Part shown: positions 1 through 50,009 of the stretch, one piece after another
Position numbering within the stretch: position 1 is the stretch's first letter
Layout of the letters: each line of letters starts with the position of its first letter
Origin: Candidatus Tectomicrobia bacterium
GTDB taxonomy: Bacteria; UBA8248
Direction: 5' to 3'
Length of the DNA stretch: 50,009 nucleotides
NCBI GenBank assembly: GCA_016192135.1
Contig: JACPUR010000031.1
Location: 1-50,009 of the forward strand
Made by a program: the position numbers and the translations under genes
The notes under the pieces: model-generated
Told to the model about the DNA's origin: nothing
What the model saw: the letters and a program-made list of their open reading frames with translations, nothing else
The model's database searches: none

Positions 1-209
1 ATGCCTTCCTCCCCGAGCTTGCCCGCCCGGGAGAAGGCCGTCAGCTGCTGCTTGCAGTAGGGTCACCAGTGGCCCCGGTAGAAGAGCACCACCCCCCAGC
101 CGCCCTTGAGGTCGCCGGGGAGGGTGATCTTCCCCCCGCCCACTTTCGCGACCTCCAGGGCCGGAAAGGCGTCCCCCGAGTCCAGCATCCGGTCCGTCAT
201 TCTCGGCAT
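1..209 (-). CDS. Peroxiredoxin-like selenoprotein, N-terminal part (cut by window edge)
   Basis: Read on the minus strand from ATG at 209, the frame gives MPRMTDRMLDSGDAFPALEV, then a beta-strand (GVVLFYRGHW), an in-frame TGA at 63-65 (codon 49), then PYCKQQLTAFSRAG; 69 codons are visible before the edge. AhpC/TSA-type peroxiredoxin-like proteins carry an FYRGHWCPYC-x2-QL motif here, so the TGA replaces the first catalytic Cys and leaves a U49-P-Y-C52 pair. I infer selenocysteine. The family reduces peroxides or acts as a thiol oxidoreductase. The start is supported by GGAGG eight bases upstream; ATG at 200 is an alternative. A stem-loop lies downstream of the TGA. A nonsense mutation or sequencing error is possible, but the reading frame stays family-like on both sides. 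Confidence 0.8.
3..38 (-). promoter_or_regulatory. Candidate bacterial SECIS hairpin for the peroxiredoxin-like gene
   Basis: Downstream of the TGA at 63-65 the minus strand folds into a stem: GCCTTC (38-33) pairs with GAAGGC, TCCC with GGGA and GGGC with GCTC, with two single-G bulges. The apical loop is GGGCAA (24-19). The loop starts about 38 bases after the UGA, just beyond the range usual for bacterial SECIS elements (roughly 16-37). A smaller CCC/GGG stem with loop GGGC would put it at 34. A loop that begins with G is typical of these elements. The stem lies inside the coding sequence, as in other bacterial selenoprotein genes. Folding was done by eye. Confidence 0.55.
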
Positions 210-352
210 CGGATATTCCTCCAGAGACAACATTCAGGACGTTCTGGTCCGAACCTGACTCGCATAAGGCCAACGACATATGCATGGAAAACACCGTGGT
301 CGCAACAAATTGGCTGCGGAAAAATTCCCTCTCCTTTGCGGCAATTCTCTTT

Positions 353-394
353 TAGCGGCGGCTATTCTTCTCGTAGCGGCGGCTATTCTTCTCG
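353..394 (+). repeat. Tandem 21-bp repeat, two copies
   Basis: TAGCGGCGGCTATTCTTCTCG occurs at 353-373 and again, identical, at 374-394. A decayed third copy (TGCGGCAATTCTCT) lies just upstream, from about 338. It is the only structure I see in the 210-515 part of the intergenic region between the divergent peroxiredoxin-like gene and the liv operon. No gene is supported there. Confidence 0.8.
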
Positions 395-515
395 CCTGTG
401 AGCTTCCGCAGAGGGTGCTGAAACTGCGGGGAATAAATCGGCCGCTGCCGCGTTCTATAGAGTTCCTTGAGGCATAGGAGGCTTTATCTCGTTGAATTTT
501 AATCCATTTTTTATC

Positions 516-544
516 TTGACATCGGGATGAAGCGCCTCTAGATT
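516..544 (+). promoter_or_regulatory. Sigma-70-type promoter of the liv operon
   Basis: A perfect -35 box TTGACA (516-521) is separated by exactly 17 bases from TAGATT (539-544), a 4/6 match to TATAAT. It lies in a locally A/T-rich stretch, in contrast to the surrounding GC-rich DNA, about 150 bases upstream of the binding-protein start. This is pattern matching only; the operator and any regulator are unknown. Confidence 0.55.
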
Positions 545-694
545 TCAAGCACCCTTTTCAAAAAGACGCCGCATGACCATGCATGGGTTCGTGCGCCGTC
601 ATGACGATAAGCACCCGTCCGGCAGAGAAGGCGACACTCCTTCATGTTTTCGCCAGCGCAGGATGGCAAAAATCCTGTCTCGGAGGGCACCTCG

Positions 695-1978
695 ATGGCA
701 CGAATGAACCGAAGAAAGTTTATGAAGGGAATGGGTCTCATCGGCGGCGCATTGGCTCTGCAGACCGCCCCCGCCTTCCTTCGGGAGGGCCTGGGCCAGC
801 AGCCCATCAAGTGGGGCATGATCACACCGACCACCGGCCCCTACGCGACCGAGGCGTTTGATCAGGTCGAAGGGACGAAGATCGCCATCGAGGACGTCAA
901 CAAGGCGGGAGGCGTGGACGGGCGGCAGGTGGAGCTCCTCTTCCGCGACGACCAGTTCAAATGGGAGCAGGCGACGACCCACGCCCTGGACTTGCTGGAC
1001 AACCACCGCGTGGACTTCCTCTCCGGCGCGATGGTAGGACCCGAGGAGGTCCGCTTCAACGAGATCTCCCGCAAGCGGAAGATCATCTACGCCAACTACC
1101 CCCAGCATATCCTCTCCACGCCGCAGAACGCCAAAACGATGTCGCCTCTTTTCTTCACCACGAACACCACCCCCTATCAGCTCGCCGCCAGCGCCGCCAC
1201 CTACATTGCGGAAAACAAGCTCGGCAAGAAGATCTACGTCCTGGCGGACGATTACATCTGGCCCAAGATGTTCATGCCCGCCTGGAACTCCCTCTCCAAG
1301 AAATACGATCTCAAGTTCGACGAGAAGTCGACTGTATCCTGGGTGCCGTTCCCGACTTCGATGGACTACTCGGCGAACTTCCCCAGAATCCTGAAGGCGA
1401 AGCCCGAGATCCTCTACGTGATCAACTGGGGCGGCCGACAAGTGGCCGCGGCCAAGCAGATTCTCGAGGCTGGCCTCCACAAGGACATCAAGATCGTCTT
1501 CGCCAATACGGACGTGACCATTCCCGAGGCGGCCGGAAAGGGGTCTTATGACGGCCTCTACGCCGGCGCGATGTGGCATTGGACGCTGTCCGACCGCTAC
1601 CCGGCGGCCAAGGAAATGAACGACAAGTTCCTGGCCCGGCGCAAGCGGCCCTCCTCCGGCTACGGGGCCCTCGCCCACGATCTGACGCGCCTCATCCTGG
1701 ACACGGCGAAGGAAACCAAGCTGTATCAGCCGAAGGACCACTTCAAGCTGGCCAAGGCTCTCGAAGGCCGGAAATTCAAGTACACCAAGGGCGAATGCCA
1801 GATCCGCGCCTGCGATCATGTGTGCATCTCCCAGGTGTTCTTCCTCCAGGGCCAGTCCAAGGACCAGATGAAGGGCGAATTCGATCACCTGAAGATCGTG
1901 GGTGAATCCACCGGCGAGCAGAATGAATTGTCCTGCGAGGCGAAGGGCCTCGGCGGGGCGGCCAGCCAGCGGACGTAG
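695..1978 (+). CDS. ABC transporter substrate-binding protein, branched-chain amino acid/amide type (Tat signal)
   Basis: Periplasmic binding protein of the LivK/Peripla_BP_6 group, 427 aa, the receptor for the transporter encoded downstream. Residues 5-12 read NRRKFMKG followed by a hydrophobic stretch (GLIGGALAL), a twin-arginine signal. The mature protein opens with IKWGMITPTTGPYATEAFD, the usual first strand and loop of the family, and the I-A-I-E-D-V-N-x-A-G-G-V signature follows. I chose ATG 695 because CGGAGGG sits seven bases upstream; an in-frame ATG at 644 lacks a good ribosome site. The Liv label does not define the ligand: members bind amino acids, amides, urea and aromatic acids. 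The neighbouring molybdenum hydroxylase hints at a non-amino-acid substrate, but that is inference. Confidence 0.9.
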   Translation: MARMNRRKFMKGMGLIGGALALQTAPAFLREGLGQQPIKWGMITPTTGPYATEAFDQVEGTKIAIEDVNKAGGVDGRQVELLFRDDQFKWEQATTHALDLLDNHRVDFLSGAMVGPEEVRFNEISRKRKIIYANYPQHILSTPQNAKTMSPLFFTTNTTPYQLAASAATYIAENKLGKKIYVLADDYIWPKMFMPAWNSLSKKYDLKFDEKSTVSWVPFPTSMDYSANFPRILKAKPEILYVINWGGRQVAAAKQILEAGLHKDIKIVFANTDVTIPEAAGKGSYDGLYAGAMWHWTLSDRYPAAKEMNDKFLARRKRPSSGYGALAHDLTRLILDTAKETKLYQPKDHFKLAKALEGRKFKYTKGECQIRACDHVCISQVFFLQGQSKDQMKGEFDHLKIVGESTGEQNELSCEAKGLGGAASQRT

Positions 1979-1994
1979 AACAGAGCGCAGTTTA

Positions 1995-2045
1995 GGACCA
2001 GGAAGGACCAGGGCGGCGCCGACCCGCCGTGGTCCTTCCTTGTCC
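1995..2045 (+). promoter_or_regulatory. Intercistronic stem-loop between the binding protein and livH
   Basis: GGACCAGGAAGGACCA (1995-2010) pairs with TGGTCCTTCCTTGTCC (2030-2045) with one mismatch, and an inner GGCGG/CCGCC helix extends the stem. There is no T run, so it is not a classical intrinsic terminator. Its position directly after the binding-protein gene and nine bases before the livH ribosome site fits an mRNA-stabilising or attenuating hairpin. Such hairpins let the binding protein be made in excess over the permeases in many ABC operons. Confidence 0.75.
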
Positions 2046-2068
2046 GCGCTTTCAGGAGGGCCAGGGCT

Positions 2069-3049
2069 TTGCCTTACGGCGGCGTGGTATTCGACGAATT
2101 GCTCCAGCACCTTTTCCTGGGGCTGGTGCAAGGGGCCATCTACGTGCTCCTCGCCCTCGGACTCTCCATCATCTTCGGCCTGATGGGCATCATCAATTTC
2201 GGGCACGGCGTCTTCTATATGCTGGGGGCCTACGTCGGCTTCACCATGGTTCAACTGCTCTTCGCCCCCCTTCTGGGGGCGAACGCGGCCTTCGTCGTCG
2301 CACTGGCGGCGGTGCCCCTGATCATGTTCGGAATTGGCGTGGCGTTCGAAAGGCTTGTAATCAGCCGCATCTACAACACCCCCAACGCCCGTTTCTCGGG
2401 CGTGCTCATCACCTTCGGCCTCTCGATCTTCCTGCCCGATTTCATCCGGATGGTGTACGGCAGGCCGGGCCGGCCCTTCGCGATCCCTCCGTTCTTGGCG
2501 ACCTCGCTTCTGGAGATCGGAACCCTGAACATCTCCGCCTACCGGACCTTCATCGTCGCGGTGGCCGCCGTCCTCGTGGTTCTCATCTGGGCCCTTCTCT
2601 ACCGGACCAACCTGGGCATGGTCATCCGCGCCGGAACGAGCAACAACACCATGGTCCAGGTGCTCGGGATCAACGTCTCCAAGGTATGGACCCAGACTTT
2701 TGGCCTGGGAATTGCCCTTGCCGGCTTCTCCGGCGTGATGATCTCCCCTCTTTTCGCCGTGGAGCCCACCATGGGCGACGCCATCCTGATCCAGACCTTC
2801 ATCGTCGTCGTGGTAGGGGGAATGGGCAGCTTCATCGGCCCCGTCATCGGCGGCCTCCTCATCGGCCAGATATGGGCGCTCACGCCCCTCGTCGGCCGCA
2901 CGCAATTCGTCGTGCAGCATCTATCGGGGACCTTGATCGGCCCCGCCTTCTGGGAGAAGGCCTCCGACATCCTGTTGTTCATCGTAATGGCTCTCATTCT
3001 GCTGCTCCGCCCGCGCGGGCTGTTCGGTCAGGAGGGCGCGTTTGACTAA
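2069..3049 (+). CDS. livH: Branched-chain amino acid-type ABC transporter permease LivH
   Basis: Inner-membrane permease, 326 aa, with the LivH hallmarks GAIYVLLALGLSIIFGLMG-I-I-N-F-G-H-G near the N-terminus and a series of hydrophobic segments to the end. A cytoplasmic loop (RTNLGMVIRAGTSNNTMVQVLGINV, in pieces) corresponds to the helix that contacts the ATPases. The start is TTG 2069, eight bases after AGGAGGG; a GTG at 2084 is the alternative. It pairs with LivM, whose gene overlaps its stop codon. Length is normal for the family. Substrate is unknown. Confidence 0.92.
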   Translation: MPYGGVVFDELLQHLFLGLVQGAIYVLLALGLSIIFGLMGIINFGHGVFYMLGAYVGFTMVQLLFAPLLGANAAFVVALAAVPLIMFGIGVAFERLVISRIYNTPNARFSGVLITFGLSIFLPDFIRMVYGRPGRPFAIPPFLATSLLEIGTLNISAYRTFIVAVAAVLVVLIWALLYRTNLGMVIRAGTSNNTMVQVLGINVSKVWTQTFGLGIALAGFSGVMISPLFAVEPTMGDAILIQTFIVVVVGGMGSFIGPVIGGLLIGQIWALTPLVGRTQFVVQHLSGTLIGPAFWEKASDILLFIVMALILLLRPRGLFGQEGAFD

Positions 3050-4304
3050 GGTGATGGAGACACATCAGGCGTCCGAAAGCCGGGAGCCGGGTTTCCGGTT
3101 CAGGCTAGAGGGCCTGTTGAGCGGGCTCTTCGGATTCTTCGACCGCTATGGCATCCTCGTCCTCGGCGCCCTCCTCCTCGTCTATCCCTTCCTCCTGAAG
3201 GGTCTCGGCGAGCTCATCTTCCTCGCCGAGGAGCATAACCTGCGGAGCTTGGCCAAAGCCCTCCTTGGTTTCCGGGCCGTCATCCCCAGCACGCCACTGA
3301 TGATCCAAATCATCATCTACGCGTTCTTCGGAATCGCTTTCAATATCCTGCTCGGCTACACGGGCATGCTCTCCCTCGGGCACGCGGCCTTCTTCGGGGT
3401 AGGCGGCTATACGGTCGGCCTGATGCATGTCTGGTTCAAGCCCGGCGCGGCGGTTCCGGACTGGATGGTCGGCGCGTTCACCCTCTTTCCTCTTGAGACT
3501 TCCCTGCTGAGCGCCGTCGTGGTGTCGGCCCTCGTGGCTTTGGGGGTCGGAATGCTCGCCAGCCGGAAACGCGGCGTCTACTTCGCCATGCTCACGCTGG
3601 CTCTCAGCCAGGTGTTCTACTACGCGGCGCAGACGTTCGACCGCCTCACGGGCGGGACGGACGGCCTCGGGGGGCTCGCGAACATGCGGCTGGGCTCGCT
3701 CAACCTCCAAGTGGGAATCATGGACGCTCAGGTCACGTACTATTTCGTCTTCTTCATCGCCGCCGTCTCCACCGCCATTATCTGGCAGATACTGCGCTCC
3801 CCCTTCGGCCACAGCCTCCAAGCCGTCCGCGAGAACGAGCGGCGGGCGCGCAACTGCGGCTTCGACACGGACCGGATACGCCTTCTGGTTTTCGTCCTCA
3901 GCGGCATGTTTTCGGGGCTGGCGGGCGCCCTCTCCATCATCTACGGCGAGTCCGTGCCCATCGAGAACGTCCATTTCGGCACGTCGGGCCAGATCGTCAT
4001 CATCACCCTGTTCGGCGGCGCCGGCGTTTTCCTGGGGCCCGCCGTCGGCTCGTTCATCTACTGGTATCTCCGCCAGCTGATGAGCACCGAGTTCGTCAAA
4101 TACCTCGCCATCTTTCAATATTGGGAAATGTGGGTGGGTGGAATCTTCATCCTCATCGTGCTCTTCCTCCCCCAGGGGATTCTCGGGAGCATCTGGCAGT
4201 GGACCGTCAATTTCCGCGCAAGGCGCCAGATGCGCGAGTACCGGAGGAAAATGACGGCGGCCGTCCAGCGGGCCGAGGAGGGGATTGACGATGCCCATCC
4301 TTGA
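3042..4304 (+). CDS. livM: Branched-chain amino acid-type ABC transporter permease LivM
   Basis: Second permease subunit, 420 aa, longer than many LivM proteins because of a charged N-terminal extension before the first membrane segment and a basic C-terminal tail (RARRQMREYRRKM). The family core is clear: IAFNILLGYTGMLSLGHAAF, then GVYFAMLTLALSQ and the EAA-like loop SLQAVRENERRARNCGFD. TTG 3042 follows AGGAGGG by six bases and overlaps the end of livH by eight bases, which suggests translational coupling. ATG 3054 is a possible alternative start. The 3' end overlaps livG. Confidence 0.92.
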   Translation: MTKVMETHQASESREPGFRFRLEGLLSGLFGFFDRYGILVLGALLLVYPFLLKGLGELIFLAEEHNLRSLAKALLGFRAVIPSTPLMIQIIIYAFFGIAFNILLGYTGMLSLGHAAFFGVGGYTVGLMHVWFKPGAAVPDWMVGAFTLFPLETSLLSAVVVSALVALGVGMLASRKRGVYFAMLTLALSQVFYYAAQTFDRLTGGTDGLGGLANMRLGSLNLQVGIMDAQVTYYFVFFIAAVSTAIIWQILRSPFGHSLQAVRENERRARNCGFDTDRIRLLVFVLSGMFSGLAGALSIIYGESVPIENVHFGTSGQIVIITLFGGAGVFLGPAVGSFIYWYLRQLMSTEFVKYLAIFQYWEMWVGGIFILIVLFLPQGILGSIWQWTVNFRARRQMREYRRKMTAAVQRAEEGIDDAHP

Positions 4305-5025
4305 GACCCGCAAGATCAGCAAGCACTTCGGCGGCCTGATCGCCGTCAACGAGGTGGACTACAGGGTCGAACCGGGCGAATTGCGCTCCATCATCGGGCC
4401 GAACGGGGCGGGGAAGACCACATTTTTCAACATGATCGCCGGCGATCTCGCGGCCACCTCCGGCCAGGTCTTCTTTCACGGGGAAGACATCACCCGGCTG
4501 TCCACTTTCGAGAGGTCCCACAAGGGCATCGGCCGCACCTACCAGATCACGACCATCTTCCCCAGGCTTACGGTCCGGGAAAACGTTCGAATCGCCGCCC
4601 AGTCCCGAAAGACCACCTTCAACATGTGGACCGGCGTGAACCAGCACAAGGAGCTTATCGAGAAGGCGGATCACATCCTCGAGCGGGTCCGCCTGGCCGA
4701 CAAATGGGATGAGCCGGCGGGGACCCTCGCTCACGGCGAGCAACGTTACCTGGAGATCGGCATCGCCCTCGCGACGGACCCCGTGCTCCTTCTGCTGGAT
4801 GAGCCCACCGCGGGCATGAGCCCCGAGGAGTCCCGCCAGACCGCGGAATTCATCCGCGGCCTGGCGAACCCGCTCACCATCATCCTGGTCGAGCACGACA
4901 TGGAGATTGTCATGGGTATTTCAGATCGGATCACAGTCCTCCATAACGGCGAGTTCCTCGCCGAGGGGACGGTGGACGAGATCCGGGCGAATGAGGACGT
5001 GAAGCGCGTCTACTTGAGGGACTGA
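4291..5025 (+). CDS. livG: ABC transporter ATP-binding protein LivG
   Basis: Cytoplasmic ATPase, 244 aa. Walker A is GPNGAGKTT (about residues 35-43), Walker B LLLLDEPTAG, and the family-specific GxGRTYQ segment (KGIGRTYQITTIFPRLTV) lies between them. The signature motif reads LAHGEQRYLEIGIAL instead of LSGGxQ, as is common in LivG. ATG 4291 is preferred over TTG 4285 because GGAGGGG is seven bases upstream. The start overlaps livM by 14 bases, and its TGA overlaps the livF ATG (ATGA), so the operon is tightly coupled. Confidence 0.93.
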   Translation: MPILETRKISKHFGGLIAVNEVDYRVEPGELRSIIGPNGAGKTTFFNMIAGDLAATSGQVFFHGEDITRLSTFERSHKGIGRTYQITTIFPRLTVRENVRIAAQSRKTTFNMWTGVNQHKELIEKADHILERVRLADKWDEPAGTLAHGEQRYLEIGIALATDPVLLLLDEPTAGMSPEESRQTAEFIRGLANPLTIILVEHDMEIVMGISDRITVLHNGEFLAEGTVDEIRANEDVKRVYLRD

Positions 5026-5729
5026 TGCTTCAGGTCGAGAACGTCAACACCCGCTATGGGCTGAGCCATGTCCTCCATGACGTCTCTCTCCGGGTCGGCG
5101 AGGGCGAGGCCGTCGCCTTCCTGGGCCGCAACGGCGCGGGCAAAACCACCACGCTCAAGACCATCATGGGCCTGCTCAAGCCCTCGGCCGGGAAGATTCT
5201 CATGGACGGAGAGGACATCACCCCCCGCCCCGCCCATTTCATCGCGCAGAAGGGAATCAGCCTCATACCCGAGGACCGTCAGGTATTCCCGAACTTGACG
5301 GTTTTCGAGAACCTCAAGATCAGCCGCCTCCCGGTGGACGGCGGCAAGCGCCTCGATGAATTCCTGGACTGGATATTCAGCCTCTTTCCCCGCCTGAAGG
5401 AGCGCATCAACAACAAGGGGAGCCAGCTGAGCGGGGGCGAGCAGCAGATGCTCACCATGGCGCGGGGGCTGGGTACGCAGCCCAAGCTCATGCTCGTGGA
5501 CGAGCCGACGGAAGGGCTGATGCCCGCCTATGTCGAAACCATCCGCGACGTGCTGATCGAAATCCGGAATAAGGGAATCGCCATCCTCCTCGTGGAGCAG
5601 AGGTTCCGGATGGCGCTCTCCATCACCCAGCGCGCCTATCTCATCGAGAAGGGCCAGATCCGGTGGGAAGGCTCATCGGCCAGGCTCATCGAGGACGAGG
5701 AAACGCGGGTGCGTTACCTGGGGGTATGA
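5025..5729 (+). CDS. livF: ABC transporter ATP-binding protein LivF
   Basis: Second ATPase, 234 aa, which forms a heterodimer with LivG under the LivHM pore. Walker A GRNGAGKTT, signature LSGGEQQMLTMARGL and Walker B LMLVDEPTEGL are all intact. The D-loop and H-loop region ends with LLVEQRF, where a Q replaces His of the LVEH type, as is usual in LivF. Last gene of the operon. It converges on the coxG-like gene with only 12 bases between stop codons and no obvious terminator. Confidence 0.93.
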   Translation: MLQVENVNTRYGLSHVLHDVSLRVGEGEAVAFLGRNGAGKTTTLKTIMGLLKPSAGKILMDGEDITPRPAHFIAQKGISLIPEDRQVFPNLTVFENLKISRLPVDGGKRLDEFLDWIFSLFPRLKERINNKGSQLSGGEQQMLTMARGLGTQPKLMLVDEPTEGLMPAYVETIRDVLIEIRNKGIAILLVEQRFRMALSITQRAYLIEKGQIRWEGSSARLIEDEETRVRYLGV

Positions 5730-5741
5730 TTTTCCAGAAGC

Positions 5742-6185
5742 TCATTCGAGCCTGGCTTTCACCCTCTGGGCGAACTCGGCGAATATCTTGTTGGCTTGGT
5801 TCTTGATGACGCTGAAGCCCAGGGAGCCGAGCTTCCCGAAGACATCCACGCTGGAACGGATGGACATCTTGGTCTGGCTTTCGGAAAGGGCCTCGAGAGT
5901 GACTTCATTCCTCTGCTTGAGGCTGGCGGCGATTTGGGAATCCGCACCCTCCCCCGACGTGCGGATGTACTCGGGCGCCCGCTTCTCCTGGATCTCGATG
6001 TTGAGGTGGAAGGTTGCCTTGAGGAAGCCGATCTTCTGCTCGACCCTCACCCTGAAGCGTTCCTCATCCACCCGCTCCACCTGGGTGACCCCCGGGACGC
6101 AGGACGCGAACTCCTCGACGTTCCAAATGAAGTCCCATACCTTCTGGCGCGGGGCGTCAATCACTACTTCCTGGCTGAATTCCAT
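5742..6185 (-). CDS. coxG: CoxG-like SRPBCC family protein
   Basis: 147 aa, beginning MEFSQEVVIDAPRQKVWDF and continuing with VPGVTQVERVDEERFRV, the pattern of the CO dehydrogenase subunit G (CoxG) group of START/SRPBCC proteins. In carboxydotrophs CoxG helps recruit the molybdenum enzyme to the membrane; related genes accompany many other molybdenum hydroxylases. ATG 6185 is chosen because homology begins there and AAAGG lies eight bases upstream; an upstream ATG at 6257 would add 24 non-homologous residues. It lacks the C-terminal hydrophobic tail seen in some CoxG proteins. It is divergent from the hydroxylase operon starting at 6362. Confidence 0.8.
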   Translation of the reverse strand: MEFSQEVVIDAPRQKVWDFIWNVEEFASCVPGVTQVERVDEERFRVRVEQKIGFLKATFHLNIEIQEKRAPEYIRTSGEGADSQIAASLKQRNEVTLEALSESQTKMSIRSSVDVFGKLGSLGFSVIKNQANKIFAEFAQRVKARLE

Positions 6186-6361
6186 GTGGGCCGCCTTTCG
6201 GGAGAGAAAACCATCCGCCGGGATTTCGAATGGCCCGTTCATCTTACCAAATCGCATGGCCTCGGATCGAAAGGGAATTTTCGGTGGCTAAAATCGACGG
6301 AGCGGGCATGTAACCCTCCTTTCCCCGCCTTCCCCGCTCTCTCGCATAGAGGGGATAGCCC

Positions 6362-8653
6362 ATGACCAACTTCGCCTATGTCGGAAAGAGCGTCCCCCGC
6401 GTGGATGCGCCCGAGAAGGTCACAGGCCGGGCCATGTACACCCTCGACCTTCTGCTGCCCAAGATGCTTCACGGCAAGCTCCTGGGCAGCCCCTTTCCCC
6501 ACGCCCGAGTCAAGAATATCGACACGGGCCGCGCCGAAAAGCTCCCAGGGGTGAAGCTCGTCCTGACCGCGAAGGATATCCCGGACTACGTCGTCTGGGG
6601 TGTGATGCCCTCCTGCTACGACCAGAGACCGCTCGCCGTGGACAAGGTGCGCTTCGTCGGGGACACCGTCGCGGCGGTTGTCGCGGCCTCGGAAGACATC
6701 GCCCAGGAGGCTATCGAGCTCATCGAGGTGGATTACGAGGATCTCCCGACCGTGTTCGACCCGCGCGAAGCGATGCGGGAGGGAGCTCCCGTCATCCACG
6801 CGGAAAAACCGAACAACATCGCGTTCACCAAACACATGGAATTCGGCCCAGTGGACGAGATGTTCCGGATCGCCCACCACGTGAGCGTGCTCTCGACCGA
6901 GTCCTCCCGCCAAGCCCATTGCGCCTTCGAGACTCACGTCTCGATCGCCGAATGGTCCCCAAGCGGGAACCTCACCGTCTACAACTCCTCCCAGTGCCCG
7001 AGCCTTTCCAGCCAATACTTCGCGAAGTGCCTCCACATTCCCGAAGCCAACGTCCGCGTGGTCACGAACTACGTGGGCGGAGGCTTCGGGGGGAAAGCGA
7101 CGAGCAAGTTCAACATCGATTTCCTGTCGATCATCGCGGCGAAGAAGCTCGGCCGCCCCGTCAAGTTCTACTACACCCGGGAGGAGGAATTCCTCCTGGC
7201 CACCCACCGCACCAAGCAGTACCACACCATCCGGATCGCCACCGACAAGGAAGGCCTTCTCCTGGCCCGCGAGGTGAAGATGGTGGTGGACAATGGCGGC
7301 TACTCGGACTACGGCCCCGTCGTCGGCGCCATCACCGCCCACATGGGCGGCAGCCTCTACAACTTCAAAGCCTACCGCCACCACGCGGATGTGGTCTACA
7401 CGAACGTCCCCCCTGGAGGCGCCATGCGGGGAGTAGGCAACGCGGGCTACACGTTCGGGACCGAGAGCGCCATGGACAACCATGCCCGCCAAATCGGCAT
7501 GGACTCGGCCGAGTTCCGGATGAAGAATCTCGTGAAGAAGGGGGACACCACCATCATCGGGGCCCGGATCAGCAGTTGCGGCGCCCGGGAGTGCCTCCGG
7601 GAAGCCGTCAAGCGGGTCCCCTGGAAGGGCCCGCGTCCCACAGGAGGCGCGAGGAAGCGGGGCTACGGCCTCGCCATGGCGGTGCACTTCACCGGCACGC
7701 GGGCCATGGGCCCCGAGACGGCGGGCGCCTTCATCAAGATGAACAAAGACGGCACCGTTCAGGTCCTCTCGGGCACCATCGAGATGGGCAACGGCTCGAA
7801 CACCACACTCTCCCAGATCTGCGCCGAGACACTGGGGATACGGGTCGAGGACGTGCAGATCATCAACGGCGATACGGCGGTGAACCCTTACGGCTGGGGG
7901 GTGCGCGGGAGCCGCACCACCGCCATCGACGGGATGGCCACGCGGCTGGCCGCCATCCAGGCGCGCGACATGCTCTTCCGGGGCGCCGCCCAGCTCCTCG
8001 AGTGCGACGCGGCCGACCTGGACGCGCGGGACGGGACCATCTTCGTCAAGAGCTCGCCGGACAGGAATGTCACCCATGGCCAGGCGTACATGAAAATCTA
8101 CGACAAGCAGGGAAGCGAGGCCGTCTACACGGCGGCCTCCTACGACTCCCCCAGCGAGACGCCCGATCCCGCCACCGGCTACGGAAACTGGTCCGCAGCC
8201 TACTCCTTCGGGGCCAAGGTCGCCGAGGTGGAGGTGGATACCGAGACGGGCGCCGTCGAAGTCCTCCGAATCGTGAGCGTAAACGACGTGGGGACCGTCG
8301 TGAACCCGGCGGGCGCCCAGGGCCAACTCGACGGGGGCGCGCTCATGGGGTTGGGCTACGCCCTCATGGAGGATTTCCAGGTGGAGGGAGGCCAGCCCGT
8401 CAACCCCAATTGGCTCGACTACAAGTTCCCCTCCACGCAGGACATGCCCCAGCTGGAAGCCGTTTTGGTCGAGACGGAAAGCCCCTCTGGCCCGTACGGA
8501 GCGAAAGGCCTGGGCGAGATGGTGCAGCTGGCGACCGAGCCCGCGATCGCCAACGCCGTGTACGATGCGGTAGGGGTCCGGATCACCTCCCTTCCGGTCA
8601 CCCCGGAGAAGGTGCTGCGCGGCCTTCGCGAGCTGGCGGGGGCGTCCGCCTGA
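6362..8653 (+). CDS. Molybdenum hydroxylase (xanthine dehydrogenase family) large, molybdopterin-binding subunit
   Basis: 763 aa. Domain order is the aldehyde oxidase a/b hammerhead (about 1-130: VGKSVPRVDAPEKVTGRAMY) followed by the two molybdenum-cofactor domains. Cofactor motifs are GGGFGGKATSKF (about 240) and YGAKGLGE near the end, where Glu719 occupies the catalytic base position of the family. The region that in true CO dehydrogenase carries the VAYRCSFR loop reads GGAMRGVGNAGYTFG, so this is not a form I CoxL and CO is an unlikely substrate. The real substrate could be an aromatic, N-heterocyclic or aldehyde compound. ATG 6362 follows GAGGGG by seven bases. First gene of a large-medium-small operon. 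Confidence 0.88.
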   Translation: MTNFAYVGKSVPRVDAPEKVTGRAMYTLDLLLPKMLHGKLLGSPFPHARVKNIDTGRAEKLPGVKLVLTAKDIPDYVVWGVMPSCYDQRPLAVDKVRFVGDTVAAVVAASEDIAQEAIELIEVDYEDLPTVFDPREAMREGAPVIHAEKPNNIAFTKHMEFGPVDEMFRIAHHVSVLSTESSRQAHCAFETHVSIAEWSPSGNLTVYNSSQCPSLSSQYFAKCLHIPEANVRVVTNYVGGGFGGKATSKFNIDFLSIIAAKKLGRPVKFYYTREEEFLLATHRTKQYHTIRIATDKEGLLLAREVKMVVDNGGYSDYGPVVGAITAHMGGSLYNFKAYRHHADVVYTNVPPGGAMRGVGNAGYTFGTESAMDNHARQIGMDSAEFRMKNLVKKGDTTIIGARISSCGARECLREAVKRVPWKGPRPTGGARKRGYGLAMAVHFTGTRAMGPETAGAFIKMNKDGTVQVLSGTIEMGNGSNTTLSQICAETLGIRVEDVQIINGDTAVNPYGWGVRGSRTTAIDGMATRLAAIQARDMLFRGAAQLLECDAADLDARDGTIFVKSSPDRNVTHGQAYMKIYDKQGSEAVYTAASYDSPSETPDPATGYGNWSAAYSFGAKVAEVEVDTETGAVEVLRIVSVNDVGTVVNPAGAQGQLDGGALMGLGYALMEDFQVEGGQPVNPNWLDYKFPSTQDMPQLEAVLVETESPSGPYGAKGLGEMVQLATEPAIANAVYDAVGVRITSLPVTPEKVLRGLRELAGASA

Positions 8654-8716
8654 TCTCCGCGGACCCTGCCCTTCTCCAGCGTGGGAAATGGAATCGGACA
8701 TACAGGAGGCGGTGCC

Positions 8717-9610
8717 ATGACCTTTGAGCATGTGCCCGTGAGTACCATCGACGAAACCCTCGCGGCGATGAAGCAGTTCGGCGAGCGCGGGAAGCTCTAT
8801 GCCGGGGGGGTAGCGCTCTCCATCCTGATGAAGTCGAAGGTTTACAGGCCCGAGGTGCTGATCGACGTCGCGGGTGTGAAGGAGCTCTCCTTCATCGAGG
8901 AAACCCCCGGGGGAGGCATCCGCATCGGCCCGGGGACCGTCCACCGGGCGCTCGAAACCTCTCCCCTCATCCGGGAGCGCTGCCTCCTGCTGGCCGAAGT
9001 CTTCCACAACGTGGCGACCATCCGCATCCGGAACACGGGCACCATCGGGGGCAACATCTGCTTTGCGGAGCCGGCCTCGGACCCGCCCGGCGTCCTCCTC
9101 GCGCTCGAAGCCCGGATGAAGGCGAGGAGCACGAACGGAAGCGAGCGGATCATTCCGGCGGCGGAATTCTGGATCGGCTACTACGAGTGCGCCCTCCGGC
9201 CGGACGAGCTGCTGACCGGAATCGAGTTCGATCCCCTGCCACCTGGATTCCGGACGGGGTACACCCGCTTCACCACCCGCTCCAAGGAAGACAAGCCCTG
9301 TGTCTCGATCTCCGCGGCGGTCGCGGTGGAAGCGGACGGCATCACTTGCAGGGAGGCCCGCATCGGCCTGGGCGGGGTCGAAGCTGTCTTCCGGCGGCTC
9401 GCGTCCGTGGAGGAAGGGCTCAAGGGCACGGCGCTGACGCGGAAGTCCATCGACGGCGTGCTGACCCATGCGCTCGGCGACCTCGACCCGATCTCCGACA
9501 TCCGGGCGAGCGGCGACTACCGCCGTCAGGTGACCCCCGTCCTCATCCGGCGGACTATCGAAAAGGCCATGGACATGAGCGGCTCACCGGCCCGGGCGGC
9601 CAATTCGTAA
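8717..9610 (+). CDS. Molybdenum hydroxylase FAD-binding medium subunit
   Basis: 297 aa, the flavoprotein of the hydroxylase (CoxM/XdhB type). The two FAD-contact motifs are present: YAGGVALSILMK (a variant of AGGxxL, about residue 28) and TIGGNICFAEPASDPP (about 110). The C-terminal CO_deh_flav_C domain follows (YTRFTTRSKEDKPCVSISAAV). It passes electrons from the iron-sulfur subunit to the final acceptor. ATG 8717 is seven bases after AGGAGG, so the in-frame ATG at 8681 is rejected. It lies 63 bases after the large subunit and 12 before the small one. Confidence 0.9.
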   Translation: MTFEHVPVSTIDETLAAMKQFGERGKLYAGGVALSILMKSKVYRPEVLIDVAGVKELSFIEETPGGGIRIGPGTVHRALETSPLIRERCLLLAEVFHNVATIRIRNTGTIGGNICFAEPASDPPGVLLALEARMKARSTNGSERIIPAAEFWIGYYECALRPDELLTGIEFDPLPPGFRTGYTRFTTRSKEDKPCVSISAAVAVEADGITCREARIGLGGVEAVFRRLASVEEGLKGTALTRKSIDGVLTHALGDLDPISDIRASGDYRRQVTPVLIRRTIEKAMDMSGSPARAANS

Positions 9611-9622
9611 GGAGCTTTCGCC

Positions 9623-10153
9623 ATGCCAAAAGCTGAGCGCAGGACGATTTCCTTCACCCTGAACGGCGAGCCAGTCGAGATCGTGGTCCCCGTCCACCGC
9701 TATCTCGTCGACGTCATCCGCGAGGATCTCGGAATGATGGGCACCAAGCGGGCCTGCGACCAAGGGGTCTGCGGCTCATGCAGCATCATCATGAACGGGC
9801 TCCTCACCTCCGCCTGCCTCACCCTCGCCGTCCGCGCCGACGGCGCCTCAATCGAGACCATCGAGGGCCTCGGGAGCCTCGAGGCGGGGCTGCATCCTAT
9901 CCAGCAGAGCTTCGCCGCCCACGGCGCCACCCAGTGCGGTTACTGCACCCCGGGAATGATCATGTCCGCCAAGGCCCTCCTGGACGAGAACCCGGACCCC
10001 ACGGTGGAGGAGATCAAACACTGGCTCACCGGCAATCTGTGCCGCTGCACCGGCTATGCCAAGATCATCGAGGCCGTCCGCGCCGCCGCCGAGGGCCGCA
10101 CCGAACCCGCGGTCCCGATTTCCGTCCCCACGGTCAAGGCCATCGAGGATTGA
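9623..10153 (+). CDS. Molybdenum hydroxylase [2Fe-2S] small subunit
   Basis: 176 aa, iron-sulfur subunit (CoxS/XdhA type). The plant-ferredoxin-like cluster is ligated by Cys45, Cys50, Cys53 and Cys65 ([13 protein letters not shown] and SAC). The second cluster, in the helical domain, is ligated by Cys105, Cys108, Cys140 and Cys142 ([14 protein letters not shown]). All eight ligands are intact. AAGGAG lies eight bases before ATG 9623. Gene order large-medium-small differs from the coxMSL order of CO dehydrogenase. Last gene of the operon; 10154-10360 downstream holds no gene that I can support. Confidence 0.93.
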
Positions 10154-10360
10154 AGAGAACGGCACAATATTCCCTCGCGAAGCCGGATTCCGAAGCGGCC
10201 AGATTGATCAGGAGCCCGTACACATCACCGCAAGCCATGGACGGCGATTGAGAAACATACCCGGACTTCCGGTACCAATGAGCAGGGTCAACGCCCATCC
10301 CGCCCGCGAAACCCCTTTTCCAGCGGAGGCGAAGGGAAGTTAGGCCTTGTCCTGCACCTC

Positions 10361-10825
10361 TCACGGAGCCGGCTTCCGGGCGGCCGCAAGGGCGTCCTGA
10401 ACGATGCGCGCGAAGATGGCGTCGAGCTCCTTGGCCATTTTATCCAGATCAGGCTTCGCATAGGGGGCAAAAACATCGCTGGGCTTGACGTAAGCGATTG
10501 TGGCGGTGCCGTCCTCATTCTCGTAAATGTAGATGCGGATGGGAGCCTCGAAGCCCGCATCCACACTCGCCTTGAGCATTCGAATCGCGAAGTCGGGACG
10601 GAAGACACCAATCACTTGATTCCCCCGGATTTTCACCCCTCGCGAGGCCGCCCCTGCCTGGGCATTGGCGCGGGTAACCAGGCCCATCTTGTTTTTCTGA
10701 ATGGCATCCACTAGCGCGGCGGTGCTTTTTTCAAATGGCGCCCGGGTCTGGACGCGGACTTTCTCGGCGGCCGAAGCCGGGGCGGCCAAGAGCAGGAAGG
10801 CGAACATAGGGAGAATCAAACGCAT
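10361..10825 (-). CDS. DUF302 domain protein, secreted
   Basis: 154 aa. It starts MRLILPMFAFLLLAAPASAAEK, a Sec signal peptide with an AxA cleavage site. The mature part matches the DUF302 pattern: an F-E-x-S-x-x-x-L-x-x-A-I-x-x-x-G-L core, a short middle strand (NQVIGVFRPDFAIRML), then P-I-R-I-Y-I-Y-E and YVKPSDVFAPY. The function of DUF302 is not established; members occur beside cytochromes, thioredoxins and metal genes, as here. ATG 10825 has GAGGAG eight bases upstream, so an extension to 11059 is spurious. It is divergent from the TlpA-like gene with 123 bases between. Confidence 0.8.
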   Translation of the reverse strand: MRLILPMFAFLLLAAPASAAEKVRVQTRAPFEKSTAALVDAIQKNKMGLVTRANAQAGAASRGVKIRGNQVIGVFRPDFAIRMLKASVDAGFEAPIRIYIYENEDGTATIAYVKPSDVFAPYAKPDLDKMAKELDAIFARIVQDALAAARKPAP

Positions 10826-10948
10826 GGGAGTTGCTCCTCTGAAATGGGAGAGGCTGCAAGAATTCCCGTGAATAATTCCGGCCGGCGGATGTTCTTTCAC
10901 ACAGACGCACCGTCGTGGATGGCCTGTACTCCTAAGGGATGAACTGCC

Positions 10949-11527
10949 GTGGCTGTACCCATATTCCTTAAAACCATGGCCATCGGAATGATTCTTCTGG
11001 CGTGCTTTCTGGGTCCGCGCCCCGCCGGGGCGGCGGAGCCGCGCTTCCATGTCCTCCAAGCCGTTCCACCCGGAGCGCCGCCGCTCGCCGATTTTAGCTT
11101 CCCCGATCTCAATGGCAAGCCCCGTCGGCTGAGCGAATGGCGGGGGAAGGTGGTGTTGCTCGCCTTTTTCGCCACTTGGTGCCCCCTCTGCAACGAGGAA
11201 ATACCGCGCCTCAGCACGCTACAGAAAAAATACGGGGGGCGCGACTTCACCGTCCTCGCGGTGTCGATCGACCAGACCCGGGCCGCTCCGGTGGAGAAAT
11301 GGGCCCGGGAGCGGAAGCTGAGTTTTCCAATTCTGCATGATGAAAGCTTCTCTTCCCGCACGGCCCACAATGTCCGCTTTGTCCCGACGCTCTATCTCCT
11401 GGACCGGGACATGCGGCTTGTCGCGCGCGCCGTTGGGTTCGTGGATTGGCAAGGGAAAGACGCGACGGGCCTCATCGAGCGCCTTTTCGCCCTTCCCCGT
11501 GCGGCTCGAATGGAGGATTCCCCCTAA
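10949..11527 (+). CDS. TlpA/ResA-like thioredoxin, periplasmic
   Basis: 192 aa with an N-terminal signal or anchor (ending GPRPAGAAEP) and an AhpC/TSA-Redoxin domain of the TlpA type. The active site is WCPLC (FFATWCPLCNEEIPRL), the cis-Pro segment is FVPTLYLLDRD, and the strand VVLLAFFATW precedes the active site. Such proteins reduce apocytochrome c or other periplasmic thiols. The five-heme cytochrome two genes downstream makes a cytochrome-maturation role attractive, but this is inference. GTG 10949 is preceded by AAGGGA; ATG 10976 is an alternative that would shorten the signal. Confidence 0.85.
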   Translation: MAVPIFLKTMAIGMILLACFLGPRPAGAAEPRFHVLQAVPPGAPPLADFSFPDLNGKPRRLSEWRGKVVLLAFFATWCPLCNEEIPRLSTLQKKYGGRDFTVLAVSIDQTRAAPVEKWARERKLSFPILHDESFSSRTAHNVRFVPTLYLLDRDMRLVARAVGFVDWQGKDATGLIERLFALPRAARMEDSP

Positions 11528-11677
11528 CTTTTCCTCTCTTCACACGGCAAGACGGGCGCAAGGGCTCCGAAGTTTTGCGGGAAGGGGGTGCCTTCCCGTG
11601 CATACGCGGCCTCCGCTGTTGTCGCGGTAAGCCGTCTCGGGTGGTTTCTACATACAGAAAAGTGGGAGGAACAGGAG

Positions 11678-11926
11678 ATGGCAAAGATGAAGGCAATGAT
11701 GCTGGCGTTCGCGTTCGCGGTGGCGGTGATCCTGTCCGGCGGCGCCGCTTTCGCCCAGGGCAACCCCTGCGCCGGGAAGAACCCGTGCGCGGCCAAGCAA
11801 GGCAACCCCTGCGCGGCGAAGCAGGGCAACCCCTGCGCGGCGAAGAACCCCTGCGCGGCCAAGCAGGGCAACCCCTGCGCCGCGAAAAACCCCTGCGCCG
11901 CCAAGAACCCCTGCGCCAAGAAGTAG
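11678..11926 (+). CDS. Secreted Cys-rich NPCAAK repeat protein
   Basis: 82 aa. A signal peptide (MAKMKAMMLAFAFAVAVILS, cleavage near AFAQ) is followed by a mature part made almost only of eight NPCxxK units: one NPCAGK, six NPCAAK and a final NPCAKK, some spaced by QG. Each unit carries one Cys, so the mature chain has eight Cys at regular intervals of six or eight residues, alternating with Lys. ATG 11678 is preceded by GGAGGAACAGGAG. I do not know a function. Regular Cys spacing suggests metal binding or a disulfide-linked or thiol-redox role, and the TlpA-like gene upstream and the multiheme cytochrome downstream fit that. The DNA repeats are near-identical, so copy number could vary by slippage. 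A strong terminator follows. Confidence 0.85.
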   Translation: MAKMKAMMLAFAFAVAVILSGGAAFAQGNPCAGKNPCAAKQGNPCAAKQGNPCAAKNPCAAKQGNPCAAKNPCAAKNPCAKK

Positions 11927-11949
11927 CGCGTTTCCACTGTTGATGAAGG

Positions 11950-11982
11950 TCTGGGGGGAGGTTATCCTCCCCCCAGATTTTT
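11950..11982 (+). terminator. Intrinsic terminator after the NPCAAK gene
   Basis: TCTGGGGGGAGG (11950-11961), loop TTAT, then CCTCCCCCCAGA (11966-11977) form a perfect 12-bp stem, followed directly by TTTTT. It ends transcription 24 bases after the stop codon and separates the repeat-protein gene from the cytochrome gene. Confidence 0.93.
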
Positions 11983-12027
11983 CATCTGGGGCACCCGTTT
12001 CTCTCCGCCATACGAAAGGCCCAGCTG

Positions 12028-13293
12028 TTGAGGTCCATTTTCCGAAGCGGCCCGGTCCTCGTCCTCCCACTCCTATTCGTGGCGGGTTGGCTTCTTCTGA
12101 GCGCCTCCCGCCCGACGGGGGCCGCTCCCGCTCCATCCTCTGAAGGCCCTTTGGCGAAATGGAAGACCGTGGAGGCCTTCGTCCGGGAGCACTGGGCTTA
12201 TCCGCTGCCGCCCATGGGCGAGGCTCCGGCTTCTTACAAAGGCGACGAGCGCTCCCTCCTCCCCGAGGCGTGCGGGGAGTGCCATCCGGACCAGCACGCC
12301 CAGTGGCGCACCTCCCTGCACGCCAAGGCCATGGGCCCCGGCATCTACGGGCAGCTCGTGGACCTTTGGGCCTCGGATCCCGCCCAGGCCCGCGGCTGCA
12401 ACGAGTGCCACGCCCCCCTGGCCGAGCAGCAGAAGCGCCTCCCGAAGGGTGAGAGTCCGGACGCCGCCTGGGAAAAGAACCCCGCGCACCTCCCCGCCCT
12501 TGAGACGGCGGGCCTCGCCTGCGCCGCCTGCCATGTACGCAGCTGGCGCGTCCATGGCCCGCCCAAGCGGGAGGATACCCGGGGCAACCTCGTAGGAAGC
12601 GCGCACGGCGGGGTCGAGCGCACCCCCTTCTTCGAGCGCGCCGAGTTCTGCATGAAATGCCACCAGCACGACGGCGACGGCCCGAACGGGAAACCCATCC
12701 AGAACACCTACCGCGAGTGGAAGGAGAGCCTTTGGGGACAGGAGGACGTTCAGTGCCAGAGCTGCCACATGCCCAGGCGCCAGCACCTCTGGCGGGGCAT
12801 TCATGACAAGGACATGGCCCAGGGAGCCGTAGGGGTGGAGGTGGAGCTGGCGGGCAAAAAGAACGAGCCGGTTACCGCCCGGATCATTCTCACCAACGAG
12901 GGCGCCGGACACCGCTTCCCGACCTACATCACCCCTTCGGTGGACGTCATCGCCGAACTGGAAGACGCCCGGGGCAGGGCCATCCCCGGCACGCGGCAAA
13001 CGGCCGTCATCGGGCGGCGGCTCTCGGAGGACTTCACGCGGGAGATCTCCGACACCCGCATCCCGCCGCAGGAGTCTTTCGTCATGGATTACCTCCGGGC
13101 CCGACCGCGGGAGGCCGCAACGCTCCGGGTGCGGGTGCACGTCAAGCCGGACCACTTCTACCACGGTTTTTTCATAAGCTATCTGCGGGGAAACGATCTT
13201 TCAGCGCGGGCGCGCAAGCTCATCGAGGAGGCGCGGGACAACGCAGCCAAATCCGCGTTCGATATCTATGACGAGCGATTCGGGCTGCCCTAG
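12028..13293 (+). CDS. Multiheme c-type cytochrome (five CxxCH), cytochrome c554-like
   Basis: 421 aa. After a hydrophobic N-terminal signal (VLVLPLLFVAGWLLL) there are five heme sites: CGECH (82-86), CNECH (124-128), CAACH (165-169), CMKCH (208-212) and CQSCH (243-247). The last 170 residues lack Cys and form a beta-rich domain (LTNEGAGHRFPTYITPSVDV). Spacing resembles the cytochrome_C554 family of periplasmic electron carriers and nitrogen or sulfur oxidoreductases. A specific reaction cannot be assigned. TTG 12028 has AAAGG eight bases upstream. It stands alone between the terminator at 11950 and the sigma-factor gene, with no partner membrane quinol oxidase visible. Confidence 0.87.
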   Translation: MRSIFRSGPVLVLPLLFVAGWLLLSASRPTGAAPAPSSEGPLAKWKTVEAFVREHWAYPLPPMGEAPASYKGDERSLLPEACGECHPDQHAQWRTSLHAKAMGPGIYGQLVDLWASDPAQARGCNECHAPLAEQQKRLPKGESPDAAWEKNPAHLPALETAGLACAACHVRSWRVHGPPKREDTRGNLVGSAHGGVERTPFFERAEFCMKCHQHDGDGPNGKPIQNTYREWKESLWGQEDVQCQSCHMPRRQHLWRGIHDKDMAQGAVGVEVELAGKKNEPVTARIILTNEGAGHRFPTYITPSVDVIAELEDARGRAIPGTRQTAVIGRRLSEDFTREISDTRIPPQESFVMDYLRARPREAATLRVRVHVKPDHFYHGFFISYLRGNDLSARARKLIEEARDNAAKSAFDIYDERFGLP

Positions 13294-13536
13294 CCCAGTC
13301 ACGTAAGCTTTCGCGAAGGTCCTGGAGAAGCGTTGTTCCAGGCGTTCTCACGCCCCTGTTTTGCGGCTCCGCCCATTCTCATCTTGCGCCGACATGACGT
13401 TCCCGGGCATCGCCGAGGAGCCTGAGATCAGGCGCGGGGATACAGCCGAACCGCCTTCATCTTGTGGGAGGCGGGGGAAGATTTCTTCTCCTTCCGGTGG
13501 TAAAATCCGCTTCCCATCGTCCATGGGAAAGGCCGG

Positions 13537-14073
13537 ATGGATAGAACCGAATTCGAACCTCTCGCGCTCGAACACCTGGATGCCCTCTACCGGGGCGCCC
13601 TCCGGCTGACGGGAAGCCCGGAGGATGCCCAGGACCTCGTGCAGGAGGTGTATGTCCGGGCGCTGCGCTTCCATGCCCAGTTCCAGGCCGGCACCAATCT
13701 CAAGGCCTGGCTCTTCAAGATCCTGAAGAACACCTACATCAACCAATACCGGAAGAACGCCCGGAACCCCGAACCCCTCGACCTGGACGACCCGGCCATC
13801 GGGCTGGCCGCGGCGGGGAACCCCCATCCCGCCTCGTCCACCGGCCCGGAGGCCGAGGTCCTCAAGCGCCTGCTGGCCGAGGACCTCGAGAAGGCCCTCT
13901 CGTCCCTGCCGGAGATCTTCCGGCGGGTGGTGATTCTCTCGGACGTGGAAGGCTTTTCCTATCGGGAAATCGCCGATATCGAGGGATGCCCCCTGGGCAC
14001 GGTCATGTCCCGGCTGCACCGGGCCCGGCGGACGCTTCAGGGCCTGCTCCAAAAATATGCAAAAAATATATGA
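13537..14073 (+). CDS. ECF RNA polymerase sigma factor (RpoE/sigma-70 region 2 and 4)
   Basis: 178 aa. Region 2 is clear (LRLTGSPEDAQDLVQEVYVR, about 24-43) with the AWLFKILKNTYINQYRK segment that binds the -10 element. Region 4 (about 118-170) has LPEIFRRVVILSDVEGFSYR followed by the helix-turn-helix IADIEGCPLGTVMSRLHRAR. The linker is short, as in ECF factors. ATG 13537 follows GGGAAAGG. A possible extended -10 element TGGTAAAAT lies at 13498-13506. The gene is 98 bases upstream of a membrane protein that is probably its anti-sigma factor. The stimulus is unknown. Confidence 0.93.
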   Translation: MDRTEFEPLALEHLDALYRGALRLTGSPEDAQDLVQEVYVRALRFHAQFQAGTNLKAWLFKILKNTYINQYRKNARNPEPLDLDDPAIGLAAAGNPHPASSTGPEAEVLKRLLAEDLEKALSSLPEIFRRVVILSDVEGFSYREIADIEGCPLGTVMSRLHRARRTLQGLLQKYAKNI

Positions 14074-14171
14074 TTTTCCCCGGAAGAAATGGAAATGAAA
14101 CGTCCCTATTGGTTGTTCTCCTATTGGTTGTTTCAGGACTAGCGGCAGAACCATAGCTGATGAGGTGAGAT

Positions 14172-14966
14172 GTGGAAGGTGAACCGAGAATGGCAAAAGA
14201 AGAAGCTATGCGCCTCATCGGTCCCTACGCCGACGACGAACTCGGCGTCAAGGACGCGCTGGACGTCCAGGCCTGGATCGCCCGGGATCCGGACTGCCGG
14301 GCGGAGTATGAGCGGGTGGCCGGCCTGAAGCGGGCCCTGCGGGAGCGCCTGGGAGGGGCGGACGTGAGGGCGCCCGAGGCGCTGCGCCTGCGTGTCCAGA
14401 AGGCGCTCCGGGCGGAGCGCCGGCTCCAGCGGCGCTGGATGCCGGCCGCCCTGGCCGCCGCCGCCGCCCTCGCCCTCGTGGTGGGGGGGACGGCCATCTA
14501 CCAGCGGGTGATGATGCTCCCCCGCCAGTTGATCGCCGATACCTTGATGATTTACCGGGTGGAGCGGCAAAACCCCCTGGATCTCCAGTCGGGCGACGTC
14601 CGCAACGTCGCGCTCTGGCTCTCGGAAAAGTTCCAGCAGGACGTCACCCCGATGAACGTGGTGAAGGGTGATTTGATCGGGGTCCGGCTGTGCCCATTCG
14701 GGGGGCAGAAAGGGGCCTACCTCCGCTTCAAGATCAGCGGCCGGAACGCGGGCCTCTTCATCAGCGAGAGCCAGGGGATGCCCTACAGGCTCCCCTTGGT
14801 TCCCAGCATCCGCGCCCATGGGCTGGAGATCTTCGAGACCCGCCAAAACGGCTTCCACCTGGTCTACTGGAAGACGGGCATGTGGTTCTACACCTTAGTG
14901 CTGGAAGACGCACATGATCGGGATATGATCCTCCGCCTCATCCAGCCTCCTGCCTCTCTGTCCTAA
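14172..14966 (+). CDS. Membrane-anchored anti-sigma factor candidate
   Basis: 264 aa if GTG 14172 is used (preceded by GAGG); ATG 14190 is also possible and gives 258 aa. The N-terminal 60 residues look like an anti-sigma domain (LIGPYADDELGVKDALDVQA, then DPDCRAEYERVAGLKRAL), but only one Cys is present and the His-x3-Cys-x2-Cys zinc motif is absent. A single membrane segment (PAALAAAAALALVVGGTAIY, about 97-117) follows. The C-terminal 145 residues face outside and probably sense the signal (VALWLSEKFQQDVTPMNVV). Location directly after the ECF gene supports the role. The regulated genes are not identifiable. Confidence 0.75.
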   Translation: MEGEPRMAKEEAMRLIGPYADDELGVKDALDVQAWIARDPDCRAEYERVAGLKRALRERLGGADVRAPEALRLRVQKALRAERRLQRRWMPAALAAAAALALVVGGTAIYQRVMMLPRQLIADTLMIYRVERQNPLDLQSGDVRNVALWLSEKFQQDVTPMNVVKGDLIGVRLCPFGGQKGAYLRFKISGRNAGLFISESQGMPYRLPLVPSIRAHGLEIFETRQNGFHLVYWKTGMWFYTLVLEDAHDRDMILRLIQPPASLS

Positions 14967-15015
14967 GCCGTTCGAGCGAGGCGGGGCGGCCCCGGAGCGG
15001 CGGCCGGACAAAGAG

Positions 15016-15047
15016 AAAAGGCCTGGGCCGGCCGGCCCAGGCCTTTT
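15016..15047. terminator. Bidirectional terminator palindrome
   Basis: A perfect 32-base palindrome, with arms AAAAGGCCTGGGC and GCCCAGGCCTTTT around CGGCCG, lies between the converging anti-sigma gene (ends 14966) and the guanylyltransferase gene (ends 15092). A runs on the left and T runs on the right (TTTTCTTT) let it serve both strands. Confidence 0.92.
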
Positions 15048-15091
15048 CTTTGGCGCCGGCAGAGGCCCGGAACGCCCCTGCCAAGGTGGTC

Positions 15092-16120
15092 TCAGGCGAA
15101 TGTCCTCCCGGCAGCCGCGGAGACGAGGGTGCCCCCCTCGAAAACGCGCTCCGGGATGCGGTCCTGCCACCCCATGACCTCCAGCGTGTCCCGCACGCCT
15201 TCCACCGTCCCCCAGTCGTTCCAGGTGACCCCCTCCAGGGGCGTCACCAGCAGCTCCCGGGGCTCGCGCTGGAGAACTTGGGTGGAAAAATTGAAGGGAA
15301 CCACGTCGGCGAAGAGGTCGGCCAGGCGGCTGTTCCAGCCGTCCTGCCGGACTTCCTTGGAATACGCGGAGACGCAGGCCATGGTTTCCGGCATCCGCTT
15401 CCAGAGCAGGTACCAGAGCCTGCTGGCCTTGCCGGCGAGGATGAAGGTATTCCAGAGAGCCCCATCCTGGTAGAGCCGTTTCGCGATTTCCAGCCGGGGC
15501 TTCTCGATGAAGCGGTCGACCTGGCAGAGCCTCGGCGGGCCCTCTGCCCTCACCTCCTTGCCGCGCTGAATCCAGCCGAGCCCGGTGCTCGGGCCGCTCG
15601 GCTGCGCACCCAGGAGGACAGCGCTCATCGTGATGTAGCCGTTCAGGAGGGGAAGGACGCGGTCGATGTTCTCCCGCAGCGACTTTTCCGGATAGATGAA
15701 GTGGTCCGTGGGGAAAATGACGACGGAAGCCTGCGGCTCGATGCCCATCACGTGAGCCACGGCCAAGCAGATGGCGGGGCCGGTGTCCCGGTTCTGTGGC
15801 TGAACAATGAAGTTGCGCGTCGGGACGTCCGGAAGCTGGCTGAAGGCCCAGCGCTGCTGGCCCTCGGTGATGACCGCCAGGATCCTCTCCGGCGGGGAAT
15901 GCCAGAGCGCCCTCTCATAGGTGTGCTGGAGCATGGAGCGCGTGCCGATGAGGGTCGCGAACTGCTTCGGACGGGCGTCCGAATGGAACCTGCGGGTAAG
16001 GGTGGAGAGCCGGCTGCCGTTGCCTCCCGCCAGCAGGACGCTCCAAGTGGATTCGCTTTCACTGGCGCACAGCATCTCGCTTTGCTGAAGCCCCGCAGAC
16101 TCTTCCATGAGGTTGGACAT
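15092..16120 (-). CDS. Mannose-1-phosphate guanylyltransferase
   Basis: 342 aa nucleotidyltransferase. The pyrophosphorylase signature is SVLLAGGNGSRLS with the downstream PKQF. The active-site and sugar-binding segments are VIFPTDHFIYP, FIEKP and WNTFILAGK, and TWNDWGTVEGV lies near the C-terminus. It makes GDP-mannose from mannose-1-phosphate and GTP. It has no C-terminal phosphomannose isomerase (cupin) domain, so it is the monofunctional type. ATG 16120 follows GGAGG by six bases; ATG 16141 would add seven residues without a ribosome site. No mannose genes adjoin it, so it may serve exopolysaccharide or glycolipid synthesis from a remote locus. Confidence 0.88.
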   Translation of the reverse strand: MSNLMEESAGLQQSEMLCASESESTWSVLLAGGNGSRLSTLTRRFHSDARPKQFATLIGTRSMLQHTYERALWHSPPERILAVITEGQQRWAFSQLPDVPTRNFIVQPQNRDTGPAICLAVAHVMGIEPQASVVIFPTDHFIYPEKSLRENIDRVLPLLNGYITMSAVLLGAQPSGPSTGLGWIQRGKEVRAEGPPRLCQVDRFIEKPRLEIAKRLYQDGALWNTFILAGKASRLWYLLWKRMPETMACVSAYSKEVRQDGWNSRLADLFADVVPFNFSTQVLQREPRELLVTPLEGVTWNDWGTVEGVRDTLEVMGWQDRIPERVFEGGTLVSAAAGRTFA

Positions 16121-17064
16121 GGTGGACCTCCACGTATTCATGATTCCGCACGATGTTCACGGACTTGCTTTTGGCATGCGGCCGCCCGTTCCCGCCCGTT
16201 GCACCACCATGATCCAAAAGGGGGAAGCTCGTTGCCGCCGACATTCGAATTACCGGATGAAACCGTAGTCTCCCGTGCGTGTCATGGCTCCTCCTTCCGA
16301 CGGCCTTGGAGCAGGCCCGCGGTTGCGCCGCAAGGCCTCTCCTCCGTTGCGAACTGACATGCGAACAAACGTCCAGCCTGCGATTCGGCAAAGGTCGGAA
16401 ATTCGTCGAGAGCGGAACGGGCTGCCGGCCGGGAGCCTCCCCAATGTGGCTCCCTGCTATCCGCTCCTCTCAATAGGCGTTTTTCGGTTTTGCCGGGTGC
16501 GCGAAATGGCTTCGCAATGGAATAACAATGCAGCAGGCGGCGACATTCTTCTATCGGGGAGAAATCCGGTTCGGAGGCTGGAAAAGACCTGACCATGTGG
16601 TCGAGACAACTCCCGAGGCTCCAAAAAATGCGGCTTAAATTAAGGAAAACCATCGGAGTAGCGGGTCCCGAAAGCGGATAAGCATGCATCGCCGGGGCGA
16701 ACGAGGAAGGGGGCGGATTCCTGCCCCGGCGGCAGGGAGTTCTCTCGAAAGGAGAAACGGGTGTTTTCGCTCGATCCGCACCGGACGCACGGCCGGACGT
16801 GAAGGAAACACCTTCATTATTTTTGCCATATCCTTCCGCGCGCACGGCGGGAACTGGAGCTTCCGCAACCCGCAGTCCGCCGCTTGCGATGCTCGCGCGC
16901 AAGCGCGGTTGGAAAGCCGGCCATGACACGAAAATGGCGCCGCGGAAACCTTTCGCCGAATGGAGGGTTCCTTCCACCGGATTTCGGCGGGGCGTCTTGT
17001 CTCATTCCTCGCCGCGGAACAAATTGTAGTAAGGTTCGCCGAGTCCGCTGATGAGGCAACGCCA
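16121..17064. other. Long intergenic region, no gene supported
   Basis: About 940 bases between divergent genes. Open frames of up to 231 codons occur on both strands, but they are Arg/Pro/Ser-rich with no domain pattern, signal or ribosome site. Local base composition is less GC-rich than the coding DNA around it (for example 16600-16680). It must hold the promoters of the guanylyltransferase and dehydrogenase genes, but I could not place them with confidence. Confidence 0.6.
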
Positions 17065-17956
17065 ATGAAGCAGCCCGACAGTGTGAAGACGCAAAAAAAA
17101 GCCGATTCCTCCGTTTCCCCCCCAGCACCAGGAAAAGCCCGGCATCGAGGCGGGGCTGCGGCCGAGGCCCCAGTACGAGGGAGAGGGCTACCGCGGCTCC
17201 GGCAAGCTGGACGGAAAGGTGGCGCTCGTCACAGGAGGCGATTCGGGCATCGGCCGCGCGGTCGCCGTGCTTTTCGCCCGCGAGGGAGCGGATGTCGCCA
17301 TCGTGTATCTCCCGGTCGAGCAGCGGGACGCCGAGGAGACATGCCGTACCGTCGAGGCGGAGGGAACGAGGGCTATGCTGATCCCGGGGGATGTCACCCA
17401 GCCCTCCTTCTGCCGGCAGGCCGTCGAGAAGACTGTCCGCGAGTTCGATCACCTCGACATTCTGGTGAACAACGCCGCGTATCAGCAGCATCTGAGCGGA
17501 CTGGAGGAGATCACAGAGGAGCAGTGGGACCAAACCTTCAAGACGAACATCTACGGCTACTTCTACATGGCCAAGGCCGCCATCGGCCACATGAAGCCCG
17601 GGGCCGTCATCCTCAATTCGGGCTCCATCACCGGGCTGGAGGGCAGCGGAAAGCTCATCGACTACTCCTCCACCAAGGGCGCCATCCACACGTTCACCAA
17701 GTCGCTGGCGCACAATCTCCTCGAGCGCGGCATCCGGGTGAACTGCGTGTCGCCGGGGCCGGTCTGGACTCCGCTCAACCCCTCGGACCGCCCGGCGGAG
17801 GAGATCTCCCAGTTCGGCTCCCAGGTGCCGATGGGCAGGCCCGCGCAGCCCGAGGAGATCGCCCCCGCCTTCGTGTTCTTCGCCTCGGACGCGGACTCGC
17901 GGTACATCACCGGGGAAATCCTCACCTTGACCGGCGGAAAGACCACCGCCGCCTGA
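17065..17956 (+). CDS. YghA-like short-chain dehydrogenase, needs a frame change at an A8 tract
   Basis: SDR oxidoreductase of the YghA/general-stress group. The uninterrupted frame, from a GTG at 17219, already starts inside the first strand (VALVTGGDSGIGRAVAVLFA). The conserved N-terminal arm of the family (FPPQHQEKPGIEAGLRPRP and GSGKLDGK) lies upstream in the same frame, but that frame has no start codon. An ATG at 17065 with GAGG eight bases upstream begins MKQPDSVKTQKK in another frame, and the two join if the A8 run at 17093-17100 loses one A. Other motifs are intact: NNAAY, SGSITG, YSSTK (catalytic Tyr and Lys) and VSPGPVWTPLNP. Cause may be a real mutation, RNA polymerase slippage on A8, or a sequence error. 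Confidence 0.8.
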
Positions 17957-18000
17957 CCATCCGCCGCTCTCGACCGGCCGCCGACGGAAGGAGCTCGGGC

Positions 18001-18297
18001 ATGCCGAAATGGTCCCACAAGGATGAGCGCCAATACGAGCACATCAAAGAGAGCTCCCGGAAGCGGGGAGCATCCACGAGACGGGCGAAGGAAATCGCCG
18101 GCCGCACGGTGAACAAGCGGCGCCGCGAGGAGAGCCGGACGCCCAATAGGCGGACGCAGGGCACCGGGAACCCCAGGTGGGGGCTCGAGGCGCGCTCCAA
18201 GGAAGAGCTCTACAACATCGCCGGCGAGAAAAACATCGGGGGCCGGAGCAAGATGAACAAGGCCGAACTCGTCGAAGCGATCCGGAAGAGCCGCTGA
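18001..18297 (+). CDS. Small basic Rho_N/SAP-like protein (plasmid stabilization protein family)
   Basis: 98 aa, very basic. The N-terminal half (MPKWSHKDERQYEHIKESSR, then AKEIAGRTVNKRRREE) is the pattern of short proteins often labelled plasmid stabilization protein. The C-terminal 35 residues (SKEELYNIAGEKNIGGRSKM, then NKAELVEAIRK) form a Rho termination factor N-terminal (Rho_N/SAP-like) helix-extended-loop-helix that binds nucleic acid. ATG 18001 has AAGGAG seven bases upstream; the frame is open far upstream but that part is noncoding. Relatives are commonly stress-induced in soil bacteria. It lies between the stress-type dehydrogenase and ligD, which fits a stress or DNA-protection role. 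Confidence 0.82.
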   Translation: MPKWSHKDERQYEHIKESSRKRGASTRRAKEIAGRTVNKRRREESRTPNRRTQGTGNPRWGLEARSKEELYNIAGEKNIGGRSKMNKAELVEAIRKSR

Positions 18298-18341
18298 TTT
18301 GGACTCATGCGGGGCGTGCCGCCCGCTCCGGGAAGGCGCCG

Positions 18342-21032
18342 ATGATTTCAGCCCCCCAGTTAAAGGAATACCGCCGGAAGCGCGACTTCAAGCGCACCCC
18401 TGAGCCAAAAGGCACGCCGGAGCGGGCCGCCGAGGGGCGTACCTTTGTCGTCCAAAAACACGACGCCACCCGCCTTCACTACGACCTGCGCCTCGAGATG
18501 GGCGGCACCCTCAAGAGCTGGGCCGTCCCCAAGGGACCGAGCCTGGACCCGGGCGAGAAGCGCCTGGCGGTCCGCGTGGAGGATCACCCGCTCGAATACG
18601 GCGGCTTCGAGGGGACCATCCCCGAGGGGGAGTACGGCGCGGGGTCGGTTCTCGTCTGGGACCGTGGGCGGTGGGAGCCCCTGGGAGATCCCGACGAGGG
18701 CTACCGGAAGGGCAAGCTCCATTTCCGGCTCCACGGCGAGAAGCTCAAGGGAGGCTGGGTGCTCGTGCGCATGGGAGGGGCACGGGGCGAGGACGGCAAG
18801 AACTGGCTCTTCTTCAAGGAAAAGGACAAAGAGGCGGGCAAGAAAGACATCCTCAAGGAGCGCCCCGAGAGCGTCCTGAGCGGCCGCCGCATCTGGGGGG
18901 CCGGGCCGGCGGCGGAGGACGGGAGGCGGAACGGGAAGAAGGCCCCGCCCGAGCCCGCCGCGCCGGAGAAGCTCACGGGCCGAAAGGCGGGGCGCCCGCG
19001 CCGTAGGCGGCCCGGGATGGCTCCCGCCGGCCTCCACAACGCTCGAGGGGCGCCCCCGCCGAGCAGGCTCGCCCCCCAGCTCGCCACCCTCGTCCCCAAG
19101 GTCCCCGAAGGGGACGGCTGGCTCCACGAGATCAAGTTCGACGGCTACCGCATCCTCTGCCGCCTGAGAGAGGGCGAGGTGCGCCTCATCACGCGGGGCG
19201 GGAAGGACTGGACGGCCCGCTTTTCCGGCGTAGCCCGCGCCTGCGCCGGGTTCCCGGCAAAGGAGGCCATCCTCGACGGCGAGGTGGTCGCCTTGCGGGA
19301 GGACGGGACCTCCGACTTCCAGGCCCTGCAAAACTCCCTGAAGGGCGGCTCCGACGCTCCCATCGTCTACTACGTCTTCGATCTTCCCTATGCGGACGGG
19401 TTCGATCTCAGGAAGTCCCCCCTCATCGAGCGGAAGGAGCTGCTGCGGCGCCGGCTGGAGAGCCGCGCCGGGATGGATTCCCACCTGCAGTACAGCCAGC
19501 ACGTGCAGGGAAAGGGGTCGGAAGTCTACGGCCACGCCTGCCGGATCGGGGTGGAGGGCGTCGTCTGCAAGAAAGCGGGCAGCGAATACCAGCCCAAGCG
19601 CACGAAGACCTGGCTCAAGGTGAAATGCACCCGCCGGCAGGAGTTCGTCATCGGCGGCTTTACCGACCCCGGGGGCTCGCGCCGGGGGTTCGGCGCCCTT
19701 CTGCTGGGCTGCTATGACGGGGATGATCTCGTCTATTGCGGGAAGGTGGGGACCGGCTTCGACGACGCCCTGCTGGTCGACCTGGCCGGGAGGCTCAAGC
19801 GGATGGAGCGGAAGGCTCCCTCCTTCAAGAACCCTCCCCGCGGCCCAGAGGCCCGTGGCGCGCACTGGGTGCGGCCGGAGCTGGTGGGGGAGGTGGCCTT
19901 CACGGAGTGGACCGGGGACGGCTCGCTGCGCCACCCGGCGTTTGTGGGCCTGCGGGAGGACAAGCCGGCCCGCGAGGTGGCGCGCGAGAGCTATGGGTTC
20001 CTGCCCGGGGGGGACGGGCGGGGTGGCCGCTCGTCCAAGCCAAAGAAATCCCGGAAGAGGGCGACGAAGAAAAACCGCGCCTCCGCCGGGCCCGCCAAAA
20101 AGAGGGGGACCCGATCGGCCCGCAAGGAGCCGGAGGAGACCGTGGCGGGCGTCCCCCTGTCGAACCCCGGCCGCGTCCTCTTCCCCGAGCAAGATCTCAC
20201 CAAGCGCACCCTCGCGGAATATTACGAGCGGATCGCGGAATGGGCGCTCCCCCACGTCGCCGGCCGCCCCCTCACCCTCGTCCGCTGCCCCCAGGGGCAC
20301 GCCAAGGACTGCTTCTTCCAGAAGCACATCGACGGCCCCATGCCCAAGGGCATGAGAGGGATGAAAATCCAGGAAAAAGCGGCGTCCGGCGCCTACCTCG
20401 TGGTCGATGATCTGCCCGGGCTCATCTCCCTGGTCCAGCTCGGGGTGCTGGAGATCCACACGTGGGGGAGCCGGGCGGACAATGTGGAGAAGCCCGACCT
20501 CCTGGTCTTCGACCTGGACCCCGACCCCGGCGTGAGGTGGGAGGACGTGATCGAGAGCGCGCGGGTGACGGGGGGACGCCTGGCGGAGCTGGGCCTCCGC
20601 AGCTTTGTCAAGACCTCGGGCGGCAAGGGCCTGCACGTCGTCGCGCCCATCGCCTGCAGGGGCGGCTGGGAGGAAGTCAGGTCGTTCGCCAAGGCGGTCG
20701 TGGAGGACATCTGCCGGGAGATGCCCGGCCGCTGCGCCGCCACCATGAGCAAGCCGAAACGGAAGGGGAAGATCTTCATCGACCATTTCCGCAACGGGCG
20801 GGGGGCGACCTCGGTCGCCGCCTATTCCACCCGCGCCAAGGCCGGCGCGCCGGTTTCCGCCCCCATCCACTGGGACGAGCTCTCCCCCCGCCTCAAGGCG
20901 GACGCCTTCAACGTCCAGAACGTCCCGAGGCGCCTCGCCTCCCTCAAGCGCGACCCCTGGGAGGGCTTCTTCCGGGTTCGCCAGTCGATCACGTCGGAGA
21001 TGAAGAAGACGCTGGGGATGGAAGAGAAATAG
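18342..21032 (+). CDS. ligD: ATP-dependent DNA ligase D (multifunctional NHEJ ligase)
   Basis: 896 aa with all three LigD modules in the order phosphoesterase, ligase, polymerase. The 3'-phosphoesterase spans about 30-180 (FVVQKHDATRLHYDLRLEMG). The ligase spans about 240-540, with the adenylated Lys265 in HEIKFDGYRI. The archaeo-eukaryotic primase-type polymerase spans about 600-890, with the metal site DLDPDPG (Asp724, Asp726) and KTSGGKGLHVV (about 757). Lys/Arg/Ala-rich linkers separate the modules. ATG 18342 follows GGAAGG. It repairs double-strand breaks together with Ku, encoded convergently just downstream. This module order matches the Pseudomonas-type LigD. Confidence 0.95.
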   Translation: MISAPQLKEYRRKRDFKRTPEPKGTPERAAEGRTFVVQKHDATRLHYDLRLEMGGTLKSWAVPKGPSLDPGEKRLAVRVEDHPLEYGGFEGTIPEGEYGAGSVLVWDRGRWEPLGDPDEGYRKGKLHFRLHGEKLKGGWVLVRMGGARGEDGKNWLFFKEKDKEAGKKDILKERPESVLSGRRIWGAGPAAEDGRRNGKKAPPEPAAPEKLTGRKAGRPRRRRPGMAPAGLHNARGAPPPSRLAPQLATLVPKVPEGDGWLHEIKFDGYRILCRLREGEVRLITRGGKDWTARFSGVARACAGFPAKEAILDGEVVALREDGTSDFQALQNSLKGGSDAPIVYYVFDLPYADGFDLRKSPLIERKELLRRRLESRAGMDSHLQYSQHVQGKGSEVYGHACRIGVEGVVCKKAGSEYQPKRTKTWLKVKCTRRQEFVIGGFTDPGGSRRGFGALLLGCYDGDDLVYCGKVGTGFDDALLVDLAGRLKRMERKAPSFKNPPRGPEARGAHWVRPELVGEVAFTEWTGDGSLRHPAFVGLREDKPAREVARESYGFLPGGDGRGGRSSKPKKSRKRATKKNRASAGPAKKRGTRSARKEPEETVAGVPLSNPGRVLFPEQDLTKRTLAEYYERIAEWALPHVAGRPLTLVRCPQGHAKDCFFQKHIDGPMPKGMRGMKIQEKAASGAYLVVDDLPGLISLVQLGVLEIHTWGSRADNVEKPDLLVFDLDPDPGVRWEDVIESARVTGGRLAELGLRSFVKTSGGKGLHVVAPIACRGGWEEVRSFAKAVVEDICREMPGRCAATMSKPKRKGKIFIDHFRNGRGATSVAAYSTRAKAGAPVSAPIHWDELSPRLKADAFNVQNVPRRLASLKRDPWEGFFRVRQSITSEMKKTLGMEEK

Positions 21033-21061
21033 AATAGAGAAACCCGCCGGCGGGGCGGGCC

Positions 21062-21922
21062 TCAAGCCGTCTTCCGGTGGCGCTCCTGAGCCTGGGGCTT
21101 GACCGCCGCGCGGGAGGGCCTGCGCGCCCGAGGCTCCTTCCGGCCGCCCTGCTTCTCCCGGAGACTCCGCTGCAGCGCCTCCATGAGGTTGACCACGCGC
21201 CCCCGGCCGCCCCCCTCGGCCGTGGCCGCGGTGACGAACTCCTTGCCCTCGGCCTTCGCCTCGATCAGCTTCTCCAGCTCCTCGCGGTATTCGTCGCGGT
21301 AGCGGGAGGGGTCGAAATCCGTCGTCATCTCGTTGATGAGCTTCATGGCGATGTCGAGCTCGCGGCCGGCCGGCTTCACGTCGCGCGGGATATCGAGCTG
21401 CCCGGCCTCGGCCACCTCGTCGCTGTAGTGCATGGCATGGAGGACGATGGCCCCGTCCCGGGGGCGCAGGATGGAGAGATGCTGCCGCTCCCGCATGACG
21501 AAATGGGCGATGGCGGCCGTCTTGCTCTCCTCCATCGCGCGGAGGAGCAGGCTGTACGCCTTCGCGGCGTTCTCGTCGGGGACGAGGTAGTAAGGCTTGT
21601 CGAAATAGACGGGGTCCACCTCCTCGATCCGGATGAAGGCGTCGATGGCGATGGAGCGTCCCTCGTCGGGCCGTAGCTTCTTGAGTTCCTTCTCGTCCAT
21701 CAGGATGTACTGGTCGGGCGCGATCTCGTAGCCCCTCGCCGTCTCGTTGAAGTCGTACTCCTCGCCGGTTTCCGGGCAGTAGAGCTTCCGGCGGAGGCGG
21801 CAGGACCCGTCCGGGTTCAGCAGGTGGAACCGCACGCTCTTCTCCCGTACCACGGTTTGCAGCTTCACCGGGATGTTCACTAGCCCGAAGCTGATATTTC
21901 CGCTCCAAATCGATCGCGGCAC
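21062..21922 (-). CDS. ku: Ku protein, non-homologous end joining
   Basis: 286 aa, normal length for bacterial Ku. It opens MPRSIWSGNISFGLVNIPVK, the family signature, and carries the core (YCPETGEEY, GYEIAPDQYILMDEKEL, PVYFDKPYYLVPDE) plus the conserved tail helix DFDPSRYRDEYREEL. The last 45 residues are Lys/Arg/Ala-rich, as in the DNA-binding C-terminal extension of many Ku proteins. The homodimer rings DNA ends and recruits LigD, whose gene ends 29 bases away on the opposite strand. The pairing makes a complete minimal NHEJ system. Confidence 0.96.
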   Translation of the reverse strand: MPRSIWSGNISFGLVNIPVKLQTVVREKSVRFHLLNPDGSCRLRRKLYCPETGEEYDFNETARGYEIAPDQYILMDEKELKKLRPDEGRSIAIDAFIRIEEVDPVYFDKPYYLVPDENAAKAYSLLLRAMEESKTAAIAHFVMRERQHLSILRPRDGAIVLHAMHYSDEVAEAGQLDIPRDVKPAGRELDIAMKLINEMTTDFDPSRYRDEYREELEKLIEAKAEGKEFVTAATAEGGGRGRVVNLMEALQRSLREKQGGRKEPRARRPSRAAVKPQAQERHRKTA

Positions 21923-22019
21923 TCAGTCCCCTCCCGGCACCGCATGCATCAGCCGCGCCGGGTGAGGCGGCGGAAAGAAATTCCGCCGCCTTCCCGGAAC
22001 AGTCTCCTGATGGGATCCC

Positions 22020-22439
22020 TCAGCGGTGCGCCGACACCTCCTCGAGCGCCTTTCCGGCCATCTCGACTTCCTCGCTGCGGACCGCGAAATCACCCAGCGA
22101 GATGATACCCACCAGGCGCTTGTCCCTGTTCAGGATCGGAAGGCGCCGGATCTGCTTGTCGGACATGAGCTTGGCCGCCTCGTCGATGTCCTGGTCCTCG
22201 AAGCAGTAATGGACGCCCGGCGACATGGACTCGCGGACGGACGCCTTCCTGCAATCCTTTCCCCCGGCCACCGCGTTCACCACGATGTCCCGATCCGTGA
22301 TCGTCCCCACGATCCGATCGTTCTCCCCGACGGGCAGCATGCCGAAATTGCCCTTTTTCATCGTGGCGGCGGCGTCTGTCAGAGTGGCGTCCGGCGAGAT
22401 GACTTTCACATCCGTGCTCATGATTTCCCGAATCTGCAT
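22020..22439 (-). CDS. CBS domain pair protein
   Basis: 139 aa made of two CBS motifs: MQIREIMSTDVKVISPDATL with GTITDRDIVV, and VRESMSPGVHYCFEDQDIDE with LVGIISLGDFAV. CBS pairs bind adenine nucleotides or related ligands and regulate partners; free-standing pairs like this one are often stress-induced. There is no effector domain. GAGGTGAAAGGTC precedes ATG 22439. It lies 43 bases downstream of the rhodanese gene on the same strand, so the two are probably cotranscribed. Confidence 0.9.
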   Translation of the reverse strand: MQIREIMSTDVKVISPDATLTDAAATMKKGNFGMLPVGENDRIVGTITDRDIVVNAVAGGKDCRKASVRESMSPGVHYCFEDQDIDEAAKLMSDKQIRRLPILNRDKRLVGIISLGDFAVRSEEVEMAGKALEEVSAHR

Positions 22440-22482
22440 GACCTTTCACCTCTCAATGTACACGGTGCCCGCACCGCGGCGC

Positions 22483-22800
22483 CTACCCGTGAACCGGAAG
22501 GCCCGCGTTCTTCCAGCCCTCCACTCCGCCCCGCAGGGCGAAAGCATTCCTGAAACCCTTCATCCGGTATTTCTCGGCCTGACCGGCCGCGGTGGCTTCC
22601 TTGGGTCAGGCGCAATAGAAAATGAGTTCCCGATCCTTGCCCAGGTTTCCCGCGCGCTGTTCGAACTCCCGCAGGTTGAGGGAGCCCTCCAGGTTTATCT
22701 TCTTGCATTTCTCTTCTTCTTCATAGGCGCACACCAGCAGGGCTCCCTCTTCCATCTTGCCGTAGGCTTCTTTCGCGCCGATGCGCGGGACGTTAGCCAT
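22483..22800 (-). CDS. Rhodanese-like selenoprotein (in-frame UGA at 22606-22608)
   Basis: Reading through one TGA gives a complete 105-residue rhodanese domain. It begins MANVPRIGAKEAYGKMEEGA; the central part is GKDRELIFYCA, then UGA, then PKEATAAGQAEKYRMKGFRN and the typical C-terminal LRGGVEGWKNAGLPVHG with TAG at 22483. Rhodaneses with a YCACPxEATSA active loop are common, so the UGA (codon 65) replaces the second Cys, and Cys63 remains. I infer selenocysteine. Without readthrough the protein would stop after 64 residues, inside the active loop. GGAGGAG lies seven bases before ATG 22800. A compact SECIS-like hairpin follows the UGA. It is upstream of and probably cotranscribed with the CBS gene. 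Function is likely sulfur or selenium transfer or a redox role; the substrate is unknown. Confidence 0.85.
22575..22589 (-). promoter_or_regulatory. Candidate bacterial SECIS hairpin for the rhodanese gene
   Basis: On the minus strand CGGCC (22589-22585), loop GGTCA (22584-22580) and GGCCG (22579-22575) form a 5-bp all-GC stem with a five-base loop. The loop begins 21 bases after the UGA, within the usual 16-37 range, and GGU at the loop tip matches the SelB-contacting GGUCU loop of E. coli fdhF. It is wholly inside the coding frame. Confidence 0.72.
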
Positions 22801-23091
22801 CGGGATGCTCCTCCGGAGCCTGCCTTTTGAGGCGCAGGCCCTTCCTCATTGTGAATTTTGGCGGCGCTTCAGGCGAGACAGGCGTTTGGGAGGGCCCAAG
22901 AGCGGGCCCCTTCAAAAATTTGGGCCGGGCCGGAGGATGAAGCAAGGGATTTTCTGCGGAGCACCCGCAAGGGCGAAACGGGAGCAAAGCCTGCGATACG
23001 ACCGGCGGGAGCCCGGCCTCTTGCCGGACACCGCCGCCTCGGCGATTGCTCCGGCCGCGGGCCGGGCCGCCGGAATCCGGCGCGGCGCGGG
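22801..23091. other. Intergenic region, no gene supported
   Basis: 290 bases upstream of the rhodanese gene and downstream of the M29 gene (both minus strand). It contains the rhodanese ribosome site and a GC-rich palindrome (GCCGGAATCCGGC, about 23070-23085) without a T tract, which could act as a weak transcript end for the M29 gene. Nothing else stands out. Confidence 0.5.
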
Positions 23092-24060
23092 TCAGGCCAG
23101 GAACTTCCCGTCCTTCACGACCGGCTCCCCGTCCAGCTCGACGGTGGTGCCGTACAGCAGGGCGTCCAGGTGCATCTTGCTCCGCACCGAGCCGCCGAGG
23201 CTGTAGTTGTCCCCGATGCCGAAGTGCGCGGTGCCAATGAGCCGCTTGTCCTGGTTGTTGCCGCGGGGCCGCTCGTTCGGGACGGTGCCGATGCCCAGTT
23301 CGGCGACGTTGGTGGCGTTGTCGTCCGCCTGGTCCCAGATCGCCTTCAGGCGCTCGGCGTCCGCCCCGCCCGAGACTTTCGCGACGGTTCCCTTCTCGAA
23401 CGTCAGGCGGATGGGCTCGCGGACGAAGCCGATCCAGTTCACCATCCCGTCCACGACGGCGACGCCCTCGGCCGTCCCCTCCAGCGGCGAGACGGCCGCC
23501 TCGGAGAAGTTCGGCATGCTCGCCCAGAAGCCCTTCTCGGTGCAGATGGAGGAGATCCCGTAGCCCTTGCGGCCCTCGAGGGACATGGCGACGTCGGTGC
23601 CGAGGGCGGTGGTGACGCGCGCCCGCTTGGCGGCCGTGAGGCGCGCGGCCAGGCGGTTCGCGCGATCCTTGGTATCGAGCAGCTCCTTGGCCGTGACGCG
23701 CTCCCCCGGCTCGGGGACCATGAAATTGCCGAAGCGCACCCCCCGGGCGAGGGCATCCTTGCGCGCCTTGGTGTGGACGAACTGGTTGATGGCCAGGTCG
23801 GAGAGGGCGGCGATCGCCACGTCGGCGGCGTTCATCGCCGCGATGATGATGTCGTTCGGCTCCTTCTGGTAGGGCTTGGGCTCGGGGATGAGGGTGATCG
23901 CCGGGACGGCGCCCTTCACGGCCGCGGCGGCCGCCAGCGCCTCGCCCCAGGGGAGGTGCTCCTGGTCCACGATGACCAGGACCTTCTCACCCTCCTTCAC
24001 GCCCAGGCACGTCTCGATGCACAGGTGCGCCGTCTCCATCCGATCCATGAAGCTGACCAT
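23092..24060 (-). CDS. M29/NicX-like metalloenzyme (leucyl aminopeptidase or 2,5-dihydroxypyridine dioxygenase family)
   Basis: 322 aa. The middle and C-terminal parts follow the thermophilic metalloaminopeptidase (M29) fold: PNFSEAAVSPLEGTAEGVAV, RLTFEKGTVAKVSGG and, near the end, GTAHFGIGDNYSLGGSVRSK followed by MHLDALL, where His and Asp residues bind the metal. The family includes both aminopeptidases and NicX, which opens 2,5-dihydroxypyridine in nicotinate breakdown, so sequence alone does not fix the reaction. The N-terminal domain is shorter than in true M29 peptidases (about 410 aa), which leans towards the NicX-like branch. GGAGG is six bases before ATG 24060. No nicotinate genes adjoin. 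Confidence 0.75.
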   Translation of the reverse strand: MVSFMDRMETAHLCIETCLGVKEGEKVLVIVDQEHLPWGEALAAAAAVKGAVPAITLIPEPKPYQKEPNDIIIAAMNAADVAIAALSDLAINQFVHTKARKDALARGVRFGNFMVPEPGERVTAKELLDTKDRANRLAARLTAAKRARVTTALGTDVAMSLEGRKGYGISSICTEKGFWASMPNFSEAAVSPLEGTAEGVAVVDGMVNWIGFVREPIRLTFEKGTVAKVSGGADAERLKAIWDQADDNATNVAELGIGTVPNERPRGNNQDKRLIGTAHFGIGDNYSLGGSVRSKMHLDALLYGTTVELDGEPVVKDGKFLA

Positions 24061-24140
24061 CGCAGTCCTCCGGTATGGATAAAATTCCGCATCCCTCGCC
24101 CAGCGCGAAAGCCGAGAGGCATCCGCCTCCGCCCGCGCCG

Positions 24141-24389
24141 CCTGCCCGCGGCCGGGTCGTACTCGCGAAGCGGGTATGAAGTGACGCTGCCGGGCACGTA
24201 GCCCCCGGCGACGTACATCTTGCCGCCGAGCTCCGCCACCGAGATCTCGGTGCGGGGAATGGGCAGCGGGGCCTTCCTCAGCCAGTTCCCCGGCCCCTCC
24301 CGCATCTGGGCGGAAGCGGGAAGGGCAAGGAGGACGAGCGGCGGAAGCACGGCGAGGAAAACCCGTGGGCGCTCGAAGCGCGCCTTCAC
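24141..24389 (-). pseudogene. Truncated kelch-repeat protein gene
   Basis: From GTG 24389 (GGGGGAGGG ten bases upstream) the frame encodes a signal peptide (FLAVLPPLVLLALPASAQ) and a single kelch blade (KAPLPIPRTEISVAELGGKM followed by YVAGGYVPG and LREYDPAAG). After that the similarity ends and the frame runs as Arg-rich sequence into the M29 gene. Complete kelch proteins have five to seven blades, so this is a 5' remnant left by a deletion. The complete kelch lipoprotein gene at 40768 is a different sequence. Confidence 0.6.
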
Positions 24390-24634
24390 ACCGGCGGCAC
24401 CCTCCCCCTTCGGCGCGCGGCGCGTGCGGGTTTCCCGCACGGAAACCCGAGGATTCTTCGTTTCGGCGGCCGCGGCCGCGGATGGTGCGGAAATCCTAGC
24501 ACATTTCGCCGCTGATGCGGCCGAAGCCCGCTCGCCCCGGAGGCCGGAAACCGCCCGCTCGAAAATCCGCCCCGCTTCCCCTATACTTCCCGCATCCCGA
24601 AAAGCACGGCGGCCCCGCCGCAGGAGGAGGTCAC

Positions 24635-25015
24635 ATGACGGTGAACAGCCCCGCGACGCGGGACGACCGGATCGGCCGCCCCCCCTACATCCCCGGGACT
24701 CCCGAGGAGCTCGACGCGGTCATCGCGGCCCCGGACAACCACGAGGTGCTCATCGACAACGACAGGGTCCGCGTGCTGCGCGTGACCATCCGGCCGGGCG
24801 AGCTCGAGCACATGCACACCCACAGGTGGCCGAGCGTCTTCATCATCACGAGCCTGCCCAAGATCGTGTACTACACCGAGAAGATGGAGGCCGTCCCCCC
24901 CTCGGGCACCCGGCGCGAGGGCGTCCCCATCTTCATCGAGCCCGAGGGCGTCCACGCCGTCGAGAACAAGGACACGAGGCTGTTCGAGGGGATCCGCATC
25001 GAGCTGAAGGGCTGA
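24635..25015 (+). CDS. Small cupin-like protein
   Basis: 126 aa, starting MTVNSPATRDDRIGRPPYIP after GGAGGAGGT. The core VRVLRVTIRPGELEHMHTHR with W-P-S-V-F and the later IFIEPEGVHAVENKD resemble the two cupin motifs. His residues in HMHTH and the Glu before them could bind a metal. There is no partner domain. Cupins of this size include dioxygenases, isomerases and binding proteins, so no reaction is assigned. Upstream in-frame codons to 24515 are not family-like and are excluded. Confidence 0.75.
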   Translation: MTVNSPATRDDRIGRPPYIPGTPEELDAVIAAPDNHEVLIDNDRVRVLRVTIRPGELEHMHTHRWPSVFIITSLPKIVYYTEKMEAVPPSGTRREGVPIFIEPEGVHAVENKDTRLFEGIRIELKG

Positions 25016-25384
25016 CGGAAGGCCGGGGCTCCTTCCGGCCTGGGCTTCCCGCCGCGCCCTCCCTTTCACTTTCGGAGGGGCGGCCCGTCCCGCATCCATC
25101 CTTCCTCCACTCGCCTCCGCCGCCGGTTTGGGAATGGAAGGCGGGCCTGCGGCGCCCAGTGCCGCGGCCGCTCAAGGGTTCCGCCGGGATTGGATTCCAA
25201 GGAGCTTACAGTCGGAAATTCAAACAGGAGAGATAACCTCAAGTATATTTTATACTCTCTTTTTCACGCCATGTAACTCGCCGCGCCCCTTTCAAAAAAA
25301 AGCCTTTCATTTCATGGCATAAGAAAGGCGAGTCGGATATCGTACGCCCGAAAACCGCCGCCGATCCCCCGGAGGATCCCCGAA
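25016..25384. other. Intergenic region with an A/T-rich inverted repeat before the polyketide synthase gene
   Basis: 370 bases. The notable element is AGTATA-TTT-TATACT (25242-25256), in a short A/T-rich island that stands out in GC-rich DNA about 130 bases before the start codon at 25385. It could be an operator, or TATACT could be a -10 box, but I found no convincing -35 box at the right distance. No coding sequence is supported. Confidence 0.45.
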
Positions 25385-26437
25385 ATGGCCACCGTCCTCT
25401 CCACCGCCCGGCGCCTCGGCGGCTACCGCTACACCCAGGCCGAGATCGAGCCCTGGCTCAGCCGCTGGCTGGAGGGGAACGGCGAGGCGAGGGAGCGCGC
25501 CATCCGCATGTGCCGCAATTCCCAGGTCGGCGCCCGCGCCTCCGTGGTCCCCATCGAGGAAGTCTTCCGCGAGCGCACGTTCGAGGAGAAGAACGACATC
25601 TACCGGGAGAACGCGATCATCCTCGCCGAGGACGCCGCCCGCCGCGCCCTCGAGGAGGCCGGCGCCGCCCCGGAGGAGGTGGACATCATCATCTCCGTCT
25701 CCTGCACCGGCTTCATGATCCCCGCCGTGGACGCCTACCTCATCAACCGCCTGGGCCTCCGCCCCGAGGTGAAGCGCCTCCCGATGACCGAGATGGGCTG
25801 CGCGGCCGGCGCCACAGCGCTGGCCCGAGCCTGGGAATACCTGCGGGCCTTCCCGGAGCACAAGGCCCTCGTCGTCTCCGTCGAGCTGGCCACCCTCACC
25901 TTCCAGCCCCGAGACTTCTCCATGGACAACCTCGTCTCGGCCGCCATCTTCGGCGACGGGGCCGCCGCCGCCGTCCTGGGCGGAGCCCCCGGGCCCGGCG
26001 CCCGCATCGAGGGCTGCCGCACCACCACCCTCCCCGGGACCCTGCACCTCTTCGGCTTCCGCCTCTCGAACACCGGCTTCCGCATCATCCTCTCGCGCGG
26101 CATCCCCGCCGCCGTCCGGGCCCGCCTCAGGCCCATCGTCGAGGGGTTTCTCGGGGAGCACGGCCTCGCCCTCCCCGAGGTCCGCCACCTCATCTTCCAC
26201 CCGGGCGGCAAGCGCATCATCGAGGTCTACCGCGACGAGCTGGGCCTGCCCGAGGAGGCGCTGCGCTTCTCCGCCGCCATGCTCAGCGCCCACGGCAACC
26301 TCTCCTCGAGCTCGGTCCTCGTCATCCTCGACGACATCCTCCGCCGCGGCGAGGCCGCGCCCGGGGACGCCGGCCTCCTCCTCGCCATGGGCCCCGGCTT
26401 CACCATCGAGCAGCTCCTCCTCCGCTGGCACGGCTGA
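25385..26437 (+). CDS. Type III polyketide synthase (chalcone/stilbene synthase family)
   Basis: 350 aa, normal length. The Cys-His-Asn triad is visible: Cys139 in MTEMGCAAGA, His272 in IFHPGG and Asn305 in SAHGNLSSSS. The C-terminal GPGFTIEQLLLRW is the usual GPG loop. It condenses malonyl-CoA units onto a CoA starter; bacterial members make alkylpyrones, alkylresorcinols or tetrahydroxynaphthalene. GGAGG lies nine bases before ATG 25385. The isoprenylcysteine methyltransferase-type or oxidoreductase partner genes that often follow are absent, so it is a single-gene unit with its own terminator. The product is not predictable. Confidence 0.92.
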   Translation: MATVLSTARRLGGYRYTQAEIEPWLSRWLEGNGEARERAIRMCRNSQVGARASVVPIEEVFRERTFEEKNDIYRENAIILAEDAARRALEEAGAAPEEVDIIISVSCTGFMIPAVDAYLINRLGLRPEVKRLPMTEMGCAAGATALARAWEYLRAFPEHKALVVSVELATLTFQPRDFSMDNLVSAAIFGDGAAAAVLGGAPGPGARIEGCRTTTLPGTLHLFGFRLSNTGFRIILSRGIPAAVRARLRPIVEGFLGEHGLALPEVRHLIFHPGGKRIIEVYRDELGLPEEALRFSAAMLSAHGNLSSSSVLVILDDILRRGEAAPGDAGLLLAMGPGFTIEQLLLRWHG

Positions 26438-26626
26438 GCCCCTCCGGCAAAACGGGATTTAAATCCCCAATCCCTCCCCCCCTGAGGGAGGAAGGAGAAA
26501 AACCCGCCCCCTCATGGGGGGAGGGAGCGCCCCGCCCAGGCGCCCGCCGCCTGGGGACCCGGAAAGTGGGGCGCGATGGGGGGCATTGTTATCCGGAACT
26601 ATCAGCAATTAACAGGAACTAACGGA

Positions 26627-26652
26627 AGTCCCCAGCCCAGGGGCTCCTTTTT
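26627..26652 (+). terminator. Probable intrinsic terminator after the polyketide synthase gene
   Basis: AG(T)CCCC (26627-26633), loop AGCCCA, then GGGGCT (26640-26645) and CC followed by TTTTT (26648-26652). One T is bulged. It lies 190 bases after the stop codon, beyond a GC-rich repeat (26469-26528) of CCCTCCCCCC/GGGGGGAGGG type. The rest of 26438-26811 holds no gene. Confidence 0.5.
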
Positions 26653-26811
26653 CGCGCGCCTCCCCCTTCCCCGGCATGCGCCGGGGGGGCGAGTGCAAAT
26701 GTAAGGCATGGGGAGGAAGGTCCAGCTACCCCATTTTCGCGCACTTTCATGCACGGGCGGAAATCTGGCCCTTTTGGGCGGTTTTAGCCGGAAAAAAATT
26801 AAAATTTAACC

Positions 26812-26840
26812 AAAAAACCGGCCGCCGGGACCCCGGCCGC
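26812..26840 (-). terminator. Intrinsic terminator after glgB
   Basis: On the minus strand a GC-rich stem (GCCGG, loop GGTC, CCGGC, extended by GGCC on both sides) is followed by TTTTTT (26817-26812) and a further T-rich stretch. It is 27 bases beyond the glgB stop codon and ends the glgE-treS-glgB transcript. Confidence 0.65.
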
Positions 26841-26866
26841 CCTCGCCCGGCCGGCTCCCGCTCCCC

Positions 26867-28800
26867 CTATTCCTCCCCCCGGAAGAACACGGCCGCGAGG
26901 GGCGGAAGGGTGAGGCGGAGGGAGTAGGGCCGGCCGTGGGCGGGGCTTTCCTCGGCCGCGAGGCCCCCCATGTTGCCCATGCCGCCGCCCCCGAAGAACT
27001 CGGCGTCGCTGTTGGCGATCTCGCGCCAGAAGCCGCCCCGGGGGACGCCGATGCGGTAGGGCGCGCGCGGCACGGGGGTGAAGTTGAAGACCGCGGCGAC
27101 CGGGGGATGCCCCGCCTCGCCCTTGCGGAGGAAGCTGAGGACGCTCTGGTCGCTGTCCCCGCCGTCGATCCACTCGAAGCCCTCGGGGTCGAAGTCGATG
27201 GTGTGGAGGGCGGGCTCCTCCCGGTGGAGGCGGTTCAGCTCCGAAACCCACCGGAGGATGCCCGACTGGAACGGCAGGTCCATGTGGTCCCATTCCACGG
27301 TGGCGTCGTGGTTCCACTCTCCGTACTGGCCGAACTCCCCGCCCATGAAGAGGAGCTTCTTGCCCGGGTGGGCGTGCATGAGGCCGTAGAGGAGCCGCAG
27401 GTTGGCCGCCTTCTGCCAGTCGTCGCCGGGCATGATGCCCCAGAGGGAGCCCTTGCCGTGCACGACCTCGTCGTGGGAGAGCGGGAGCACGAAGTTCTCG
27501 TTGAAGGCGTAGATCATGCGGAAGGTGAGGTCGTTGTGGTGGAAGCGGCGGTGGATGGGCTCCTTGCGCATGTAGCGCAGGGTGTCGTGCATCCAGCCCA
27601 TGTCCCACTTCATGCCGAAGCCCAGGCCGCCGACATAGGCGGGCCGGGAGACCATCGGCCAGGCGGTGGACTCCTCGGCGTAGGTCTGGACGTCGGGGTG
27701 GCGGCGGTAGATCTCCTCGTTCAGGCGGCGGAGGAAGTGGATGGCCTGGATGTTCTCGCGGCCCCCGTACTCGTTCGGGATCCACTCGCCCTCCTTGCGG
27801 GAGTAGTCGAGATAGAGCATGGAGGCGACGGCGTCTACGCGGAGCCCGTCGGCGTGGTACCTCTCGAGCCAGAAGAGCGCGCTGCTGATGAGGAAGGCGC
27901 GCACCTCGTTGCGGCCATAGTTGAAGATAAAGCTCTGCCAGTCGGGATGGAAGCCCTGGCGGGGGTCCCCGTGCTCGTAGAGATGGGTGCCGTCGAAATA
28001 GGCGAGCCCGTGCCCGTCGGCCGGAAAGTGGGACGGCACCCAGTCGAGGATGACGCCGATGCCGTTCTGGTGGAGGTGGTCCACGAGGTACATGAAGTCC
28101 TGCGGCGCGCCGTACCGGGCGCTCGGCGCGAAGTAGGAGGTGGTCTGGTAGCCCCAGGAGCCGAAGAAAGGGTGCTCCATGACGGGAAGGAACTCGACGT
28201 GGGTGAAGCCCAGCCGCGTCACGTGCTCGGCCAGGCGGTGGGCCAGCTCCCGGTAGGAGAGGGAGCGGTAACCCTCGCCGGGCACGCGCATCCACGAGCC
28301 CAGGTGCACCTCGTAGATGGAGATGGGAGACTTCCGGTTATTGAAGGCGCGGCGCTTCCGCATCCAGTCCTCGTCCCCCCACGCGTAGTCGAGGTCCCAG
28401 ACGACGGAGGCGGTCTGGGGGGGCACCTCGGTGCGCAGGGCGAAGGGATCGGCCTTCTGCTCGCGGAAGCCCAGGAAGCGCGAATTGACCTGATACTTGT
28501 AGGTCTCCCCCTTCCCGACGCCCGGGATGAAGCCCTCCCAGACGCCGGAGCTGCTGGGCCGGAGGGGATGGCGGCCCGCCGTCCAGCCGTTGAAGTTCCC
28601 GAGGACGCTCACCGCCTCGGCGTTGGGCGCCCATACCGCGAAGTGGGTGCCGTCGGCTCCCTCCCGGCGAGCCGGGTGGGAGCCGAGCTTCTCGTAGAGG
28701 TGGAAGTGCGTCCCCTCGTTGAACAGATACACGTCGTCCCCCGTCAGGACGCTCACGTCGTGCCGGACGCGCGCTTCCGCCCCGGCGGTGCGGTTGTCAT

Positions 28801-28804
<4 letters not shown>
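26867..28804 (-). CDS. glgB: 1,4-alpha-glucan branching enzyme GlgB
   Basis: 645 aa GH13 enzyme. After a short N-terminal part comes the CBM48 domain ([20 protein letters not shown], about 53-72). The catalytic barrel contains [16 protein letters not shown] (nucleophile Asp), YAEEST (acid Glu) and [10 protein letters not shown]. It cuts alpha-1,4 chains and transfers them to alpha-1,6 positions. The ATG overlaps the treS-mak TGA (ATGA), so translation is coupled. Last gene of the glgE-treS/mak-glgB operon, where it branches the maltosyl polymer made by GlgE. About 80 residues shorter at the N-terminus than E. coli GlgB (no N1 domain). Confidence 0.96.
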
Positions 28805-32145
<3,341 letters not shown>

Positions 32146-32147
32146 GG

Positions 32148-34097
32148 CTAGAACACCCTTTCCACCCGCAGGACGTGGGCGGGCTCGGCCTCGGGATCCA
32201 GCCGGACGTAGTTCCGCTCGGACCACTCGTACCGGGCCCCCGTCAGCAGATCGTGCACCTCATAGCGGCTGCCCGCGGGGAGCCCTATCTCGCCCGGGGG
32301 AACGTGGGCGGTGCAGTGGTGCGGATGATGGGGGTCGAGGTTCACCGCCACGAGGAGGATGTTCGAGCCGTCGGCCGACCTCTTGGCGTAGAAGAGGATC
32401 TGATCGTTGTCCGCGTGGAGGAAGCGGAGGCCCCCGAGGCGGTGGAGGGCCGGGTTCTCCCGGCGGATGCCGTTCACCCGCGCGATGAAATCCTTGATGT
32501 GCCCCGGCCGGTTCCAGTCGCGGACGCGGATCTCGTACTTCTCCGAGTCGAGGTATTCCTCGCTGCCCGGGCGGGCCGCCGCGTTCTCCAGCAGTTCATA
32601 GCCGCTGTAGATGCCGTACGCGGGCGAGAGCGTGGCCGCCAGCACGAGCCTCGCCTTGAAGGCCGGCCGGCCGCCGTGCTGGAGGTACTCGGTCAGGATG
32701 TCCGGCGTGTTCACGAAAAAGTTGGGCACGAGGTAGTCGAGGGTCCCAGGCTGGGTGAGCTCGGTGAGGTACTCCGTCAGCTCGTGCTTGGTGTTGCGCC
32801 AGGTGAAGTAGGTGTAGGACTGGGTGAAGCCGAGCTTGGCGAGGGCCTTCATCATGGGAGGCCGGGTGAAGGCCTCGGCGAGGAAGACGGCGTCGGGGTG
32901 CGTCTCGTGCACCTTCGCGATGAGCCACTCCCAGAAGGCGAGCGGCTTGGTGTGCGGGTTGTCCACCCGGAAGATGCGGACGCCGTGCCCGATCCAGAAG
33001 AGGACCGTCCGCAGGAGCTCCTCCCACAGCGCCTCCCGCTGCGGGGAATCGAAGTTGACCGGGTAGATGTCCTCGTACTTCTTGGGGGGATTCTCGGCGT
33101 ACTTGATGGTCCCGTCGGGGCGCCGGTAGAACCACTCCGGGTGCTCCCGCACCCAGGGATGATCGGGCGAGGCCTGGATGGCGAAGTCGAGCGCGACGGC
33201 GATGCCCTGCGCCTCGGCCGCCGCCACGAAGCGGTCGAAATCATCGAGGGTCCCGAGCGAGGGCTCGATGGCCATGTGCCCTCCGTGCTCGCTCCCGATC
33301 GCCCAGGGGCTCCCCGGGTCGGCAGGCCCCGCCTCGAGCGCGTTGTTCCGCCCCTTGCGCTTGGTCCGTCCGATGGGGTGGACGGGCGCGAGATAGACGA
33401 CGTCGAAGCCCATCTCCCGGATGTCGGTCAGGCGCCGCTCGGCGTCGCGGAAAGTGCCGCTCCTCCCGGGCTCGGCCCCCTGGGAGCGGACGAAGATCTC
33501 GTACCAGGCGCCGCAGCGGCCCCGCTCCGGGACCGCCATTACCTCGAACAGGCTGGGGATCGTCACCAGATCCGGGCGCGGCTGGTGCCGCTCCACGGCC
33601 TCGAGCAGGTCCGCGAAGGAAGCCGCCTTGTAGGCCTCGCCCGGGCCCTGCGCCGTCTTCAGCGCCTCCTGCGAGGCCCGCAGGCGCACCCAGTCCGCCT
33701 CTTGCGCCTTCTCCGCCATCTCGGCGAGGAGCTGGATCCCCTCCTCGAGTTCGCCCCGCACGTCGGCGTAGCCGGCGTCCACCCGCTTCTTGAGGTCGGC
33801 CAGCCAGGAGGCGTAACGGTCGGTCCAGGCCTCGACGGCGAAGACATAGCGGCCGGGCTCGGGAAGGGGGAATTCCCCCCGCCACCAGTCGAGGCCCGGA
33901 TTCACCGGCCGCATCGGCTCGGCGGAGAAGCGCTCGCCGCCCTTGCGCTTCCACTTGAGGCGGGCGCGGATGACGTCGTGGCCGTCGCGGAAGATCGTCG
34001 CCTCGACCGCGCACGCCTCTCCGGCCGGCCGCTTTACGGGGTAGCGGCCGCAGTCCAGCGACGGCGCGACCGACTCGATCAGGATGTGGCGTTCCAT
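32148..34097 (-). CDS. glgE: Alpha-1,4-glucan:maltose-1-phosphate maltosyltransferase GlgE
   Basis: 649 aa GH13_3 enzyme, close to the usual 660-700. It has the N-terminal DUF3416-type domain and helical insertion (about 90-150), then the barrel. The nucleophile is Asp379 (RIFRVDNPHTKP) and the acid/base Glu408 (FLAEAFTRP), which match Asp394 and Glu423 of the Streptomyces enzyme. It adds maltosyl units from maltose-1-phosphate to alpha-glucan chains. ATG 34097 is preceded by GGGGGA and matches the family start MERHILIESV; upstream in-frame codons are not family-like. First gene of the operon, under the promoter at 34344. Confidence 0.96.
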   Translation of the reverse strand: MERHILIESVAPSLDCGRYPVKRPAGEACAVEATIFRDGHDVIRARLKWKRKGGERFSAEPMRPVNPGLDWWRGEFPLPEPGRYVFAVEAWTDRYASWLADLKKRVDAGYADVRGELEEGIQLLAEMAEKAQEADWVRLRASQEALKTAQGPGEAYKAASFADLLEAVERHQPRPDLVTIPSLFEVMAVPERGRCGAWYEIFVRSQGAEPGRSGTFRDAERRLTDIREMGFDVVYLAPVHPIGRTKRKGRNNALEAGPADPGSPWAIGSEHGGHMAIEPSLGTLDDFDRFVAAAEAQGIAVALDFAIQASPDHPWVREHPEWFYRRPDGTIKYAENPPKKYEDIYPVNFDSPQREALWEELLRTVLFWIGHGVRIFRVDNPHTKPLAFWEWLIAKVHETHPDAVFLAEAFTRPPMMKALAKLGFTQSYTYFTWRNTKHELTEYLTELTQPGTLDYLVPNFFVNTPDILTEYLQHGGRPAFKARLVLAATLSPAYGIYSGYELLENAAARPGSEEYLDSEKYEIRVRDWNRPGHIKDFIARVNGIRRENPALHRLGGLRFLHADNDQILFYAKRSADGSNILLVAVNLDPHHPHHCTAHVPPGEIGLPAGSRYEVHDLLTGARYEWSERNYVRLDPEAEPAHVLRVERVF

Positions 34098-34343
34098 CCG
34101 AGTTCCCCCGCCAAGCGGAAAGCCCGATGCCCTCCCCCGACGGCGGGAGCGGATGCGACGCCGCTCGGAAATGGCGGAAGGGCCGGAACGGCGGCACAGC
34201 TCATCGGGATGACGGCGATCCGTTCGACCGCAGACTTCGATCACAGGCGACGATGGAGACGGCTCTGAACCGCGGGAAACGGCCGGGCCGCGATCGGCTC
34301 CCGCAAAAGCTGCGCCCCTTGTTGCCCGCGGCAATCCTTCCAT

Positions 34344-34372
34344 CAGGATAGCCACATCATTTGGCCCTGACA
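34344..34372 (-). promoter_or_regulatory. Sigma-70-type promoter for glgE-treS/mak-glgB
   Basis: On the minus strand TTGTCA (34372-34367) is followed after exactly 17 bases by TATCCT (34349-34344). Transcription would start near 34337 and leave a leader of about 240 bases before the glgE ATG, long enough for regulation. I see no known riboswitch in it. The rest of the 34098-34404 gap holds no gene. Confidence 0.5.
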
Positions 34373-34404
34373 ACCGACGAGGCAAGGAGGATGGCCGGCC
34401 CGCG

Positions 34405-36540
<2,136 letters not shown>

Positions 36541-36751
36541 GGGCGCCACTCCCGGCGGCGGGACAGAGGAAAAAAGCCGGATCGAACGGTGCAAGGCGGG
36601 ATGTTCCAGAAAAACAGGCTTGATTCTAACCCAATTCCCGCGCCTCCGGAAGCCGCGCCGGCACGGCGGCGGAGCCCGCGAAAGAAGGCGAGGCCCGTAA
36701 CCTTTCAAGATTCAATGGCCCGGGCCGCCCGGGGGCCGGCGTTCCCCCGGC

Positions 36752-36780
36752 TTGATCCGCCGCCCCTTCTTAAGTATAGA
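36752..36780 (+). promoter_or_regulatory. Sigma-70-type promoter for the epimerase genes
   Basis: TTGATC (36752-36757), 17 bases, TATAGA (36775-36780), each a 4/6 match to consensus, in the 317-base gap between divergent glgX and the first epimerase gene. The start point would lie about 70 bases before the TTG at 36858. Confidence 0.45.
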
Positions 36781-36857
36781 GAGAGCCTTCACGGGCCGGT
36801 CCCGGCAGCCCATCATCGAGAACGGCAGTCCGCCCAGCGGCGCGAACCGAGGCGACA

Positions 36858-37832
36858 TTGAAGATCCTGATTACGGGCGGGGCGGGCTTCGTAGGCTCCC
36901 ATCTGGCGACCCTGCTGCTCGAAAGGGGCCACGAGGTCCATCTGCTGGACGATTTCTCGACCGGCCGGCTCGAGAACCTCGGGCACATCGGGGGCAATCC
37001 GAAGCTCCATATGCACAAGGGCAGCGTCCTCGACGCCGGGCTGATCGCCCCCCTCGTCCAGGAATGCGATGAGATTTACCATTTGGCCGCGGCCGTGGGG
37101 GTCCGCCTGGTTATCGAGCGCCCCGTCGAGACCATCATGACGAACGTCCGGGGCACCGAGGTGGTGCTCGAGGCGGCGCTCAGGGCGGGCCGGAAGATCC
37201 TCGTCGCCTCCACCTCCGAGGTGTACGGAAAGAACAAGAACGGCGCGCTCCGGGAGGAGGACGACCGGATCCTGGGGTCCGTCACCAAGCAGCGCTGGGC
37301 CTACGCCAACACCAAGACGCTCGACGAGTTCCTCTCGCTGGCCTACCACCGGCAGCACGGCCTCGCCGTCGTCATCGTCCGGCTGTTCAACACGGTGGGG
37401 CCCCGCCAGACGGGCCGCTACGGGATGGTCATCCCGAACTTCGTCCGGGCGGCGCTGGACGGTCAGCCCATCCGGGTCTTCGGCTCCGGGAACCAGACCC
37501 GCTGCTTCGCCTACGTCGGCGACGTCGTGCGCGGCCTGGCCGACCTCATGGCGCATCCGGGCGCGGTGGGGCAGATCTTCAACATCGGCAACAGCAACGA
37601 GATCTCCATCTACGACCTGGCCGAGCGGGTGAAAAAGCTGGCCGGCTCGGCCTCGCCGATCGAGCTCGTGCCCTACGAAACGGCCTACGGCGAGGGATTC
37701 GAGGACATGGAACGCCGGGTTCCGGATTTGACGAAAATCCAGAGCCTCGTGAGCTACCGCCCGACCGTTCAGCTCGACGAGATTCTCAACCGGGTCATCG
37801 AGCATTTCCGGGCGAACCGGCTGGAGAGGTGA
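36858..37832 (+). CDS. NAD-dependent sugar-nucleotide epimerase/dehydratase (extended SDR)
   Basis: 324 aa. Rossmann motif GGAGFVGSHLATLLLERGHE at the N-terminus, catalytic STSEVYG and YANTK (Tyr-x3-Lys), NAD ribose contact LLDDFSTGRLENL, and sugar-binding FNTVGPRQTGRYGMV. The YGMV-x-P-N-F segment and GYGEGFEDM-like C-terminus resemble UDP-glucuronate decarboxylase and dTDP-glucose dehydratase relatives more than GalE, but the substrate is uncertain. TTG 36858 is preceded by GAGG. It is 28 bases upstream of a second epimerase gene in the same operon; both probably supply a nucleotide sugar for surface polysaccharide. Confidence 0.88.
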   Translation: MKILITGGAGFVGSHLATLLLERGHEVHLLDDFSTGRLENLGHIGGNPKLHMHKGSVLDAGLIAPLVQECDEIYHLAAAVGVRLVIERPVETIMTNVRGTEVVLEAALRAGRKILVASTSEVYGKNKNGALREEDDRILGSVTKQRWAYANTKTLDEFLSLAYHRQHGLAVVIVRLFNTVGPRQTGRYGMVIPNFVRAALDGQPIRVFGSGNQTRCFAYVGDVVRGLADLMAHPGAVGQIFNIGNSNEISIYDLAERVKKLAGSASPIELVPYETAYGEGFEDMERRVPDLTKIQSLVSYRPTVQLDEILNRVIEHFRANRLER

Positions 37833-37860
37833 AGCGCCCGGCCCCAGAAAGGACATCTCC

Positions 37861-38820
37861 TTGAAGCGCGCGCTCGTCACCGGGGGGGGGGGCTTCATCG
37901 GCTCCAACCTCGTGCGCGCCCTGCTCGGGGAGGGCTACGCCGTCCGGGTGCTGGAAAACTTCTCGACCGGCCGCGAGGAGAACCTGCGCGGGATTCTCCG
38001 TGACATCGAGCTCATCGACGATCCGCAGGGAGTCCTGGACCCGGAGGCATGCGCCCGGGCGGTGAAGGGGGCCTCCTGCGTCTTCCACCAGGCCGCCATC
38101 CCCTCCGTCCCCCGCTCCATCCAGGACCCCGTCCTCTCGGACCGGGTGAACGCGGGCGGCACGCTGAACCTGCTGGAAGCGGCGCGGAAGGAGGGCGTGC
38201 GCCGCTTCATCTACGCGTCTTCATCTTCGGTGTACGGCGACGCCCCGGGCCACGTCCGCGACGAGAACGACGCGCCGTGCCCGGTTTCGCCCTACGCGGT
38301 CTCCAAGCTGGCCAGCGAACACTACGCATCGCTTTATCACAGGCTTTACGGCCTGGAGACGGTGGGACTGCGCTACTTCAACGTGTTCGGACCCCGGCAG
38401 GATCCCCACTCCGAGTACGCCGCCGTGGTCCCCAACTTCATCCGGTGCCTCATGGCCGGGAAGCGCCCCACCATTTACGGCGACGGCGGACAGTCGCGCG
38501 ACTTCACCTACGTGGACAACACCGTGCACGGCAACCTGCTGGCCCTCAAGGCGGAGGGGGCGGGGGGCGGGGTGTTCAACGTGGCGACCGGGATGTGCCA
38601 TACCGTGAACGAGCTGTTCTCGAGCCTCCAAGCGATCATGGGCGCCGAGGGCCTGGAGCCGATTCACGCCTCCCCGCGGACGGGGGACGTGCGGGATTCC
38701 CAGGCCGACATCCGGAAGGCCGGCACCTTTCTCGGCTATTCCCCCCCCGTGAGCTTCGAGGAAGGCCTCCGCCGGACCGTCCAATGGTATGCTGACCAAG
38801 CCGCCCACCATGGCCGTTGA
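37861..38820 (+). CDS. UDP-glucose 4-epimerase-like protein with a G11 tract in the Rossmann motif
   Basis: 319 aa extended SDR. The nucleotide motif reads ALVTGGGGFIGSNLVRALLG; its four glycines are coded by an uninterrupted run of eleven G (37882-37892). Other motifs are ASSSSVYGD, YAVSK (catalytic Tyr and Lys) and FNVFGPRQDPHSEYAAVVP, as in GalE/WbpP-type epimerases. TTG 37861 follows AAAGGA. The TGA overlaps a possible TTG start of malQ. A one-base slip in the G run would end translation early, so expression could vary. Substrate is probably UDP-Glc/Gal or their N-acetyl or uronic forms. Confidence 0.88.
   Translation: MKRALVTGGGGFIGSNLVRALLGEGYAVRVLENFSTGREENLRGILRDIELIDDPQGVLDPEACARAVKGASCVFHQAAIPSVPRSIQDPVLSDRVNAGGTLNLLEAARKEGVRRFIYASSSSVYGDAPGHVRDENDAPCPVSPYAVSKLASEHYASLYHRLYGLETVGLRYFNVFGPRQDPHSEYAAVVPNFIRCLMAGKRPTIYGDGGQSRDFTYVDNTVHGNLLALKAEGAGGGVFNVATGMCHTVNELFSSLQAIMGAEGLEPIHASPRTGDVRDSQADIRKAGTFLGYSPPVSFEEGLRRTVQWYADQAAHHGR
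37882..37892 (+). repeat. Poly-G homopolymer tract (11 G)
   Basis: Eleven consecutive G within codons 8-11 of the epimerase gene. Long G tracts in coding DNA are slippage-prone and in some pathogens mediate phase variation of surface-sugar genes. Here the frame is intact. Confidence 0.9.
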
Positions 38821-38855
38821 TCGGCGAATGCGCTGCCGGCAATCCATCCGAATGG

Positions 38856-40379
38856 ATGACGATGGCCCCATTCGACCTGCATAGCCGCGCGAGCGGCCTG
38901 CTTCTGCACCCCACCTCGCTCCCGTCGCCGCACGGCATCGGGGATCTGGGGCCCTCCGCCCACGCTTTCGCCGATTTCCTGGCGGACTCGGGCCAGGGCT
39001 GGTGGCAGATGCTCCCCATCGGCCCGACGGACGCCTGGGGCTCGCCCTACGGATCCTCCTCCGCCTTCGCCGGAAATCCCCTGCTCCTCAGCCTGGAGCG
39101 CCTGGCCGGGGAGGGCCTGCTGCCGCCGGAGCAGGTGGGCGCCGCCGCCCGGCCCTCCACCGGAAGGGTCGATTTCGCCCGCGCCTGGGAGGTCAAGGAG
39201 CCCCTGCTCCGCGCCGCCTTCCGCGCCTTCGAGCGCCTGGACGGGGAGAGGCGCGCGGGCTTCGAGGCCTTCCGGCGCGAGAACGCGGGCTGGCTCGGCG
39301 ATTTCACCCTCTTCACCGCCCTGAAACAGCGCTTCGGCGGCGCCCTCTGGGCCGACTGGCCTCCGGAGATCCGCCGCCGCGAGCCGGGCGCGCTGGAGCG
39401 GGCGCGGGAGGCCCTCGGCGGGGAGATCCGGTTCCTCTCCTTCCTGCAGCACGAGTTCTTCCGCCAGTGGGAGGCGCTCCGCGGGCACTGCCGCCGGAAG
39501 GGGGTGGGCCTGATCGGGGACATTCCCATCTACGTCTCGCGGGAGAGCGCCGACGTGTGGGCCAACCCCGCTCTCTTCCGGCTCGATCCGGAGGGCCGGC
39601 CCGAGGCGGTGGCGGGCGTCCCGCCCGACTACTTCAACAGCAACGGCCAACTCTGGGGAAACCCCCTCTACCGGTGGGACACCCTCCGCGAGCGGGGCTA
39701 CGGCTGGTGGATCGCCCGCCTCTCGGCCGCCTTCCGCTTCTTCGACGCCTCGCGCCTCGACCACTTCATCGGCTTCACCCGCTACTGGGAAGTTCCCGGC
39801 GGCGCCCCCACCGCCCGGGAGGGCCGCTGGCGGGAGGGGCCCGGGTACGACTTCTTCGCCCAGGTGCAGCGGGCTTTCGGGCGCCTCGACTTCATCGCCG
39901 AGGACCTGGGCGACGTGACGCCGGAGGTCTTCGAGCTCCGGGACCGCTTGGGGCTCCCTGGCATGCGCGTCCTGCAGTTCGCCTTCGGCGGCGGCAACGA
40001 TAACCTGCACCTCCCCCCCCACCATCCCGAGCGCTGCGTGGTCTACACCGGCACCCATGACAACGACACGACCATGGGCTGGTTCGCCCGCCTGATGCGG
40101 GAAGGCCCCCCCCACGAGCGGGAGCGGGCCCTGCGCTGGCTGAACCACAGCGAGAACGAAATCCACTGGGAGATGATCCGCCTCGCCTTCCTCTCCCGCG
40201 CCCACCTCGCCGTCATCCCCGTCCAGGACCTGCTGGGCCTGGGGACGGAGGCGCGGATGAACTACCCCGGGGAGATGAACGGCAACTGGGCGTGGCGGCT
40301 GCGGGAGGGCGAACTGACGGAGACGACCCGCGCCCGGTTGCGGGAGGAAACCCGGGCCGCCGGGCGCCTGCGCGGCTGA
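38856..40379 (+). CDS. malQ: 4-alpha-glucanotransferase (amylomaltase) MalQ
   Basis: About 507 aa GH77 enzyme. It starts near RASGLLLHPTSLPSPHGIGD and has the family motifs SPYGSSSAFAGNPLLLSL, GDIPIYVSRESADVWANP, DHFIGFTRYWEVP, IAEDLGDVTPEV and VYTGTHDNDTTMGW. It disproportionates maltodextrins, which would recycle the short chains released by GlgX. ATG 38856 or 38862 is chosen from homology; no strong ribosome site is seen, and a TTG at 38817 that overlaps the epimerase stop would allow coupled translation. It is read with the epimerases and away from the other glucan genes. Confidence 0.95.
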   Translation: MTMAPFDLHSRASGLLLHPTSLPSPHGIGDLGPSAHAFADFLADSGQGWWQMLPIGPTDAWGSPYGSSSAFAGNPLLLSLERLAGEGLLPPEQVGAAARPSTGRVDFARAWEVKEPLLRAAFRAFERLDGERRAGFEAFRRENAGWLGDFTLFTALKQRFGGALWADWPPEIRRREPGALERAREALGGEIRFLSFLQHEFFRQWEALRGHCRRKGVGLIGDIPIYVSRESADVWANPALFRLDPEGRPEAVAGVPPDYFNSNGQLWGNPLYRWDTLRERGYGWWIARLSAAFRFFDASRLDHFIGFTRYWEVPGGAPTAREGRWREGPGYDFFAQVQRAFGRLDFIAEDLGDVTPEVFELRDRLGLPGMRVLQFAFGGGNDNLHLPPHHPERCVVYTGTHDNDTTMGWFARLMREGPPHERERALRWLNHSENEIHWEMIRLAFLSRAHLAVIPVQDLLGLGTEARMNYPGEMNGNWAWRLREGELTETTRARLREETRAAGRLRG

Positions 40380-40408
40380 CCCCCGGCCGGACCCATCGTC
40401 TGTAGCTT

Positions 40409-40440
40409 AGACCGGGATAAACATTTATCCGGCTTGGTCT
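40409..40440 (+). other. Stem-loop downstream of malQ
   Basis: AGACC (40409-40413) pairs with GGTCT (40436-40440) around a perfect inner GGATAAA-CA-TTTATCC helix. It has no T tract. It may mark the 3' end of the epimerase-malQ transcript. Confidence 0.4.
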
Positions 40441-40580
40441 GGGGGTACCCCCTCCCGCCGGGCCTTCGCCCGCCGAAGCGGGCTTCACGAAGGTGGAAGG
40501 GCTTCGGCCCGCGCAGGCGGGAGGGGGCCGGGGGGAGGGAAAATCCCACCCCCGGCAACCCTCCCCTCCCTCACCCTGCC

Positions 40581-40606
40581 CTCCCCCGGAGGGGGAGGGA
40601 AAAAAA
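40581..40606. repeat. GC-rich REP-like palindrome, copy A
   Basis: CTCCCCCGGAGGGGGAGGGA followed by an A run. A near-identical copy lies at 40683-40706, and related CCCTCCCCC/GGGGGAGGG palindromes recur at 26469-26528 and 42011-42117, always between genes. Confidence 0.65.
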
Positions 40607-40610
40607 GGAT

Positions 40611-40670
40611 GTGCAACCGGGTACATGGGTAACACATCAGACCTGGGACATGGGTGACACTTTACTCCAC
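40611..40670. mobile_element. Possible solo insertion-sequence end (IS481/IS3-like)
   Basis: Two related units, GGGTACATGGGTAACACAT (40619-40637) and GGGACATGGGTGACACTTTA (40644-40663 approx.), are arranged as direct repeats. On the other strand they read TGTCACCCATGTCCC and TGTTACCCATGTACCC, the type of repeated TGTxACCxATGT ends I associate with IS481/IS3-group elements. There is no transposase nearby. The unit sits between two copies of the GC-rich palindrome. Identification is from memory of such ends and is tentative. Confidence 0.35.
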
Positions 40671-40682
40671 CGGTTCTGGGTC

Positions 40683-40706
40683 CTCCCCGGAGGGGGAGGG
40701 AAAAAC
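40683..40706. repeat. GC-rich REP-like palindrome, copy B
   Basis: CTCCCCGGAGGGGGAGGGAA plus an A run, one base shorter than copy A at 40581. It ends about 60 bases upstream of the kelch lipoprotein start. The two copies bracket the possible insertion-sequence end. Confidence 0.65.
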
Positions 40707-40767
40707 AGAAGTGCGCCCGGCGCGTGTTATCCTGCCTTCCAGTCTGTCATGCCCAGGAGGCCATTCC

Positions 40768-41877
40768 TTGCGCCCACCGAGCCTCGCCCGCGCCCTCCTC
40801 CTGGCCGCCCTCCTCGCCGCGGGCTGCTCGGGCGGCGGGGAAGCCACCCCGGCCGGGACGATGAGCTCGCCGCGCCACGGGCATACGTCCACCCCGCTCC
40901 CGGACGGCCGGGTGCTCATCGCCGCCGGGCTGACCAAGACCTCCCCCCTCGGCACCATGGAGATATTCGACCCGGCGAAGGGCGCCTTCCAGGCCCTGGC
41001 GGCCCCCTTCCGCCCCCGCGGATGGCACGGCGCCACCCTGCTCCCGGACGGCCGGGTGCTGCTCTCGGGCGGCTGGGCCGGCCCCGGCACCGCCCTGCGG
41101 GACGCCGTGATCCTCCGCCCCGGCGGCGGGGCGGCCCTCGTCCCGCTGGTCCAGGGCCGCTACGACCACACCGCCACCCTCCTCGGGGACGGCACCGTCC
41201 TCCTCGCCGGGGGCAACGACGGACGGAGCGAGCAGCGCTCGGTGGAGATACTGGATCCGCGCGAGGGAAAATCCGCCCCCGCCGCGCGGCCCCTCCTCGT
41301 CCCCCGCCAGCAGCACGCGGCGGCGCTCCTCCCGGGAGGGGAGGTCCTCCTGACGGGCGGGGCCCAGGGGGAGGGCGCGCGCCTGGCCGAGATCTACCTG
41401 CCCGCCGAGCGCCGCACCCGCCTGGCCCGCAGCCTGGCCTCCTCCCCGCGCAGCCGCCACACCGCCACGCCCCTCGCGGACGGCCGGGTGCTCATCGCGG
41501 GCGGGCTCGGCCCCGAACTCACCCTGGCCACCGCCGAGATCTACGACCCCAAGACCGGGAGCTTCCTCCCCGTGAAAGCCCCCATGAAGAAGGCGCGCCA
41601 GCAGCACACCGCGACCCGGCTCCCGGACGGCCGCGTGCTCCTCCTCGGGGGCTGGGGCGGGGACGGCCAGACCCTCGATGACGGCGAGGTGTTTGACCCC
41701 GAGGGCGCCTGCTTCGCCGCCCTGCCCGTCCACCTCAACGCCCGGCGAAGGCACCACGCGGCGGCCCTTCTGCGGGACGGCGGGGTGCTCGCCTCGGGGG
41801 GAGCCACCGAGAGCGAGGTGCTCGCCACGGCCGAGATCGTCCGCCTCCCGCCCCGCAAGCCGGGCGGGGGATGCTGA
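40768..41877 (+). CDS. Kelch-repeat lipoprotein (beta-propeller)
   Basis: 369 aa. The N-terminus SLARALLLAALLAAGCSGGG is a lipoprotein signal with lipobox LAAGC. The mature protein is a string of six to seven kelch blades with the recurring pattern RHxHTxTPLPDGRVLIAAG followed by TAEIYDPxTGxF (for example RVLIAGGLGPELTLATAEIY). It folds as a beta-propeller outside the cytoplasm, likely a binding or scaffold protein; kelch propellers include galactose oxidase-like enzymes, but I see no Cys-Tyr cofactor pattern. TTG 40768 is seven bases after AGGAGG, so earlier in-frame codons are dropped. Confidence 0.85.
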   Translation: MRPPSLARALLLAALLAAGCSGGGEATPAGTMSSPRHGHTSTPLPDGRVLIAAGLTKTSPLGTMEIFDPAKGAFQALAAPFRPRGWHGATLLPDGRVLLSGGWAGPGTALRDAVILRPGGGAALVPLVQGRYDHTATLLGDGTVLLAGGNDGRSEQRSVEILDPREGKSAPAARPLLVPRQQHAAALLPGGEVLLTGGAQGEGARLAEIYLPAERRTRLARSLASSPRSRHTATPLADGRVLIAGGLGPELTLATAEIYDPKTGSFLPVKAPMKKARQQHTATRLPDGRVLLLGGWGGDGQTLDDGEVFDPEGACFAALPVHLNARRRHHAAALLRDGGVLASGGATESEVLATAEIVRLPPRKPGGGC

Positions 41878-41905
41878 GGGGGTCCTCCCTTCCGGCGCGC
41901 GGCTG

Positions 41906-41933
41906 GTAGGGGCGTATTGCCATACGCCCCTAC
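41906..41933. repeat. REP-like palindrome GTAGGGGCG type
   Basis: Perfect inverted repeat: GTAGGGGCGTAT, loop TGCC, ATACGCCCCTAC. It has the same core as the palindromes at 43382-43507. 41878-42190 is a gene-free region between the kelch and hydrolase genes, filled with such elements. Confidence 0.85.
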
Positions 41934-41971
41934 AGGCGGAACGCCGGCTAGGTCCCTGTTCGTCCGTAGGA

Positions 41972-42154
41972 GCGGGTCTCAGACCCGCCCTCGTGCGGTC
42001 CATGCCAACGATCCCCCTCCCCCTCCGGGGGAGGGCCGGGGTGGGGGAAGAGCCTCAGAAGCGCGCACCCTCCCCCCTCGGGCCCATGCGGGCCCGACCT
42101 CCCGGAGGGAGGGGGACAAGCAGAGCGAGGGGCGGGTCTCAGACCCTCCCCTAC
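41972..42154. repeat. Cluster of REP-like palindromes
   Basis: Within this stretch: GCGGGTCT-C-AGACCCGC (41972-41988); CCCCTCCCCCTCCGGGGGAGGG (about 42014-42035, a partial palindrome); a nested palindrome with arms CCCTCCCCCCT and AGGGAGGGGG around GGGCCC blocks (42068-42117); and GAGGGGCGGGTCT-C-AGACCCTCCCCTAC (42127-42154), which shares its centre with the first. They could fold in RNA or bind protein; no coding sequence is supported. Confidence 0.7.
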
Positions 42155-42190
42155 GGATACATTCGTCGACAAATCTCCGGGGGAGAATCC

Positions 42191-43357
42191 ATGAAGCGCG
42201 CCGAGCGCCAGCGGGACGGGCAGCAGTGGATCTACGACTACATCCTCAAGACGACGGGACGCCCCGTCCACCACGAGATGGACGGCCGCATGATGCCCGG
42301 GCCGGTCCGCAGCATCCGCATGGCCTCCAAGCACCTGGCGCGGGGGGCCGAGAACGCGGAGCGCCTCGCCCGGGCGGCGGAGGCGAGGGGGGAGCGCCAC
42401 ACCGCCCGCCGCCTCTACCGCGTGGCCTCCGAGCGCTTCCGGGAGGCGCAGCACTTCACCATCCCCATCATCTGCCCCCGCCGGTGGGAGCTCCTCGCCC
42501 GGGCGAGAGAGTGCGCGGCGCGCCTCCATGCCCTCTCGGACTACCCCATCGAGCGGGTGGAGATCCCCTTCGAGGGGAAGTCCATCCCCGCCCTCCTGCA
42601 CCTGCTGCCGGACCGCCGCCGGGCGCCCGTGATGATCTTCTACCCCGGGATGGACAACACGAAGGAGAACTACCCCAACCCGCTCGACAACGAGTTCGCC
42701 GAGCGCGGCATCCACGTCCTCACCATCGACGGGCCGGGCCAGGGCGAGGCCCTCGAGCGTGGCATCCTCGTCACCCCCGACAACCACGCCGCCGTGGCGC
42801 GCAAGGCGGTGGACTTCCTGCTGACGCGCCCCGAAGTGGACGGCGGGAGGATCGGCATCAGCGGCCGCAGCTTCGGCACCTTCTGGTCCATGCGGGCCGC
42901 GGCGGAGGACCCCCGCCTCGCCCTCGTGGCGGGCTCGGTCGCCTGCTACTACTGGGACCGGCTCACCATCTTCGACGAGGCCCCCATCCGCTTCAAGCAG
43001 GTCTTCATGGCGATGGCCGGGATGGAGGACGAAGCCGCCTTCGACCGCACGTGCGAGGCCTACACCCTGAAGGGCCACGCCGGGCGGGTGAGGTGCCCCG
43101 TCCTCATGGCGGCGGGGGAGTTCGACCCCCTGAACCCCATCGAGGACGTCGAGGCCGTCTTCGAGGCCCTGGCCGGTCCCAAGGAGATGTGGATCTTCGA
43201 GGACGAGTTCCACCCCATCAACCATCTGGAGGCGCTGGCGGGGGTGTGGACCTTCCAATTCGTGGCGGACTGGGTGCGGCGGGCCTTCGACGGGAAGATC
43301 CCGCCCGGCCACAAGCGCAAGGCCTACATCCGCAAGAGCGGGGAGGGGATGTATTAG
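42191..43357 (+). CDS. Alpha/beta hydrolase (FrsA/pseudooxynicotine hydrolase-like)
   Basis: 388 aa. An N-terminal helical cap domain of about 120 residues (ARRLYRVASERFREAQHFTI) precedes an alpha/beta hydrolase core: PVMIFYPGMDNTKENYPNPL, HVLTIDGPGQGEALERGIL, the nucleophile elbow ISGRSFGTFW (GRSFG, Ser), Asp in AGEFDPLNP and His in EFHPINHLE. This layout matches the FrsA/DUF1100-type and 2,6-dihydroxypseudooxynicotine hydrolase group, C-C bond hydrolases and esterases. ATG 42191 follows GGGGGAG. It is flanked on both sides by palindromic repeats and has no operon partner, so the substrate is open. Confidence 0.82.
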   Translation: MKRAERQRDGQQWIYDYILKTTGRPVHHEMDGRMMPGPVRSIRMASKHLARGAENAERLARAAEARGERHTARRLYRVASERFREAQHFTIPIICPRRWELLARARECAARLHALSDYPIERVEIPFEGKSIPALLHLLPDRRRAPVMIFYPGMDNTKENYPNPLDNEFAERGIHVLTIDGPGQGEALERGILVTPDNHAAVARKAVDFLLTRPEVDGGRIGISGRSFGTFWSMRAAAEDPRLALVAGSVACYYWDRLTIFDEAPIRFKQVFMAMAGMEDEAAFDRTCEAYTLKGHAGRVRCPVLMAAGEFDPLNPIEDVEAVFEALAGPKEMWIFEDEFHPINHLEALAGVWTFQFVADWVRRAFDGKIPPGHKRKAYIRKSGEGMY

Positions 43358-43381
43358 GGGGATATGGACGGGCGACCCGTG

Positions 43382-43415
43382 TCCGTAGGGGCGAGGCATG
43401 CCTCGCCCCTACGGA
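43382..43415. repeat. Perfect 34-base REP-like palindrome
   Basis: TCCGTAGGGGCGAGGC joined to AT-GCCTCGCCCCTACGGA is a perfect palindrome 25 bases after the hydrolase stop. It could act as a rho-independent-like 3' end without a T tract or as a mobile repeat. Confidence 0.88.
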
Positions 43416-43441
43416 TGGATTGCGCCGGTGGCGGTTCCGTA

Positions 43442-43507
43442 GGGGCGAACCTCGTGTTCGCCCCGCCCCCGGGTAAACATAAAGGGGCGATGACAAGCAT
43501 CGCCCCT
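43442..43507. repeat. Two further GGGGCGA...TCGCCCC palindromes
   Basis: GGGGCGAAC-CTCGT-GTTCGCCCC (43442-43464) and AGGGGCGATG-ACAAG-CATCGCCCCT (43483-43507) share the GTAGGGGCGA/TCGCCCCTAC ends with those at 41906 and 43382 but differ in the inner stem, as in REP families. They lie between the converging hydrolase and PAS genes. Confidence 0.85.
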
Positions 43508-43533
43508 ACAGACCATCAGGCGCCCTTGGATGC

Positions 43534-44853
43534 CTACCGCGCGGGGCGCTCCCGGCACACGCAGACGATGGCCACGAGCTCTCCCTCGCCGCGCATGAAG
43601 GGAGAGAAGACCGCGCTGACCGGCAGCTTCTCGCCGTCCTTCCGGAGGGCATGGCCCTCGATGCGCGCGACCTTCCCCTCGCGCAGGTCCTCCAGCACGG
43701 CGGGCCCGGCGGTCCCCCCCTTCGCCGATCCATCCGCCGCGGCGAGTATCTCGCGGAAATCCCGGCCGGAAACCTCCTCCTGCATATAGCCGAACAGGTT
43801 CTCCGCGCCGAGGTTCCACATGAGGATCTCGCGGCCCGGGCTCATGAAGACGACGGCCTCCGTACCCTCGTCCAAAAGGCTCTGGAAGAGCCCGATGGGC
43901 CGCCGGATCTCGTCCTGGAGGTCCCGCTGGACCGTGATGTCGCGGACGATCTCGATGTACATGGGCTCCTCGCTGCCCGGCACGTCCAGCCGCGTGATGG
44001 ACAGCTCGATCGGGAAAACCGAGCCGTCCTTGCGGACGGCCTCGAACTCGCGCCGCACGCTGGAGGTCGCGTGCTGGTAGCGGGAGAGGAAATCCGCGTG
44101 CTTGGGACGGTCCGGCTCCGCGATCAGCATGCTCACGTCGCGGCCGATGACCTCCCCGGCCTCCCAGCCGAAGACCCTCTCCAGCGAGCGGCCCGCCTGC
44201 TGGATGATGCTGCGCGGGTCGGTGACGACGATCGGGTCGCGGGCCGCGTCGAAGACCGCCCGGAGCTGGAGGATGGCCGATTTCAGGCCCGCCTCCGTCC
44301 GCCGGCTGTCGGTCACGTCGACCAGGTACACCCGGATGCGCTGGGATTCGCCGGGGCCCGCGGAGAACGGAACCCCCTCGAGGCGGGCCCAGAAGAACCC
44401 CCCGGCCGGCCGGCGGAACCGGATCTCGCAGCTCTGCTTGATCTGCGTCTCCACGAGCCGCGACCGCCAGAGGTGGAAGGCGTCCTGGTCTTCCCGGACG
44501 ATGAAGTCCGAGAGGCTCGCACCGATGAGATCGCTCCGGTTCGCCCCGAGCTGGACGGCCGCGGTCAGGCTCGCCTCGCGCACGATTCGCCGCTCGTCCA
44601 GCGTCAGGAGGCCGGCGGGGGCGAAATCGTAGAGCTGGCGGGCCCGGTCGCGCGCCTCCTCTAGGTCGGTCTGCGCCCGCCGCAATTCCTCGTTCTGCAT
44701 CTCGAGCTCCACCTGATGCACTTGAAGCTCGTGCGCGAGAGCTTCAAGCTTGCCCGGCGACATGCGGGAGAGTTCCGTGCGGGTCTTCCGGAGGAGGTCC
44801 TCGGCGCGGCGGCGGAGGTTCTGAAGGACTGGATGGCGGTCGTCGGGACTCAC
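43534..44853 (-). CDS. Multi-PAS sensor protein without an output domain
   Basis: 439 aa. An N-terminal coiled-coil (LAHELQVHQVELEMQNEELR) leads into three PAS domains: about 75-190 (APAGLLTLDERRIVREASLT), about 200-310 (ARDPIVVTDPRSIIQQAG, with a PAC segment ending IVRDITVQRDLQDEI) and about 325-435 (EAVVFMSPGREILMWNLGAE). No histidine kinase, GGDEF or receiver domain follows; the protein ends shortly after the third PAS. It probably works by pairing with another signalling protein, such as the CheB-CheR-PAS fusion encoded 186 bases upstream on the same strand. The start is GTG 44853 with only a weak ribosome site. Confidence 0.82.
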   Translation of the reverse strand: MSPDDRHPVLQNLRRRAEDLLRKTRTELSRMSPGKLEALAHELQVHQVELEMQNEELRRAQTDLEEARDRARQLYDFAPAGLLTLDERRIVREASLTAAVQLGANRSDLIGASLSDFIVREDQDAFHLWRSRLVETQIKQSCEIRFRRPAGGFFWARLEGVPFSAGPGESQRIRVYLVDVTDSRRTEAGLKSAILQLRAVFDAARDPIVVTDPRSIIQQAGRSLERVFGWEAGEVIGRDVSMLIAEPDRPKHADFLSRYQHATSSVRREFEAVRKDGSVFPIELSITRLDVPGSEEPMYIEIVRDITVQRDLQDEIRRPIGLFQSLLDEGTEAVVFMSPGREILMWNLGAENLFGYMQEEVSGRDFREILAAADGSAKGGTAGPAVLEDLREGKVARIEGHALRKDGEKLPVSAVFSPFMRGEGELVAIVCVCRERPAR

Positions 44854-44870
44854 GGCCTGGCGCCTCAGCG

Positions 44871-44910
44871 GGTTCTCATGTTCGTGTTAGCAGGTTCTCA
44901 GGTTCGTGTT
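44871..44910. repeat. Direct repeat of 18 bases, 22-base period, before the PAS gene
   Basis: GGTTCTCATGTTCGTGTT (44871-44888) and GGTTCTCAGGTTCGTGTT (44893-44910) differ at one base. They lie 18-57 bases upstream of the PAS gene start codon (minus strand). A 22-base period is about two DNA turns, which is typical of sites for a protein that binds as a tandem dimer. The rest of the 186-base gap shows nothing else. Confidence 0.7.
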
Positions 44911-45039
44911 TTCATCGTCACTTTTCGTGACGCAGGCAATGCCCCCACCAGCTACCATATCCCGATCAGGAAAGACAGGCATCGCGCAAGGCCACAGAAT
45001 TCGTCTCAAATTTTCCCTCATTCCGGGCGGGCAAATCCA

Positions 45040-48000
45040 TTACTCCCCTCCGGTGGCATCCTCGAAGGCCAGGAGGATGAGGGGCTTTCCGCCGCCGCTC
45101 ATGCGGCGCGCGTTCAGGAGGAAACGCCTGCGCCCGATCTCGGGAAACTCGTGCTCCACCTCGAAATCATTGAAGGCGGCGCTGTTCGTCAGAATTTCAT
45201 TGAGGAGGCGGCGGAGATCCGGGATGTCCCACTCCCCGCCCGCCAGCTCGTAGACGAGTTTCCCCCCGGCCCGCTCCGGCCCGCCCCGGAACACGCGGAA
45301 GAAGGACTGGTTCGCCGAGACGACCCGAAGGTCCCCGTCGAGCACCAGCATGGGCTCCCGCACGGTGTCCACGATGCTGCGGGCGAAGGCGAGGGCGTCT
45401 TGCGTCTCCCGGATCTCCTCGACGTTCATGAAGGTCAGCACCACCCCGGCGATGACGTTCTCCACGGTGCGGTAGGGGAGGATGCGGACCCGGCAGCGGT
45501 CCCCCGCGTGGGTTCGGACCTCCATTTCCTTCATGGCCAGCGTCCGCAGCACCTCGGCGCTCTCGGCGACCAGGTCGGCGTCCCGCAGGTTGACCGTCAG
45601 GTCCCTAATGGGGCGCCCGGCGTCGGAGGGGATCAGGCGCACGAACTTGTCCACCTCCCGCGTATAGCGCTGGATGCGGAGGCCCTCGTCGAGGAAGACG
45701 GCCGCGATTCCGGTGCTGTCCAGGAGGTTCTGCATGTCGGCGTGGGACTGGGTCAGCTCATGGACCTTGACCTCCAGCTCGGAGTTGACCGTCTGGAGCT
45801 CCTCGTTGAGGGACTGAAGCTCCTCCCGCGAGGTCTCCAGCTCCTCGTTCGTGCTCTGGAGCTCCTCGTTCGTGGAGTGCAGCTCCTCGTTCGTGGACTT
45901 AAGCTCCTCGTTCGAGGTCTCCAGCTCCTCGATGGTGGTCTTCAGGGTTTCCTGGGTGCGCCGGAGCTCTTCCTCGAGCTCCATCTCCGCCGCCCGGCGC
46001 GCCTTCCCGCCTTTTCCCTCCGGCCCGCCGGGGGGAGGCGCCGGGGGCGCCTTCAGGAAACTGACCATGAACAGGCCCCGCACCGCCTCCGGCTCGTCGA
46101 GCGGCTTCACCGAGAGGTCGAGGTGCAACTCGCCGCCGTTCGCCTTGACGCCGATGCCGCGGCGCAAGACGTCCTTTTTCATGGCGGCGGCCCGCCGGAG
46201 GGCCGCCGACAGATCGCGGCGAAGCCCTTCTCTCGCCATTTCGATGGCGTTGAAGTTCGGGGCGCCCGACGCGGGCTCCAGGAACTCGCCGGTCCGGCCG
46301 TGGATGAACTCGATCTTCCCGTCCTCGCTCACGATCGCGCACGGAGGGGCGTAGCGGTCCAGCAGGAGAGCCTCCACGGCGGCGGCGATGTTTCCCGCCT
46401 TCGGCCGTTCCTCCGTTCCATCCTCCCGCGGCTTCTTCCTCGATAAGGAAATGGGAAAATCGATCTGGTGGCGGGCGGAGGCGGAGCCCGGCTTCCGCCG
46501 GAAGATTTTCCACCTCGAGTCCGCCGCCTCGAACGAGTCCTCCATCTCGCCCACCGTCTCCGCCGGCCCGATGAAAAGGATCCCGCCCGGGTTCAGGGCG
46601 TAGTGGAACAATGGGAGCAGGCGCTTCTGAAGGTCCGCGTCGAGGTAGATGAGCACATTGCGGCAGGAGAGGATGTCGAGCCGGGTGAAGGGCGGGTCCC
46701 TGGTGATGTTCTGGTCGGCGAAGATGACCATGTCCCGTATCTCCTTCGAGATGCGGTAATGGCTGTCCTGCTTGGCGAAGAACCGCTTTATCCGCTCCTC
46801 GCCGACGTCGGCCGCGATGCCCTCGGGGTAGACGCCGGCCCGGCCGGCATTGACGGCGTCCCCGTCCAGGTCGGTCGCGAATATCTGGACGTTGTGCCTT
46901 CTCTTGCTCTCCTCCAGGTACTCGCGCAGGAGCATGGCGAGAGAATACGCCTCCTCGCCGGTGGCGCAGCCGGGCACCCACACGCGCACGTCCATCCCTT
47001 CCGGCTTGCCGTCGAAGAGCCGGGGCAGGCCGTTCCTGTAGAGACTCTCGAAGGCCGGCGGGTCGCGGAAGAAGTTGGTGACGTTGATGAGCATCTCCTT
47101 GAACAGGAGGTCGATCTCGTGAGGATTCTCCTGCATGAAGCGGATGTAGTAATCCATCTCTTCTAGCTGATGGACGGCCATCCTCCGGTCGATGCGCCGG
47201 TGCAGCGTCGACGCCTTGTAACAGGAGAAGTCGTGGCCGGTGCGGTTCCGGAGGAGCGTGAATATCCGGCGCATGTCTGAGGGCAGCTTCCTCGGCTCCT
47301 CCGGCCCTTTCTTTCCCTTGCCCGGCCCGGACGGCCGCCGCATGAAAGTTTCCGCGTAAAGGACCAGCCGCCGGGGCATCTCCTCCGGCGGCAGGACGAA
47401 GTCCGCCAGCCCCGTCCCGATGGCGCTCTTGGGCATCCCGGCGTACTTGGCGGTGTCCGGCTTCTGGGCCATCACCATGCCGGACTCGGCCTTGATGGCC
47501 CGGATGCCGAGGGTGCCGTCCGTCCCGGTGCCCGAGAGGATGACCCCCACCGCGCGGTTCTTCTGGGTTTCGGCGAGGGAGCGGAAGAAGCGGTCGATGG
47601 GCAGGCGGGGATACTCCTCGGTTTCGCGCTTCTTGGCGCGGAGGACGCCCTTCCCGAGGCTGAGGTACATCCCCGGCAAGCCGACGAACACCGTATCCCA
47701 CTCGAGCCGGGCCCCGTCCCGGGCCTCCGCCACCCGCATTCGCGTCCGCTTGGAGAGGATATCGGGCAGGAGGCTCACGTGGCCCGGGTGGTGGTGCATC
47801 ACCACGATGAAGCACATCCCGGTGTCCGCGGGCGTCGCGCGGAGGAATTCCTCGACCGCCTCGAGCCCGCCCGCCGAGGCCCCGATGCCGACCACGAGGG
47901 AGGGCCCGCCGGCGGTCTCGGACATGCCGGAGCGCTTCCGCTTCGAGGCCTCCCTGGAGGTGATGCCGCCTCCGGCCTCCCGGCTCGCGACCCCGGGCGG

Positions 48001-48102
48001 ACCGGCGGAGGGTCTTTTCCTGGGCGCCTGACGCTTGGCGGGGGATTCCCTGGAGGCGGGCTTCCTGGCCCCGGCGGCGGCTCTTTTCTTCCGGGGAGGC
48101 AT
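45040..48102 (-). CDS. CheB-CheR-PAS fusion protein (chemotaxis-type methylesterase/methyltransferase)
   Basis: 1020 aa. A 60-residue basic Ala/Lys/Pro-rich tail precedes the CheB methylesterase domain: Ser76 in GIGASAGGLEA, a His cluster HHHPGH near 104 and Asp195 in GTGTDGTLG. The CheR methyltransferase follows (about 280-530: VTNFFRDPPAFESLY, RVWVPGCATGEEAYSLAM, LDILSCRNVLIYLD). Then come a PAS-like domain, a long coiled coil (about 710-790) built of repeated STNEELxSTNEELxS units, and two PAS domains at the C-terminus. Such fusions modify signalling proteins rather than flagellar chemoreceptors. No CheA, CheW or receptor gene is near. ATG 48102 follows GGAGGGAG. Confidence 0.92.
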   Translation of the reverse strand: MPPRKKRAAAGARKPASRESPAKRQAPRKRPSAGPPGVASREAGGGITSREASKRKRSGMSETAGGPSLVVGIGASAGGLEAVEEFLRATPADTGMCFIVVMHHHPGHVSLLPDILSKRTRMRVAEARDGARLEWDTVFVGLPGMYLSLGKGVLRAKKRETEEYPRLPIDRFFRSLAETQKNRAVGVILSGTGTDGTLGIRAIKAESGMVMAQKPDTAKYAGMPKSAIGTGLADFVLPPEEMPRRLVLYAETFMRRPSGPGKGKKGPEEPRKLPSDMRRIFTLLRNRTGHDFSCYKASTLHRRIDRRMAVHQLEEMDYYIRFMQENPHEIDLLFKEMLINVTNFFRDPPAFESLYRNGLPRLFDGKPEGMDVRVWVPGCATGEEAYSLAMLLREYLEESKRRHNVQIFATDLDGDAVNAGRAGVYPEGIAADVGEERIKRFFAKQDSHYRISKEIRDMVIFADQNITRDPPFTRLDILSCRNVLIYLDADLQKRLLPLFHYALNPGGILFIGPAETVGEMEDSFEAADSRWKIFRRKPGSASARHQIDFPISLSRKKPREDGTEERPKAGNIAAAVEALLLDRYAPPCAIVSEDGKIEFIHGRTGEFLEPASGAPNFNAIEMAREGLRRDLSAALRRAAAMKKDVLRRGIGVKANGGELHLDLSVKPLDEPEAVRGLFMVSFLKAPPAPPPGGPEGKGGKARRAAEMELEEELRRTQETLKTTIEELETSNEELKSTNEELHSTNEELQSTNEELETSREELQSLNEELQTVNSELEVKVHELTQSHADMQNLLDSTGIAAVFLDEGLRIQRYTREVDKFVRLIPSDAGRPIRDLTVNLRDADLVAESAEVLRTLAMKEMEVRTHAGDRCRVRILPYRTVENVIAGVVLTFMNVEEIRETQDALAFARSIVDTVREPMLVLDGDLRVVSANQSFFRVFRGGPERAGGKLVYELAGGEWDIPDLRRLLNEILTNSAAFNDFEVEHEFPEIGRRRFLLNARRMSGGGKPLILLAFEDATGGE

Positions 48103-48436
48103 CGGAGGCTCCCTCCAGAGGGAGGATTCCCATGCGGCCTTCGCCAGGGCAGCGAGGCGGCCGGGCTAGGATGCGCGAGAAGGCGGGCACCCGCGGCGGA
48201 TGCGGGCCATCCTACCACACCCTTCCCACCCCCGAAAGCAAGCCCTCCCGGATTTCAAACCCCTTGATTTCATGGGACGGACTCGGTTACTTTGGTGCCC
48301 GGACCTGAGGCGGCCGCCCTGGGCGGAGACCCGGCCCGCCCCGGGCATAGTCCACCGCCGCCAGCCACGCCGCCGGCTCGGCGGCCCAACCATAAGGCAG
48401 CGGCCCCGCCTCCCGTTTGCAGGAGCGGTCCAGGCT
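48103..48436. other. Divergent intergenic region
   Basis: 334 bases between the cheB-cheR fusion (minus) and the MurE-like gene (plus). It must hold both promoters, but I could not place a convincing pair of hexamers. The frame open through it is not family-like. Confidence 0.4.
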
Positions 48437-49962
48437 TTGGACAAACCGGTCGCACTGGCGGAGCTGTTCCGCCGCGCGGGGGTCGCGCCTCTCACCAGCG
48501 TTCCGGACAGCCTGACGGTGAACGGCGTGGTCGAGTCCTCCGCGGACGCCCTCCCGGGCGCGCTCTTCGTCGCCCGCAAGGGGGAAACCCACGACGGCCA
48601 CCGCTTCCTCGCCGACGCGGCCCGCCGGGGCGCCTCGGCCGCCGTGGTGGAGAGGGCGCCCGCCTCCCCGCCCGCCTCCCCATCGTGCGGGTCGCGAACA
48701 GCCGCGAGGCGCTGGGGCGGCTCTGCGCCGCCTTCCACGGCTTCCCCTCGGAGAAGCTCCTCCTCATCGGCGTGACCGGCACCGACGGCAAGACCACCAC
48801 CACCCACCTCACCGCGCACGTGCTGCGGGCGGGGGGGCGCCGGACGGCCGTCATCAGCTCGGTCGGGAGCGAGATCGACGGCGGGCACTACACCACCGGG
48901 AACACGACGCCTCCCCCGCCCCTCCTCCAGCGGCTCCTGGCCGAGGCGGCGGCGCGCGGGAACGAGGCGGTGGTGATGGAGGTGTCCTCCCACTCGGTGG
49001 TGCAGCACCGCCTGGAGGGCTGCCGCTTCCGGGGCGGGGTGCTCACCAACGTGGCGGCCGACCACCTGGAGCTCCACGCCTCGCTCAAGGACTACCGCGC
49101 GGCGAAGAAGCGCTTCTTCCAGCACTACGTGGCGGCGGAGGGGCAGGACGACCCCTTCCAGGCGATCAACATGGACGACGCGGTCGGGCGGAGCCTGCGC
49201 TCCCTCAAGGGCGTCCGCACCCACATCTACGGCCTGGCGCCGGGCTGCCCGGTGCGGGCCGAGGAGATATCCTCGGCCAAGCGGCGCATCCAGTTCCGGC
49301 TCGTCACCCCCCAGGGGAGCGTGCGGGTGGCCCTCGCGCTGACGGGCACCTACAACGTGACCAACGCCCTCGCCGCCGCCTCGGCGGGCCTGGCCTGCGG
49401 GGTGCCGCTCGAGGGCATCCGCGAGGGGCTGGAGTCGTTCGGGGGGGTGCCGGGGCGCTTCGCCTACGTGGAGTGCGGCCTGCCCTTCGACGTGGTCATC
49501 GACTACGCCCACACGCCCCAGGCGGTTCGGACGGTGGCGGAGGAGGGCCGGCGCCTCACGGCGGGGCGGCTCATCGCCGTCTTCAGCGCCCCCGGCGGGC
49601 GGTGGGTCCAGAAGCGGGCTGAGATGGGCCGGCTCGTCGGGGAGCGCGCGGACTACGCCGTGGTGACGACCGACAACCCGGGGCACGAGGACCCGGGCGA
49701 CATCGCCCGCGAGATCGTCCGGGGCCTCAAGCGCCGGGCGCCCGCCGAGGGCTACGCCGTCGAGCTCGACCGGGCGCGCGCCATCGAGGCCGCCCTGGAG
49801 GCGGCGCGGCCGGGCGACCTCGTGCTGCTCATGGGCAAGGGGCACGAGGAATACCAGATCATCGGGGACAGGCGCGTGCCCTTCAGCGAGCGCGAGACCG
49901 TCCTCCGCTACGCCGAGCACTGGAAGAGGCGCTCCCTGCGGGAGGCCGCGCTGAAGGATTAG
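48437..49962 (+). CDS. murE: MurE-like Mur ligase, interrupted by a frameshift near 48659-48681
   Basis: The N-terminal Mur domain (LDKPVALAELFRRAGVAPL, GALFVARKGETHDGHRFLAD) is read from TTG 48437, preceded by AGGAG. The central ATPase (GVTGTDGKTTTTHL, MEVSSHSVVQHR, NVAADHLELHASLKDYRAAK) and C-terminal domain (DYAHTPQAVRTV, TTDNPGHEDPGDIA, GKGHEEYQ) are in another frame. The switch falls in two 11-base copies of CCCGCCTCCCC separated by G; removing one copy restores a single frame. Restored length is about 505 aa, normal for MurE, which adds the third amino acid to UDP-MurNAc-dipeptide. Two motifs differ from standard MurE: TGTDGKTT for TGTNGKTT and DNPG for the DNPR that selects diaminopimelate. 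No cell-wall genes adjoin, so it could be a paralogue. Confidence 0.8.
48659..48681 (+). repeat. 11-base tandem repeat at the MurE-like frameshift
   Basis: CCCGCCTCCCC at 48659-48669 and again at 48671-48681, separated by a single G. Deleting one copy joins the two reading frames as VVERAARLPIVRVAN, which is typical of the linker between the first two MurE domains. Confidence 0.8.
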
Positions 49963-50009
49963 CGCCGGGCCCGCGCTCCTCAATAAATTTCAGTTTCCCG
50001 CCGCATCCC

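Follow-up and report, generated by a model that had tools for sequence, protein, structure and literature searches.

Selenocysteine (Sec, U) has already been recorded in proteins with a peroxiredoxin-like (Prx-like) domain. The accessible parts of two papers catalogue Prx-like thiol:disulfide oxidoreductase selenoproteins of the Pfam family PF00578, with both U-x-x-C and U-x-x-U motifs (PMC13188914, PMC9312934). As far as the accessible part of its description extends, Prx-like 1 of the Global Ocean Sampling selenoproteome combines pfam00578 with U-x-x-C in 225 metagenomic sequences (PMC2398784), the same domain and motif as in the gene described here, which we call gene A. The Sec-containing peroxiredoxin PrxU also has the PF00578 fold in common with gene A. 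According to the accessible material on PrxU, its Sec occupies the peroxidatic position (T-x-x-U), whereas Sec in gene A stands three residues earlier and the peroxidatic residue is Cys52. The catalogued Prx-like thiol:disulfide oxidoreductases share with gene A and its paralogue, gene B, the same domain, the motif and the occurrence of both U-x-x-C and U-x-x-U. They differ from the present case in that here the paralogues A (U-x-x-C) and B (U-x-x-U or U-x-x-C) adjoin throughout one uncultured phylum. The gene family with selenocysteine is already known, and the A-B pair is a new member of the catalogued Prx-like selenoproteins. The main text of PMC13188914 mentions neither Tectomicrobia nor the word stem Nitrospin, and our literature search retrieved no paper joining a selenoprotein with either name; two papers combine selenocysteine with Tectomicrobia. 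The phylum-wide tandem pair was not found in the literature searched and may be described elsewhere.

The window, by which we mean the whole 50,009-nucleotide stretch of DNA that was analysed, is contig C31 of a 3.92-Mb genome (G000) in 41 contigs that is 96.8% complete. At its left edge lie, very probably, the opening 69 codons of a gene for a selenoprotein, a small Prx-like thiol:disulfide oxidoreductase of the thioredoxin fold, with Sec presumably inserted by means of SelB, selC and a downstream hairpin. This 5' part of gene A (1-209, minus strand), a PF00578 Prx-like sequence with U-x-x-C, is cut by the contig edge. The minus-strand frame from 209 to 1 reads MPRMTDRMLDSGDAFPALEVAKVGGGKITLPGDLKGGWGVVLFYRGHW-TGA-PYCKQQLTAFSRAGKLGEEG; this single TGA is its only stop before the edge. 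It starts with ATG at 207-209, preceded by a GGAGGA ribosome-binding site at 217-222 (both on the minus strand), in agreement with the good ribosome site noted in the original prediction. The TGA at 63-65 (minus strand) is codon 49, the first position of the CxxC motif, and we read it as selenocysteine; the second position is the TGC of Cys52 (54-56, minus strand). The active-site stretch of the product is RGHWUPYC, which bears out the predicted U-x-x-C pair. Complete relatives have about 165 residues. The expectation that standard gene calling would lose the gene also held, as it is absent from a list of open reading frames with a 60-amino-acid minimum; ordinary-code gene calling truncates each gene of the A-B set at codon 48.

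The 69-residue fragment in the window matches Pfam AhpC-TSA (PF00578) with 40.8 bits (cut-off 26) and Pfam Redoxin with 27.0 bits (cut-off 26.6). Gene B on another contig of the same genome, C5, scores 64.5 bits against PF00578 (cut-off 26), 13.8 bits against the NCBIfam model of PrxU (cut-off 270) and 20.0 bits against the SelL-related NF040769, below its curated cut-off of 120. Profile alignments with solved peroxiredoxins set WCPYC against FTPVC, so that U49 aligns with the Thr of the PxxxTxxC motif and Cys52 with the peroxidatic Cys. RGHWUPYC departs from PxxxTxxC in having Arg for Pro and Sec for Thr, and the Cys is kept. The alignments lead us to reject Sec at the peroxidatic Cys, where the original prediction had placed it. 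Judged by its sequence, the gene A product is a Prx-like protein of the CxxC type and not a canonical peroxiredoxin. Its Sec takes the place of the first Cys of thioredoxin-like proteins, and a Cys is kept at the peroxidatic place. Homologues with Cys place that residue opposite U49. Those of the same family in Actinoallomurus and Ktedonobacter are 46% and 40% identical to gene B of C5 across almost the full length, and these and others have CPYC or CPFC where gene B has UPYC. An AlphaFold model of gene A from the relative L051 (pLDDT 91) has a helix at 50-61 that begins directly after position 49. Its best PDB matches are peroxiredoxins with a query TM of about 0.7-0.83, in keeping with a peroxiredoxin fold, and the ResA-type structure 4nmu is also listed. 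The protein is expected to be a thiol:disulfide oxidoreductase, or a peroxidase resolving via a Sec-Cys bond within the motif, two functions between which fold and motif do not discriminate.

We compared 18 genomes of the phylum, including G000, among them the named relatives Candidatus Tectomicrobia (L048, L049) and Nitrospinae metagenome-assembled genomes (MAGs; L050, L051). Genes A and B matched in 17 of the 18, the genome without a match (G013) being 70% complete, and they adjoin on one contig in all 16 relatives with matches. Codon 49 is TGA in all 17 copies of gene A that cover it (15 relatives together with C31 and C8 of G000); the copy in G001 begins past this codon and was left out of the count. 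Because TGA stands at the same codon in every such copy of the phylum, a chance TGA is excluded, and the same observation supports the predicted reading as Sec. We are almost certain that the TGA of this interrupted gene encodes selenocysteine, in a small redox protein. Gene B encodes about 172 residues, mostly with the motif YRSHWUPYU or YRSHWUPYC, and has TGA at the first motif position in 17/17 genes. The second position is TGA in eight of them (G000, G001, G002, G010, G012, G015, G016, G017) and a Cys codon in the other nine (G003 to G009, G011, G014), and the two states vary even inside the genus g6. The presence of U-x-x-U in eight genomes and U-x-x-C in nine therefore indicates that TGA and Cys codons exchange at this position. 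The gene B of G009 carries a frameshift further on. The neighbourhoods of the pair in relatives gave no clear pathway; near it lie frames that we take to be HflK/HflC-like in some relatives and MsrB-like at L168:6165-6563 and L169:3227-3622.

Outside the phylum, five of the 297 genomes in the phylum of G018 match at E 1e-20, and four of these five matches have one TGA. The motif is UPFC in L184 and L185, and our search patterns did not find it in L186 and L187. L188 lacks a TGA, its match spanning the C-terminal part only. A scan of genome contigs gave Cys at 76 of 80 loci, but this ratio is no measure of the frequency of Sec beyond the clade, as one of the two search patterns demands Cys at that site.

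The interruption of gene A at the window edge is likely to have arisen in assembly. Positions 1-141 of the window match the first 141 bases of contig C8 of G000 exactly. Another exact 141-base overlap is shared by C5, at its right end, and C28, at its left end, and encodes the C-terminus of gene A. An exact overlap of 141 bases would mark a branch of the assembly graph inside a repeated gene, and k = 141 is a MEGAHIT setting. Exact overlaps of one set length are typical of branch points in k-mer assemblies, so the genome probably carries gene A twice, in near-identical copies with a collapsed middle that is absent from the contigs. L049, a relative of the same genus, has the genes of C31, A, B and the genes of C5 in succession, and for this reason the window copy probably heads an A-B pair and may continue into the gene B of C5, an arrangement that the data suggest rather than prove. 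In the more distant L050, L051 and L166-L168, gene A is preceded by C8-like sequence and gene B is followed by C5-like sequence.

Such a position, at a contig edge within a collapsed repeat, could also be expected of a pseudogene or an assembly error, with the TGA as a genuine stop or a miscalled base and a dead or wrong frame downstream of it. The relatives refute this explanation, and we regard it as exceedingly unlikely: the copies that share the TGA come from mostly separate genomes, and in relatives the frame after it stays conserved as far as a normal C-terminus. Gene A of full-length relatives also lacks the additional stops past the edge that the original prediction had named as evidence against itself. 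The numerous TGA codons within the PF00578 genes of G000 might seem to suggest that TGA has become a sense codon throughout the genome, as in genetic codes 4 or 25. Those codons stand at redox motifs, and ordinary TGA stops speak against reassignment so strongly that its probability is close to nil: TGA terminates the LivM-, LivG- and LivF-like genes in the window and ends 17 of 29 mechanically chosen long open reading frames there, some of which are possibly spurious.

It is also very improbable that an unusual tRNA decodes the TGA as Cys or another amino acid, even though the exchange between TGA and Cys codons cannot by itself separate Sec from Cys and selD was not found above the cut-off in the G000 MAG. 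Against such a tRNA stand the standard selC, selB and selA of G000 and the conserved hairpin after the gene B UGA. The genome has selC with 74.8 bits (cut-off 47), selB with 389 bits and, 0.9 kb from selB on C15, selA with 540 bits. An absence of selB and selC, which had been put forward as grounds for rejecting the Sec reading, is thus not what we observed, and of the four genes proposed for a check only selD was not recovered. Of the 18 genomes of the phylum, 14 have a selD match above the cut-off, and each of these selD genes (among them L172-L179) itself contains one in-frame TGA, which likewise argues against an unusual tRNA. The best selD match in G000 (83.5 bits) was rejected as a protein that we take from its sequence to be ThiL-like, beside a presumably ThiE-like frame. 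The absence of selD from G000 presumably reflects a gap in the MAG. The selC gene (L020, G000:C28:5467-5559) lies on the same contig as one gene A end and a deiodinase-like gene, all within about 5.6 kb.

Sec candidates in G000 extend beyond the A-B pair. Ten of its 24 PF00578 matches have an in-frame TGA, each at a redox motif (L009-L018, on contigs C31, C8, C5, C3, C40, C28, C35, C30, C1 and C41). Two proteins with GAITUPP, on C28 and C41, are presumably deiodinase-like. L010 (G000:C40:110635-110967, minus strand) encodes a TlpA-like thioredoxin-fold protein of another subfamily with two TGA codons (TTUPVUGRQ), a double-Sec candidate. The window itself also has a TlpA-like PF00578 protein with WCPLC and without TGA (11084-11422, plus strand; L008, L019).

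Downstream of the TGA in gene A, a candidate bacterial SECIS hairpin lies at 3-38 (minus strand), with the six-nucleotide loop GGGCAA at 19-24, 38 nt after the TGA. Folded as a 40-base piece it reaches -25.2 kcal/mol (z -4.3), with none of 200 shuffles as stable; for the whole 65 bases from the TGA, z is -2.0 and 8/200 shuffles are as stable. The published bacterial SECIS model, in the accessible part of its description, allows a spacing of 16-37 nt (PMC13188914). The window hairpin agrees with the model in loop, stem and energy, and its spacing is one nucleotide over this range. Among 16 distinct gene A sequences, the base stem GCCTTC/GAAGGC is paired in 99% of cells and the upper stem in 58%; the hairpin of G012 is weak. 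Covariation was not seen in these sequences, as one cell changed on both sides and 423 of 500 shuffles scored as high. The G-loop hairpin of the original prediction is accordingly retained as a candidate, stable alone but lacking covariation in gene A. A small 4-bp hairpin, CTGC-AAGCA-GCAG (45-57, minus strand), is conserved in gene A of relatives.

Sixteen of 17 distinct B genes keep, even at synonymous positions, the hairpin that follows the UGA, TTCTCCC-GGGC-GGGAGAA, with a 7-bp stem and the loop GGGC; in L134 one loop base differs (GGGT). The loop of this hairpin lies 34 nt from the first UGA and 25 nt from the second, both within 16-37 nt. In a scan that included G011, the hairpin was the six-codon window of lowest entropy, a value reached in 1 of 20000 column permutations; on a window chosen after the data had been seen, with the gene B of G011 excluded, the count was 0/100000. 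The hairpin is retained in G012, where the flanking codons look more AT-rich, and the gene B of G011, without the conserved hairpin sequence, could by eye form TTCGC-GCGG-GCGAA at nearly the same place. A smaller hairpin between the UGA and the large one has compensatory third-position changes in 10 cells, matched by none of 500 shuffles (13 distinct gene B stretches, G011 left out). The sliding control is not clean, as moving the hairpin by +3 still gives a covariation score of 0.162 against 0.182.

The Sec reading implies the following course of events. SelB and the Sec-tRNA (selC) would read the TGA at 63-65 as Sec, directed by the downstream hairpin, and the gene A product would carry its redox pair, Sec49-x-x-Cys52, where a helix begins. 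Judging from the family, Sec49 would react faster than Cys with an oxidised substrate, either a disulfide or a peroxide; a Sec-Cys bond would then form and be reduced by a thioredoxin-like partner. The host is an uncultured Tectomicrobia-type bacterium, in whose relatives the paralogous gene B comes next. More tentatively, and with somewhat more doubt than confidence, we propose that one hairpin of gene B serves two UGAs lying two sense codons apart and that A (U-x-x-C) and B (U-x-x-U) form a phylum-wide selenium relay in which a selenenylsulfide enzyme and a diselenide enzyme act together. The decoding of both UGAs by a single hairpin fits the sequences because genomes whose gene B has exchanged the second UGA for a Cys codon retain the same hairpin.

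In summary, the analysis adds a well-supported selenoprotein pair for an uncultured lineage of the Tectomicrobia type. Because gene B occurs naturally in U-x-x-U and U-x-x-C forms that share one hairpin, it offers a comparison for the decoding of two close UGAs, and its orthologues also allow the contribution of the second Sec to be compared.

Follow-up and report, generated by a model that had tools for sequence, protein, structure and literature searches.

Gene content of the window

Our study examined a window of 50,009 nt from a Candidatus Tectomicrobia bacterium, which carries on its minus strand a short rhodanese gene with a TGA codon in frame. The features of this locus, read with the TGA as selenocysteine (Sec), are as follows.

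22483-22800, minus strand: predicted selenoprotein rhodanese gene, 105 aa by translation with TGA read as Sec; start codon ATG at 22800, stop codon TAG at 22483-22485
22810-22814, minus strand: Shine-Dalgarno sequence GGAGG, 9 nt 5' of the ATG, read directly from the sequence
22729-22731, minus strand: codon of Cys24, inside the Cys-Ala-Tyr motif that replaces Asp-x-Arg
22705-22707, minus strand: codon of Cys32
22612-22614, minus strand: codon of Cys63, which alignments match to the catalytic nucleophile of rhodaneses
22606-22608, minus strand: UGA codon of Sec65, the sole in-frame TGA; the loop reads YCA-U-PKEATAAG
22575-22589, minus strand: bacterial SECIS hairpin CGGCC-GGUCA-GGCCG, supported by covariation and synonymous-shuffle tests (CGGCC at 22589-22585, loop GGTCA at 22584-22580, GGCCG at 22579-22575)
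22020-22439, minus strand: downstream gene with two CBS domains (Pfam CBS, 99.5 bits), 43 nt past the rhodanese stop

The CBS gene is possibly co-transcribed with the rhodanese gene, in an arrangement that was not conserved elsewhere. The window also holds convergent genes for LigD (primase-polymerase, phosphoesterase and ligase) and Ku at 18177-21922, which form a bacterial non-homologous end-joining pair, and a type III polyketide synthase gene of the chalcone/stilbene synthase family at 25385-26437.

A first-pass annotation of this DNA had described a complete rhodanese domain with one TGA at 22606-22608 but had not named the strand, and this description was borne out by the translation, by Pfam (Rhodanese, PF00581; 31.7 bits, above the gathering cut-off of 22.2), by an AlphaFold2 model with Cys in place of Sec65 (pLDDT 92.9, pTM 0.86) and by a fold search, in which the best PDB matches were rhodaneses. 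Cys63 aligned with the nucleophile of solved rhodaneses, and every one of the 63 alignment rows had Cys in this column, Sec being counted as Cys. The loop CAUPKE is two residues longer than the loops of solved single-domain rhodaneses, and in the AlphaFold2 model the predicted helix begins at residue 66, immediately past Sec65. The protein is probably cytosolic.

Conservation of the SECIS hairpin

The hairpin that had been annotated, a 5 bp stem with the loop GGTCA beginning 21 bases past the TGA, was recovered at 22589-22575, with the stem starting 17 nt and the loop 21 nt past the UGA. This geometry (GGUCA loop, 5 bp, 21 nt) agrees with the published bacterial SECIS model, at least as that model is quoted in PMC13188914. 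Conservation in relatives, proposed as a check by the first-pass annotation, was pronounced: among the matches listed, the full five-pair stem was present in 82 % of 55 genes of the clade to which the window protein belongs (the window clade), compared to 6 ± 3 % after shuffles in which the amino acids were fixed and synonymous codons redrawn. For 54 window-group genes among the matches listed, which as related genes are not independent observations, stem cells were paired in 97.8 % of cases, compared to 19-54 % with a slid partner, and stem covariation was 0.279, compared to 0.105 ± 0.014 in shuffles, none of the 500 reaching the observed value. The encoded Ala-Ala and the search pattern leave no freedom at pairs 19-29 and 20-28; the evidence for a SECIS is carried by the wobble pairs 18-30 and 21-27 plus pair 17-31. 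Pair 18-30, in which both bases are third codon positions, was seen as UA in 29 genes, CG in 19, GC in two, UG in two and AU in one.

The stem was also present in L018, L019 (the same as record L163) and L036, three relatives that only the protein search had picked up. The relatives that retain Asp-x-Arg displayed the same trend, with all five pairs in 24 % of the matches listed compared to 3 % when shuffled. The mean folding-energy z across 131 genes was -1.06 for the hairpin, compared to +0.18 for the adjacent stretch. Eight homologues with Cys at the Sec position (YCxCPNE or similar), obtained as controls from plasmid records of Burkholderiales and Xanthomonas, formed a mean of 3.1 of the five pairs, compared to 4.85 for Sec genes, and one of the eight formed all five. 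This comparison shows that selection has maintained UGA65 as a Sec codon together with its SECIS hairpin.

Selenocysteine machinery of the host

The host genome encodes a tRNA-Sec (74.8 bits, above cut-off, anticodon TCA, that is UCA) and, by profile searches, SelA (540 bits) and SelB (389 bits). The selA and selB genes lie about 1 kb apart on contig C15, and the rhodanese window is on contig C31. SelD was not found in the host assembly; the best HMM match (83.5 bits; cut-off 125) reads as a ThiL-like protein, and a SelD from the same genus used as a query gave weak matches only. In the phylum, sampled as 18 genomes of one family, tRNA-Sec was present in 16 of the 18 genomes and SelD, with one in-frame TGA, in 14, including both same-genus genomes. 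The gene that neighbours SelD in a same-genus genome, a gene conserved in another genus of the family, likewise had no close match in the host (best 38 % identity), and an assembly gap is the simplest reading of the missing SelD.

Taken together, the clade-wide stem when set against shuffles, the covariation at wobble positions, the tRNA-Sec, SelA and SelB of the host and the hairpin-poor Cys homologues make it close to certain that the UGA encodes Sec. The same evidence, with about 100 relatives, upholds the first-pass assignment of a Cys-Ala-Sec active site, and the gene product is, as judged by comparative sequence analysis, a small genuine selenoprotein of rhodanese fold in which Sec lies two residues past the usual catalytic Cys.

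Relatives and their two groups

A protein search of 193 genomes found the closest matches in Candidatus Abyssobacteria-type genomes (G041 and G188), whose genes carry UGA at the corresponding codon. The pattern Y[C/U]xUPxEx[T/S][S/A][A/V]xxA, scanned against GTDB genomes, gave at least 120 loci; about 117 of the matches listed were genuine and three looked spurious. At least 100 relatives with UGA were distributed among Desulfobacterota, Acidobacteriota, Rokubacteria, Nitrospirota, Planctomycetota and others. Alignment with Cys and Sec rhodaneses, also suggested in the first-pass annotation, placed UGA in close relatives and Cys in more distant ones, and a single match had Ser at this position. 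None of the observations that the first-pass annotation had named as refuting its reading was made. The exact pattern CxCPxE occurred in 0 of 386 genomes of a broad sample. Within the host phylum, the gene was detected in only one of the 18 genomes at E≤1e-6, being absent from the 16-17 other same-family genomes searched.

Phylogenetic inference with FastTree split the matches listed into two main groups, with moderate branch support for the window clade. This clade reads Leu-Leu-Val-Cys-Ala-Tyr where rhodaneses have Asp-x-Arg, the Cys of this motif being present in 54 of 56 members among the matches listed, and the Cys32 position is occupied by Cys in 35 of these 56 and by an aromatic residue in 21. 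The other group retains Asp-x-Arg and includes membrane fusions to VTT/DedA domains as well as other forms. Arg stands five residues past the catalytic Cys (Cys+5) in classical rhodaneses, and an acidic residue was found at this position in the CxU and UxU (Sec-x-Sec) matches of the unbiased protein search; the pattern-derived set provides no evidence on this point, since Glu at Cys+5 was required by the pattern. Comparison shows the active loop to be Cys63-Ala-Sec65-Pro, with an acidic residue in place of the ordinary rhodanese Arg. An all-against-all comparison of open reading frames neighbouring the clade loci revealed no partner in common beyond one Geomonas-type group. Two window-clade genes (L091:3508-4209 and L075:3476-4873) bear C-terminal extensions that by eye look YHS-like and patatin-like.

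Among the matches listed, the first Cys of the loop was also encoded by UGA in seven window-group genes (L078, L079, L091, L104, L138, L152 and L020) and 13 genes of the other group (L057, L068, L077, L130, L135, L021, L041 and others), in several separate branches. One genome has adjoining rhodanese genes of which one is UxU (L020) and one CxC (L037; G033:C60:78192-78923). In the sister group, rather than in the window clade, a UxU rhodanese (YUAUP) was joined in one frame to a multihaem cytochrome at six loci among the matches listed (L048:3145-4821, L101:5538-7217, L147:4721-6652, L155:4183-5859, L131:1-1452 and, partial, L051), five of the six with eight CxxCH motifs. These fusions come from metagenome-assembled genomes of Syntrophales and other Deltaproteobacteria and have a hydrophobic segment at the N terminus that looks like a signal peptide. 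The term 'UxU' is absent from the texts of two reviews of selenoproteins, PMC9312934 and the newer PMC13188914, neither of which lists such a rhodanese, and our literature search found no paper combining rhodanese, selenocysteine and 'UxU'.

Comparison with known rhodanese families

The first-pass annotation regarded Sec beside a sulfur-carrying Cys as an unusual centre. The Cys-Ala-Sec loop stands, but the implied novelty is weaker, as the CxU rhodanese has for years been a catalogued form of prokaryotic selenoprotein (PMC9312934, PMC13188914). It is named COG0607 form 2 in PMC9312934 and 'Rhodanese-like domain-containing protein form 3' in PMC13188914, where it corresponds to NF041203 (rhodanese_LYCAU) with one Sec. 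The window protein resembles this form in its rhodanese domain, its Cys-x-Sec loop (YCAUP) and the bacterial SECIS past the UGA, yet it differs from NF041203 in having Cys-Ala-Tyr for Asp-x-Arg and a further Cys, and no membrane or secretion extension. NF041203, an equivalog model, was its best family match, although the score of 60.9 bits fell below the curated cut-off of 115, as did those of its clade mates (56-66 bits), whereas two members of the other clade, L048 and L052, exceeded the cut-off. On these comparisons the window protein counts as a CxU rhodanese when the term is taken broadly, in a clade beyond the reach of NF041203, and members of this clade may already have been counted in earlier surveys.

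The DedA/VTT-rhodanese fusions of Burkholderiales and Acidobacteriota share the loop (YCxCPNE or YCxUPNE), the Sec65 position being filled by either Cys or Sec, and CxU examples were found at L053:6503-7441 and L126:1923-2873. Unlike the window protein, they possess an N-terminal membrane domain and retain Asp-x-Arg; their Cys versions lack the hairpin and, in Burkholderia and Xanthomonas, bear the annotation DedA family protein/GlpE. The single-domain rhodaneses GlpE and YgaP share the fold (TM-score about 0.65-0.75) and the Cys63 position, but their loop is two residues shorter and has no Sec. GlpE has Gly plus Arg or Ser where the window protein has Pro and Glu, and CAUPKE does not fit the GlpE-type loop CxxGx(R/S) of canonical length. 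Rhodanese selenoproteins of forms 1, 2 and 4 (UxxS, UxxG) and TsoB (UxxxxU) likewise combine a rhodanese domain with Sec; as read from the motifs in PMC13188914, however, their Sec replaces the catalytic Cys itself, in contrast to the Cys+2 position seen here.

Discussion

The explanation that we favour, with a probability of about one-half, is that Cys63 and Sec65 form a selenenylsulfide centre and that the protein reduces or relays sulfane sulfur instead of serving as a thiosulfate:cyanide transferase. In this scheme Cys63 would take up sulfane sulfur, or react with a persulfide or polysulfide, and Sec65, at the start of the next helix, would attack the Cys63-bound sulfur. Sulfide would be released, leaving a Cys-Sec selenenylsulfide, and a thiol donor, possibly aided by Cys24 and Cys32, would re-reduce the centre. 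The modelled position of Sec65 at the N-terminal end of a helix is a setting expected to stabilize the selenolate. This redox reading is based upon the two chalcogens one residue apart, the exchange of Cys for Sec at the first loop position in several branches, the acidic Cys+5 residue and the predicted helix start at residue 66. The UxU rhodanese-octahaem fusions point to a role in electron transfer, though they are from the other clade; the genome context does not name a substrate, because the window clade has no conserved neighbour.

Several alternatives were weighed against this redox centre. The protein could be an ordinary sulfurtransferase that passes sulfur from thiosulfate or a persulfide donor to a thiol acceptor; Sec65 would then do no more than adjust or accelerate the step in which the Cys63 persulfide gives up its sulfur. 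The rhodanese fold, the sulfurtransferases and persulfide enzymes among the nearest solved structures and the existence of Cys counterparts with the same loop are all consistent with this, but the acidic residue at the canonical Arg position, the Cys-Ala-Tyr that stands for Asp-x-Arg in the window clade and the longer loop argue against it, and we consider it a credible but rather doubtful account. A role in carrying selenium has been proposed for rhodaneses (PMC9369223), and a Sec-containing loop in a gene that occurs in Sec-using genomes could bind selenide, keep the selenium in perselenide or selenosulfide form and deliver it to SelD. However, only one of 18 genomes of a Sec-using phylum has the gene at the threshold used, so Sec synthesis can proceed without it, the gene does not adjoin selA and selB, and a carrier that itself requires Sec would be circular; this role therefore appears unlikely.

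A Cys-Sec pair that is carried by the rhodanese fold and reduces peroxide, metals or metalloids would accommodate the four potentially redox-active residues of the window protein (Cys24, Cys32, Cys63 and Sec65) and the haem and membrane fusions of the other clade. Neither the neighbouring genes nor the fusion partners of the window clade suggest peroxide or metals, however, and we judge such a role distinctly improbable. That the UGA is instead a true stop, or the gene a decayed pseudogene with a 64-residue product, would agree with the standard code and with the failure to find SelD in the host assembly. Against this, the frame, the loop and the C-terminal half are conserved beyond the UGA, an identical UGA and covarying hairpin recur across unrelated phyla, and tRNA-Sec, SelA and SelB are present in the genome. 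This interpretation was rejected, with a negligible chance of being correct, on the conservation past the UGA and the covarying hairpin.

These findings have a practical consequence for annotation, as the NCBI CxU model misses the window clade and its genes risk being annotated as truncated proteins of 64 residues. The natural exchanges of Cys and Sec at both loop positions, alongside the membrane and haem fusions, make the role of CxU rhodaneses directly testable. More tentatively, the Cys-Ala-Tyr clade could represent a functionally separate family with up to four redox-active chalcogens in 105 residues, in which the catalytic Cys is itself exchanged for Sec in some lineages to give a Sec-x-Sec centre, and one hairpin apparently serves both UGA codons. 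Should this be true, the octahaem link of the sister clade would mean that sulfane-sulfur (or selenium) chemistry is coupled directly to electron transfer in this family.
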